IMG/VR virus record: IMGVR_UViG_3300046533_000603
Coordinates: 1-49,174 of that record
DNA length: 49,174 nt
Origin: a virus
Reading direction: 5' to 3' (one strand)
In this document: piece by piece, positions 1-49,174 of the stretch
Layout of the letters: the number at the start of each line of letters is the position of its first letter
How positions within the stretch are numbered: the stretch's first letter is position 1
The notes under the pieces: model-generated
Seen by the model: only the letters and a program-made list of their open reading frames with translations
Databases searched by the model: none
Told to the model about the DNA's origin: nothing
Translations under genes and position numbers: made by a program

Positions 1-70
1 CCGACTGCATGCGCTTCGCAGGCCCAGTGACGAGGTCGTTCAAGCTGATGGTGAATGCGAAGTTTTCCAA
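1..70 (-). CDS. Tape measure protein, N-terminal fragment
   Basis: Partial gene running off the left edge. A TTG codon at 70-68, two bases after the chaperone stop, opens a frame beginning M-E-N-F-A-F-T-I-S-L-N-D-L with GPAKRMQS further on, 23 codons visible. Tape measure proteins set tail length and normally follow the two-frame chaperone in tailed phages, and many start with a similar short strand followed by a GPA-type turn. A purine-rich AAAGAG lies just upstream, inside the end of the chaperone gene. The identification rests mainly on gene order; only a sequence extending left can show the expected long helical protein. Confidence 0.5.
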   Translation of the reverse strand, partial: MENFAFTISLNDLVTGPAKRMQS

Positions 71-71
71 G

Positions 72-574
72 TCACTCTTTCATCTGCGCTTCCAACCACG
101 CGCGGTGTCTCAGGACGGTCTCCGCCACGATCTGAAACGCCGCCTCTGCATGCGGGGAATTGCGGTCCCCGGTGAGCCACTCTCCGAGTCCGAAGGCGAA
201 CTCACTGGGGAACCTCGATTGGCTCTGAACGAGTTCCCCGACTATTTTTGGTGCTGGGATCCCCCCATCCCCACGAGCTTCTTGAAGCGCTCGGAGTTGC
301 CGAGGCTCACGTGGAGCCCGGGGAACTTGTCGAGCAGAGCGTCGAACTCCTCGCGCGACGGGTAGATCACGATCGTGCGCGACAGCTGCTCGAGGCCCTT
401 GAACCCCTGCCCCTGGTCCTGCTTCGCCGTGTACGTGTCGAACTCCCGCTTCGTCGGGACCCGAAACACGGCCTCCCACAGGAGCTCGCCGTCCTCTTCG
501 TCGGTGTCCGACAGATGCACGATCCGTCCGTGCGTCTTCTTCAGTTCTTCCAGCTTTTCGATTGCGATGGCCAT
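72..574 (-). CDS. Tail assembly chaperone, -1 frameshift fusion product
   Basis: Same start as the short chaperone. A -1 slip on G GGG GGA (266-260) joins 105 zero-frame residues to 62 residues in the -1 frame, giving 167 residues ending at TGA 74-72. The -1 extension (I-P-A-P-K-I-V-G-E-L and on to W-L-E-A-Q-M-K-E) reads as ordinary protein, whereas the upstream part of that same frame is arginine/glycine-rich shadow. Two-product chaperones made by a frameshift are conserved in long-tailed phages and the ratio of the two products matters for tail length. The slip site and extension are visible; slippage itself is inferred. Confidence 0.75.
242..574 (-). CDS. Tail assembly chaperone, short (zero-frame) product
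   Basis: 110 residues, starting M-A-I-A-I-E-K-L. It sits between the tail tube and tape measure genes, the place of gp41 in Mu and of gpG in lambda. The shorter form of such chaperones binds tape measure and tube subunits during tail assembly and is absent from the virion. The protein is acidic and charged with no membrane segment. The reading frame ends at TAG 244-242, shortly after a GGGGGGA heptamer, so this is the product made when ribosomes do not slip. Confidence 0.8.
   Translation of the reverse strand: MAIAIEKLEELKKTHGRIVHLSDTDEEDGELLWEAVFRVPTKREFDTYTAKQDQGQGFKGLEQLSRTIVIYPSREEFDALLDKFPGLHVSLGNSERFKKLVGMGGSQHQK
260..266 (-). promoter_or_regulatory. Programmed -1 frameshift heptamer GGGGGGA
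   Basis: Read on the minus strand the zero frame is ATG GGG GGA TCC, so the heptamer fits X XXY YYZ exactly with X=Y=G and Z=A. After a -1 slip the next codon is ATC and the new frame stays open for 62 codons to 74-72. Confidence 0.75.
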
Positions 575-668
575 GCGCTTCCTCCGGTTTGGTTAGGAAG
601 CGCGTCCTCACTCGTCCAGCTGCCGACGCGCTTGGGGTGGGCTACCGCTCACCCGTGATGTGTGCTCG

Positions 669-1136
669 CTACTGCGGCGGGGCGACCAGCGGGACCGCCA
701 GGTCGTCGACTCCGTTGTAGAGGATCTTGATCGGGCTGAGGTCGAACTTCCTGACAGTGGGGTCCGGGCCCTGCGAGTTGTTGGACTCGGTGCTGTCCAG
801 GTTGCACCCGAGAAGGATGTCCGTGATCGTGTCGAAACCGTTCTGCGTCCACGTCGCGTACACGGGAAACTGGATGTCGCCGTAGCCGGCACCGAGGTCC
901 GACTGCAGGAGGTTGAACTCGGCCAGGTAGAGCTCGCAGTCGGCCGAGTACTCGTTCTCGCCGATGGTCTTCGCCAGCGGGTCCGGGCTGTTGCCTCGGA
1001 CGAGAGCGCGGTTCCTCTTGCGCGTGTAGTTGATCGTTTTGAAGCCGATGTAGATCCGGCCGGCGATCTTGAGCTCCACGCTGTTCAGCGAGTGTTTGAC
1101 GCCGTTGATAAACGGGTATGCGAGGGGGGTCGTCAT
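669..1136 (-). CDS. Tail tube protein
   Basis: 155 residues, starting M-T-T-P-L-A-Y-P-F. It follows the sheath and precedes the chaperone, the place of Mu gpM. The N-terminal pattern I-N-G-V-K-H-S then V-E-L-K-I-A-G-R and G-F-K-T-I-N-Y is typical of contractile-tail tube subunits, small beta-rich proteins forming the hexameric rings of the inner tube through which DNA passes. Length is usual for the family. Part of the minus-strand virion operon. Confidence 0.85.
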   Translation of the reverse strand: MTTPLAYPFINGVKHSLNSVELKIAGRIYIGFKTINYTRKRNRALVRGNSPDPLAKTIGENEYSADCELYLAEFNLLQSDLGAGYGDIQFPVYATWTQNGFDTITDILLGCNLDSTESNNSQGPDPTVRKFDLSPIKILYNGVDDLAVPLVAPPQ

Positions 1137-1153
1137 GGTGGTCCTTCAGCTCC

Positions 1154-2695
1154 TCACGCCGCAGCGTTCCCGTTTTGGAACCCGATCGTGATGTCCTCTT
1201 CGAGCACGTAGCCGCGCCCCTGGATGGTCACGTTGATCGGGACCTTGCTCGTTGCTCCCACGTTCGCGGTCTGGTCCACCACGACGGTCGACCCGCTGAT
1301 CTCGGACGTGGCGAGCATGTTCGCGGTCAGAGCGCCCTGGATGCCGTTCTGGATCGTGAGCGCGTCGTTGATGTAGAGCGTGCCGCTCGGGTTCAAGCGA
1401 ACATCGTCGTTGATCTCTTCCTCGCCGGCCTGGTGCACGATGTCGCACGCCACGTCCATGACGTTGCCGCGAGGTAGGATCGTGAAGTCCGAGCCGCTCG
1501 GGCTCATCAGATTGGGGTTGACGATGAAGTAGCCCTGCTTGCCGAATCGGGTGCGGGCAGAGGTGAACCGCGCTGCATCGAGGCCGGGGCTCACGCGCTC
1601 GTCGTGGTAGTTGAATCCGTCCTTCGGATCGTTCGACGGGTCCACGACGATCTGAGAGAGAGCGCCATCGCGGACGCGCCCGGCGTGACGCTGCGGCGGG
1701 ATCGTCACCTGGCGGGCAGCGAGGGCCCACGCGAGCGGGCGCCGGTACCTCGGGGTGCCTGCCGATGCGTTCGGGTACGCGCTCGGCATGTTGTAGTAGC
1801 CGGCGCACGCACAGATCCGCTTCGCGCTGACAGCCGAGTAGTCGAGCGCGATTGCGGCGCTCCACGTCGCGTCCGTCTCGCCGGCGCCGCCGTACGCGGT
1901 CGGCTGGTTCGAGTCGCGCGCCGAGATGATGCAACGTGTGAACACGAACCCGGTAGCGAGCGTATTCAGGTATCCCTGGATCGTCGTTGCGTCCGCTCCG
2001 CTCATGCCCTGCTGAGTGCCGGCCGTCGCGATCGTGCTGCCGACGATGTGCACGGAGCCGATGCCGGCAATCGCGTACTGGCTTGCCGCGAAGGTGTTGA
2101 GGGCCGTCTGAATGTTGGCCGTCGAGATCGAAGGTCCCGTGGTCGCGAACTTGAACGTGTCTCCGGCCGTGAAGTTGCCAGCTGCGAAATTCAGCGTGAT
2201 TCCCGTGTTCGAGATCACGTAAGTGGCAGCAGTCCCCGGGAGGATCACGGGGCCGAAGGTGCGCCCGGCGTCGAGCGAAATCTGCATCGTCCACCCGGAC
2301 GTGCCTTTCACTCCACCGGTCACGATCTTCATGAACACGTAGTAGTCGTCGAAGGCGCCGTTTGTGGCGTCGAGAGTGACCGTCACGACGCTCGGAGAAG
2401 ACACCGTGTTACCGGCGCCGACCTGGACGGTTTCCGCGGTTCCGGTCGCCGCCTTCGCAAGCGGCACGGCGAGCACGACGCCGCCGGCGAGGACCGAGAG
2501 GGCAGCCGCCTCGGGGAGCGCTCCGTACCCGAGCGACGTCTGCAAGCTGCTCGGCTGAGTCGTGGCGATGAGCTGGCCAGCCGTGGCAGTGCCGAGCGAC
2601 GCAAACCCGATGACGAGCTGCACGCTGTTCGCCGGAGTGACGATCGACGCGCCCCCATCGAGCACCGTGATCTGAACTTCACCTGTCGTGGTCAT
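1154..2695 (-). CDS. Contractile tail sheath protein
   Basis: 513 residues. Hydrophobic beta-rich N-terminus (V-Q-I-T-V-L-D-G-G-A then V-Q-L-V-I-G-F) and a C-terminal part with I-N-D-A-L-T-I-Q-N-G, as in sheath proteins of Mu gpL type. Sheath subunits polymerise around the tube and contract on infection, so the phage is a myovirus. The internal Ala/Thr/Gly-rich segment is long. The ATG overlaps the stop of a nine-residue bridging reading frame (TGATG) whose AAAGAGG serves as ribosome-binding site. An open frame antisense to it is a shadow. Confidence 0.85.
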   Translation of the reverse strand: MTTTGEVQITVLDGGASIVTPANSVQLVIGFASLGTATAGQLIATTQPSSLQTSLGYGALPEAAALSVLAGGVVLAVPLAKAATGTAETVQVGAGNTVSSPSVVTVTLDATNGAFDDYYVFMKIVTGGVKGTSGWTMQISLDAGRTFGPVILPGTAATYVISNTGITLNFAAGNFTAGDTFKFATTGPSISTANIQTALNTFAASQYAIAGIGSVHIVGSTIATAGTQQGMSGADATTIQGYLNTLATGFVFTRCIISARDSNQPTAYGGAGETDATWSAAIALDYSAVSAKRICACAGYYNMPSAYPNASAGTPRYRRPLAWALAARQVTIPPQRHAGRVRDGALSQIVVDPSNDPKDGFNYHDERVSPGLDAARFTSARTRFGKQGYFIVNPNLMSPSGSDFTILPRGNVMDVACDIVHQAGEEEINDDVRLNPSGTLYINDALTIQNGIQGALTANMLATSEISGSTVVVDQTANVGATSKVPINVTIQGRGYVLEEDITIGFQNGNAAA

Positions 2696-2724
2696 CAGGC
2701 AGCCTCTTTCGTCGTGTGAGTCAT
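2695..2724 (-). other. Nine-residue bridging reading frame
   Basis: ATG at 2724 overlaps the tail terminator stop (ATGA); after nine codons (M-T-H-T-T-K-E-A-A) its TGA overlaps the sheath ATG (TGATG). It keeps ribosomes engaged across the gap and contains the sheath ribosome-binding site. Probably a coupling device rather than a functional peptide. Confidence 0.4.
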
Positions 2725-3344
2725 GTGACCGGGGTCACCTCGGTTGGATCGCCCTGGTACGCGACGCCCGCGGACATCCCGGTGCCTCTCGGCACGAACG
2801 GCAGGAGGTGATCGAGGATCGGCGTGGGGATCGGATTGGTCGTGAAGACGAACTCCCGACCGAGGATGTCGCTCTGGTCCCCTTCCACCTTCGCGTCCGT
2901 CCAGTCGCCCCGATCCGCCATCACGACGGGATTCCCCGGCATGAGGCGCTGAATCGACTGCAGCACCGCCTGGTAGAGCACCTGCGTGAAGTCGTAGTCG
3001 TCGTCGACCACCGTCTCGGGGTTCGAGCGATCCGGGTTCATGCCCCAGCACCGGACCTCGAACACCACGGCATCCGTGCCGATCGTGCGCTCCGCGATCT
3101 GCAGTAGCGACTCGGCCGAGTAGGGCGTGTTCGTTGCTGCCCGAGACGAGCTCGACGGGGCACGCGGCCCGAAGCTGCTCCGGAGCGGCGTGAAGATGAT
3201 CCGCGGCGGCGCGCTCTCGGTCGGCTTCCACTGGCTGCCGAGCAGAATCTTCCCCTCGGAAAGCGCCGGGTAGCCCGCGTCCGCGAGTGCTGCCACCACG
3301 TCCGCGGAGATCGCGTTGACGATCGTACTGATGACGCCCGGCAC
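2721..3344 (-). CDS. Tail terminator / neck protein (Mu gp37-like position)
   Basis: 207 residues. It lies between the gpG-like gene and the sheath, where Mu encodes its tail terminator. The N-terminus M-P-G-V-I-S-T-I-V-N-A-I resembles small tail-completion proteins, and the region around P-P-R-I-I-F-T-P is a pattern seen in several of them. Such proteins cap the finished tail so that it can join the head. No catalytic motif is seen. The call is mainly positional. Confidence 0.6.
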   Translation of the reverse strand: MPGVISTIVNAISADVVAALADAGYPALSEGKILLGSQWKPTESAPPRIIFTPLRSSFGPRAPSSSSRAATNTPYSAESLLQIAERTIGTDAVVFEVRCWGMNPDRSNPETVVDDDYDFTQVLYQAVLQSIQRLMPGNPVVMADRGDWTDAKVEGDQSDILGREFVFTTNPIPTPILDHLLPFVPRGTGMSAGVAYQGDPTEVTPVT

Positions 3345-3779
3345 TCACCGGCCCTCCAGGGCGCGCTTCGTCGCGGCCGCGCTCGCGTCCTTCAGGTCCT
3401 GGTTCCAGCCGGCGGGCAGCGTGCCCGTCGGGAGGATGGGTCGCGCGGCCATTCGGCTCGTGCCCTTCTGGTGGAAGAGCGCCGGGGCCTCCGGGTTGAA
3501 CGTCACGCCGATGCCAGCGCCCGGAAGGGGACTGACCTCGAGCTCGTGGTCGCGCATCTCGCGCGTATTCGTGAGCGGGGGAGAAGTCCGACCCCTACGG
3601 ATCGTCGCAGGCCGGAGTGGTGCCCACGGCTTGCCGTAGGGATCGACGCCTCGGTCAAACTGCTCCTGCAGCCGTCCGTGGATGCGCTCCGCGGCATCGC
3701 GAGACGCCTGCGAGGGGACAGCGGCGAGCCGCCCGATGTTGCGCTCGAGCTGACCGAGGCCCTTGAAGTCGCCCGCCAT
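3345..3779 (-). CDS. Virion morphogenesis protein (Mu gpG-like)
   Basis: 144 residues from ATG at 3779; an open frame continues upstream but that part is a shadow of the neighbours. The segment D-P-Y-G-K-P-W-A-P-L with R-P-I-L-P in the last third is characteristic of the gpG/phage virion morphogenesis family, small proteins needed for head-tail joining. It sits between the gp36-like connector block and the tail terminator, as in Mu. The start lies two bases past the stop of the preceding gene. Confidence 0.8.
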   Translation of the reverse strand: MAGDFKGLGQLERNIGRLAAVPSQASRDAAERIHGRLQEQFDRGVDPYGKPWAPLRPATIRRGRTSPPLTNTREMRDHELEVSPLPGAGIGVTFNPEAPALFHQKGTSRMAARPILPTGTLPAGWNQDLKDASAAATKRALEGR

Positions 3780-3781
3780 GC

Positions 3782-4066
3782 TCACGTGGCACCGAACCCG
3801 GGACCGATGCTGTCCACGAAGTAGGAGTCCGTTCCCGTGAAGACGATCGTCTTGCCCCCGCCGGGGGTCTCCGTCGCAACGAGCACGTCGTCCGGGAACG
3901 CCAGACGAAACCCGGAAGCTGCGATCACCGGGATCGCGTCGCCGCCGAAGATCACCACGGTCCCGCCGGCCGTCGAGTGGGCGTAGATCTGCCGCACGGT
4001 CGCGCCCACCGGTAGGGTCACGGTTCCGCTCGCTCCGCCGCTGTACCGCCATGTTCCCTGGGCCAC
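3782..4066 (-). CDS. Small beta-rich virion-cluster protein, unknown
   Basis: 94 residues, rich in glycine, threonine and valine, without charged helices or membrane segment; it reads as alternating short strands (V-T-L-P-V-G-A-T-V, G-G-T-V-V-I-F-G). Placed between the gp36-like and gpG-like genes. A minor head-tail or decoration component is possible from position alone. No family recognised. Confidence 0.6.
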   Translation of the reverse strand: MAQGTWRYSGGASGTVTLPVGATVRQIYAHSTAGGTVVIFGGDAIPVIAASGFRLAFPDDVLVATETPGGGKTIVFTGTDSYFVDSIGPGFGAT

Positions 4067-4069
4067 CGC

Positions 4070-4507
4070 TCACCAGCCCCGCGTCGCAGCGGTCCCGCCG
4101 GTGGCGAGATCCACGACGCTCGACGTGAAGACCATCGGCTGCTCCGTGTTCGTCGACGGAGACGGCTGCGGGGTGACGTCCGGGTGGAGCTGTTGCTTCT
4201 GGATGAGCTCGAGCTGGCGAAGCGCGCGGTTGTAGCGAGCCTCGTACTGGTTGTCGGTGCCGCTCGACCCGGGCTTCAGGCCCCGGATGTCCATCAACCG
4301 ATACGTCGCGATAACGGCCGTGATCTCGGTGATCGAAGCGTCCCACGCGACGAGCGGTAGCGGGTACCGCGCGCGGATGTGGCGATCGACCTCGTCTGCC
4401 GCCGCGTCGAGGGCCGCCTGCTTCTGGTCGGTGGTCAGCGTCGCGAATGCGGTAGCGGGTGCACCGTATCGGACGAGATCAGCGATCGAAGCGTAGGCGG
4501 CTGACAT
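4070..4507 (-). CDS. Gp36-like head-tail connector (DUF1320)
   Basis: 145 residues. The pattern Y-A-S-I-A-D-L then A-L-D-A-A-A-D-E-V-D-R-H-I-R-A-R-Y-P-L-P-L and M-D-I-R-G matches the DUF1320/Mu gp36 family, helical proteins lying just after the major capsid gene and thought to act in the neck. The C-terminal third is Pro/Thr/Gln-rich and extends beyond the family core. Its place between the major capsid and gpG-like genes supports the call. Confidence 0.8.
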   Translation of the reverse strand: MSAAYASIADLVRYGAPATAFATLTTDQKQAALDAAADEVDRHIRARYPLPLVAWDASITEITAVIATYRLMDIRGLKPGSSGTDNQYEARYNRALRQLELIQKQQLHPDVTPQPSPSTNTEQPMVFTSSVVDLATGGTAATRGW

Positions 4508-4525
4508 GGCGGGCCATGGGGAGCC

Positions 4526-5527
4526 TCAGACGCCCGAGCGGCTCGAGAGCCACGCGAACGACCAGGCCGGGCTCATGCGGGAGTGCGCGCCGTAGAGGAA
4601 CGCGTGCTGATCGAAGACCACCGGATCCGTGGGCGCGTTCCGGTAGAGGAACTGAGCGGCCTCGCGCTGGATGATCGAGAACGGCTTCCGCGGCTTGCTG
4701 GTGACGAGCATGTACCAGGCTGCCGCGCTCGACAGATCCGGCCACACGAGGAGGTCCGACGTGCCGCGCTGCGTGTTCTCGGTCGTGCCCACCATCGCGT
4801 AGTTCGGGCCGGGACCGGCGCCGAGGTTGCCCCAGATGGGCGCACCGAGGAACGCGGCTTGGAGGATCGGAGTCGCGGTCGCCTTGAGCATGACCGGCAC
4901 CATGGTCATGTCTGGCAGGATGCCGAGCTTCTCGCCCGACTCGCTCTTCCGGTTCGCCATGTCCTGCCACACCGTCGCGTAGCTGTTCAGAGCGAGCGCG
5001 CCGCCCGTCTGGATGCCTCCGATCGACGTGCCGCTCGCGCCGTAGTCGTTCGGGTAGGTGCCCTTCGACGAGTCGTAGAAGTCGATCGGGTGCGCGCTGT
5101 TCCAGTGCGACAGACCGTCGAGGCCGTTCTGCCGCGAGCCCTTCTGGCTCTTCGCGTTCTCGAGAAGGTCACGAAGGACGTAGTCCTCGTTCTTCTTGAT
5201 GTTCATGCCGAGCTGCGTCGGGCGATGGCTGAGGAGCCCCGTGTGGTCGTCCTTCATCACGAAGATGTCGAACGACTCGGTGAGCTCCCAGAGCTGGACG
5301 GTCACGAAGTAGGTCTGCGGAGCGGGCTGCTCGGTGATGCGGGATCCCAGCCACTCGCGCATCGTGCGGCCCATGCCGGTCCAGCCCTCGGCGTACTGCG
5401 TCGTGCCCGTCGGGATCGTGGTCGCGATCTTGTTGAAGACCGTCTCCGTGGTCCCGTAGGCGAGCGTGAGCGTCGTGTTGACGTTCGTGAAGAACGCAAG
5501 CAGCTGGTTGGTTGCCGTGATGTCCAT
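4526..5527 (-). CDS. Major capsid protein (Mu gpT-like)
   Basis: 333 residues. Order and motifs fit the Mu gpT major head subunit family: an N-terminal part on metastable fold and ring contacts (Y-A-E-G-W-T-G-M, R-E-W-L-G-S-R), a central asparagine/glycine-rich loop and the C-terminal F-Y-G-A/F-L-Y-G-A-H-S-R region. It follows the decoration gene and precedes the gp36-like gene. The product is expected to form the HK97-fold shell. Length is slightly over 300 as usual for the family. Confidence 0.85.
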   Translation of the reverse strand: MDITATNQLLAFFTNVNTTLTLAYGTTETVFNKIATTIPTGTTQYAEGWTGMGRTMREWLGSRITEQPAPQTYFVTVQLWELTESFDIFVMKDDHTGLLSHRPTQLGMNIKKNEDYVLRDLLENAKSQKGSRQNGLDGLSHWNSAHPIDFYDSSKGTYPNDYGASGTSIGGIQTGGALALNSYATVWQDMANRKSESGEKLGILPDMTMVPVMLKATATPILQAAFLGAPIWGNLGAGPGPNYAMVGTTENTQRGTSDLLVWPDLSSAAAWYMLVTSKPRKPFSIIQREAAQFLYRNAPTDPVVFDQHAFLYGAHSRMSPAWSFAWLSSRSGV

Positions 5528-5565
5528 TGGGGGTCCTCTTGGGCTCCTCGATCAGCGCGTTGCGA

Positions 5566-6666
5566 TCACCAGTTGACGACGAGGAAGTCCACGTCGCTTG
5601 CGTCGTCGCCGGGGTGCGTGCCGGCCGCGACCGCACCGAAGATCGACAGGGCCGCCGTGCCGGCGACGCCCGCCGTTCGGTTTGCCACCGGGGCGTCGTA
5701 CGTGACGGTCGTGGTGCTTCCGGCGTGGAAGGTGTTGCGAGTGATCATCACGGCGCTCGTGGTCGTGCTTCGCAGGAAGAGCCCCTGCGTCACACCGAGC
5801 ACCTTGGTTCCGCTCGCGAGCGTGACCGTTCCCTTGGAGACGCGCGGGTAGAACGTCGGATCGTCCGTGTCGATGACCTTCGCCTTGCCGCACAAGGCTT
5901 TCCACTCCGAGCCCGCGAAGATCGTACCTTCGCTGACCTGGATGACCTGGCCGGGAGCAATCGCGGAACCGGCAACCCACCAGTCGGGCCGCGTGAGCGG
6001 AGCCGTGGTCGCGACCGTGCCGACGACGTAGGGACCGTTCTCTTTCGCCGTGGTCTGCGCCGTGAGGAGCACGACGTCTCCCGCGACGTACGTGATGCCG
6101 TCGGTGTTCGTCGCGACCGTGAAGGCCGTGAGCGAGTGGTTGGTGGCGAACGCGGCGCCGCGCGCCTTGAACTGCGTCGAGCCGCCCGGGGTGGGCGCGT
6201 TCGGGTTCGAGGGCACCGTGAAGCCGGGGCCGACGCCGACCTGAACCGCCGTCGGGTTGTTGGGGTCGAACGGGAAGATCAGGCCCGCGATGGGGCGCGT
6301 CCCGCCGCCGTCCGTGAGCGCCACGGTCTGGTTGTCGACCACGTAGCAGTACGAGAACACGTTCGCGGCAGCGATGAGGTCCACACCGGCCGCGCTGTTC
6401 ACGAACGCGAAGACGCCGGGCTTGACGTTGATCGTCAGAGCTCCCGCGCCGCCCGAGCTGTTGTCGACGTGCGCTTCCGCGCGCCCCGCGAGCTTGAGTG
6501 CCGTCGAAGCGGACCCGCCCACTGCGTTCCCGGATGCATCCGCGGCCACCATCGTGCCCGCATAGATCAGAGTCGTCGCCGCCATCGGCAGGTTGATGAG
6601 GTACGGGACGACGGCGTCCGGCGTGCCGTACTGGGGGGCTTTGCGATCGACTGCTGTTGCGGTCAT
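5566..6666 (-). CDS. Head decoration-like protein with C-terminal beta repeat
   Basis: 366 residues, lying between the protease/scaffold and major capsid genes. The first ~130 residues, with Y-A-G-T-M-V-A-A-D and G-R-A-E-A-H-V-D-N, resemble capsid decoration (DUF2190-like) proteins. The second half carries T-Y-V-A-G-D-V-V-L-L-T-A-Q-T and N-G-P-Y-V-V-G, a module common in phage tail and decoration proteins, so this looks like a decoration protein fused to an exposed beta domain. It is roughly three times longer than plain decoration proteins. Function on the capsid surface is inferred from position. Confidence 0.6.
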   Translation of the reverse strand: MTATAVDRKAPQYGTPDAVVPYLINLPMAATTLIYAGTMVAADASGNAVGGSASTALKLAGRAEAHVDNSSGGAGALTINVKPGVFAFVNSAAGVDLIAAANVFSYCYVVDNQTVALTDGGGTRPIAGLIFPFDPNNPTAVQVGVGPGFTVPSNPNAPTPGGSTQFKARGAAFATNHSLTAFTVATNTDGITYVAGDVVLLTAQTTAKENGPYVVGTVATTAPLTRPDWWVAGSAIAPGQVIQVSEGTIFAGSEWKALCGKAKVIDTDDPTFYPRVSKGTVTLASGTKVLGVTQGLFLRSTTTSAVMITRNTFHAGSTTTVTYDAPVANRTAGVAGTAALSIFGAVAAGTHPGDDASDVDFLVVNW

Positions 6667-6700
6667 GTGGGTGGATCCTCTGGTGGCTCTCGGTTGACGT

Positions 6701-7588
6701 TCAGTGCTTCGGCGCGGACTGCGACATCAGGGCCGCCGTCTTCTTCGCCTCTTCCATGTACTTCTCGAGCGACAGCCCGGCGGCTCGCGCGCTGATCTCG
6801 TACATCTCGCGCTCTTCCTTCGACATCGCCGAAAGGTCGAGCGAGGGGACCGCGGCGGAGCCGTCCGCGTTCTGCTTGGGCAGAGTCGGATCGTCCACCG
6901 TGTGGAGCTTCTTCGGGAGGGAAGCCAAGTAGCCCTTGAGCCACTTCGGGTCCTTCATGCCCTGCGTGCGGAGCGAGGCCATGCTCGCTCGCGTGATCTT
7001 TCCTTCGCGTGCGGCCGTCGCGAGGATCCCGTTCACCTTGTCGGCGCGCGTGGTCGACTCGAGCTTCCCGACGCGGGCTTCCAGCTTCGATGCGTTCGCG
7101 AGGCGGGACTTGATCCCGGCCATCGCGCCGATCGCTTCGCTCAGGTTCTTCGTACCGGTGAGCGCGACGATCGCGCCGTAGACCTTGGCCGCCGTGCCCT
7201 TCTTCGAGAGGGCGGCAATCGCCTTGGACTTCGACTTCTCGTCGTCCTCTTCGGCGTCGTCATCTTCCTCGGCCGAGGCGTCGTCATCGTCGTCCGAGTC
7301 GTCGGGCTTCTTGCCCGGCTTCGACGACGACGGGGGCTCGTCGTCCTCTTCCTCTTCGGACTCTTCCTCGGATTCCTCTTCCGACTCTTCGTCCTCGGCC
7401 TCGCCGTCGTCTTCCTCGAGCTCGTCCGTGCGGGTCCGCTTCGAGTATTTCATCTTGGCTTCGGCAGCAGACGCCGCCTTCAAAGCCGCGAGCGCCGCCT
7501 TGCGCTCCTCGGGAGTCTTCGCGGATTCGACAGCCGCTTCGGCCTTGGTGACCGCCTGAGTGAGAGCGAGGAGCGTTTTGGCCTTCAT
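6701..7588 (-). CDS. Nested scaffold protein (internal start candidate)
   Basis: In-frame ATG at 7588 inside the protease gene, preceded by GGAG about ten bases upstream, would give a 295-residue protein starting M-K-A-K-T-L-L-A-L that contains the whole helical and acidic scaffold half and none of the protease. Lambda Nu3 and Mu Z are made this way. Internal initiation is inferred from the site and the precedent. Confidence 0.4.
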   Translation of the reverse strand: MKAKTLLALTQAVTKAEAAVESAKTPEERKAALAALKAASAAEAKMKYSKRTRTDELEEDDGEAEDEESEEESEEESEEEEDDEPPSSSKPGKKPDDSDDDDDASAEEDDDAEEDDEKSKSKAIAALSKKGTAAKVYGAIVALTGTKNLSEAIGAMAGIKSRLANASKLEARVGKLESTTRADKVNGILATAAREGKITRASMASLRTQGMKDPKWLKGYLASLPKKLHTVDDPTLPKQNADGSAAVPSLDLSAMSKEEREMYEISARAAGLSLEKYMEEAKKTAALMSQSAPKH

Positions 7589-8488
7589 CGTCGTGGGTCT
7601 CCGAAGCGTCTTCGTCGTCTTCGATCCGGTGGGGGACTTGCCCCCCATTCTTACGGGGTCGGCATTGGGGGCGTCAACCCCCGAAGTTTCACTGCGCAGA
7701 GCGTCGATGAACTCGTCCCACCCGAAGACGCCGTCCGCGAGTCCCGACGCGATGGCTTCTTTTCCGAGGAAAGTACCCGCTTGCAGTTTCGCGATTTCGG
7801 CGGGTTTCATCGCGCGAGAATCGGCGACTGACGCGAAGAAGATTTCTCCGATCTGGTCCACGCGCGCCTGGATGACGGAGAGGATTTCCTCCGTGAGCGG
7901 CCGATCCGGGTGCCCGTCCGCCTTGCGCGCGCCCGTCGTGACGAGCTCCACGCGCACGCCGCTTTTCTTGTTCATCTCCGTCGTGTCGATCGCTTCCGCG
8001 ATCACGCCGACAGATCCGACACCCCCGGTGGTCGGAACGTAAATCTCACTCGCTGAGCACGCGAGCCAGTACGCTGCCGAGTAGCAAGCCTCGTTCGAAT
8101 ATGCGTAGAGCGTCTTTCCCGAGGCCGCCGCGAGGTCTTTGATCGTGCGGTGCGCTTCCTCGACGCCGCTCGCGTCTCCGCCGGGCGAGTCGAACCGCAT
8201 CACGACGCACGTGCTCTCCGGATCGTCGAGCGCCTCCTGCACGCGGCGCACGATCGAGTCGTACGAATCGAACCAGCCCTCGTGGTGTTCGAGCGGACCG
8301 CACACCGACACGACGGAGATCCCGCCCTCGAGTAGCTCGTTCGGGTAGTAGCCGCCGAAGAACCAAGACCCGAACGCCTTTGGGTCGATGCACGCCGTCT
8401 TCCAATGCGCGGACTTGAGCTCGATGCGGTCACCCTTCTCGTGCGCGGACGCGCCCGATCGAGGCTGCGGCCTGAGGTTCGCGTTCAT
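6701..8488 (-). CDS. Head maturation protease (S49/SppA-like) fused to scaffold
   Basis: 595 residues from ATG 8488, which overlaps the portal stop (ATGA) and has GGAG eight bases upstream. Residues ~60-245 form an S49 peptidase: S-P-G-G-D at 101-105, candidate nucleophile Ser137 in C-Y-S-A-A-Y, candidate general base Lys189 in G-A-R-K-A-D. The second half is scaffold-like: a helical Ala/Lys-rich part, an extremely acidic Glu/Ser/Asp stretch, then more helix. This mirrors Mu gpI/Z and lambda C/Nu3, where protease and scaffold share a gene and the protease degrades scaffold during head maturation. An in-frame internal start (7588) could give scaffold alone. Confidence 0.85.
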   Translation of the reverse strand: MNANLRPQPRSGASAHEKGDRIELKSAHWKTACIDPKAFGSWFFGGYYPNELLEGGISVVSVCGPLEHHEGWFDSYDSIVRRVQEALDDPESTCVVMRFDSPGGDASGVEEAHRTIKDLAAASGKTLYAYSNEACYSAAYWLACSASEIYVPTTGGVGSVGVIAEAIDTTEMNKKSGVRVELVTTGARKADGHPDRPLTEEILSVIQARVDQIGEIFFASVADSRAMKPAEIAKLQAGTFLGKEAIASGLADGVFGWDEFIDALRSETSGVDAPNADPVRMGGKSPTGSKTTKTLRRPTTMKAKTLLALTQAVTKAEAAVESAKTPEERKAALAALKAASAAEAKMKYSKRTRTDELEEDDGEAEDEESEEESEEESEEEEDDEPPSSSKPGKKPDDSDDDDDASAEEDDDAEEDDEKSKSKAIAALSKKGTAAKVYGAIVALTGTKNLSEAIGAMAGIKSRLANASKLEARVGKLESTTRADKVNGILATAAREGKITRASMASLRTQGMKDPKWLKGYLASLPKKLHTVDDPTLPKQNADGSAAVPSLDLSAMSKEEREMYEISARAAGLSLEKYMEEAKKTAALMSQSAPKH

Positions 8489-10185
8489 GTTGCTTTCTCC
8501 AGCTCGTCGCCCGCGTACCACTTGTGTGTTTTCTTGGTTCCGTCGAAGAGGACTCCGTACGCGCCGTCCTTGATGATCTTCACGGTGCCGGGGACTCCCT
8601 CGTGTTCCGGCATGTGTTCTTTGCCGGAGATCACTTGCACGCGGTCAGCAAGCGCAAACGTGGCGGTGTTCCCCTTCGCGCTTCGCATCGTTTCGGGCGC
8701 GGGCTCGTCGTCTGCCGCCGCGTCGTCGGTGGCGCTGTCCTTCTCGGCAGCATCCGCGGTGCCCGTTGCGCCGGCTTCCTTCGCTTCGACTTGCAGCGGC
8801 GCGACGTCCTCGAGATCACCCGCCGAGAGATTCAGCCCGAGCGATCGAGCGAGCGCCTCGACGTCCGTCACCTTCTTGCCCGCCTGGCGCAGCGTGTAGA
8901 GCACCGTCGCGAGCACCTTGAGCGCTTCGGCGCGCTGCACGCGGTCCTCGATCGGGTCGATGTCCCACGTCATGCGCGGCGCGATCTCGGCGCGCCCGTA
9001 GTTGATGGCGGCGAACGGTCGCGCCATCTGCGTGTAGATCGTCCGGCAGAACCCGCGCGACTTCGAGCCGAGCAACGTCTGCTTGACGTCGCCGTGTTCA
9101 CGCGCTGCCGCGAGAGAGCCTTCCTTGACCTCGCTCGTCAGGTTTTGTGCCTGAAGGGCGAGCGTGATCTCCATGTTGCACTGCTCGATCAGCTTGAAGA
9201 ACACTTCCCAGGATTGGTCCTTCGGCTCGAGGTACTCGATGTCGTAGAGCCCGACGGTCGGGTCCGAGCTCCGTGGCAGCTGCGCGATCGACTCCTGCCC
9301 GAGGCGCGAGAGCGTGGCGCGGAAGTCGGCAATCGCTTTCGGGTCCGCACCGAACGGCGTCCACGCCTTCGTGACCGGAAAGCCGTGCTTTTCGCTGTAG
9401 CGGCTCGCGTCTCGAAGCGCGTAGTTGCGCGAGAGCCACCACGGCGCGACGCCGCGGACTGCACCGCGGATCCATCCTCGGTACTCGCCGTGCGGCGCGT
9501 GGAGCACCCAGTGGCCGTCACCACCGTTGATGACCGCCTGCCCATCCATCGTGACGGCGATGAACTTGCGGAGCGGCCAGTTGTAGTACGTAAAGCGCGG
9601 GTGCCACGGAACTAGGTGCGGTTTCCACACGTCAGGGTCGCTCGTGTCCCAGAGCAGCTGCGCCGTCCAGAATCCGATCATCGAATCCCACAGCATCGCG
9701 TCCGAGAGCGCGGCCTCCGTGCCGATGTTCGGCCACGCCTCTTGCCACTGGTCGAGACATTCCTTCGCTTCGTCGTCATCCTCGAACGCGGGCGGGATCG
9801 ACCAGCGGATCGGGCGAGAGAAGAGTCCGCCGTTCAGCGACGCGAGCGACGCCTGGATCCGTGAGTCGCCGACCATGCTGTCGATCAGCTGCGCCGGCGT
9901 GTCGAAGATCCCCGCCATCAGCGACTGGAGCGCCGTTCGCGTCTGCCCGATCGTCCACCCCGTTTGGACGTTGATGTTCGGGATCTCGCGGTTGATGACC
10001 GTCGCGCGATCCGTCAGCGTGCCGACGTCCGCCGTCGGATCCTGAACGGGCTGCCACGCGGGATCGTCCGTCGGTGGGACCGGCTCCTCGAAGCCGTAGG
10101 CCCCGCCGGAGTTACCGGCGGGAACCTTCGTGACGCCATCGCCACTCAGCGGGTGTCCCGCGAAGGGGCTCGGGTCGTCGGCCAT
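8485..10185 (-). CDS. Portal protein (DUF935, Mu gp29-like)
   Basis: 566 residues. Central region with G-W-T-I-G-Q-T-R, P-R-F-T-Y-Y-N-W, E-K-H-G-F-P-V and N-M-E-I-T-L-A-L is typical of the DUF935 portal family of Mu-like phages. The portal is the dodecameric ring through which DNA is packaged. After an Ala/Asp-rich linker the last ~60 residues (A-D-R-V-Q-V-I-S-G then G-V-P-G-T-V-K-I-I) look like a separate small KOW/SH3-like barrel not present in standard portals. The stop overlaps the protease start. Confidence 0.88.
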   Translation of the reverse strand: MADDPSPFAGHPLSGDGVTKVPAGNSGGAYGFEEPVPPTDDPAWQPVQDPTADVGTLTDRATVINREIPNINVQTGWTIGQTRTALQSLMAGIFDTPAQLIDSMVGDSRIQASLASLNGGLFSRPIRWSIPPAFEDDDEAKECLDQWQEAWPNIGTEAALSDAMLWDSMIGFWTAQLLWDTSDPDVWKPHLVPWHPRFTYYNWPLRKFIAVTMDGQAVINGGDGHWVLHAPHGEYRGWIRGAVRGVAPWWLSRNYALRDASRYSEKHGFPVTKAWTPFGADPKAIADFRATLSRLGQESIAQLPRSSDPTVGLYDIEYLEPKDQSWEVFFKLIEQCNMEITLALQAQNLTSEVKEGSLAAAREHGDVKQTLLGSKSRGFCRTIYTQMARPFAAINYGRAEIAPRMTWDIDPIEDRVQRAEALKVLATVLYTLRQAGKKVTDVEALARSLGLNLSAGDLEDVAPLQVEAKEAGATGTADAAEKDSATDDAAADDEPAPETMRSAKGNTATFALADRVQVISGKEHMPEHEGVPGTVKIIKDGAYGVLFDGTKKTHKWYAGDELEKAT

Positions 10186-10193
10186 CGTTCAGC

Positions 10194-10823
10194 TCACACC
10201 GATGGCGGCGTGTCGCTCAGCAGGCCGATGATGTTCTCGATCGCCGTCTTCTTCTTCTTCTCGGTCTCGTCGATCATCCCGCGGATCGATTCGGCGCGCT
10301 TCCGCTCCGCCATGATCTTCTCGACGTCGTCGAGCTTCGCGATCCCCTCGATGCAGCTCCGGTGCGCCTTGTCGAGCGCCTTCAGCTCGTTCGTGAGGGC
10401 CTCGATGTTCTCCTTGCCCTTCGCGTCGGCGTTGTCCTCGCACCAGAACGCGAACGTGTGGGACTCCTGCGCTTCCTTCATGGCGAGCGAATCGGTATGC
10501 GCCTCGTCCTTCGCGAGATCGTCGAAGGTCGCGAAGGTGCGCCGGCACTCGAAGCAGACGCACGACATCGTGAGCACGCGCCCGTCGCGTTCGGCTCGCG
10601 CGACCTCGTGGATCCGTTCCTTCGCCATGAACTGGCGCTTCTGTCCGTCCTTCGCGCGCACGATGCGCGAGGCACCGATCGCGAGCGGGACGAGCCCGGT
10701 TCGCTTCTGGTGCTGCGTGTCGTTCTGCCGCGTGAGCTGAGGCGCTCGCAACGGCGGGTCGTGAGAGAACGGGTTCGGGATCCTCGGGGCCTGGGCCTTT
10801 TGCGGCTGCGCTACTTCGCTCAT
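10194..10823 (-). CDS. Helical protein with CxCxxC cluster, unknown
   Basis: 209 residues. The N-terminal third is proline-rich. A cysteine group C-V-C-F-E-C sits near residue 87, with another Cys and His residues further on. The last ~80 residues are lysine/glutamate-rich helix, likely coiled coil, including K-K-K-K. It starts the portal side of the operon and its ATG overlaps the stop of a 62-residue gene (ATGA). A small virion or packaging accessory is possible; no family recognised. Confidence 0.6.
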   Translation of the reverse strand: MSEVAQPQKAQAPRIPNPFSHDPPLRAPQLTRQNDTQHQKRTGLVPLAIGASRIVRAKDGQKRQFMAKERIHEVARAERDGRVLTMSCVCFECRRTFATFDDLAKDEAHTDSLAMKEAQESHTFAFWCEDNADAKGKENIEALTNELKALDKAHRSCIEGIAKLDDVEKIMAERKRAESIRGMIDETEKKKKTAIENIIGLLSDTPPSV

Positions 10824-11008
10824 GGTTTGGGTTCACTCCGTGGGTTCGTACGTTTCGACGCCGGGCCTTCCGGCTCGGGTCGTGCTTCTTCGCGTGGCGC
10901 GACGCGCGGCTCCGGGTTCGCCTCGATGTGCGGGCGCTCGCGGTCACCGACGCGGATCCCGGCGTCCACGCGGCGCGGATGGTCCGGGCGGTCCTTCACG
11001 CGGATCAC
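10820..11008 (-). CDS. Small Arg/Pro-rich protein, unknown
   Basis: 62 residues. Both ends overlap neighbours by four bases (ATGA at each side), the coupling style of the real genes here, which is the main reason to accept it. Composition is arginine, proline and glutamate-rich without predicted fold. It could equally be a coupling reading frame without a stable product. Confidence 0.45.
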   Translation of the reverse strand: MIRVKDRPDHPRRVDAGIRVGDRERPHIEANPEPRVAPREEARPEPEGPASKRTNPRSEPKP

Positions 11009-11397
11009 AGCGTGTCTCCGAGGCGTTCGAAGTCAGAGCGGCTCATCGGGTCACGATCGCGGAAGCGCTCCGAGTCGAAGCACACGATCAGCTTGCCGAC
11101 CGGTTCGCTTCCCTTCGGACCCGCGAACACGAAGCCGTCGACCGTGCGGCGCCTGCCGTCGCTGCCGCCGTAGCCGGCGCGGTTCGAGCCCATGCCGAGC
11201 GCGGAGCGCGGGAGCTCGAACCAGAATGTCGCGGGGTCGAGCCCGAACGCGCGGCACAGCGTCGAGTGTTCGAAGTCCGGAACCGCGCGCCACTTGGTCT
11301 CCGTCGGGAACATCTCCAGACGGATCGGGATGAGCCGCGGGTCGCGTCGTGACCGTTCGCGGATCGCCTGTGGGACCTCGGTGAATTGGGGGTTCAC
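11005..11397 (-). CDS. Hypothetical protein
   Basis: 130 residues. Mixed alpha/beta composition with one short hydrophobic strand (G-K-L-I-V-C-F-D) and an aromatic segment F-W-F-E-L-P. No known motif. Coupled by ATGA to the 62-residue gene downstream. Belongs to the terminase-portal interval, where Mu-like phages carry variable small genes. Confidence 0.6.
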   Translation of the reverse strand: MNPQFTEVPQAIRERSRRDPRLIPIRLEMFPTETKWRAVPDFEHSTLCRAFGLDPATFWFELPRSALGMGSNRAGYGGSDGRRRTVDGFVFAGPKGSEPVGKLIVCFDSERFRDRDPMSRSDFERLGDTL

Positions 11398-11430
11398 GCC
11401 CCCGAACCTACCAGCCGACGGACGGGGGCG

Positions 11431-11859
11431 CTACCCCCCGACGATCCGGACGCCCCGCCGCTCGAGCTCCGGACGGACCTCGTCCCACACGGTTTCGCAG
11501 GCTTTCGCCATCGTGGCCTGTCCGTTCGAGAGCGGGACGCGCGGGGTGCCGAGCCATCGGACCTCGTCGCAGGGGGTGCCGCTGTGGTGCGTCGCGAGCC
11601 ACTTGCGAGCCGCGCGCACGACCGCAACCCCCTCCACGATCCACGGCCCTCGGATGTCAAACTTGGTCGCGATGAACGCCGAGACCTGCGACCAGCCGAG
11701 GTGCATGAAGTCGTCCGTGTGGAGCACGAGCTTCGCCGAGTGCGCCGGTGGGTGGAGCAGATTCGAGAGCGTCGTCTTCCCCGCGCGTGGGACGCCGGCG
11801 ATCAGGAGTCTCACGATCCACCCCATCCGACTGGGAGCCTGCGTCCACACCCGTGGCAC
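11431..11859 (-). CDS. P-loop NTPase / small kinase-like protein
   Basis: 142 residues from GTG 11859; an ATG at 11826 (eleven residues on) is the alternative, but the GTG has a GAGG at suitable distance. A hydrophobic strand R-L-L-I-A-G runs into Walker A G-V-P-R-A-G-K-T-T (residues 22-30), followed by T-D-D-F in the position of a substrate-binding acid, as in uridine kinase/zeta-toxin-like small kinases. Very short for a kinase, so it may be a minimal NTPase. Its place among packaging genes is unusual. Substrate unknown. Confidence 0.65.
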   Translation of the reverse strand: MPRVWTQAPSRMGWIVRLLIAGVPRAGKTTLSNLLHPPAHSAKLVLHTDDFMHLGWSQVSAFIATKFDIRGPWIVEGVAVVRAARKWLATHHSGTPCDEVRWLGTPRVPLSNGQATMAKACETVWDEVRPELERRGVRIVGG

Positions 11860-11890
11860 GCGACCACCTCATCTCCTGTTCGCATCCGGT

Positions 11891-12160
11891 TCATGGTCTC
11901 ACCGCAACCGGCTCCGCGCGCACCTTCGCGAGTAGCCGCGCTAGCAGCTTTCGCATCGCCCAGTCTCGTGCGCCGCCGTCCCGCCACTCGGTCTCGTGAT
12001 ACTCGGAGCCGATAGAATGACGCTTGTCACCGCGCACGACGGTCGCGTAGCACGTCACTTCATGCCGGCGCCGATTGTGTTTCCACTCCGTCCGCACCTC
12101 GTCGCACTCTTTCGCGAGCGTCCCCAGTAGGTCCGCTTCTGTCATGCCTTCGTAGCTCAC
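11891..12160 (-). CDS. Hypothetical protein
   Basis: 89 residues when started at GTG 12160, whose GTGA overlaps the upstream stop and which has AGGAAGG five bases before it. A longer form from TTG 12184 is possible but less likely. Charged, with Trp, Arg and Glu abundant; no motif recognised. Confidence 0.55.
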   Translation of the reverse strand: MSYEGMTEADLLGTLAKECDEVRTEWKHNRRRHEVTCYATVVRGDKRHSIGSEYHETEWRDGGARDWAMRKLLARLLAKVRAEPVAVRP

Positions 12161-12369
12161 GAGAACCTTCCTCTCCGTCTCCAATTCAGCCTCTTCCCGT
12201 TCGCATGCCGCACCGGCACGCCCGACGCTTCCGCCGCCTTCATGATCGATTCGAAGGACGAGTAGTCGCCGAGCAGGAAGCGCGCACGTGCCGGGCCGTC
12301 AAGCGCCTCGAAGATGACGAGCGCGGTCGCCCATGGGGGTTCGGTTGGGTCGAGGATTAGGTTCAACAT
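12157..12369 (-). CDS. Hypothetical protein
   Basis: 70 residues beginning M-L-N-L-I-L-D-P, with a GAAGGAG five bases before the ATG. The ATG overlaps the previous stop (TGATG) and the gene ends by GTGA into the next. A long open frame continues upstream but is a shadow. N-terminal half hydrophobic-amphipathic, C-terminus basic (K-R-L-N-W-R-R-R-G-R). No family recognised. Confidence 0.55.
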   Translation of the reverse strand: MLNLILDPTEPPWATALVIFEALDGPARARFLLGDYSSFESIMKAAEASGVPVRHANGKRLNWRRRGRFS

Positions 12370-12584
12370 CACGGCTCCTTCGAAGGGAACAGCTGCCTCG
12401 GTGGCAGCGGCTCGGGCTGCTTCGGCACCGAGTGCGGGCCGTACAGTTTCGCGAACTCGCGCATGGTCGCCATGTGGATGGCCGCCGCCGTGTCCGCTTC
12501 GCTCTCGGCCTTGCGCGTCTTCGCTTCTTGCTCGCGAATGACCAGGCTGCGCATCCTGGCCTCCAAGTCTGCTAAACTCTCCAT
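12369..12584 (-). CDS. Small helical protein after terminase
   Basis: 71 residues if started at the ATG overlapping the terminase stop (TGATG, GGGAG five bases upstream); an ATG at 12596 adds four residues. A long helix rich in Arg, Glu and Ala covers the first 50 residues, then a Pro-rich tail. Unknown function in the packaging cluster. Confidence 0.55.
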   Translation of the reverse strand: MESLADLEARMRSLVIREQEAKTRKAESEADTAAAIHMATMREFAKLYGPHSVPKQPEPLPPRQLFPSKEP

Positions 12585-14101
12585 CAGAACTCCCATCCTC
12601 CCCGGATCGCTTGCGGCGCCTGCACGGGCGACGCTCCCGCACGGAAGGCGCCATGCCTCCGGTCGTGCCAGAGCGCGTTCAAGAGAGCCGGCACGAGGTC
12701 CGCGTGGCCCATGCCCGCGCGCCTCGGCAGCACGAACGTCATCGCGCCGCCGCGCTGCGGGACGGCGATCACGCTCTTCAGTTGCGAGATGAGCATCGGG
12801 TTGTTCGGCAGCACGAGTGCGCTCTCACGCAGGAGCTCGCGGCCGTACATGAAGGCGTCCGTCTTCTGCTGCCGCCCGAGCGACGGGTGCCCCTGCAAGA
12901 CCTGCATCTCGTACGGCGCCGCAGCCTCGCGGAGGTTCAGCACGTAGTGCTTGTCGGCAGTGAGCTCCGTGCAGCCGCCCTCGCGCGCGTCGTCCACGTA
13001 CTTGCGGCAGATGACCGATGTGACCAGCGGCTTGCCGGGTTCGGGCGAGTCCATGTCGACGTGCACGACCACGACGCGGCCGCCATGCCGCTCGACGATG
13101 ACGTGGGCCGAAGAGTCCGCCTCGAAGCCAAGGTCGACGCCGCTGGACGCCATCGCGCGCTTTGCGCCCGTGCCGAGCTCCTTGCCACGAGCGACCGCAG
13201 CGTCCACGAGCGACGACGGGAAGAATGCCCCCGTCGCGTCGGTCAGCACGCAGTCGTACTCGCGAAGAGCGTTCGTGGGATCGATCGCGAGCTCGAGATC
13301 CCGCTTCGCCGCGATCTCCGGGTCTCCGTCCCGCATCAGGAGCGACGTCGCCATCGCCGCGAGCGCCGTCGTCGGGTTGCCGAAGTTCTTGTCGAAGAGA
13401 TCCGCCGTGAACGACTTCACGGGCCACGGCGTCGAGCACATGATCTCGGGAGCCCCGGGGAGCAAGCGAGGCCGCGCCGACGAGAGGATCTCCTCCGTCT
13501 TGATCACTGAGTCCGGCTTGCTCGTGTCCACGAACTCCGCCTCGTCGACCAGGAAGAGCAGGAACGAGAAGCCTCGACCTGCCGCGCCGCCGCCGCTCTT
13601 CGCCGTCGTCGTGAAGTACACGTCCCGCCCGTCGCGCCGCAGGATGAACTCCTCGGTCGTCGCCTTCACGAGCATGCGTTCGAGCTCCGGCATGCCGCGC
13701 ACGATGGCGAGCGCTCGTTTCAGCGCAATCCGGGACTGCTTCTTCCGCGGGCTCACGATCGCGACGGCCGGATCGTCGCCAGGGCCGCACCGCGACAGAT
13801 CGCCGACGAGCATCCGGTGGAGGCCGAACATCGAGCAGAGTTGCGTCTTGCCCGAGTCGCGCCCGAAACGGAGCACGATCATTCGTCTCGCTCCGGCCGG
13901 CACGTGGGTGATCCCGCCGAAGATGTCCCGCTCGAGCTGCGTCTCCGGATCCGCGCCGTCGAACGCCACGCGTGCCGTGGCGTGCTGCGCCTTCGTGAGC
14001 CGGAGCCCCATGCGCCCGTAGACGCGACGAGTCCAGTCCGTGAAGCGCGGCGGCACCTCGCGGACGTACGGCTCGAGGATCTCTGAGACGGCTTGCGTCA
14101 C
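12584..14101 (-). CDS. Terminase large subunit (Mu gp28-like)
   Basis: 505 residues from GTG 14101, which overlaps the previous stop (GTGA) and has GGGAG upstream; an ATG at 14146 would add 15 residues. Walker A G-R-D-S-G-K-T at residues 80-86, Walker B F-L-V-D-E ending at 187, coupling motif C-S-T-P near 222-225. The nuclease half begins at S-G-V-D-L-G-F-E-A-D. It pumps DNA into the prohead through the portal and cuts the concatemer. Mu-type portal and capsid nearby suggest the same lineage. Confidence 0.9.
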   Translation of the reverse strand: MTQAVSEILEPYVREVPPRFTDWTRRVYGRMGLRLTKAQHATARVAFDGADPETQLERDIFGGITHVPAGARRMIVLRFGRDSGKTQLCSMFGLHRMLVGDLSRCGPGDDPAVAIVSPRKKQSRIALKRALAIVRGMPELERMLVKATTEEFILRRDGRDVYFTTTAKSGGGAAGRGFSFLLFLVDEAEFVDTSKPDSVIKTEEILSSARPRLLPGAPEIMCSTPWPVKSFTADLFDKNFGNPTTALAAMATSLLMRDGDPEIAAKRDLELAIDPTNALREYDCVLTDATGAFFPSSLVDAAVARGKELGTGAKRAMASSGVDLGFEADSSAHVIVERHGGRVVVVHVDMDSPEPGKPLVTSVICRKYVDDAREGGCTELTADKHYVLNLREAAAPYEMQVLQGHPSLGRQQKTDAFMYGRELLRESALVLPNNPMLISQLKSVIAVPQRGGAMTFVLPRRAGMGHADLVPALLNALWHDRRHGAFRAGASPVQAPQAIRGGWEF

Positions 14102-14331
14102 TCGCCCATCTCCCGGATCGCCTTCACGACTAGATCCTGAATCCACTTCGTCACCGGGGCACCCGCTCGAGCCGCGCCGTACGTCGCGCAGAGGTACTCG
14201 CCCTCGGTGAGACGTATGGTCACGACGCGATGGCGGGGGACGGCCGCTGGGAGCGCGCCGGGCTTGCGGGGCGGAGGTGGGCCCGCTCGCGTCTCTCCGT
14301 CGAGCTCGTCGAAGTGGTCGTCGTCGCTCAC
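14098..14331 (-). CDS. Ribbon-helix-helix-like small protein
   Basis: 77 residues from GTG 14331 (GTGA overlap, GGAG eight bases upstream). The C-terminal half V-V-T-I-R-L-T-E-G-E-Y followed by two helices and ending V-K-A-I-R-E-M-G-E has the strand-helix-helix spacing of RHH DNA-binding proteins. The first half is acidic then Pro-rich. Between small-terminase candidate and large terminase, so it may bind DNA at packaging initiation or control expression. Confidence 0.5.
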   Translation of the reverse strand: MSDDDHFDELDGETRAGPPPPRKPGALPAAVPRHRVVTIRLTEGEYLCATYGAARAGAPVTKWIQDLVVKAIREMGE

Positions 14332-14744
14332 GGCGTCGCCTCCGGCTCGAGCGCAGGCAACGTCGCGCCGCACTTCTCGAGCAGCTCGCGAAAGCGAGGA
14401 TTCCGGAGCGCCTCCCGCATCTGCTCTTCCTCCTGCTCGGGCGTCGGCTTCCCCTCAGGCGGCTCGTCGTCGTCCCCGCCCTTCGGTTGCTGCATCCGCG
14501 TCCGCGCGTAGAGCAGGTCGCGCGCCGCGCCGCTCCGGACCTTCGGGCTGGCGCTGTGCATCATTTCCTCGAGTACACGGAGCGCCTTCACCTCGAGCTG
14601 CTCGGACATAGCCAGCGGGTCGCCGACGGGAACGGGGTCGTAGGGCGAGATCGGTGCCTCCCCGCGGGGGTACTTCGGCGGCCGTGGGGCGTCGGCTTTC
14701 CGTGCGCCCGCGCGCGCGAGCTTCGGCTTGGCGGCGTCGGTCAC
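14328..14744 (-). CDS. Small terminase subunit candidate
   Basis: 138 residues, GTG start overlapping the upstream stop. After a basic N-terminus the region M-S-E-Q-L-E-V-K-A-L-R-V-L-E with S-P-K-V-R-S-G-A-A-R-D-L-L looks like a short HTH-type pair of helices, then an acidic stretch and a final helix. Small terminases bind the packaging site and deliver DNA to the large subunit and are normally encoded one or two genes upstream of it, as here. The call is positional plus general shape. Confidence 0.45.
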   Translation of the reverse strand: MTDAAKPKLARAGARKADAPRPPKYPRGEAPISPYDPVPVGDPLAMSEQLEVKALRVLEEMMHSASPKVRSGAARDLLYARTRMQQPKGGDDDEPPEGKPTPEQEEEQMREALRNPRFRELLEKCGATLPALEPEATP

Positions 14745-15004
14745 GAGCCACGCTCCGGAGGTGCGCCACGCTGACCCCTCACGATTCCTCTTGACATATG
14801 GTCAGCAAAGTTTGCTGGATCGCGCGGTCTCTGGTCGCCTCGATTCCACCACCGACGAGCACCCCCACGGTCGATCAGCCGCTCTCGCACCGCTCGCACG
14901 TGGTCGACCCAGCACAACGCGACCACGAAGCGCTCGACCACCGCCGGATCGAACCACTCGCACGAGCCGTCGCTGTGCAGCGTGACAAGGGCGCCGGCGA
15001 TCAC
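14741..15004 (-). CDS. Hypothetical protein
   Basis: 87 residues with GTG start (GTGA overlap). Tryptophan and arginine-rich, with a short hydrophobic segment in A-V-V-E-R-F-V-V-A-L-C-W. Not recognised. Confidence 0.5.
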   Translation of the reverse strand: MIAGALVTLHSDGSCEWFDPAVVERFVVALCWVDHVRAVRERLIDRGGARRWWNRGDQRPRDPANFADHMSRGIVRGQRGAPPERGS

Positions 15005-15234
15005 GATCGCGCCCCCAGAGCCTTCGCGATCACGTCCGACCTCACCGCTGCCGTACGCTCATCGGCCCGCCGAGCAAGGGCCCCCGCGAGCATCCGCAAC
15101 GCGCCCTGCACCTCCGGAACGAGCGTCGCAGCGTCGGCCCATTCGTTCGCGAGCCTCGCGGCCTCCGTGAGCCCGAAGCCTTCGCCGATCGTCTTCGCGT
15201 CCTGCAGCGACTTGCGTATCTCTTCGACCGTCAT
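15001..15234 (-). CDS. Hypothetical helical protein
   Basis: 77 residues, mostly predicted helix (E-E-I-R-K-S-L, A-R-L-A-N-E-W-A, M-L-A-G-A-L-A-R-R). Ends by GTGA overlap into the next gene. It immediately follows the helicase gene and may be a replication accessory. No family recognised. Confidence 0.55.
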   Translation of the reverse strand: MTVEEIRKSLQDAKTIGEGFGLTEAARLANEWADAATLVPEVQGALRMLAGALARRADERTAAVRSDVIAKALGARS

Positions 15235-15236
15235 CG

Positions 15237-16604
15237 CTAGCTGAACCTCATCGTCGGTCCGTGAAACGTCGCCGTGACCGTCCCAAGCCTCCCGTTCCGG
15301 TGCTTCGCGATCGCGATCTCAACGTCCTCGGGCGGCGACGCATCCGTCTCCGGCGGTCGATCCTTCTGGTAGTACGCGGGCCGAAACGGAAAGAGGATCC
15401 CGTAGGCGTCTTCCTCGAGCGAGCCCGACGCGCGAAGGTCGCTCATGTTCGGCCGCTTGTCGGGCCGCTTCTCGACGTCGCGGTTCAATTGCGCGAGGTC
15501 GACGACGACGCACCCGAACTCACCCGCGATCCCGAGGTTCGCCTTCGAGATGCGCGTGATCTCCTGCTCCGCGCTTTCTCCGCGCTGTCGCTCGCCGTTC
15601 ATGATGTGCACGTGATCAACGACGACGAGACCGAGTTCGAGGTGACTGCCAAACTCCCGTTTCAGCGTCGCGAATTCTCGGCGCACCGCTGAGCGAACGT
15701 CGGTGACCGTCGCGCGCGGCGCGTGGACGACGCTCATCGGTCGCTTCCGGAGGGGCTCGACCTGTCCAGCCATCGCATTCCAGTCTTCGTCTCGCATCGT
15801 CTTCGGGCTCTTCAGCCGCCCGAACGGGATCCCTGATTCCTGCGACATCACGCGAAGCATGAGTTGCCCTCGCGGCATCTCGATCGACACGAGGATCACC
15901 GCGAACCCGATCGCCGCGACGCTGAGCGCGATCCCAAGTGCGAGCGCGCTCTTGCCCATGCCGGGGCGTCCCGCGATCGTGTACTTGTTTCCCATCGCGA
16001 GCCCCCCGTCGAGGAGCTCGTCGAGCGGTCCGATCCCCGTCGAGAGCGTGTAGATCATGCCTTTCTGGCCGTTCTTCTCGGCGGCTAGATCGTCGACCAG
16101 TTTCGGCACGAGCCGCTTGAACGTGCCATCCTCGTCCTCGCGCCGCGTGAACGTCGACTGCTCGAGCACACGCGCCTCGATGCTCTGCCCCCACTCGATC
16201 GGATCGTCCGTGGTCGTGAATCCTTCGGCGACGCCGAGCTGCAGGAGCGCGACCAGCCGTCGGCGGTAGCCGAGCTTCGCGACGACGAGTGCGTGCCCCT
16301 CGACGTGCGCGGTCGCTGGCGTCGCGTCCTGGATCTGCGCCAGGTATTTCACGCCGCCGACCTGATCGATCCGGTTCTGCTGTTTCAGCCACGACGCGAC
16401 GAGTACCGAGTCTGGCTTCTGGTTCTCCGCCGCGAGCGCCTCGATGGCTCGAAAGATCCAGCGGTTCGCGTCGGCGTAGAAGTCCGAGGCGCGCACGAGT
16501 CCGACGACGGTCCAGTACCGATCGCCGTCGAGCAGGAGTGCCGATAGCACCGCGGCCTCGGCGTCGAGGTCGTGCGGGGGAACGCGCGTCGGGTTCTCGG
16601 TCAC
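15237..16604 (-). CDS. dnaB: Replicative DNA helicase, DnaB family
   Basis: 455 residues, normal length. N-terminal DnaB domain (P-H-D-L-D-A-E-A-A-V-L, residues 10-20) and C-terminal RecA-like ATPase: Walker A G-R-P-G-M-G-K-S at 212-219, H2 S-I-E-M-P, Walker B region L-V-V-V-D-H, and a late R-A-S-G-S-L-E-E-D motif. It unwinds DNA 5'-3' at the phage fork. Directly downstream of the replisome-organiser gene with a four-base overlap, the usual initiator-helicase pairing. Confidence 0.92.
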   Translation of the reverse strand: MTENPTRVPPHDLDAEAAVLSALLLDGDRYWTVVGLVRASDFYADANRWIFRAIEALAAENQKPDSVLVASWLKQQNRIDQVGGVKYLAQIQDATPATAHVEGHALVVAKLGYRRRLVALLQLGVAEGFTTTDDPIEWGQSIEARVLEQSTFTRREDEDGTFKRLVPKLVDDLAAEKNGQKGMIYTLSTGIGPLDELLDGGLAMGNKYTIAGRPGMGKSALALGIALSVAAIGFAVILVSIEMPRGQLMLRVMSQESGIPFGRLKSPKTMRDEDWNAMAGQVEPLRKRPMSVVHAPRATVTDVRSAVRREFATLKREFGSHLELGLVVVDHVHIMNGERQRGESAEQEITRISKANLGIAGEFGCVVVDLAQLNRDVEKRPDKRPNMSDLRASGSLEEDAYGILFPFRPAYYQKDRPPETDASPPEDVEIAIAKHRNGRLGTVTATFHGPTMRFS

Positions 16605-17536
16605 TGGGCGGCTCCCGGGACGCCTTCGGGGTCGGCGCCTGCCGCAGCGAGCACGAGGGCGCGCGCGGAGCTCAGTGGGTCAGGGCGGCCCTCCGCGGCG
16701 GCACGTTCGCGGGCTTCGCGTCCGAGACGTTCGGCTTCGGCGCGGCGGGCTTCGAGCTTTGCCTGCGCGGCGGCGCGGCGGGCGGTGACCGCAGGATCCT
16801 CGGCGGCTCCGGCCGGCTGTGACGGGCGCCGATTGGGATCCCTGAAGTCGCGACGCACCCACTTCGCGACGGCCTGGTTCCAGTCTTTCGAGGTCCGCCG
16901 GTCCGTCTGGTCCGAGGCGTAGTGCGTGCGGGCGACCGGCACGAGGGCATCGATCGCCCACCCCGGGATCAGCTCGGTCAGGAGCCCGCTCCGGGTGTCG
17001 TCCGAGAGCGCCCAGGCGTGGTGCATCGCGAACGGCCCTGGCGGGTCCGCGGGCACCGGCGCGCGCGCGTCTGGATCGGGATCTGGATCTGGAAGGGATT
17101 GGGAAGGGGAAGGGAAAGGCGCGTCCGCTTCGCGTGACGCACCCGTCGACGTCGCGTCGGCCGCGCGTGAAGTATCAGAAACAGAAGGGGATTCAGGTGG
17201 GGCCGGGAGCTTGCTCTCTGGCTCCTTGCCGTTGATGTACTGGTGCCGTTTGAAGGTCGGAATCACCCCAAACGTCCGACCCCCGTACACGTAGCGCTGG
17301 ATGAATCCACGCGTCGCCAGCGCGTCGAGGACGCGTGAAAAGTCGCCGTCCCAGTAGGGCAGGATCGCCGCCTTGAGCTGCCTCGGTCGCCACTCGAAAC
17401 GGCCCTCCCGATCGGCCTGGCACCAGAGCCCGGTGAAGCTCCGGAAGAGGTGCAGGCCGGGCTCTTCGAGCTCCGCGTCCCACAGGTCCTCATCGAGGTG
17501 GGCCTCCGGTTTGATCGAACGGATACGACCGCTCAC
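16601..17536 (-). CDS. Replisome organiser / replication initiator
   Basis: 311 residues. The N-terminus R-I-R-S-I-K-P-E-A-H-L-D-E-D-L then F-T-G-L-W-C-Q-A-D-R-E-G-R is the signature of phage replisome-organiser winged-helix domains. A Ser/Pro/Asp-rich linker, including a D-P repeat, separates it from a helical C-terminal part. Such proteins bind the origin and load helicase; the DnaB gene follows at once. The origin may lie inside this gene, but I could not identify iterons. Confidence 0.75.
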   Translation of the reverse strand: MSGRIRSIKPEAHLDEDLWDAELEEPGLHLFRSFTGLWCQADREGRFEWRPRQLKAAILPYWDGDFSRVLDALATRGFIQRYVYGGRTFGVIPTFKRHQYINGKEPESKLPAPPESPSVSDTSRAADATSTGASREADAPFPSPSQSLPDPDPDPDARAPVPADPPGPFAMHHAWALSDDTRSGLLTELIPGWAIDALVPVARTHYASDQTDRRTSKDWNQAVAKWVRRDFRDPNRRPSQPAGAAEDPAVTARRAAAQAKLEARRAEAERLGREARERAAAEGRPDPLSSARALVLAAAGADPEGVPGAAQ

Positions 17537-17739
17537 CGCCCGCCCTCGTCCTTCCGGATCGCCGCCATGCCCCGCGACAGCACCGCGATCTCGACGGCGC
17601 GCCGGGTCTGGTCCGGACGCTCCCCGAGCCGGGCCGCGGTGCGCGCGACGAGCTCCTCGAGGTCCTTCTCCATGACGTCGGGGACGACGATGGTTCGCGG
17701 CGCGGGCCGCTCTGGCTGCCTTGCTGCCGTATTCTTCAC
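17533..17739 (-). CDS. Small protein, unknown
   Basis: 68 residues from GTG 17739 (GTGA overlap with the resolvase stop); it ends by ATGA into the replisome organiser. A basic Pro-rich N-terminus precedes an amphipathic helix (E-K-D-L-E-E-L-V-A-R-T-A-A-R-L). The remainder resembles a small RHH-type tail (A-V-E-I-A-V-L-S-R-G), but the match is weak. Confidence 0.55.
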   Translation of the reverse strand: MKNTAARQPERPAPRTIVVPDVMEKDLEELVARTAARLGERPDQTRRAVEIAVLSRGMAAIRKDEGGR

Positions 17740-18293
17740 GCCGCTTTCCTCCTCGTCCGCTTCTCTTCCACCGGCGGCGCCGTCACGAACGCGAACCCGC
17801 CTTCTCGACTCGAGAGATAGTTCGCGACCACGAAGCCGTCGCCCTCGTCGACCGTCCATGCCGTCGGCATGCCCAGCGACGTCAGGAACGCCCGCGTGAG
17901 CGTCTTCGCGTCCTTTATCGGCGCCTTGCCCATGAGCAGTTTGCGACCCGTGTGGGGGGCCACCGTGACGGCGCGGAGACCCAGCTTCTCGGCGAGCTGG
18001 TGCCTCACGACGCCGCCGAGCTCCCCGAGCGCGTGGGCGTGGGAATGCTGGGATGCGAAGCTGTAGCCCTCGATGGCCACCGCGTCGCACTCGTGCCGCC
18101 CGACGAAGTCGACGACCGCCGACGCGATCCGAAGGAGGCGACCGATCTTGAGATCGTCGGTCGCCTCCTTGGTGAGCTTCTCGCCGAACGTGTGCCGCGC
18201 GATGCGGTTCCAATCCCCGCACCAGGTGATAGGCACGGCAACGAGACCCGCGCCCCGAAGCGATAGGTCGAGTCCGGCGATCCGCGTGATCAT
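17736..18293 (-). CDS. RuvC-like Holliday junction resolvase
   Basis: 185 residues. RNase H-fold acids: Asp9 in A-G-L-D-L-S-L, Glu75 in V-A-I-E-G-Y-S-F, and acids in V-D-E-G-D-G-F-V-V-A near 149-152, the usual DEDD spacing. H-T-G-R-K-L-L-M-G-K preceding the last acids is typical of RuvC-like phage enzymes. It would cut branched DNA before packaging. Sits with replication genes, overlapping both neighbours by four bases. Confidence 0.85.
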   Translation of the reverse strand: MITRIAGLDLSLRGAGLVAVPITWCGDWNRIARHTFGEKLTKEATDDLKIGRLLRIASAVVDFVGRHECDAVAIEGYSFASQHSHAHALGELGGVVRHQLAEKLGLRAVTVAPHTGRKLLMGKAPIKDAKTLTRAFLTSLGMPTAWTVDEGDGFVVANYLSSREGGFAFVTAPPVEEKRTRRKAA

Positions 18294-19074
18294 TCCGCGC
18301 TCGCCTCCGAGTCGTCGTCCTCGTCCACCTGCTCGCCACTCTCCGGCGCGTCGTCACTCCCGGGCGGATCGCCCGCCTCGTCGCCGTCGTTCGCGGCCTC
18401 CGGCCCCTTCGGCTTCGCGGGAGCCTTCGACAGCCGCTCGTCCTCAAGCTGCCGTTCGGTGCCGGTCAGCGGGCGCTCGTTGATCACGTCGTCGAGGTCC
18501 GTCCGGATGTCGACGACGCTGCCGACGCGGTACCGGTACTCGCGCCGGATCTCGACGCTGCGGTAACAGCGCTTCTCCGTGTGCTCCTTCGAGAGCTTCG
18601 CGATGTCCGCGTCGATCTGCTTGATGTCCGCCTTCAAGTGCGCGGTCACGCTCTTGATGTCGGCCTGCTTCATCTCCTTGTCCGAGAGGAGCTTCATGAC
18701 CTTGTTGCCGCGGTCGATCACCTCCTCGGGGGAGAGCGCGCACGGCATGGGTTGCTGGAAGTGCTCGATCTTCACGTCGCCCTTCGCGCCCTTCTCTTTC
18801 GGCTTTTTCGGTTTCGGATCCTTCGTCGGTTTCTTCGGTGCCATCGTGTCCTCCTGGTTGTCGTGTCGGTATCGGTCGAGAAAGGCGGGGCGGTCGGCGA
18901 TCAGCTCGGACTCGACCCAGGCGACGACGGCGGCCATGGCCGCCTCGCTCCACTTCTGGACGTCTTCGAGCGAGACGAGGTAGCCGAGGCGCGAGCAGTG
19001 ACGGGCAATCGCGCAATCGGCCTCGAACGAGGTCGAGCCGGAGCCGAGGGCGATGTCGCGATCGGTGGGCTTGT

Positions 19075-19078
<4 letters not shown>
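18290..19078 (-). CDS. Helical, acidic-tailed protein; two possible starts
   Basis: 262 residues from the first ATG. An in-frame ATG at 18844 has AGGAGG six bases upstream, stronger than the first start, and would give 184 residues beginning with a Lys/Pro-rich segment (P-K-K-P-T-K-D-P-K). The middle is coiled helix (H-L-K-A-D-I-K-Q-I-D-A-D-I-A-K-L), the C-terminus strongly acidic. The first 78 residues alone read like a plausible small protein, so both forms may be made. No family recognised. Confidence 0.6.
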
Positions 19079-20573
<1,495 letters not shown>

Positions 20574-20577
<4 letters not shown>

Positions 20578-21071
20578 GGCCACCCCTGCGTCCACTTCCA
20601 CCACGAGCGCCCCGTGAGCCCGCAATGGAAGACCGAGAGCGCGAGGTCCTTGGGGTAGCCGTCTGCCGCGCCCACGAACTTCATGCGCGAGCCGAGCTCG
20701 ATGATGTGCGCGTGCGGCGCGACGATGTCGTGCATCCAGTTCGAGCCAACGCTCGCCGGGGTGAGCATCAGGATTCGCGCGCCTAGCTTCATCTCGTCGA
20801 CGCACTTCGCGGCAAAGCGCGGGATGTCGCCGAAGGGCGGGTTCAGCCAGAGCCAGCCGCCCGTGTGGGGGCGCGAGTGCCAGGGCTGGCGGAGCGCATC
20901 GGCCTTCTCGTCGTAGAAGTCCGGGAAGACGCAGTTCGAAGCGCTCGCGGCGAGGTCGAAGAGGATCGGCCCGAAGCGTTTCTCGACCGCGTCGAGGAAC
21001 TCGCGCGGCGTGCCGTACGTCTGCTCGGACGTGTGCGGCTTCTGGGCGGGCATCTTGCGCGGCTTGGCCAT
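20574..21071 (-). CDS. Phage N-6-adenine methyltransferase (Dam-like)
   Basis: 165 residues from ATG 21071. The phage Dam family (PF05869) pattern is clear: T-P-R-E-F-L-D-A-V near the N-terminus, F-D-L-A-A-S-A-S-N for the cofactor site, W-L-N-P-P-F at 75-80 as catalytic motif IV, and a C-terminal T-G-R-S-W-W-K-W. It methylates adenine in DNA, probably for protection against restriction or timing of packaging. It overlaps the larger methyltransferase by GTGA and is itself coupled to a 22-codon reading frame. Confidence 0.88.
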
Positions 21072-21139
21072 CAGTGCCCCGCCCCCAAGTTGATCCCGAG
21101 CACGTCGCACACGAGCCAGGTGAGGAAGCGACGGAGCAT
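21071..21139 (-). CDS. 22-residue coupled microprotein
   Basis: ATG 21139 overlaps the previous stop (TGATG) with GGAGG seven bases upstream; its TGA overlaps the Dam-like start (TGATG). The peptide M-L-R-R-F-L-T-W-L-V-C-D is basic then hydrophobic. It is either a small membrane peptide or a translation bridge of 69 bases. Confidence 0.45.
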   Translation of the reverse strand: MLRRFLTWLVCDVLGINLGAGH

Positions 21140-21555
21140 CAGGAGCCCTCCGGAAGCGTGACCATCGGATCGCGAGGCGGCGGCAGCGTGTCCGCGACCG
21201 CGCGCTCGTCACGGTCCGTCGACGGCGGCGAGTAGCCGAGGTGCGTCAGGTCGACGACGCGCACGCCGCACTTCCGTGCATGCTCGGCCTCGATGGCCAT
21301 GCCGGGAGAGACGCGTCCGCCGAGGAGCCAGACCTCCGTGCAGCACTCGACGAGCGCGCAATCGAGCGCGAGGCCCTTCCCACGGAGCTCCGGCGACTCT
21401 TCCCAGATCCCCGAGAGCGTGATCCACGTCGCGACGGGGTTCGCCCCTTGGAGAGCCGCCCACGCGACCCAGCGCGCGGCGTTCTCCCGGTTCTGCTCAC
21501 GGTCGGGGCCTGAGCCGAGCGGGTGAGCGATGTACGTGAGCCTAGGCTTGGACAA
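21139..21555 (-). CDS. DUF4406 / nucleoside deoxyribosyltransferase-like protein
   Basis: 138 residues if started at TTG 21555, which has GGAGGAGG six bases upstream; GTG 21579 would add eight residues of Arg-rich shadow. T-Y-I-A-H-P-L-G near the N-terminus, N-A-A-R-W-V-A-W-A and D-C-A-L-V-E-C-C-T-E-V-W-L-L-G-G with G-M-A-I-E match the fold of nucleoside 2-deoxyribosyltransferase-like phage proteins (Y-I-A, then D at a bond-cleaving face, then G-x-E). It may act on nucleotide or base salvage. Confidence 0.6.
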   Translation of the reverse strand: MSKPRLTYIAHPLGSGPDREQNRENAARWVAWAALQGANPVATWITLSGIWEESPELRGKGLALDCALVECCTEVWLLGGRVSPGMAIEAEHARKCGVRVVDLTHLGYSPPSTDRDERAVADTLPPPRDPMVTLPEGS

Positions 21556-21718
21556 CTTCGACCTCCTCCGGCGCGACACCCAACTCGAGCGCGATCTCCT
21601 TCCGCGCCTCGAAGGCCGATCGCGTGAACGCGCAGCCCGCGCCGACGCCGCGGCAGTTGCCGGTCCACCACACGGGGCCGGACGGCGGGGGAGAGAGATC
21701 GGGGCGAGGGTCGGTCAC
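21542..21718 (-). CDS. 58-residue Cys-containing protein
   Basis: GTG 21718 overlaps the upstream stop (GTGA); stop TAG at 21544-21542. A Pro-rich start is followed by G-P-V-W-W-T-G-N-C-R-G-V-G-A-G-C and an acidic helical tail with S-A-F-E-A-R-K-E-I-A-L-E-L-G. The W-W-x-G-x-C pattern suggests a small metal-binding or structural fold. Codons use G/C at third positions as in neighbouring genes. Function unknown. Confidence 0.6.
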   Translation of the reverse strand: MTDPRPDLSPPPSGPVWWTGNCRGVGAGCAFTRSAFEARKEIALELGVAPEEVEVVQA

Positions 21719-22233
21719 GGGTGCGCCTCCGGCATCGGCTGGTCACCGGCATCGGCTCCGTCCAAGCCCATCACGATGGCGAGCGCGGTTCCGTGCGAGA
21801 GCACCAGTGCGATCCCTGTGCTTGACGGCACGAGGCGCGCCAGGATCGTCGCGTTCGCGCTGAGACCCATTTCCACGAACATCTGAAGCGTCTCCCGGGC
21901 GAGCACGCGATTGAACGGCTCGCCGAGGCAGAGCTGTGCATCGGTGCTGATGCTCGTCTTCTCGGTGCGTCGCGATGCCCAGAGGACGAGATCGCCGAGC
22001 GGCGCGCTCGCGTGACGGAGCGTGTCTCCGGCGAGCAGATTCGCGAGCCCTTCCTGAACCGTGATCGGTACCTCGTCGTGCGCGACGCGCTGCCCGTCCC
22101 ACTCCCATGGGCGCACGATGAGTGCGGCTTGTCCGAAGCGGACCATCGCCTCGTGAGCGCCTACCCGATATACGGCGGTGACCCGGATGTCGTACGGGTC
22201 GACGAGAGCCTTCGGGGCTGCTGTCGGATCCAT
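21715..22233 (-). CDS. Hypothetical protein
   Basis: 172 residues, start ATG overlapping the upstream stop by one base (TGATG). Beta-rich N-terminal half (D-I-R-V-T-A-V-Y-R-V, A-L-I-V-R-P-W-E-W), Leu-rich C-terminus. No family recognised. It lies between the lysozyme-like gene and small methylation-cluster genes. Confidence 0.6.
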   Translation of the reverse strand: MDPTAAPKALVDPYDIRVTAVYRVGAHEAMVRFGQAALIVRPWEWDGQRVAHDEVPITVQEGLANLLAGDTLRHASAPLGDLVLWASRRTEKTSISTDAQLCLGEPFNRVLARETLQMFVEMGLSANATILARLVPSSTGIALVLSHGTALAIVMGLDGADAGDQPMPEAHP

Positions 22234-22862
22234 CAGCTTCGCTCCAATCGCGCGAGCAGCGCTCGATAGCTCCGCGCCCGCTCCGAGTTCATCTTCGTGA
22301 GCGTCGCGGTGCAGTTCACCGACGGCCGGTGGTATTCGGCATAGACCTCAGCCGCCGCCGTGAAGCTGTCCCCGCGCAACCGACACCGATGCACGTGCCA
22401 CCCGAGCGTCCTCACTCCGAGCCGTGCCGCGAGTGCAGCCGTCTCCGCCGACAATCCGACCGACGCCGCGAGCTCTTCCGGTGTGACGCGGTACTTCGGA
22501 TTCGGAACCGCAGACACGAACCGGTGCAGTTGCCACGGCCCAAGCTCGCCAGCCGGGCCACGTAGCGCGCCGCTCTCGACCTCGACCATCAGCCCCGACT
22601 CCCATTCGGCGGCCGTCGTCGCGAGCGCGACGCACTGGTTGAAGGTCCAGCCGAGCTTGACGTCGAACGGCTCGGCAGTGCACCCGGCGATGATGCCGTC
22701 GGCGAGCCAGCGGAGCCGCTCGAGCCGCGACTCCTCGGTCTCGTGACGGTGCGCAATGTCGACGCGATGCTCGTGGTAGGTGACGAGCTCGGCGGCGAGA
22801 CGGTCGGACGTCACGGGGGCGACGGCGACGGACGCGGCGAGGAGGATGGGGAGGGGGTTCAC
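22233..22862 (-). CDS. Lytic transglycosylase/lysozyme-like secreted protein
   Basis: 209 residues. The first ~18 residues are a hydrophobic signal-like segment (I-L-L-A-A-S-V-A-V-A). The centre holds T-A-A-E-W-E-S-G-L then G-P-A-G-E-L-G-P-W-Q-L-H, the E...G-x-x-G-x-x-Q pattern of SLT/goose-lysozyme folds, with the Glu in A-E-W-E-S as candidate acid. It should cleave peptidoglycan in the periplasm, for lysis or entry. It lies away from the endolysin at 44192, so one may act in entry and the other in exit. Confidence 0.65.
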   Translation of the reverse strand: MNPLPILLAASVAVAPVTSDRLAAELVTYHEHRVDIAHRHETEESRLERLRWLADGIIAGCTAEPFDVKLGWTFNQCVALATTAAEWESGLMVEVESGALRGPAGELGPWQLHRFVSAVPNPKYRVTPEELAASVGLSAETAALAARLGVRTLGWHVHRCRLRGDSFTAAAEVYAEYHRPSVNCTATLTKMNSERARSYRALLARLERS

Positions 22863-23176
22863 GTGCCGGTCTCCTCGGGAAGCGGCTTCTGACCGAGCTT
22901 CGCCCTGAGCTTGTTCAGGTCGCGCCTCCAGTGCGGATTGCGTTGCGGCCCCTTCTGGGCGACGGGTCCCGTGACGGACGGCACCGAGCGAGCCTCGCGG
23001 ATCTCACGGAGGGCGCGACCTGCGCTCGTGCGTAGACCGGTGAGGCTGTCCGGGATCGTGTCCACGAACGCGACGAGCTCGAGGTAGGCCTGCGCGAGAT
23101 TTTGCGCGTCGGGGTTCTTCCCGGCGACGAGGACGCGCGAAGCGAACGCGCGAGCGCCGGCGTGGTCGATGGGCAT
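22859..23176 (-). CDS. Hypothetical basic protein
   Basis: 105 residues. Helical N-terminal half (Q-N-L-A-Q-A-Y-L-E-L-V-A-F-V) and a basic C-terminal half rich in Arg, Lys and Pro (R-N-P-H-W-R-R-D-L-N-K-L-R). Nucleic-acid binding is possible. No family recognised. Confidence 0.55.
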   Translation of the reverse strand: MPIDHAGARAFASRVLVAGKNPDAQNLAQAYLELVAFVDTIPDSLTGLRTSAGRALREIREARSVPSVTGPVAQKGPQRNPHWRRDLNKLRAKLGQKPLPEETGT

Positions 23177-23718
23177 CAGGTCGACCTCATCGGGAACGGC
23201 ATCGCGCTCGCCTTCAGGTAGAGAGGGTGAGCGGGCGCGTCGTTCTTGTTCAGCTTCAGCGCATGCGGCGTGACGCCATATCCGCGAAGGTCACGGAGGA
23301 GCATCCCGACGACGCTGGTGCCCGCAACCTCCGCGTCGCCACCGAGGTTCCCCCATCCGCACACGACGATCGCGGCCCGCTCGGCTTGCTCGAGGACGTG
23401 CCGAAAGTTGTCGGGGCCGACAGCGATCGGTCCTGCAGGGACTTTCTTCGGGTCGGTCTCACGCCACGCGCGAACATTGACGACGCGACACCAGCCGTAG
23501 CCCCACCGCTTCGCATAGGCGATGCACCGGGCGACAGTCGGGTCCGTCTCCTCCGCGGTAGCCGTGCTCGGGTTCGCTAGGATGAAGAGCGCGTAACGGT
23601 GATCGTCGAGACCGGTGGGCCACGCGAGGACGTACCGGTAGCGAAGGCACGGCGAGAAGATCGCCCACGGATTGAGCGGGCCGGTGGGCTCGGCGAAGAG
23701 CGAAGCGGTGGCGCTCAT
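23176..23718 (-). CDS. DUF1643 family protein
   Basis: 180 residues. R-Y-R-Y-V-L-A-W, F-I-L-A-N-P-S-T-A-T, E-T-D-P-T-V-A-R-C-I and V-V-N-V-R-A-W-R-E-T-D-P are the conserved blocks of DUF1643, a family found in phages and mobile elements whose activity is unknown (a uracil-DNA-glycosylase-like fold has been suggested for related proteins). First gene of the minus-strand block beyond the attachment site; its start faces attP. Confidence 0.85.
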   Translation of the reverse strand: MSATASLFAEPTGPLNPWAIFSPCLRYRYVLAWPTGLDDHRYALFILANPSTATAEETDPTVARCIAYAKRWGYGWCRVVNVRAWRETDPKKVPAGPIAVGPDNFRHVLEQAERAAIVVCGWGNLGGDAEVAGTSVVGMLLRDLRGYGVTPHALKLNKNDAPAHPLYLKASAMPFPMRST

Positions 23719-23802
23719 GCGACCCTCAGCGTCGGAAGCCCGAGGGCACCGTGTGCGAGGCGCGCCGAATGCTCGGCGGAGGCGAGGGTGCGGAGGGCGT
23801 TT

Positions 23803-23996
<194 letters not shown>

Positions 23997-24001
23997 TGCC
24001 G

Positions 24002-25093
24002 CTACCGGCGGGCGGCCTTGAGAACGGCCTCCGCGGCCCGCATCGTGGCCTGCGCGTACCTGTCCGTCGTCGACGAGCGCTTGTGGCCCGCAAGATACTG
24101 CGCACCCGGAAGATTCCCCGACTCCTCGAGCCAGTGAGTGATCCGTGCGCCCCGAAGGTGTTGCCCGCAGAACAGCTCGGCCCGCTCCGCCGGCAGCACG
24201 TCGGCCGCCGCGAGCTTCAGGTGCTCCCGGTAGTCGTGGTGCCCGAAGATGAGACCCTTCTCGGGACAGATCCGATCGAGCGCCTTCCGAGCCGCCGCCG
24301 AAAGCGGGACCCGTCGCGCCTGCCGTGCCTTGTCGAGCTCGCCCGGGATCCGAAGGTGCGTCGCCCTCTTGCGGTAGTGCTCCGGCACCGAGAGCAGATC
24401 GATCAGCTCGGGCCGTAGCCCCGTCTCGTACTGAACCTCGAACCGAGCGCGGATCGGAAACTCGGCAACCTTCTTGCTCGTGCTCCATTCGTCGAGCCCG
24501 GCGAGGATTGCGCGCGCCTCCTTCGGCGAGATTGGGATCGCTGCCGCTCGTCGCCGCACCGTCTCGCCGTTCTCGTTTCGATACGTCGCGCCCGTCGAGC
24601 GCTTCGGCACCGTCGGCACCACGACCGGCCCGATGAGCCGCTTCGCTGTCGCCCACGACGTGAAGCCGCGGAGCGCCGAGAGTTCCTTCTTGACCGTGGT
24701 CGCCTGCACGGCCGAGAGCCGCGCCCGCATGTACCGGTCGCACTCCGCGTCCGTCAGCGAGTGCATCCCCGGGAAGAACGGGAACCAGTGAGAGCGCGCA
24801 TAGTCGAGGTAGCACCCCACCGTGCCCGCGTCGTGCGTCGGGATGAGCGAGTCGAGCCATCGGGTTACCGATTCCTCGAGTTCGCCGACTGCGCGGACTT
24901 GAGCGGGACGACGTTGCTCCGGTCGTGAGACTTCGCGGGCGTAGATCCTCGCAGCTTCGCTCGCAGCTCGTTCAGGGTCCGCGGTCCCGGTGCTGCGTTC
25001 GATGTCGCGGCCTCGCCACCAGAAACGGACGGTGTAGCTGCCGCACTTGTCGCGGGGAGGTCGGAGTTTCCAGCCTGAAGACGGGCGAGCCAT
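24002..25093 (-). CDS. int: Tyrosine integrase
   Basis: 363 residues. N-terminal arm-binding beta domain (S-Y-T-V-R-F-W-W-R-G-R at 19-29), core-binding helices from ~70 to 150, catalytic domain with Arg227 (T-G-L-R-P-E-L), Lys255, Arg314, His337 (G-H-K-R) and Tyr346. In box II the first position of the usual H-x-L-R is Gln311, with His next to it. It recombines the adjacent attP with a host tRNA-Leu gene. Its first 76 codons are overlapped in another frame by the excisionase gene. Confidence 0.92.
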   Translation of the reverse strand: MARPSSGWKLRPPRDKCGSYTVRFWWRGRDIERSTGTADPERAASEAARIYAREVSRPEQRRPAQVRAVGELEESVTRWLDSLIPTHDAGTVGCYLDYARSHWFPFFPGMHSLTDAECDRYMRARLSAVQATTVKKELSALRGFTSWATAKRLIGPVVVPTVPKRSTGATYRNENGETVRRRAAAIPISPKEARAILAGLDEWSTSKKVAEFPIRARFEVQYETGLRPELIDLLSVPEHYRKRATHLRIPGELDKARQARRVPLSAAARKALDRICPEKGLIFGHHDYREHLKLAAADVLPAERAELFCGQHLRGARITHWLEESGNLPGAQYLAGHKRSSTTDRYAQATMRAAEAVLKAARR

Positions 25094-25239
25094 GCGTCGA
25101 GCTCCGAGCGGAGGAAGCGCAGGGGACGCGACGGCGGGATCTTCGTCAAGACTGGACGCACGTGCCTGTCGAAAGCTTGTGGAGAGAGCTTCACGTAGGA
25201 CGCGGCCTCGCGGTGGGTGAGGAGAGGGGACTGGTTCAC
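24865..25239 (-). CDS. Excisionase / AlpA-like winged-helix protein
   Basis: 124 residues from GTG 25239 (GTGA overlap with the HNH gene stop). L-L-T-H-R-E-A-A-S-Y-V-K-L-S with F-D-R-H-V-R-P and F-L-R-S-E-L-D-A-W-L is the MerR-like DNA-binding fold of small excisionases. The Ala/Ser/Pro-rich C-terminal half ends N-E-L-R-A-K-L-R-G and a basic tail, and is read over the integrase 5' end in another frame for 229 bases. The product should bind attP and favour excision. Confidence 0.75.
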   Translation of the reverse strand: MNQSPLLTHREAASYVKLSPQAFDRHVRPVLTKIPPSRPLRFLRSELDAWLARLQAGNSDLPATSAAATPSVSGGEAATSNAAPGPRTLNELRAKLRGSTPAKSHDRSNVVPLKSAQSANSRNR

Positions 25240-25802
25240 TCGGTTTCCCTCAGCGCGTCGCGCGGTGGCACCCCGGCCCTGATTTGCCGATACGCCCGGC
25301 CGTAGGCGACGCCCTTGATTTCGCACGCGAGGGCTAGCGGGACCCGTGCCCCGTCAATCTCGACGAACATGGTGCTCCGGCGGTTACGAGCTTGCTCCTT
25401 CGCCGTCGCCCACCGCACATTGCCCGGCTCGTAGTTGCCGTCGTTGTCGATCCGATCGATCTGCATGCCAGCAGTCGGCGGCTTACCAACGTCTTTGAGA
25501 AACTGTTCGAAGTTCGCATCCCATTCGGGGAACACGCGGATGCCCCGGCCACCGTAGTCTCTAAAATGCGCGGCCTTCGGGTTGTTGCAGCGCTTGCGCA
25601 TTCCCCTCCAGGTTTCGTAGAGCGGATGCGTCTTATGCCAGTCCGACAACGGAGGTCGAGTGAGTGCTTCGCGCAGCGACAGCCCCGCGCGCAACCTGCA
25701 CTTCAGCGCGTTCTCCGTAAGCCCGGCAGATGCCGCCCACTCGCTGCGCAGCCGAACCGCACCGTCCAGCTCAAGAACTGTTTTGCAGCCGACTGCGCTC
25801 AC
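25236..25802 (-). CDS. HNH endonuclease
   Basis: 188 residues from GTG 25802 (GTGA overlap). H-P-L-Y-E-T-W-R-G-M-R-K-R-C, Y-G-G-R-G-I-R-V, I-D-R-I-D-N-D-G-N-Y-E-P-G-N-V-R-W-A-T is the classical phage HNH module. A first domain (E-W-A-A-S-A-G-L-T-E-N-A-L) and the C-terminal repeat-like part (V-A-Y-G-R-A-Y-R-Q-I-R-A-G) are helix-turn-helix-like target-recognition motifs. Homing-type genes commonly insert near recombination genes; it is part of the operon here. Confidence 0.85.
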   Translation of the reverse strand: MSAVGCKTVLELDGAVRLRSEWAASAGLTENALKCRLRAGLSLREALTRPPLSDWHKTHPLYETWRGMRKRCNNPKAAHFRDYGGRGIRVFPEWDANFEQFLKDVGKPPTAGMQIDRIDNDGNYEPGNVRWATAKEQARNRRSTMFVEIDGARVPLALACEIKGVAYGRAYRQIRAGVPPRDALRETE

Positions 25803-26239
25803 GCCGTCCGTCCCATCGCCGCGCGGCAGGCGGCCACCTTCTCTAAGACCTCGGGCGGCACGATCCAGAATCCCAGCGCGCCTGCGCAGGGGATGAACGG
25901 AAGCGGGCGCACGTCGCGAAGCACGAACGAGAACGCCCCCGGGATCTCCCACGGACTCTGTCGAGCGTCCGCACGGTTCTCGCGGCAGTCGATGATCCGC
26001 GCGACGCCGACGATCCCGCCGCGCTCGACGTGGTCGCGACCCGGCCATTTGTCGTACACGGACGGGTTGATCTCGATGACGGTGGAGATGCCGTCGACGC
26101 ACTCCTGCTTGCCGAGTCCCTTCGACGCGTGGATCAGGACCTCGCCGCGGTAGCTCGAGCCCCAGTCGCGGTTCTCGACATCTTTGCCGGCGTGGAGGAT
26201 CGCCCATGCCCAGGGCTGGCGAATGGAGAGGGCTCTCAC
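25799..26239 (-). CDS. ASCH domain protein
   Basis: 146 residues from GTG 26239 (GTGA overlap). A-L-S-I-R-Q-P-W-A-W-A-I then G-K-D-V-E-N-R-D-W and G-E-V-L-I-H-A-S-K-G are diagnostic ASCH blocks, a PUA-like RNA-binding barrel. Phage ASCH proteins may bind RNA or modified nucleotides; some relatives are amidohydrolases of N4-acetylcytidine. The single domain fills the protein. In the left early operon. Confidence 0.85.
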   Translation of the reverse strand: MRALSIRQPWAWAILHAGKDVENRDWGSSYRGEVLIHASKGLGKQECVDGISTVIEINPSVYDKWPGRDHVERGGIVGVARIIDCRENRADARQSPWEIPGAFSFVLRDVRPLPFIPCAGALGFWIVPPEVLEKVAACRAAMGRTA

Positions 26240-26439
26240 GCCGCCCTCGGCATCGGTTGCCAGGCGCCGAAGACGAGCCTGACCGGGTCGGGCGACGGCG
26301 TTCGGAGATCGACGAGCAGGCACTCCGCGGAGCACGCGACCTGCCAGCAACTGGGCTTGCCTTCCGCCTGGCAGACGCGAACGAAGGCGCTGGTCGGCGC
26401 GTCGCAGACGCAGCACTTGGATTCCTCTGCCGTCGCCAT
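26236..26439 (-). CDS. Small zinc-finger-like protein
   Basis: 67 residues with seven cysteines, C-C-V-C near the N-terminus, later C-W-Q-V-A-C-S-A-E-C. The C-x-x-C and C-x-x-x-C spacing suggests a treble-clef-like zinc site. Its stop overlaps the ASCH start. Function unknown. Confidence 0.6.
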   Translation of the reverse strand: MATAEESKCCVCDAPTSAFVRVCQAEGKPSCWQVACSAECLLVDLRTPSPDPVRLVFGAWQPMPRAA

Positions 26440-26690
26440 CAGTGGAGCCGCACCCCTTCCGCCTCGCGCCCATCCTCCTCTTCAATCCGCCGCCACACCT
26501 CGTCACTCAGGTGCGCGTCCCAGAGCGCCCGCCCGAACTGCTCGAAGTAGAGCGCGACGGTGAGCCGGTCGAGGTAGTACCAGCGCGTGAACAGGTAGAC
26601 GATCATCGCTGTCGAGAGACACGCGCCACCGATCGCGAGGATCGCGACGACGAGGTATGCGGGCGGAGCGGATAGGAGGGAGGCGATCAC
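26439..26690 (-). CDS. Small membrane protein, 83 residues
   Basis: From GTG 26690 (GTGA overlap). A hydrophobic segment from A-Y-L-V-V-A-I-L-A-I to S-T-A-M-I-V-Y-L-F-T spans the membrane, followed by aromatic-rich helix and an acidic tail (E-E-E-D-G-R-E). The third of three tandem membrane proteins. The long open frame upstream is a shadow of the two preceding small genes. Confidence 0.6.
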   Translation of the reverse strand: MIASLLSAPPAYLVVAILAIGGACLSTAMIVYLFTRWYYLDRLTVALYFEQFGRALWDAHLSDEVWRRIEEEDGREAEGVRLH

Positions 26691-26800
26691 CGGTCCGTCC
26701 TTTCGAAGAAGAACATCACGAGCACGAAGAGCACCCACGGCGCGAACGCGACCGCAGTGCAGAGGAGCGCCGTGCCCCAATCGCCGGTGGCGCTCACCAT
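26687..26800 (-). CDS. Small membrane protein, 37 residues
   Basis: ATG 26800 (or GTG 26797) overlaps the previous stop; its TGA overlaps the next GTG. After M-V-S-A-T-G-D-W-G it has one hydrophobic segment (L-L-C-T-A-V-A-F-A-P-W-V-L-F-V) and a charged end F-E-R-T-D-R. Single-pass by eye. Confidence 0.5.
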   Translation of the reverse strand: MVSATGDWGTALLCTAVAFAPWVLFVLVMFFFERTDR

Positions 26801-26868
26801 CCGAAGAACTCCGCGAGCGCCACGAAGAGCGCGAGGAAGGGCCAGGCTAGAACGAAGAGGACGATCAC
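26794..26868 (-). CDS. 24-residue hydrophobic microprotein
   Basis: GTG 26868 overlaps the stop of the 82-residue gene (GTGA); TGA at 26796-26794 is overlapped by the next start. M-I-V-L-F-V-L-A-W-P-F-L then A-L-F-V-A-L-A-E is a single membrane-length helix with few charges. Translation follows from coupling and phase alone. Confidence 0.45.
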   Translation of the reverse strand: MIVLFVLAWPFLALFVALAEFFGW

Positions 26869-27113
26869 GACATGCGCTCCACTCGCGCCTTCATCGCGAT
26901 TGCGGCCATCTGAAAGAGCTCGTGGCTCGTTTCCGCGATAACGATCGACCCGTCGGGAAGCTCGAACCGGAGCATCACGGAGGGCTTCCCGGACTGCATC
27001 CCGCGCAGGAGCAGGGCGGCTTCGATGGGCGCCGTCGTGTGGTGGACGACTGCGCCCTTCGGGATCGGCGTGAAGTCTTCCGGGCCTTCGAGCTTGATGC
27101 TCAGGACGGGCAC
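26865..27113 (-). CDS. Hypothetical beta-rich protein
   Basis: 82 residues from GTG 27113, with GGAGG seven bases upstream inside the previous open frame. Strand-like segments V-L-S-I-K-L-E-G, G-A-V-V-H-H-T-T and G-S-I-V-I-A-E-T, then a short helix A-A-I-A-M-K-A-R. No family recognised. Confidence 0.6.
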   Translation of the reverse strand: MPVLSIKLEGPEDFTPIPKGAVVHHTTAPIEAALLLRGMQSGKPSVMLRFELPDGSIVIAETSHELFQMAAIAMKARVERMS

Positions 27114-27724
27114 TGGGGAACCTCCTTCAGAGCGCGGTGCCCTCGGGAGGCCGAATCGACGCGGGCGCCAGTCCCGTGAAGATCCCCGAAGTGACCGCTT
27201 GCGCCGCCACGCCCACGGTTTCCCGTGAACGCACCGTCGCCGTTTTCCCTTACGCGGATCAGCGACGTCGGCACCGCCGGTGCTCTCGTCTCCCCGCTCG
27301 GCTTTTGGAAGGCTCCGAGCCGAAGCCCGGGGTGAAGTGCTGCATCGCTCTCTCCTCGGGGCCCTACACCCGAGAACTCCCCGGCTCCCACCGGGGCGCG
27401 GCTTGCTCGGCGCATCGAGCCTGGAACTACCGCGGGAGAGAACGATTCGACCGCTTGGTTAGCCTCTGCGCTGACAACGCTGGCGGTCCGGCGTCGCAGC
27501 GCGCCGGGGAGTCCTTCGGTAGCAAATGCCACGGGCCTTCTCGTCACGGGCGCGTCCGTCCGGGCAGAACTCGCCTCACCCATGGACGTGCGAAAGCATC
27601 CTCGGTCCGCCGAAAGAACCTCGCGAGCGGTGGTGCTCAAATGCGCCGCGTGACAATCGGGTCCCGCGACATCCTCGCCCCGGGTGCCGTCACGCGCTGC
27701 TACTTCCATCGCGTTCAGCGTCAC
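27101..27724 (-). CDS. Doubtful 207-residue reading frame in an odd interval
   Basis: GTG 27724 overlaps the upstream stop (GTGA) and the frame runs unbroken to 27101, but composition is Ser/Arg/Gly/Ala-rich without recognisable secondary structure, and G/C at third positions is lower than in neighbours. The plus strand of the same interval is also open. Several hairpin-capable segments lie inside (27296-27396). It may be a fast-diverging gene, or a non-coding stretch; the downstream gene start and its ribosome-binding site sit inside its last codons. Confidence 0.35.
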   Translation of the reverse strand: MTLNAMEVAARDGTRGEDVAGPDCHAAHLSTTAREVLSADRGCFRTSMGEASSARTDAPVTRRPVAFATEGLPGALRRRTASVVSAEANQAVESFSPAVVPGSMRRASRAPVGAGEFSGVGPRGESDAALHPGLRLGAFQKPSGETRAPAVPTSLIRVRENGDGAFTGNRGRGGASGHFGDLHGTGARVDSASRGHRALKEVPQCPS

Positions 27725-28032
27725 GCGGTCCTCCGCAGCTGTTCGATCCATACGCGGATCGCTTGCTCGTGCGTCTCAACCGGGAGCCCTTCCAACATCC
27801 AACCCGGCACCCTTCGTGCGCCTTCGTAGACGTCCTGAAGATGACGAAGCGTGCAGCCGAGCTCGCGCGAAAGTGATCGCCACGTCCAGCCGTTCGCGAT
27901 GGCGAAGTCCACCATGGCGCACAGTTTGCTCCTGGCGCAGTTGTCCCATGCGACACGACGATCGACGGCACGACACTTCGCGGGCGGACGAATCGCAGCG
28001 TCGAGGGCGGTGGTCAGATCGTGGACGCTCAC
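27721..28032 (-). CDS. Small HTH-like protein
   Basis: 103 residues from GTG 28032 (GTGA overlap). N-G-W-T-W-R-S-L-S-R-E-L-G-C-T-L-R-H-L-Q-D-V is helix-turn-helix-like (S-L-S-R-E-L as first helix), preceded by C-A-R-S-K-L-C-A-M-V. Probably an early DNA-binding accessory; no precise family. Confidence 0.55.
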   Translation of the reverse strand: MSVHDLTTALDAAIRPPAKCRAVDRRVAWDNCARSKLCAMVDFAIANGWTWRSLSRELGCTLRHLQDVYEGARRVPGWMLEGLPVETHEQAIRVWIEQLRRTA

Positions 28033-28199
28033 GCTTCCTCGCTCGCGAACGCATCGATCGCGTCGCCGAAGTCATCAACCCGCGACGCAACCGCCTGCGA
28101 GACCGCGAACTGGTAGTCCGCCTCCACGTCGTCGTCGTTCGCGTTCGACTCGGTGAGCCAAAGAAGCGAAAGGCCAGCGGAGAGGGCGGCGCGGGACAT
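28029..28199 (-). CDS. 56-residue acidic protein
   Basis: ATG 28199 immediately follows the stop of the GIY-YIG gene; TGA at 28031-28029 overlaps the next GTG. M-S-R-A-A-L-S-A-G-L then an Asp/Ala-rich helix (D-D-D-V-E-A-D, D-D-F-G-D-A-I-D-A-F). Strongly acidic; a small DNA-mimic or adaptor is possible but unproven. Confidence 0.6.
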   Translation of the reverse strand: MSRAALSAGLSLLWLTESNANDDDVEADYQFAVSQAVASRVDDFGDAIDAFASEEA

Positions 28200-28613
28200 T
28201 CAGGCGGCCTTTCCCGCGACGGGTTTCGCGAGACAATGACGCCCGGCTCGTCCGTAGTGCTCCGTGCTCCCGCAGAAACGGCAGTGCCCACGGTGCACGG
28301 TCCCGCTGACATTCAGGAGGCGCCCGGCGCGATTGTGCAGCTTGATGAAATACAACTCAAAGGGCGCAGCGTCGGTGCCCGGGTCCACTTCATGGAGAAT
28401 GAGGAGTCCCGGGCGGTTGTCGAGTTGCGCGAGTCTCGCGATCCACCAACGGATTGCCGGCGCGGTCCCCTTGCCCAGGTGCGAGTACAGACGCGAGAGC
28501 GGGTTCTCGCTTCGCCCGACATAGCGAATCTCACCGCTCGGCTCGGTGAGCGCGTAGATGAATACCGGGATCGCGCGAATGTCCTGCGTGGTGAAGCCAA
28601 CGCCGCGAGCCAT
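28200..28613 (-). CDS. GIY-YIG nuclease domain protein
   Basis: 137 residues. F-I-Y-A-L-T-E-P-S-G-E-I-R-Y-V-G-R-S carries the GIY and YIG elements, with S-R-L-Y-S-H providing the conserved Arg-His region and F-E-L-Y-F-I-K the catalytic Glu. The C-terminal C-R-F-C-G-S-T-E-H-Y with H and C later is a zinc-finger. Homing-type or branch-cutting nuclease in the left early operon. Confidence 0.75.
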   Translation of the reverse strand: MARGVGFTTQDIRAIPVFIYALTEPSGEIRYVGRSENPLSRLYSHLGKGTAPAIRWWIARLAQLDNRPGLLILHEVDPGTDAAPFELYFIKLHNRAGRLLNVSGTVHRGHCRFCGSTEHYGRAGRHCLAKPVAGKAA

Positions 28614-28910
28614 TCAGGCCACCTTCCCAGCAGGCTCGGCCTTCTTCGCGTCGTACCGACTCGGCTTGACCGGCAGTGGTTCCGGTTCCGGGTCCCGCGG
28701 CTCCTCGCCCCACCACGCGACCGGCACGAAGTAGAGCCCCTGGATCTTGAAGAGCAGGTCCCGTCCTGGAATGAGATGAGCCGTCAGAATCCGAGACGCG
28801 GTGGCCTGCTTGACGTCAAGCTCGCGGCCGATTTCGGCTCCGCTGATGTCCCATTCGCGCCGGACTGCTTCCAGCCGTCTACTCGCCCTGGTGTGCTTTG
28901 GATCTGCCAC
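28614..28910 (-). CDS. Cro-like HTH regulator
   Basis: 98 residues from GTG 28910, divergent from the repressor. E-W-D-I-S-G-A-E-I-G-R-E-L-D-V-K-Q-A-T-A is a clear helix-turn-helix (XRE-like), with a Pro/Glu-rich tail. First gene of the left early operon; its promoter holds an operator and lacks room for a ribosome-binding site before GTG, so the message may be leaderless. Acts in the lysis-lysogeny switch by position. Confidence 0.75.
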   Translation of the reverse strand: MADPKHTRASRRLEAVRREWDISGAEIGRELDVKQATASRILTAHLIPGRDLLFKIQGLYFVPVAWWGEEPRDPEPEPLPVKPSRYDAKKAEPAGKVA

Positions 28911-28919
28911 TGGAGAGTC

Positions 28920-28948
28920 AGCCTAATACGCATCGGGTATCATGTCTA
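28920..28948 (-). promoter_or_regulatory. Leftward early promoter with operator
   Basis: On the minus strand TAGACA (28948-28943), a 17-bp spacer and TAGGCT (28925-28920) precede GTG 28910. The spacer holds operator ATACCCGATGCGTAT. It aligns base by base with the rightward early promoter at 29393. Confidence 0.55.
28926..28940. promoter_or_regulatory. Repressor operator O1
   Basis: ATACGCATCGGGTAT on the plus strand, an imperfect inverted repeat (ATACsC...GsGTAT). It shares 12 or more of 15 positions with the copies at 28983 and 29401. Lies between -35 and -10 of the leftward promoter. Confidence 0.7.
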
Positions 28949-28982
28949 GCTGGTATGTGCCGGCAATCGAAACGAACGAGAG

Positions 28983-28997
28983 ATACGCTCTCGGTAT
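28983..28997. promoter_or_regulatory. Repressor operator O2, overlapping repressor start
   Basis: ATACGCTCTCGGTAT, covering the first two bases of the ATG at 28996. A repressor bound here would limit its own expression. Confidence 0.65.
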
Positions 28998-29343
28998 GGC
29001 CCAAGCGAAGAAGCCGGGGGGCCGAGGCTGGAAGCAAGGCATCGATCCGAAGTTCATCGGACGGCGAATTGTGGAGCGCCGCGAGATAGTCCGATTGACC
29101 CAAGAGCAGCTCGCCAAGAAGGTGCAGCGCGCCCAAAGTAACGTCGCGGCCTACGAAACGGGTGCATCGGTACCGAATCTGGCCGCGCTTCGGGACCTCG
29201 CCGTGGCTCTTGAGACCAGCGTCGACTTCCTCATCGGCGTCGATACGGTGCGCGCGAAACCCAGGGTCGGCCAGGACACTCCTCAGCCTCCCTCGGGCAT
29301 CGTGGAGTCCCGGCCACCGGTCAAGATTTCGCCAGGACGGTAA
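28996..29343 (+). CDS. Phage repressor, XRE family
   Basis: 115 residues when started at ATG 28996; ATG 28942 would add 18 residues running through the operator region and is less likely. F-I-G-R-R-I-V-E-R-R-E-I, then T-Q-E-Q-L-A-K-K-V-Q-R-A-Q-S-N-V-A-A-Y-E-T-G is a textbook XRE helix-turn-helix followed by L-A-V-A-L-E-T-S-V-D-F-L-I-G. It is transcribed away from the Cro-like gene and lies between the operators, so it is the candidate lysogeny repressor. No C-terminal peptidase domain, so induction is not by LexA-type self-cleavage. Confidence 0.8.
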   Translation: MAQAKKPGGRGWKQGIDPKFIGRRIVERREIVRLTQEQLAKKVQRAQSNVAAYETGASVPNLAALRDLAVALETSVDFLIGVDTVRAKPRVGQDTPQPPSGIVESRPPVKISPGR

Positions 29344-29392
29344 CCAGGGGGACCGCCGGGCGAAAAATCGACATGGGCACCGTCATACGCGC

Positions 29393-29420
29393 TGGACATG
29401 ATACGCAGCGGGTATATGAT
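29393..29420 (+). promoter_or_regulatory. Rightward early promoter
   Basis: TGGACA (29393-29398), 16-bp spacer, TATGAT (29415-29420), both close to sigma-70 consensus. The spacer contains operator O3. The first codon of the downstream gene is at 29427, about the expected transcription start, so the message could be leaderless. Confidence 0.65.
29401..29415. promoter_or_regulatory. Repressor operator O3
   Basis: ATACGCAGCGGGTAT, placed in the spacer of the rightward promoter exactly as O1 is in the leftward one; both are preceded by GACATG. Confidence 0.7.
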
Positions 29421-29426
29421 GAGGAC

Positions 29427-29645
29427 ATGACGAACACGACGCCCGCCCCGACCACCGCCGTTCAGTCCCTCCGAATCTCCCGCCTCCTCCGCGGCGCCCG
29501 TGAGGACCTTGCCATCGCCGAGCGCGCGCAAGCCGCTGGCTGGACTGGCGACATCAACGGCTCGATCGCCGACCAGATCGTGAAGCTCCGCGGCCACGTC
29601 GCGATGTGGGAAGGCAAGCTCGCGGTTCTCGGAGGTGCGTCGTGA
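29427..29645 (+). CDS. First gene of rightward early operon, unknown
   Basis: 72 residues. An in-frame ATG upstream at 29373 would run through promoter sequence and is rejected. Thr/Pro/Ala-rich start then a helix S-L-R-I-S-R-L-L-R-G-A-R-E-D-L. Helix-rich, basic in the middle. No family recognised. Confidence 0.65.
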   Translation: MTNTTPAPTTAVQSLRISRLLRGAREDLAIAERAQAAGWTGDINGSIADQIVKLRGHVAMWEGKLAVLGGAS

Positions 29646-29929
29646 GCCGTCTCCAGCTTTGCCCCGCCGGGTATCTCTGCCACCGCCCCGGCTGCCGTTC
29701 CCCCGCCATCGTGGCCGACGCCTCCGACCGGGAAGACACGTACTGCGCCGACCACGGCGCCGATAGCTACGGCATCGACGAACTCTACGCCGTCACGCGG
29801 AACACCGACGCGGCGGGTGAGGTGCTTGGGGTGGCGCTGGATGGGTTCGCGAACGGCGTTCGGTGGGCGCAAGAGGCGAACGAATACGAGGCCTCCACCC
29901 CCGCTCTCCGCGAAGGGAACGGCCGATGA
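29642..29929 (+). CDS. Small Cys/His-rich protein
   Basis: 95 residues from GTG 29642 (GTGA overlap). C-P-A-G-Y-L-C-H-R-P-G-C with a later T-Y-C-A-D-H-G forms a four-ligand zinc-finger-like arrangement in the N-terminal 45 residues. The C-terminal half is acidic/aromatic helix. Unknown function. Confidence 0.65.
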   Translation: MSRLQLCPAGYLCHRPGCRSPAIVADASDREDTYCADHGADSYGIDELYAVTRNTDAAGEVLGVALDGFANGVRWAQEANEYEASTPALREGNGR

Positions 29930-30135
29930 CATACGCTGAGCTCTCCGCGATCCTCAGCGGCTCTCGCGCCCTTGCCGACGACGCCGTCAATTCGTTCGTG
30001 CGCGCCTTCAGCTTGATCCGATTCGGCTACTTCGATTCGGCATTCGGCGATCTCATGCTCGCTGAGTTGCGCGCCGATCAAGCGATGCTTCTCGACCGAA
30101 TCTGGCGCGAAACCGACAGCACGGATGCCCCATGA
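29926..30135 (+). CDS. Hypothetical helical protein
   Basis: 69 residues from ATG 29926 (ATGA overlap). T-Y-A-E-L-S-A-I-L, S-F-V-R-A-F-S-L-I-R and A-E-L-R-A-D-Q-A-M-L-L are amphipathic helices; acidic. Not recognised. Confidence 0.6.
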   Translation: MTYAELSAILSGSRALADDAVNSFVRAFSLIRFGYFDSAFGDLMLAELRADQAMLLDRIWRETDSTDAP

Positions 30136-30356
30136 GCCACCACCTCTACCTCCTCCGCGCGGTCCCCGGCCTCGTCGAAATACACGAGGCCGCCGACATC
30201 GTTCTCACCGAGCCGCTGCCAACTCGCGTCCGTTCGCCGCGCACGGCTCAGCATGCGGGACTGCTCCACATCCTCGACCAGCGCATGGCGGTGACGTCGA
30301 GAGCCCGAGAAGCGCGGCAGCGGATTCGGCCGGGGTTTGTGGCGGTGTGGGGCTGA
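30132..30356 (+). CDS. Hypothetical protein
   Basis: 74 residues, start coupled by ATGA. Y-L-L-R-A-V-P-G-L-V-E-I-H and a basic C-terminal third (S-R-A-R-E-A-R-Q-R-I-R). Not recognised. Confidence 0.55.
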   Translation: MSHHLYLLRAVPGLVEIHEAADIVLTEPLPTRVRSPRTAQHAGLLHILDQRMAVTSRAREARQRIRPGFVAVWG

Positions 30357-30369
30357 ACAGGAGATGAAC

Positions 30370-30960
30370 ATGGAACAAGACAACGAACGGGTACAAAGAA
30401 CGGGGGATGTGATGAGCGCAGAACTCTTCGCCGCCGCGCTTCGCATCGTCGAGGACGCGCCCAGCATGTGGATGGAAGTGCCGCGGCAAATCGAGATTGA
30501 TGGTCACCGATTCGCGTCAGTCACCGATGGCCATGCGCTGATCCTGATCCGCGATTGCGACGCCGCGCCCATGGATCTTGAGCCCGCCCCGCACGTGACG
30601 ACGGCAGGCTACATAGCGAGTCTATACACCGAAACCTACCCGAACATCGACCACGTCGATCTTGCCGAGATCATCGCGTGGCTCGGCACGGGGCACGAGT
30701 GCAACTGCGAGTTCTGCGGGTACGAATCCCGGTCAGAGCCGTGTCTGTTCTACGGCCAACCGTTTGATCGGCGAGTGCTCCGATACGCGCTGCCGAGGAT
30801 CGGGGGAACGGTAGCCGTCGAATGGTCTGGAAAGAAGGCGTCGCCGATTCGCGTGACGGGTGACGGCTGGATCGCCGTGCTCATGGGACTCCGCGACATC
30901 AACGGCGCCACCAAGCCGGTACCGGTGTTCGACGAAACGATGCGCGCGGAGGTTGCGTGA
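30370..30960 (+). CDS. Hypothetical protein with Cys cluster
   Basis: 196 residues from ATG 30370, which has AGGAG at correct distance; the ATG six bases earlier touches that site. H-E-C-N-C-E-F-C-G-Y-E with C later in S-E-P-C-L-F-Y suggests zinc binding near residue 120. The rest alternates strands and helices (V-A-V-E-W-S-G, W-I-A-V-L-M-G-L). No family recognised. Confidence 0.65.
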   Translation: MEQDNERVQRTGDVMSAELFAAALRIVEDAPSMWMEVPRQIEIDGHRFASVTDGHALILIRDCDAAPMDLEPAPHVTTAGYIASLYTETYPNIDHVDLAEIIAWLGTGHECNCEFCGYESRSEPCLFYGQPFDRRVLRYALPRIGGTVAVEWSGKKASPIRVTGDGWIAVLMGLRDINGATKPVPVFDETMRAEVA

Positions 30961-31220
30961 TGCTGACCATCGACTCTTGGCTTTCCGCTTCCCCCCGCCG
31001 CTACATCGCCGACGTCCGCTCGTTCAACGGTTGCGTTGATCTGACGCTCATCGACGAGCACGGATTCCGCGTGCCGGCGCGCGGCAAGACGTTCCTGGAC
31101 GCGCTTGCCATTGCGCTCCGAGAACATGAGCGGGCGAGCATAGAGGCGCGAGCGGAAACGGATTTGGAAGATGAGCGTTTCTTGGTGGCGCTTTCGGTTG
31201 AGCAAAGGAAGGCGGTTTGA
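30960..31220 (+). CDS. Hypothetical protein
   Basis: 86 residues from ATG 30960 (TGATG overlap). N-terminal strands (V-D-L-T-L-I-D-E-H-G) then helix A-L-A-I-A-L-R-E-H-E-R. Charged C-terminus. Not recognised. Confidence 0.6.
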   Translation: MLTIDSWLSASPRRYIADVRSFNGCVDLTLIDEHGFRVPARGKTFLDALAIALREHERASIEARAETDLEDERFLVALSVEQRKAV

Positions 31221-31495
31221 TGTTCGACGAGGATTCCAGGTCCGAACCCTTCCGCCCGCTTGGCCCCGGCATGCGACCGCTCTCGGAGCTTCCGCGCGCC
31301 TGCCTCGGGGACATCCTGGCCGTCAATTCGGCGTCGGGGAGTACCCGCATCGTCCGCGTCGAGCAGCCGCCTGGCCACTTCGGAGGCATCGCATTCTATG
31401 GCGTCGACGGCGCTCCGGTCGATGCCGTCGAGTGGCGGGACGCGACCGACGAGGAGCGCGGCGGGTTTGAGGATTACCTCGGGAGGGTCGGGTGA
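31220..31495 (+). CDS. Hypothetical protein
   Basis: 91 residues from ATG 31220 (TGATG overlap). The end, G-V-D-G-A-P-V-D-A-V-E-W-R-D-A-T-D-E-E, is acidic; the middle has short strands. Not recognised. Confidence 0.6.
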   Translation: MFDEDSRSEPFRPLGPGMRPLSELPRACLGDILAVNSASGSTRIVRVEQPPGHFGGIAFYGVDGAPVDAVEWRDATDEERGGFEDYLGRVG

Positions 31496-31776
31496 TGGCC
31501 TCCGTCGACCACCTCCCCACCGGCTTCCTTCGCCCGCTTTCGACGACGTCGAGGACGCTCCGCGACATGGCCCGCGCACGCTGGCGCGAGGCCGTCGACT
31601 GCAAGAACCGCGGCGACGAGGACGGCTATCTGTCCCGGATGGCCGACGTCCGCGCTCTCGACGAGCAGGCCACAGAGGCGCGGGTCGCTGAAGACGAGCA
31701 GCGCGTCGAGGTCGCGAGGTTCTTGCGGCTCGCGCTGGACTTGCAGGCGGCGGAACGACGGAAGGAGACCGCGTGA
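31495..31776 (+). CDS. Hypothetical helical protein
   Basis: 93 residues from ATG 31495 (TGATG overlap). From residue 20 on it is one long charged helix (R-W-R-E-A-V-D-C-K-N, A-E-D-E-Q-R-V-E-V-A-R-F). Coiled-coil likely. Function unknown. Confidence 0.6.
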   Translation: MASVDHLPTGFLRPLSTTSRTLRDMARARWREAVDCKNRGDEDGYLSRMADVRALDEQATEARVAEDEQRVEVARFLRLALDLQAAERRKETA

Positions 31777-31976
31777 TCTTCCCGGTCGTCTCCGTCACCA
31801 CGGACCGCACCCTGAACGCGGCGACCGAGTGGCTTCTCTCCGAGCTCGGCGACGCGCCGGCATCGATCGAAACGATGCGCGAGCGAGCTGCGAAGGAGAT
31901 CGCGAGGCCACGGGACGCGCTGCACCGGGAGTGGAGCGAGACATTCCTCAAGGAGACGGAGCGCTATGCTCGCTGA
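31773..31976 (+). CDS. Hypothetical protein
   Basis: 67 residues from GTG 31773. Overlaps the RecE-like start by eleven bases. T-E-W-L-L-S-E-L-G-D and E-R-A-A-K-E-I-A-R helices. Not recognised. Confidence 0.55.
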   Translation: MIFPVVSVTTDRTLNAATEWLLSELGDAPASIETMRERAAKEIARPRDALHREWSETFLKETERYAR

Positions 31977-32823
31977 AAGCACCCCCTTCGGGCTGCCCCT
32001 CGGCATTCACCGAAACATCCCGAATCACGTCTATCATCAACGGCGGCTCGGGCTCGTCTCGAAGGGCGCGCTCGAAGCGATCGGGCGTTCGGCGAAGTTC
32101 TACCGCTCGTGGCTCGTGGAGCCCGACGAGGACACCCCCGCTCTCGCCTTCGGTCGCGCCTTCCACTGCGCGCTCCTCGAACCCAAGGTCTTCGCTGAGA
32201 CGTACACCGTCGAGCCCGACTTCGGCGATTGCCGGAAGACGGACAGCACGACGAAGGAGGACGCGAAGGCCAACAAGATTGCCCGCGACGCCTGGCGAGC
32301 CGAGCATGAGGGTCACGAGTTCCTCTCCGATGCGGACTCCGGCGCGATCTACGGCATGGTCGCCGCAATCCGTGAGCACGAGCTCGGCGCGCTGATCCTC
32401 CGCGACGGGGAACCCGAGCTCTCGCTCTCCTGGAAGGACCGCGAGACCGGCCTCTTCTGCAAGACGCGCCCCGACTACTACGTGCGCTCTCAGCGGATGT
32501 GCGTGGACGTGAAGACGACGCTCGACGCCCGCGAAGAGTCGTTCCGGCGCGACATGGTCAAATACGATTACCCGCTCCAGGACGCGCTCTACCGCGAGGG
32601 CTTCGCCAGCGTGGGCGAGCCCGTCGAGCACTTCGTATTCCTCGCCGTCGAGAAGGTGGTCCCGTACGACGCGATCGTTCACACGCTCGACGGGAACGGC
32701 GTCTCGCTCGGCTACACGCGCTCGCGTTCTCGGATCGAACGGATGGCGGAATGCGCGAAGACGAACCGCTGGCCCGGCTACGAGCCGCGGATCAACACGA
32801 TCGAACTTCCTCCCTGGTACTGA
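31966..32823 (+). CDS. RecE-like PD-(D/E)XK exonuclease
   Basis: 285 residues. H-R-N-I-P-N-H-V-Y-H near the start, S-K-G-A-L, F-G-R-A-F-H-C, C-K-T-R-P-D-Y-Y and D-V-K-T-T are the ordered blocks of RecE/DUF3799 nucleases; D-Y and the D-V-K pair are candidate catalytic residues. It degrades one strand of duplex ends so the RecT encoded next can anneal the other. A strong pairing with the gene at 32841. Confidence 0.85.
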   Translation: MLAESTPFGLPLGIHRNIPNHVYHQRRLGLVSKGALEAIGRSAKFYRSWLVEPDEDTPALAFGRAFHCALLEPKVFAETYTVEPDFGDCRKTDSTTKEDAKANKIARDAWRAEHEGHEFLSDADSGAIYGMVAAIREHELGALILRDGEPELSLSWKDRETGLFCKTRPDYYVRSQRMCVDVKTTLDAREESFRRDMVKYDYPLQDALYREGFASVGEPVEHFVFLAVEKVVPYDAIVHTLDGNGVSLGYTRSRSRIERMAECAKTNRWPGYEPRINTIELPPWY

Positions 32824-32840
32824 AAAAGGAGACCGAGACG

Positions 32841-33659
32841 ATGAGCACCAAGCAGCAACAAGGCGAGATGCCGCTCGACGCGGCGAAGAGCGAACCGAGG
32901 ACAGAGGCGGCGCAACCCGCCGAACAGGAGGCCGAACCGAAGCCCCCCGAGCACAACCCGGAGGACGTCAAGAAAGCGCTCGTCGCCGTCACCGACGAAG
33001 AGGAATCGGGCGGCGCAACGCGCGCGCTCTCCGCCTACGGCAGCGAGACGGCGTTCAAGGCCGCCTACCGGATGGCCAAGTCGATCGCGTACGGGACGCT
33101 CGTCCCGGCTGCCTACCAGGGCGAGAAAAATATCCCGAACGTCATGATCGCGATGGAGCTCGCGAACCGGATCGGCGCCTCGATCATGATGGTGATGCAG
33201 AGCCTGCACGTCATCCAAGGGCGCCCGAGCTGGGCCGCGCAGTTCCTGATCGCCACCGTGAACGCCTCGCGGAAGTTCACGCCGATCCGTTTCCGATTCT
33301 TCGGGAGCGAGGGCTCGGACGGCTGGGGCTGTCGCGCATGGGCGAAGGATCGCGAGACCGACGAGGAGTGCGTGGGCGCGCTCATCACGATCGGGATGGC
33401 GAAGGCCGAGGGCTGGGCCACGAAGAGCGGCTCGAAGTGGAAGACGATGCCCGAGCAGATGCTCATGTACCGGTCCGCTGCGTTCTGGACGCGCATCTAC
33501 GCGCCGGAGCTCTCGCTCGGCATGCAGACGACCGAAGAGGTCATCGACACCACGGGCTACGAGGTGACGGACGCGCCCGACGGGATCCGTCCGGGCAGCC
33601 CCGCGGCGCTCGAAGCCTCGCTGCGGAACGGGTCGGCGACGGCTGCAACGGTGGAGTGA
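32841..33659 (+). CDS. recT: RecT-family single-strand annealing protein
   Basis: 272 residues from ATG 32841 with AAAGGAG upstream. A variable acidic N-terminus precedes the RecT core: F-K-A-A-Y-R-M-A-K, N-V-M-I-A-M-E-L-A-N-R-I-G, M-M-V-M-Q-S-L-H-V-I-Q-G-R-P-S-W-A-A-Q-F-L-I and the final K-T-M-P-E-Q-M-L-M-Y-R-S-A-A-F-W. Anneals complementary strands in phage recombination. Follows the RecE-like gene directly. Confidence 0.9.
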   Translation: MSTKQQQGEMPLDAAKSEPRTEAAQPAEQEAEPKPPEHNPEDVKKALVAVTDEEESGGATRALSAYGSETAFKAAYRMAKSIAYGTLVPAAYQGEKNIPNVMIAMELANRIGASIMMVMQSLHVIQGRPSWAAQFLIATVNASRKFTPIRFRFFGSEGSDGWGCRAWAKDRETDEECVGALITIGMAKAEGWATKSGSKWKTMPEQMLMYRSAAFWTRIYAPELSLGMQTTEEVIDTTGYEVTDAPDGIRPGSPAALEASLRNGSATAATVE

Positions 33660-33662
33660 TCC

Positions 33663-34298
33663 ATGTCAGACCCCACTCCCAAGACCCGCACCCGCCGCCC
33701 GCTGACCATCGGTACCGCGCTCGACAAGCTCATGGCCCTGGAGCGCGAGAAGCACGAAGCGCACGTGGCCATGCTCCTGGCGGCGCACAAGAAGCACCTG
33801 GAAAAGCGCGACGCCATCCTCGGGCAGCTCTCAGCGGAGGACGCGAACAAGGTCGTCGAGGCCGTCAACGTCATGCTCAGCGGCGACGATGACGACGAGC
33901 CGCAAGCCGGTTCGATCGGCGGCTTCGGCGTCGACCCGAAGGACTCGGCGCGGCTGCTCGAGCTGCGAGAGCTCATCGACGAGATCGGCTGGCCATCCTT
34001 TGCAGCGGAGGAGGCGGCGGATTACGGCGGGCGGCTGCTACAGCTCGCCGAAGAGCGGCGCTCGCTTGCTCGCAAGTGGTACGCCTGGGACGGCGAGGCG
34101 GAGATTCCCGCGGACCTGCTTGCGCTGCTCTCGCAGATCCATGGAGAGGTCGCAAACCCCCACCCCGAGCCGCTCCCCGAGGACGGCGCGCGAGCGGTGA
34201 AGCCGGAGATCCCGGAGATCGACGGCGTCCCGCCCGCGTTCCGCCAGCCTGTCCCGCCGCCGAAGCCGGGCGAGCGGATTGAGGTTGTGCGGAAGTGA
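33663..34298 (+). CDS. Hypothetical recombination-cluster protein
   Basis: 211 residues. A charged helical N-terminus (E-R-E-K-H-E-A-H-V-A-M-L-L-A-A-H-K-K-H), a Asp-rich linker, a second helical region, and a Pro-rich tail (V-P-P-A-F-R-Q-P-V-P-P-P-K-P). May be an accessory to RecT/RecE; not recognised. Confidence 0.6.
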   Translation: MSDPTPKTRTRRPLTIGTALDKLMALEREKHEAHVAMLLAAHKKHLEKRDAILGQLSAEDANKVVEAVNVMLSGDDDDEPQAGSIGGFGVDPKDSARLLELRELIDEIGWPSFAAEEAADYGGRLLQLAEERRSLARKWYAWDGEAEIPADLLALLSQIHGEVANPHPEPLPEDGARAVKPEIPEIDGVPPAFRQPVPPPKPGERIEVVRK

Positions 34299-34456
34299 CC
34301 TCGCGCCTCCTCCCTTGGCTCCTGGTCGTCGCGCTCTTCTTCGTGGCCCTGCGGCAGGTCATCACGTGGGCGTGGCTGCCGTGGCTCATCTGCGCGGGAC
34401 TCGTCGTCGTGATCGGCGCCCTGATGCATCTGATGGGAGGCATGTTCCGGCGATGA
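34295..34456 (+). CDS. 53-residue two-segment membrane protein
   Basis: GTG 34295 overlaps the previous stop; its own TGA is overlapped by the next ATG. Hydrophobic stretches W-L-L-V-V-A-L-F-F-V-A-L and W-L-P-W-L-I-C-A-G-L-V-V-V-I-G-A suggest two membrane passes joined by a short turn; the C-terminus M-F-R-R is basic. Unknown role. Confidence 0.55.
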   Translation: MTSRLLPWLLVVALFFVALRQVITWAWLPWLICAGLVVVIGALMHLMGGMFRR

Positions 34457-34662
34457 TCAGCCCGAAGCCCGCTCCCCAGCACGTCCACGTCTCATGGTGC
34501 ATGACGTGCGGGGCTCCGATCATCGCGGAGCTCACGGCGGCGCGCGCGATGACATCGTGTCCGAACTGCCCGATCGGAGCCGGTCACGTGAGGACCGCGC
34601 ACTACCGACTCGTGCCACCGAAAGAACGGAGCGGCCGAAAACCGAGGAGGAACCGAAGATGA
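34453..34662 (+). CDS. Small zinc-ribbon-like protein
   Basis: 69 residues from ATG 34453 (ATGA overlap). W-C-M-T-C-G-A-P and S-C-P-N-C-P-I-G give a C-x-x-C...C-x-x-C zinc ribbon; a basic tail (K-P-R-R-N-R-R) follows. Unknown function. Confidence 0.6.
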   Translation: MISPKPAPQHVHVSWCMTCGAPIIAELTAARAMTSCPNCPIGAGHVRTAHYRLVPPKERSGRKPRRNRR

Positions 34663-34880
34663 GCGAAGCAGTGAATCACCCGAAGCACTACAACGCCCAC
34701 CCGAGCGGGGTGGAATGCATCCAAGTCGTGGAGCACATGACGTTCAACGTCGGCAACGCGATCAAATACCTGTGGCGAGCGGGACTGAAAGGGTCGGCCC
34801 CGCTCCTCGAAGACCTGAAGAAGGCGCGCTGGTATCTCGACCGCGAGATCCAGCGCGTGGAGGCCGCGTCACATGCGTAA
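34659..34880 (+). CDS. DUF3310 family protein
   Basis: 73 residues from ATG 34659 with AGGAGG upstream. N-H-P-K-H-Y, G-V-E-C-I-Q-V-V-E-H-M-T-F-N-V-G-N-A-I-K-Y-L-W-R-A-G are the diagnostic blocks of DUF3310, sometimes called nucleotide kinase-like; no known ATP site is present. Nearby ThyX suggests a nucleotide-pool role. Confidence 0.85.
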   Translation: MSEAVNHPKHYNAHPSGVECIQVVEHMTFNVGNAIKYLWRAGLKGSAPLLEDLKKARWYLDREIQRVEAASHA

Positions 34881-35619
34881 GATTCTCGACCACGGATACG
34901 TCGAGCTCGTCGAGTCCTGGGGCTCCGACCAGGCGATCGTCGAAGCCGCCCGGATGAGCACCGGCAAAGGCTTCTTAGGCTGGGGAGGAGGTGCCTGTCC
35001 GGATACTCCGCACGACGCAGAGTGTCGCTGCAAAGGGACTGGCACTCTACCTGCCGGAGACGAGAAGCTACTTCGCTACCTCTACGAGAATGCCCACGCG
35101 ACGCCGTTCGAGTTCGGCGGGCTCGTCATCGAGGTGCAGGCACCGATCTTCGTCTTCCGCGAATGGCACCGGCATCGGACACAGAGCTACAACGAGATGA
35201 GTGCACGCTACGCGCCGCTCCCTGCGTTCGACTACGTCCCCACCGTCGAACGCTGCCTAGTTGGCGGCGGGGGGAATCGCCAGGCCGGCACCGTCGCGGG
35301 TGCCGAGCAGCTCACGACGGAGGGCGCGGAGGCATGGCGTGCCGAGCTCGAGAAGTTCTACATCTGCGCCGAGTCGCTCTACCAGCAGGGCCTCGCAAGC
35401 GGCATCCCGAAGGAACTCGCGCGGCTCGTGCTCCCCGTCGGGCGCTACTCGAAGATGCGAGCGAGCGCGAACCTTCGCAACTGGCTCGGCTTCCTCACGC
35501 TCCGGATGGCGCCGAACGCCCAGGCGGAAATCCGCGAGTACGCGAAGGCCGTGGGTCAGATCGTCGCGGAGCGGTTCCCGAGGACGTGGGAGCTGTTCGC
35601 GGGGAAAACCGTTCGATGA
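34873..35619 (+). CDS. thyX: Flavin-dependent thymidylate synthase
   Basis: 248 residues. The ThyX motif R-H-R-T-Q-S-Y-N-E-M-S-A-R-Y is at 100-113, with F-E-F-G-G-L-V-I-E-V-Q before it and a C-terminal L-R-M-A-P-N-A-Q-A-E-I. It makes dTMP from dUMP using FAD. An insertion at ~36-62 has C-P-D-T...C-R-C-K-G-T-G, a zinc-site look not present in typical ThyX. Overlaps the DUF3310 gene by eight bases. Confidence 0.92.
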   Translation: MRKILDHGYVELVESWGSDQAIVEAARMSTGKGFLGWGGGACPDTPHDAECRCKGTGTLPAGDEKLLRYLYENAHATPFEFGGLVIEVQAPIFVFREWHRHRTQSYNEMSARYAPLPAFDYVPTVERCLVGGGGNRQAGTVAGAEQLTTEGAEAWRAELEKFYICAESLYQQGLASGIPKELARLVLPVGRYSKMRASANLRNWLGFLTLRMAPNAQAEIREYAKAVGQIVAERFPRTWELFAGKTVR

Positions 35620-36056
35620 CCAAACACCCCAAGATCCGCCGGTTCGCAGAAGGGACCGACGTCAGCGTCGATCGCTCCCGCCAGGAGATCGAGAGGATCT
35701 GCCGCGCGCACGGCGCTTCCGGCTTCGCCTCCTCGTGGGACAAATCGGCCTACGTCATCATGTTCGAGCTCCGCGGCCGTCGCGTGCGGTTCGACGTCGG
35801 CGCTCCGGACACGAAGACGTATCGCGATACGAAGCGCTGGGAGGCCGAAGAGCGTCGAAGGTGGCGCGCGCTCCTGCTCATCCTGAAGGCGAAGCTCGAG
35901 CTCGTCGCGTCGGGTGACACGGACTTCGAGGCGGAGTTCCTCGCGAACCTCGTCCTTCGCGGAGGGCAGACGCTCGGGTCGACGTTCCTGCCGACGCTGA
36001 CTGAGGTGCTCGATACCGGGACAATGCCGAAGATGCTCACTGCGGGGACGCCGTGA
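35616..36056 (+). CDS. Conserved phage hypothetical protein
   Basis: 146 residues from ATG 35616 (ATGA). V-S-V-D-R-S-R-Q-E-I-E-R-I, G-F-A-S-S-W-D, Y-V-I-M-F-E-L-R-G-R-R-V-R-F-D are blocks common to an unnamed phage family. Function unknown; DNA-binding possible. Confidence 0.65.
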   Translation: MTKHPKIRRFAEGTDVSVDRSRQEIERICRAHGASGFASSWDKSAYVIMFELRGRRVRFDVGAPDTKTYRDTKRWEAEERRRWRALLLILKAKLELVASGDTDFEAEFLANLVLRGGQTLGSTFLPTLTEVLDTGTMPKMLTAGTP

Positions 36057-36241
36057 GGCGCAACCTGGCAGCGCTGAAGAAGTCGCACGAGCCGCTCGTT
36101 AGCGTCGTGGCCGTCTGCAAGGCGATTCAGGATGTGCAGCGTGCGACGACGAAAGAGCGCACCCCGGAGTGGTACGTGTTGAATCGGGCGCTTCATGCGG
36201 TGTGGGCGTTGCCGACGAGAAAGGCAATCGCCGATGGCTGA
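36053..36241 (+). CDS. Hypothetical protein
   Basis: 62 residues from GTG 36053 (GTGA). Basic start then helices V-S-V-V-A-V-C-K-A-I-Q and V-L-N-R-A-L-H-A-V-W. Not recognised. Confidence 0.55.
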   Translation: MRRNLAALKKSHEPLVSVVAVCKAIQDVQRATTKERTPEWYVLNRALHAVWALPTRKAIADG

Positions 36242-36533
36242 GCGGGATCGATCCAGCGCGGAGAGCCGTTCGGGGATGAAGCACGGTGCTCAGTTGGTCT
36301 CTCGGATAGGCCGCTACCTGGATCGTAAGCTCCTGAGTCTCGCGCTCTTCGCGTTTTGGTGGGCCCGCGGTGTCATCGCAACGGTGCGCGCGCGGCGAGG
36401 AAGAGACTTCCTTCCGCGAGAGTGCGACATCATCGACCGTCGCCCAGGCGTCTACACGGAGTTGGATCAGGCAGAGGATAGAAGGCGCGTCCTCGCAATG
36501 GATCTGGGTCAAGAGAAGGAGCCGCGCGAATGA
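36234..36533 (+). CDS. Putative membrane-associated protein with MKHG internal start
   Basis: 99 residues from ATG 36234; an in-frame ATG at 36276 begins M-K-H-G like three later reading frames and would give 85 residues. One amphipathic-hydrophobic segment L-L-S-L-A-L-F-A-F-W-W-A-R-G-V-I-A. Charged C-terminus. Unknown. Confidence 0.5.
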   Translation: MAERDRSSAESRSGMKHGAQLVSRIGRYLDRKLLSLALFAFWWARGVIATVRARRGRDFLPRECDIIDRRPGVYTELDQAEDRRRVLAMDLGQEKEPRE

Positions 36534-36760
36534 AGCAGGGCACTCAGCGGCGTATTCGTAGGTCCGCGCCACCTGTTTGCACGTGTGACCCAGACGATTT
36601 CGGGATGGGCCACGGCGCAGGCTGCCCGGTTGGCGATCAAAATGGCAGGCAGACGGTGCGTGACGCGATTCGTGAGATGAAGGCGCACGGAGTTCCGGAG
36701 CCGTTGCTACGCCCGGTTCGGCGGTGGCTTCTGACTCAAGAGAAGAAGGCTCGCAGATGA
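36530..36760 (+). CDS. Small Cys/Arg-rich protein
   Basis: 76 residues beginning M-K-Q-G. V-C-T-C-D-P and A-G-C-P-V give a few Cys ligands; then a basic C-terminal helix (E-K-K-A-R-R). Coupled by ATGA to the next gene. Not recognised. Confidence 0.5.
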   Translation: MKQGTQRRIRRSAPPVCTCDPDDFGMGHGAGCPVGDQNGRQTVRDAIREMKAHGVPEPLLRPVRRWLLTQEKKARR

Positions 36761-37044
36761 AGCACGGATGCACGGCTGTCCCCGGCGAGAGCGCGCCGGT
36801 CAGTTCTAAGCTGCCACCGGGGATGTTCTACCCGCTCGGGATCTACTTGTCCGAAGACGGAGGCGAATGGCTCGTGCGCGACCACTGCGGGCAGAGCGGG
36901 CGATTTTGCGTCATCGGGCCTTGGACAACGGACACGATGGCGTCGTTCAAGACCATGGCCGAGGCGTGTGTGTTCATCGTCGAACGCGCTGGCGCGGGCT
37001 CCTGGGAGTACAGAATCAAAACCGGATCGGAGGCACGTAGATGA
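36757..37044 (+). CDS. Hypothetical protein beginning MKHG
   Basis: 95 residues from ATG 36757 (ATGA). Starts M-K-H-G-C-T-A-V-P-G-E; its first ~60 bases are imperfectly repeated at 37041. The later part (G-I-Y-L-S-E-D-G-G-E-W, R-F-C-V-I-G-P-W) is a mixed beta protein. Not recognised. Confidence 0.55.
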   Translation: MKHGCTAVPGESAPVSSKLPPGMFYPLGIYLSEDGGEWLVRDHCGQSGRFCVIGPWTTDTMASFKTMAEACVFIVERAGAGSWEYRIKTGSEARR

Positions 37045-37091
37045 AGCACGGATGTACGGCAGGTCGCACGAAGAGGAGTCCAAGATGGTGA
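37041..37091 (+). other. 16-residue reading frame, degenerate copy of a gene start
   Basis: ATG 37041 overlaps the previous stop (ATGA); after M-K-H-G-C-T-A-G-R-T-K-R-S-P-R-W it stops at 37091, overlapping the ATG of the DUF5662 gene. The first 23 bases repeat those of the gene at 36757 almost exactly, so it looks like a duplicated gene start reduced to a leader. Confidence 0.45.
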
Positions 37092-37654
37092 ATCTAGAGA
37101 CAACGGTGCCGGTCAATTCTGAGCTGCAACTCGCCGAGGCCGAAGGCAAGGTCGCGACCTTCGAGCACATCGACAAGGTTCGCGAGCTCCTGCGGCTCTT
37201 CGCGAACGAGCTCCTGGCGCGCGGCGAGACGCACGATCGCTCGAAGCTCGAGCCGGCGGAGTCGGCTGTCTTCGCGGAGTTCACGCCGAAGCTCAAGGGC
37301 TGCACCTATGGGAGCGACGAGTACCGCGGGTTCCTTGCGGCGATGAAGCCGGCGCTGGACCACCACTACGCGAACAACCGGCACCATCCGGAGCACCATG
37401 CGCCGGAAGATCCGAAGCTCGGGATCGACCGGATGAATCTGCTCGACGTCTTGGAGATGTTCCTCGACTGGCGCGCGTCGTCGATGCGGCACGCGGACGG
37501 GGACATGGGGAAGAGCATCGGGATCAACGAGAAGCGGTTCGCGATGAGCCCTCAGCTCGCGAGCATCTTCCGGAACACGCTTCGGGATCTTCAGGACGGG
37601 ACGCTCTCCACGAACAAGATGAGCGGGACTACCTCCGAGCGAGAGGGCGCGTAG
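37085..37654 (+). CDS. DUF5662 family protein
   Basis: 189 residues from ATG 37085. H-I-D-K-V-R-E-L-L, T-H-D-R-S-K-L-E, Y-G-S-D-E-Y, H-H-Y-A-N-N-R-H-H-P-E-H-H, M-N-L-L-D-V-L-E-M-F-L-D-W are the family blocks: a His-rich helical protein resembling metal-binding helical domains, common in phages. An enzyme is likely from the His/Asp pattern; substrate unknown. Confidence 0.8.
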   Translation: MVNLETTVPVNSELQLAEAEGKVATFEHIDKVRELLRLFANELLARGETHDRSKLEPAESAVFAEFTPKLKGCTYGSDEYRGFLAAMKPALDHHYANNRHHPEHHAPEDPKLGIDRMNLLDVLEMFLDWRASSMRHADGDMGKSIGINEKRFAMSPQLASIFRNTLRDLQDGTLSTNKMSGTTSEREGA

Positions 37655-37710
37655 ATGAAGCACGGCGCGCGATTGAATATCTCGCCATCGAGTCCCGTCG
37701 TACCTGGACC

Positions 37711-38655
37711 ATGCAGACCCGATCTCTCGAAGACGCCTGTCACTCCTACGCCCAACACTCCCGCGCCCCGGGCACGCGCGCCTCGTACCTCCAGAAGATG
37801 GTCCCGTTCCGCGCGTTCTGCGCAGAGCGCGGCGTCAAGGCCGTGCCCGCAGAGCCCGAGACGGTGCGTCTCTACCTCGCCAAGCTCGCGGAGAGCGGAC
37901 TCTCGGTGTCCACCGTGAACCAGTTCCTTTCCGCCATCGGCGAGGCTCACGAGGTCGAGGGGCACCTCTCGCCGCGCTTCCACCCCGCCGTCCAGCAGGT
38001 CTGGAAGGGCATCCGCCGGACGAAGAAGGTCCGCCAGGTCGGCATGAAGCCGCTCCTCGCCGAGCACATCAAGAAGATGCTCGCGGCGACGCCGGACGTC
38101 TCAATGCTGAACGCTCGGGACCGTGCGATCGTCGTCTTCGGCTGGGCCTGCGCGATGCGTCGGCACGAGGTCGTGGACACGCACGTCGAGCACGTGACCT
38201 TCCACGACAAGGGATTCACCGTGCTCATCGAGCGCTCGAAGGAGGACCAGGAGGGCAACGGCTTCGAGAAGATAGTTCTCTTCGGCAAGAACGAGGCGAC
38301 GTGCCCCGTCCGCATCCTCCAGCGCTGGCTCGCCGTGTCCCGCATCACCGAGGGACCCATCTTCCGCCCGGTGAACCGCTGGGGCCGCGTCGTCCAGTAC
38401 GGCGAGCAGCAACGCCTCTGGCCGCAGTACGTCGAGAAGATCGTCAAGCGCCTGATGACGAACGCAGGGCTCGACCACAAGGGCTACGGCGCCCACTCGC
38501 TCCGCGCCGGGTTCATCACCCAAGCCGCGCTCAACGGGCACACCGAGAGCGAAATCATGCGGCACTCGGGCCACTCGAACACCAAGATCGTGCAGCGGTA
38601 CATCCGCATCGCGAACCTCGACAAGAGAAACACCACTGAGGACATGGGGCTATGA
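37711..38655 (+). CDS. Second tyrosine recombinase (XerC-like)
   Basis: 314 residues from ATG 37711; the frame remains open upstream. A SAM-like core-binding domain (T-R-A-S-Y-L-Q-K-M) precedes catalytic Arg150 (C-A-M-R-R-H), Lys177, His262 and Arg265 (H-S-L-R-A-G-F), His288 (H-S-G-H-S-N) and Tyr297. No arm-binding domain, unlike the integrase at 24002. It could resolve genome multimers or invert a segment; no obvious inverted repeat flanks it. Confidence 0.85.
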   Translation: MQTRSLEDACHSYAQHSRAPGTRASYLQKMVPFRAFCAERGVKAVPAEPETVRLYLAKLAESGLSVSTVNQFLSAIGEAHEVEGHLSPRFHPAVQQVWKGIRRTKKVRQVGMKPLLAEHIKKMLAATPDVSMLNARDRAIVVFGWACAMRRHEVVDTHVEHVTFHDKGFTVLIERSKEDQEGNGFEKIVLFGKNEATCPVRILQRWLAVSRITEGPIFRPVNRWGRVVQYGEQQRLWPQYVEKIVKRLMTNAGLDHKGYGAHSLRAGFITQAALNGHTESEIMRHSGHSNTKIVQRYIRIANLDKRNTTEDMGL

Positions 38656-39566
38656 CGCAAGCCGGAGCCCTCTACAACGAGAATGAACCATACGCCGTTG
38701 AATGGCTCCAAAACCTTGAACGCGCGGGGCACATCGCCGCCGGCGCAATCGATCCTAGAAGCATCCGTGCAATCGCCGCCTCCGATCTCCGGGGGCGGCG
38801 ACAAGCCCACTTCTTCGCGGGGCTCGGCGGGTGGTCGCACGCGCTCCGCCTCGCCGACTGGCCAGACGATGCTCCGGTTTGGACCGGGTCCTGTCCCTGT
38901 CAGCCGTTCTCGCAAAGCGGGCGCAAGAAAGGCTTCGCCGACGATCGGCACCTGTGGCCAACGTGGTTCAAGCTCATCGAGGAGTGCCGCCCTCCAATCA
39001 TCTTTGGAGAACAAGTTGCGAGTCCTGACGGTCTCAAGTGGCTCGATCTTGTTCTCACTGACTTGGAAGGAGCGGGTTACGCCTTCGGGACGAGCGATCT
39101 GTGCGCTGCGGGCATCGGGGCTCCGCACATCCGACAACGGTTATACTTCGTGGCCGTCGCCAATGACGAACGATGCAAAGGGCAGCGCCTACACCTACGC
39201 GCAGGGCAATCACGATCGCCCATCGCTCAAGTTGCTCGGGGCGGCACGGCTGGCACACTGGCCAACGCCAGCGGTCACGAACGCGGAGAGGGGCGGAGAC
39301 GCCCGGCGGTGGAAGGGCGAACAGAGCCTCGGGGGACGTCGGAGCAATCTTCAGGATGCCGTGATGACAGCGCCTGGTCCGCCGCCGATTATCTCCCCTG
39401 CACGGACGGAAAAGCTCGCCCAGTTGAACCCGGAACATTCCCGCTGGCTCATGGGGTACCCGCCCGAGTGGGCAAGCTGCGCGCCTACGGAAATGCCATC
39501 GTCCCGCAGGTCGCGGCGACTTTCATCCGAGCTGCTAGGTCCGCCATGATTGAGGTGCAACCATGA
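38652..39566 (+). CDS. DNA cytosine-5 methyltransferase
   Basis: 304 residues. F-F-A-G-L-G-G-W motif I, catalytic S-C-P-C-Q-P-F motif IV with F-G-E-Q-V in place of E-N-V, Q-R-L-Y-F motif VIII, and the end G-K-L-R-A-Y-G-N-A-I-V-P-Q. Methylates cytosine; likely protects from host restriction. Start overlaps the recombinase stop (ATGA). From ~39050 on, third positions suit the overlapping +1 frame better than this one. Confidence 0.85.
   Translation: MTQAGALYNENEPYAVEWLQNLERAGHIAAGAIDPRSIRAIAASDLRGRRQAHFFAGLGGWSHALRLADWPDDAPVWTGSCPCQPFSQSGRKKGFADDRHLWPTWFKLIEECRPPIIFGEQVASPDGLKWLDLVLTDLEGAGYAFGTSDLCAAGIGAPHIRQRLYFVAVANDERCKGQRLHLRAGQSRSPIAQVARGGTAGTLANASGHERGEGRRRPAVEGRTEPRGTSEQSSGCRDDSAWSAADYLPCTDGKARPVEPGTFPLAHGVPARVGKLRAYGNAIVPQVAATFIRAARSAMIEVQP
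38683..39549 (+). CDS. Overprinted reading frame within C5 methyltransferase
   Basis: 288 residues in the +1 frame, 31 bases into the methyltransferase gene. Contains S-A-A-L-Q-S-S-L-E-N-K-L-R-V, L-T-W-K-E-R-V-T-P-S-G-R, T-S-D-N-G-Y-T-S-W-P-S-P-M, L-N-P-E-H-S-R-W-L-M-G-Y-P-P-E-W and C-A-P-T-E-M-P-S-S-R-R. I recognise these as blocks of a widespread phage protein usually annotated hypothetical or methyltransferase-associated. Codon third-position G/C is higher here than in the methyltransferase frame over the second half. Both frames may be translated. Confidence 0.5.
   Translation: MNHTPLNGSKTLNARGTSPPAQSILEASVQSPPPISGGGDKPTSSRGSAGGRTRSASPTGQTMLRFGPGPVPVSRSRKAGARKASPTIGTCGQRGSSSSRSAALQSSLENKLRVLTVSSGSILFSLTWKERVTPSGRAICALRASGLRTSDNGYTSWPSPMTNDAKGSAYTYAQGNHDRPSLKLLGAARLAHWPTPAVTNAERGGDARRWKGEQSLGGRRSNLQDAVMTAPGPPPIISPARTEKLAQLNPEHSRWLMGYPPEWASCAPTEMPSSRRSRRLSSELLGPP

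Positions 39567-49174: not shown

Follow-up and report, generated by a model that had tools for sequence, protein, structure and literature searches.

Two-polypeptide C5-methyltransferases and the phage locus

M.EcoHK31I recognises YGGCCR and is part of a restriction-modification system, its beta polypeptide of about 176 aa being nested in the alpha gene in another reading frame, and M.AquI recognises CYCGRG. Each of these C5-cytosine DNA methyltransferases (C5-MTases) is made of two polypeptides (PMC3404938). In M.EcoHK31I (source as cited: Lee et al. 1995, in PMC3404938) the larger polypeptide holds motifs I-VIII and X together with the predicted TRD, and the smaller one alone holds motif IX; M.AquI is split inside the variable region, with IX and X both on the small subunit (PMC3404938).

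The window analysed here is the whole of a 49-kb virus record (49,174 nucleotides), and the alpha and beta features given below lie on its + strand. The alpha open reading frame (ORF) spans 38652-39566 (304 aa) and encloses entirely, in the +1 frame relative to it, the beta ORF at 38683-39549 (288 aa from the first ATG). An earlier sequence-only reading had placed both ORFs at exactly these coordinates, and the blocks it quoted are all present: LTWKER, SRWLMGYPPEW and CAPT in frame 38683, and YGNAIVPQ in frame 38652. Upstream of alpha lies an integrase gene (37711-38655) that shares four bases with the alpha ATG, and farther upstream are RecT-like and exonuclease VIII-like genes. The integrase stop codon overlaps the alpha start as ATGA, which suggests coupled translation.

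We read this locus, with a probability of roughly 0.8, as coding for an orphan phage C5-MTase of two polypeptides, alpha and beta, after the pattern of M.EcoHK31I. As in that enzyme, a large subunit (alpha) carries motifs I, IV, VI, VIII and X without IX, and a smaller polypeptide (beta) carries IX; as in that enzyme also, the small subunit is nested in the alpha gene, here in the +1 frame, where it is under selection and, in 182 of the 183 distinct homologous loci, free of stops from alpha codon 70 as far as motif X. Since this division of motifs is the one described for M.EcoHK31I, the locus is filed as an orphan phage M.EcoHK31I-type, a known but rare kind, which is our best reading and likens the two by published motif description, as the collections searched yielded no M.EcoHK31I record. 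Two differences stand beside these likenesses: M.EcoHK31I is a restriction-modification member whereas the present gene is a phage gene adjoining an integrase, and the TRD of M.EcoHK31I is predicted in the large subunit whereas in our locus only beta is constrained over the variable region. With M.AquI the locus shares the build of a C5-MTase from two polypeptides; however, motif X is in alpha and not in the small subunit, and an M.AquI-type split was rejected for this reason. With M.HhaI and monomeric C5-MTases, alpha shares the fold of its catalytic domain and motif X, and it shares motifs I, IV, VI, VIII and X, but those enzymes have IX in the same chain and I before II, whereas alpha is without IX and has II/III apparently before I.

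Conservation and selection in both frames

Eighty viral contigs were fetched by part of alpha alone; as the query was an alpha stretch only, the choice of homologues was blind to beta. In all 80, beta lies in the same +1 phase, and its frame runs without a stop from about codon 70 up to motif X in each of them, against 3-24 stops in the third frame. The first ~70 codons of the beta frame contain stops in most homologues (at codon 22 in 50 of the 80, for example), and the true beta gene is therefore shorter than the 867-base ORF. The frame is likewise open in divergent enterobacterial phages, and seven more phage records, partly divergent and some with a much shorter alpha, have kept both alpha and beta. 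Phage records, viral contigs and contigs of bacterial genomes gave 241 loci by way of either protein, and in each of these alpha and beta are both present, always in the +1 relation. The arrangement looks widespread in phages. One of the 241 loci, L143 from a Dokdonella MAG, has both alpha and beta split across frames and is either decayed or mis-sequenced.

Long unused ORFs are common within the window, and its frame 2, taken by itself, stays free of stops over codons 70-282 in 4.3% of alpha-synonymous shuffles. Both facts would suit a second frame that is only a shadow, owing its openness to a GC-rich composition and its conservation to alpha alone; with such chance openness in a GC-rich window the single sequence alone is unconvincing, and the comparison of homologues is decisive. 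For that comparison synonymous codons were shuffled within each alpha of a set of 68 sequences (identity below 85%): frame 2 is open in 68 of the 68 real sequences, where the shuffles gave 4.7 on expectation and 10 at most. Conservation of beta over this alpha-preserving null is modest until codon ~85 and very strong from codon ~86 onward, reaching 0.65 vs 0.32 for the null in codons 236-283 (0.313 vs 0.296 in control codons 10-60).

Overlap-aware ratios were calculated from 39 independent pairs of related loci, changes being classed as synonymous or nonsynonymous in both frames; the beta ratio is dNN/dNS and the alpha ratio dNN/dSN, with bootstrap 95% ranges in parentheses. In the upstream control (codons 8-64) frame 2 behaves as non-coding, with a beta ratio of 0.93 (0.80-1.07), and the alpha ratio is 0.16. 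Codons 65-105 give 0.72 for beta and 0.19 for alpha, codons 106-170 give 0.40 (0.33-0.47) and 0.26, the variable region (codons 171-235; 39162-39356) gives 0.58 (0.48-0.68) and 0.97 (0.89-1.06), and codons 236-283 give 0.30 (0.24-0.37) and 0.33. Purifying selection is thus seen in both frames, at 0.30-0.58 in beta from codon 106 and at 0.16-0.33 in alpha outside the variable region. The reverse shuffle, with beta preserved, finds alpha strongly conserved across the overlap, codons 171-235 excepted, where the excess is slight.

With beta ratios this far below the control value, and a shuffle test this far from its null, the shadow was rejected as far as sequence allows and keeps a probability close to nil. 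The true dual coding that the sequence-only reading had proposed is borne out by the openness of the frame in homologues and by the overlap-aware dN/dS it had called for, which finds constraint in both frames; the stops in homologues that it had named as evidence against a second protein did not appear in the alpha-chosen set, where beta is open throughout. Its overlap of 867 bases holds for the ORFs; dual coding is supported for about 38,910-39,510 of it. The stretch clearly conserved beyond the level forced by alpha, by codon-shuffle test and overlap-aware dN/dS, runs from alpha codon 86 to about 286 (38907-39510). Third-position G/C in the second half is indeed higher in the overprinted frame (0.72 in frame 2 vs 0.62 in frame 1), a difference that by itself is weak evidence for dual coding. 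Taken as a whole, the comparative data argue that beta is a real second protein under selection, with dual coding over about 38,910-39,510.

Alpha, the proposed large subunit

Alpha (38652-39566) passes the profile cut-off of PF00145 (65.1 bits, cut-off 22) and matches phrog_363 (E 5e-75). Its AF2 model, in which residues 178-239 fall below pLDDT 50, aligns to M.HhaI over 161 residues at 2.8 A (Z 13.6), and alpha is predicted to adopt the C5-MTase fold. We regard it as a putative C5-cytosine DNA methyltransferase large subunit. Five motifs were individually identified: motif I, FAGLGG (38814-38831; E 1e-5 by hhalign to canonical MTases); the alignment-invariant catalytic PCQ of motif IV (38895-38903); FGEQV of motif VI, which is ENV in canonical enzymes (39003-39017); HIRQRLY of motif VIII (39126-39146), motifs IV, VI and VIII being aligned to HhaI; and motif X, YGNAIVPQVA (39486-39515), by alignment. 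Over 45 alphas the PCQ and the AdoMet FxGxG motifs are conserved, PCQ without exception. A motif IX-like window was not found in alpha with a PSSM (best window in only 1 of 80 alphas). Frame 38652 had been said to carry all C5 motifs: the late YGNAIVPQ block of motif X is there as claimed, but motif IX is absent from this frame and was found in the second.

Alpha residues 4-68 (window 38660-38860) contain a II/III-like strand-helix-strand (YNENEPYAVEWL...GAID) before motif I (HFFAGLGGW), and the gap from motif I to PCQ is about 28 residues. The structural alignment with HhaI begins at alpha model residue 4, which corresponds to HhaI residue 34, and the II-like segment matches canonical MTases weakly (P 0.11, vs E 1e-5 for motif I). 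The order of motifs in alpha appears to be permuted, with the motif II/III segment preceding motif I, and this is possibly new.

Beta, the proposed small subunit, and a motif IX-like block

Beta has no match in Pfam or NCBIfam, and its profile found none among PDB sequences; within PHROGs it matches phrog_1008, named DNA methyltransferase (E 2e-28). It carries the block LNPEHSRWLMGYPPEW at 39424-39471, which is spaced like canonical motif IX (LTPRECARLMGFPEEF; LTPRECARIQGFPEEF in L251 and LTPRECARLMGF in others); the beta pattern LNPxHSRWLMGxPPEW has the canonical motif IX spacing. This block is the sole hhalign alignment of the beta profile to the canonical C5-MTase profile, in register and weak (P 0.084). 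The best motif-IX PSSM window falls on it in 59 of 68 betas, at a statistically weak score of 3.9 bits vs a shuffled mean of -3.5 (sd 3.4), and divergent phages retain it (ARQLMGYPQEW in Bas76). On the DNA it directly precedes motif X, the order being that of canonical enzymes and the frame a different one. On these matches a motif IX-like block is present in beta and absent from alpha.

The structure model of beta is of low confidence (pLDDT 58, pTM 0.27), its better parts being an N-terminal conserved helix (SRSAALQSSLENKLR..., 38977-39036) and a predicted hairpin (LFSLTWKERVTPSGRAICALRAS, 39052-39120; block pLDDT up to 90). As the model is poor, the role of beta is without fold support. Together with the weak motif IX match and the lack of Pfam, NCBIfam and PDB sequence matches, this is what speaks for beta being a real but overprinted accessory protein, for instance anti-restriction or regulatory, instead of a methyltransferase subunit. 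We consider that unlikely: beta without alpha occurs in 0 of 241 loci, the motif IX-like element sits exactly where alpha is without IX and just ahead of motif X, PHROGs places beta among proteins named DNA methyltransferase, and a characterised enzyme has the same division of motifs (PMC3404938). Because beta supplies the motif that alpha is missing, our preferred reading is that the two proteins are subunits of a single enzyme.

The initiation of beta

Upstream closure of the frame in phage N15 leaves beta no start before a TTG/ATG at codons 95-96 with AAGG ahead; many homologues begin beta similarly late, at alpha codons 95-97. This usual start is absent from the window, where the nearest candidate is an ATG at 38869-38871; as that ATG has no clear Shine-Dalgarno sequence, the beta start of the window is uncertain. 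Across the family a usable in-frame start of some kind exists in 183 of 183 loci, and starts preceded by a Shine-Dalgarno sequence at codons 88-106 are enriched (99 of 183 loci vs a null mean of 57 and maximum of 71). The codons of motif VI (TTTGGAGAACAAGTTG, 39003-39018) at alpha codon 122 also resemble a ribosome-binding site and a beta-frame start (GGAG-spacer-TTG); among 80 loci, the TTG is found in 78 and a sequence like GGAG in 41. Initiation there could yield a beta of only about 177 aa, at the cost of a conserved helix.

The missing start in the window would also fit a programmed ribosomal frameshift that fuses the front half of alpha to the beta frame, and perhaps back, giving one chimeric monomer with no separate initiation of beta; so would the canonical order of motif VIII, variable region, IX and X, of which IX and X here lie in different frames. 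Besides the enriched Shine-Dalgarno starts and the in-frame start in every locus, what counts against such a chimera is that rejoining motif X needs two opposite frameshifts and that alpha codons 236-288 are conserved far beyond the level forced by beta (z 44-63 in the reverse shuffle). Since this C-terminal conservation of alpha is independent of beta, alpha is translated through; with its distal frame in use the chimera was rejected, and we hold it to be highly improbable.

In the two-subunit reading, alpha would be translated from 38652 and contribute the domain for AdoMet binding and catalysis (motifs I, IV, VI and VIII) together with the closing motif X, and beta, initiated internally and read in the +1 frame, would contribute the conserved helix-hairpin element, the W-P-T-P variable region and motif IX. 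The two would then associate, presumably as a heterodimer, with beta completing the small DNA-recognising domain. A likely role, given that the neighbour identified is an integrase and not an endonuclease, would be modification of the phage DNA as a protection from host restriction.

Variable region and target recognition

Most of the W-P-T-P/D units of beta fall within the variable region (codons 171-235). In the window there are a WPSP unit at 39151-39162 and a WPTP unit at 39259-39270. In beta homologues the W-P-T-P(x3)D-type units near the variable region (window 39151-39270) number one to four, and the length of beta changes with them. These units may be recognition modules. With constraint on this region confined to beta, it is probably beta that does most of the target recognition, contrary to the published prediction; this is possibly new. 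Indels in this region may blur its ratios; alignment noise lifts both of them, however, and the loss of constraint in alpha only is therefore not explained by noise alone. Alpha codons 236-275 are conserved and could still contribute to target recognition. More tentatively, and with odds somewhat short of even, the phage family may have moved target recognition into the overprinted +1 beta and left the variable stretch of alpha as a selection-free linker, specificity then changing via exchangeable W-P-T-P modules with alpha tolerating the outcome.

Annotation and significance

The overlap as a phage-wide family was not found described in a literature search of incomplete coverage. Phrog_363 and phrog_1008 are two separate PHROGs families, and the entries returned do not mention the overlap. 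Annotation is inconsistent among the phage records inspected: N15 and several others have alpha only, PhiXhv-28 has both, Cr-LKS3 ('methyltransferase') and FoX4 and ST20 (hypothetical) have beta only, and SAP012 has neither frame. Gene callers evidently cope badly with a nested alpha/beta pair and usually one of the two genes is annotated. Such one-frame or absent annotation hides a C5-MTase, probably a heterodimeric family, from work on anti-restriction and epigenetics.

The locus exemplifies same-strand dual coding in a form that is clean, common and long-lived, and its two products probably make up one enzyme, so that each frame serves as a reference for the selection acting on the other. 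The region-wise pattern of selection makes the question of which subunit reads the DNA directly testable.
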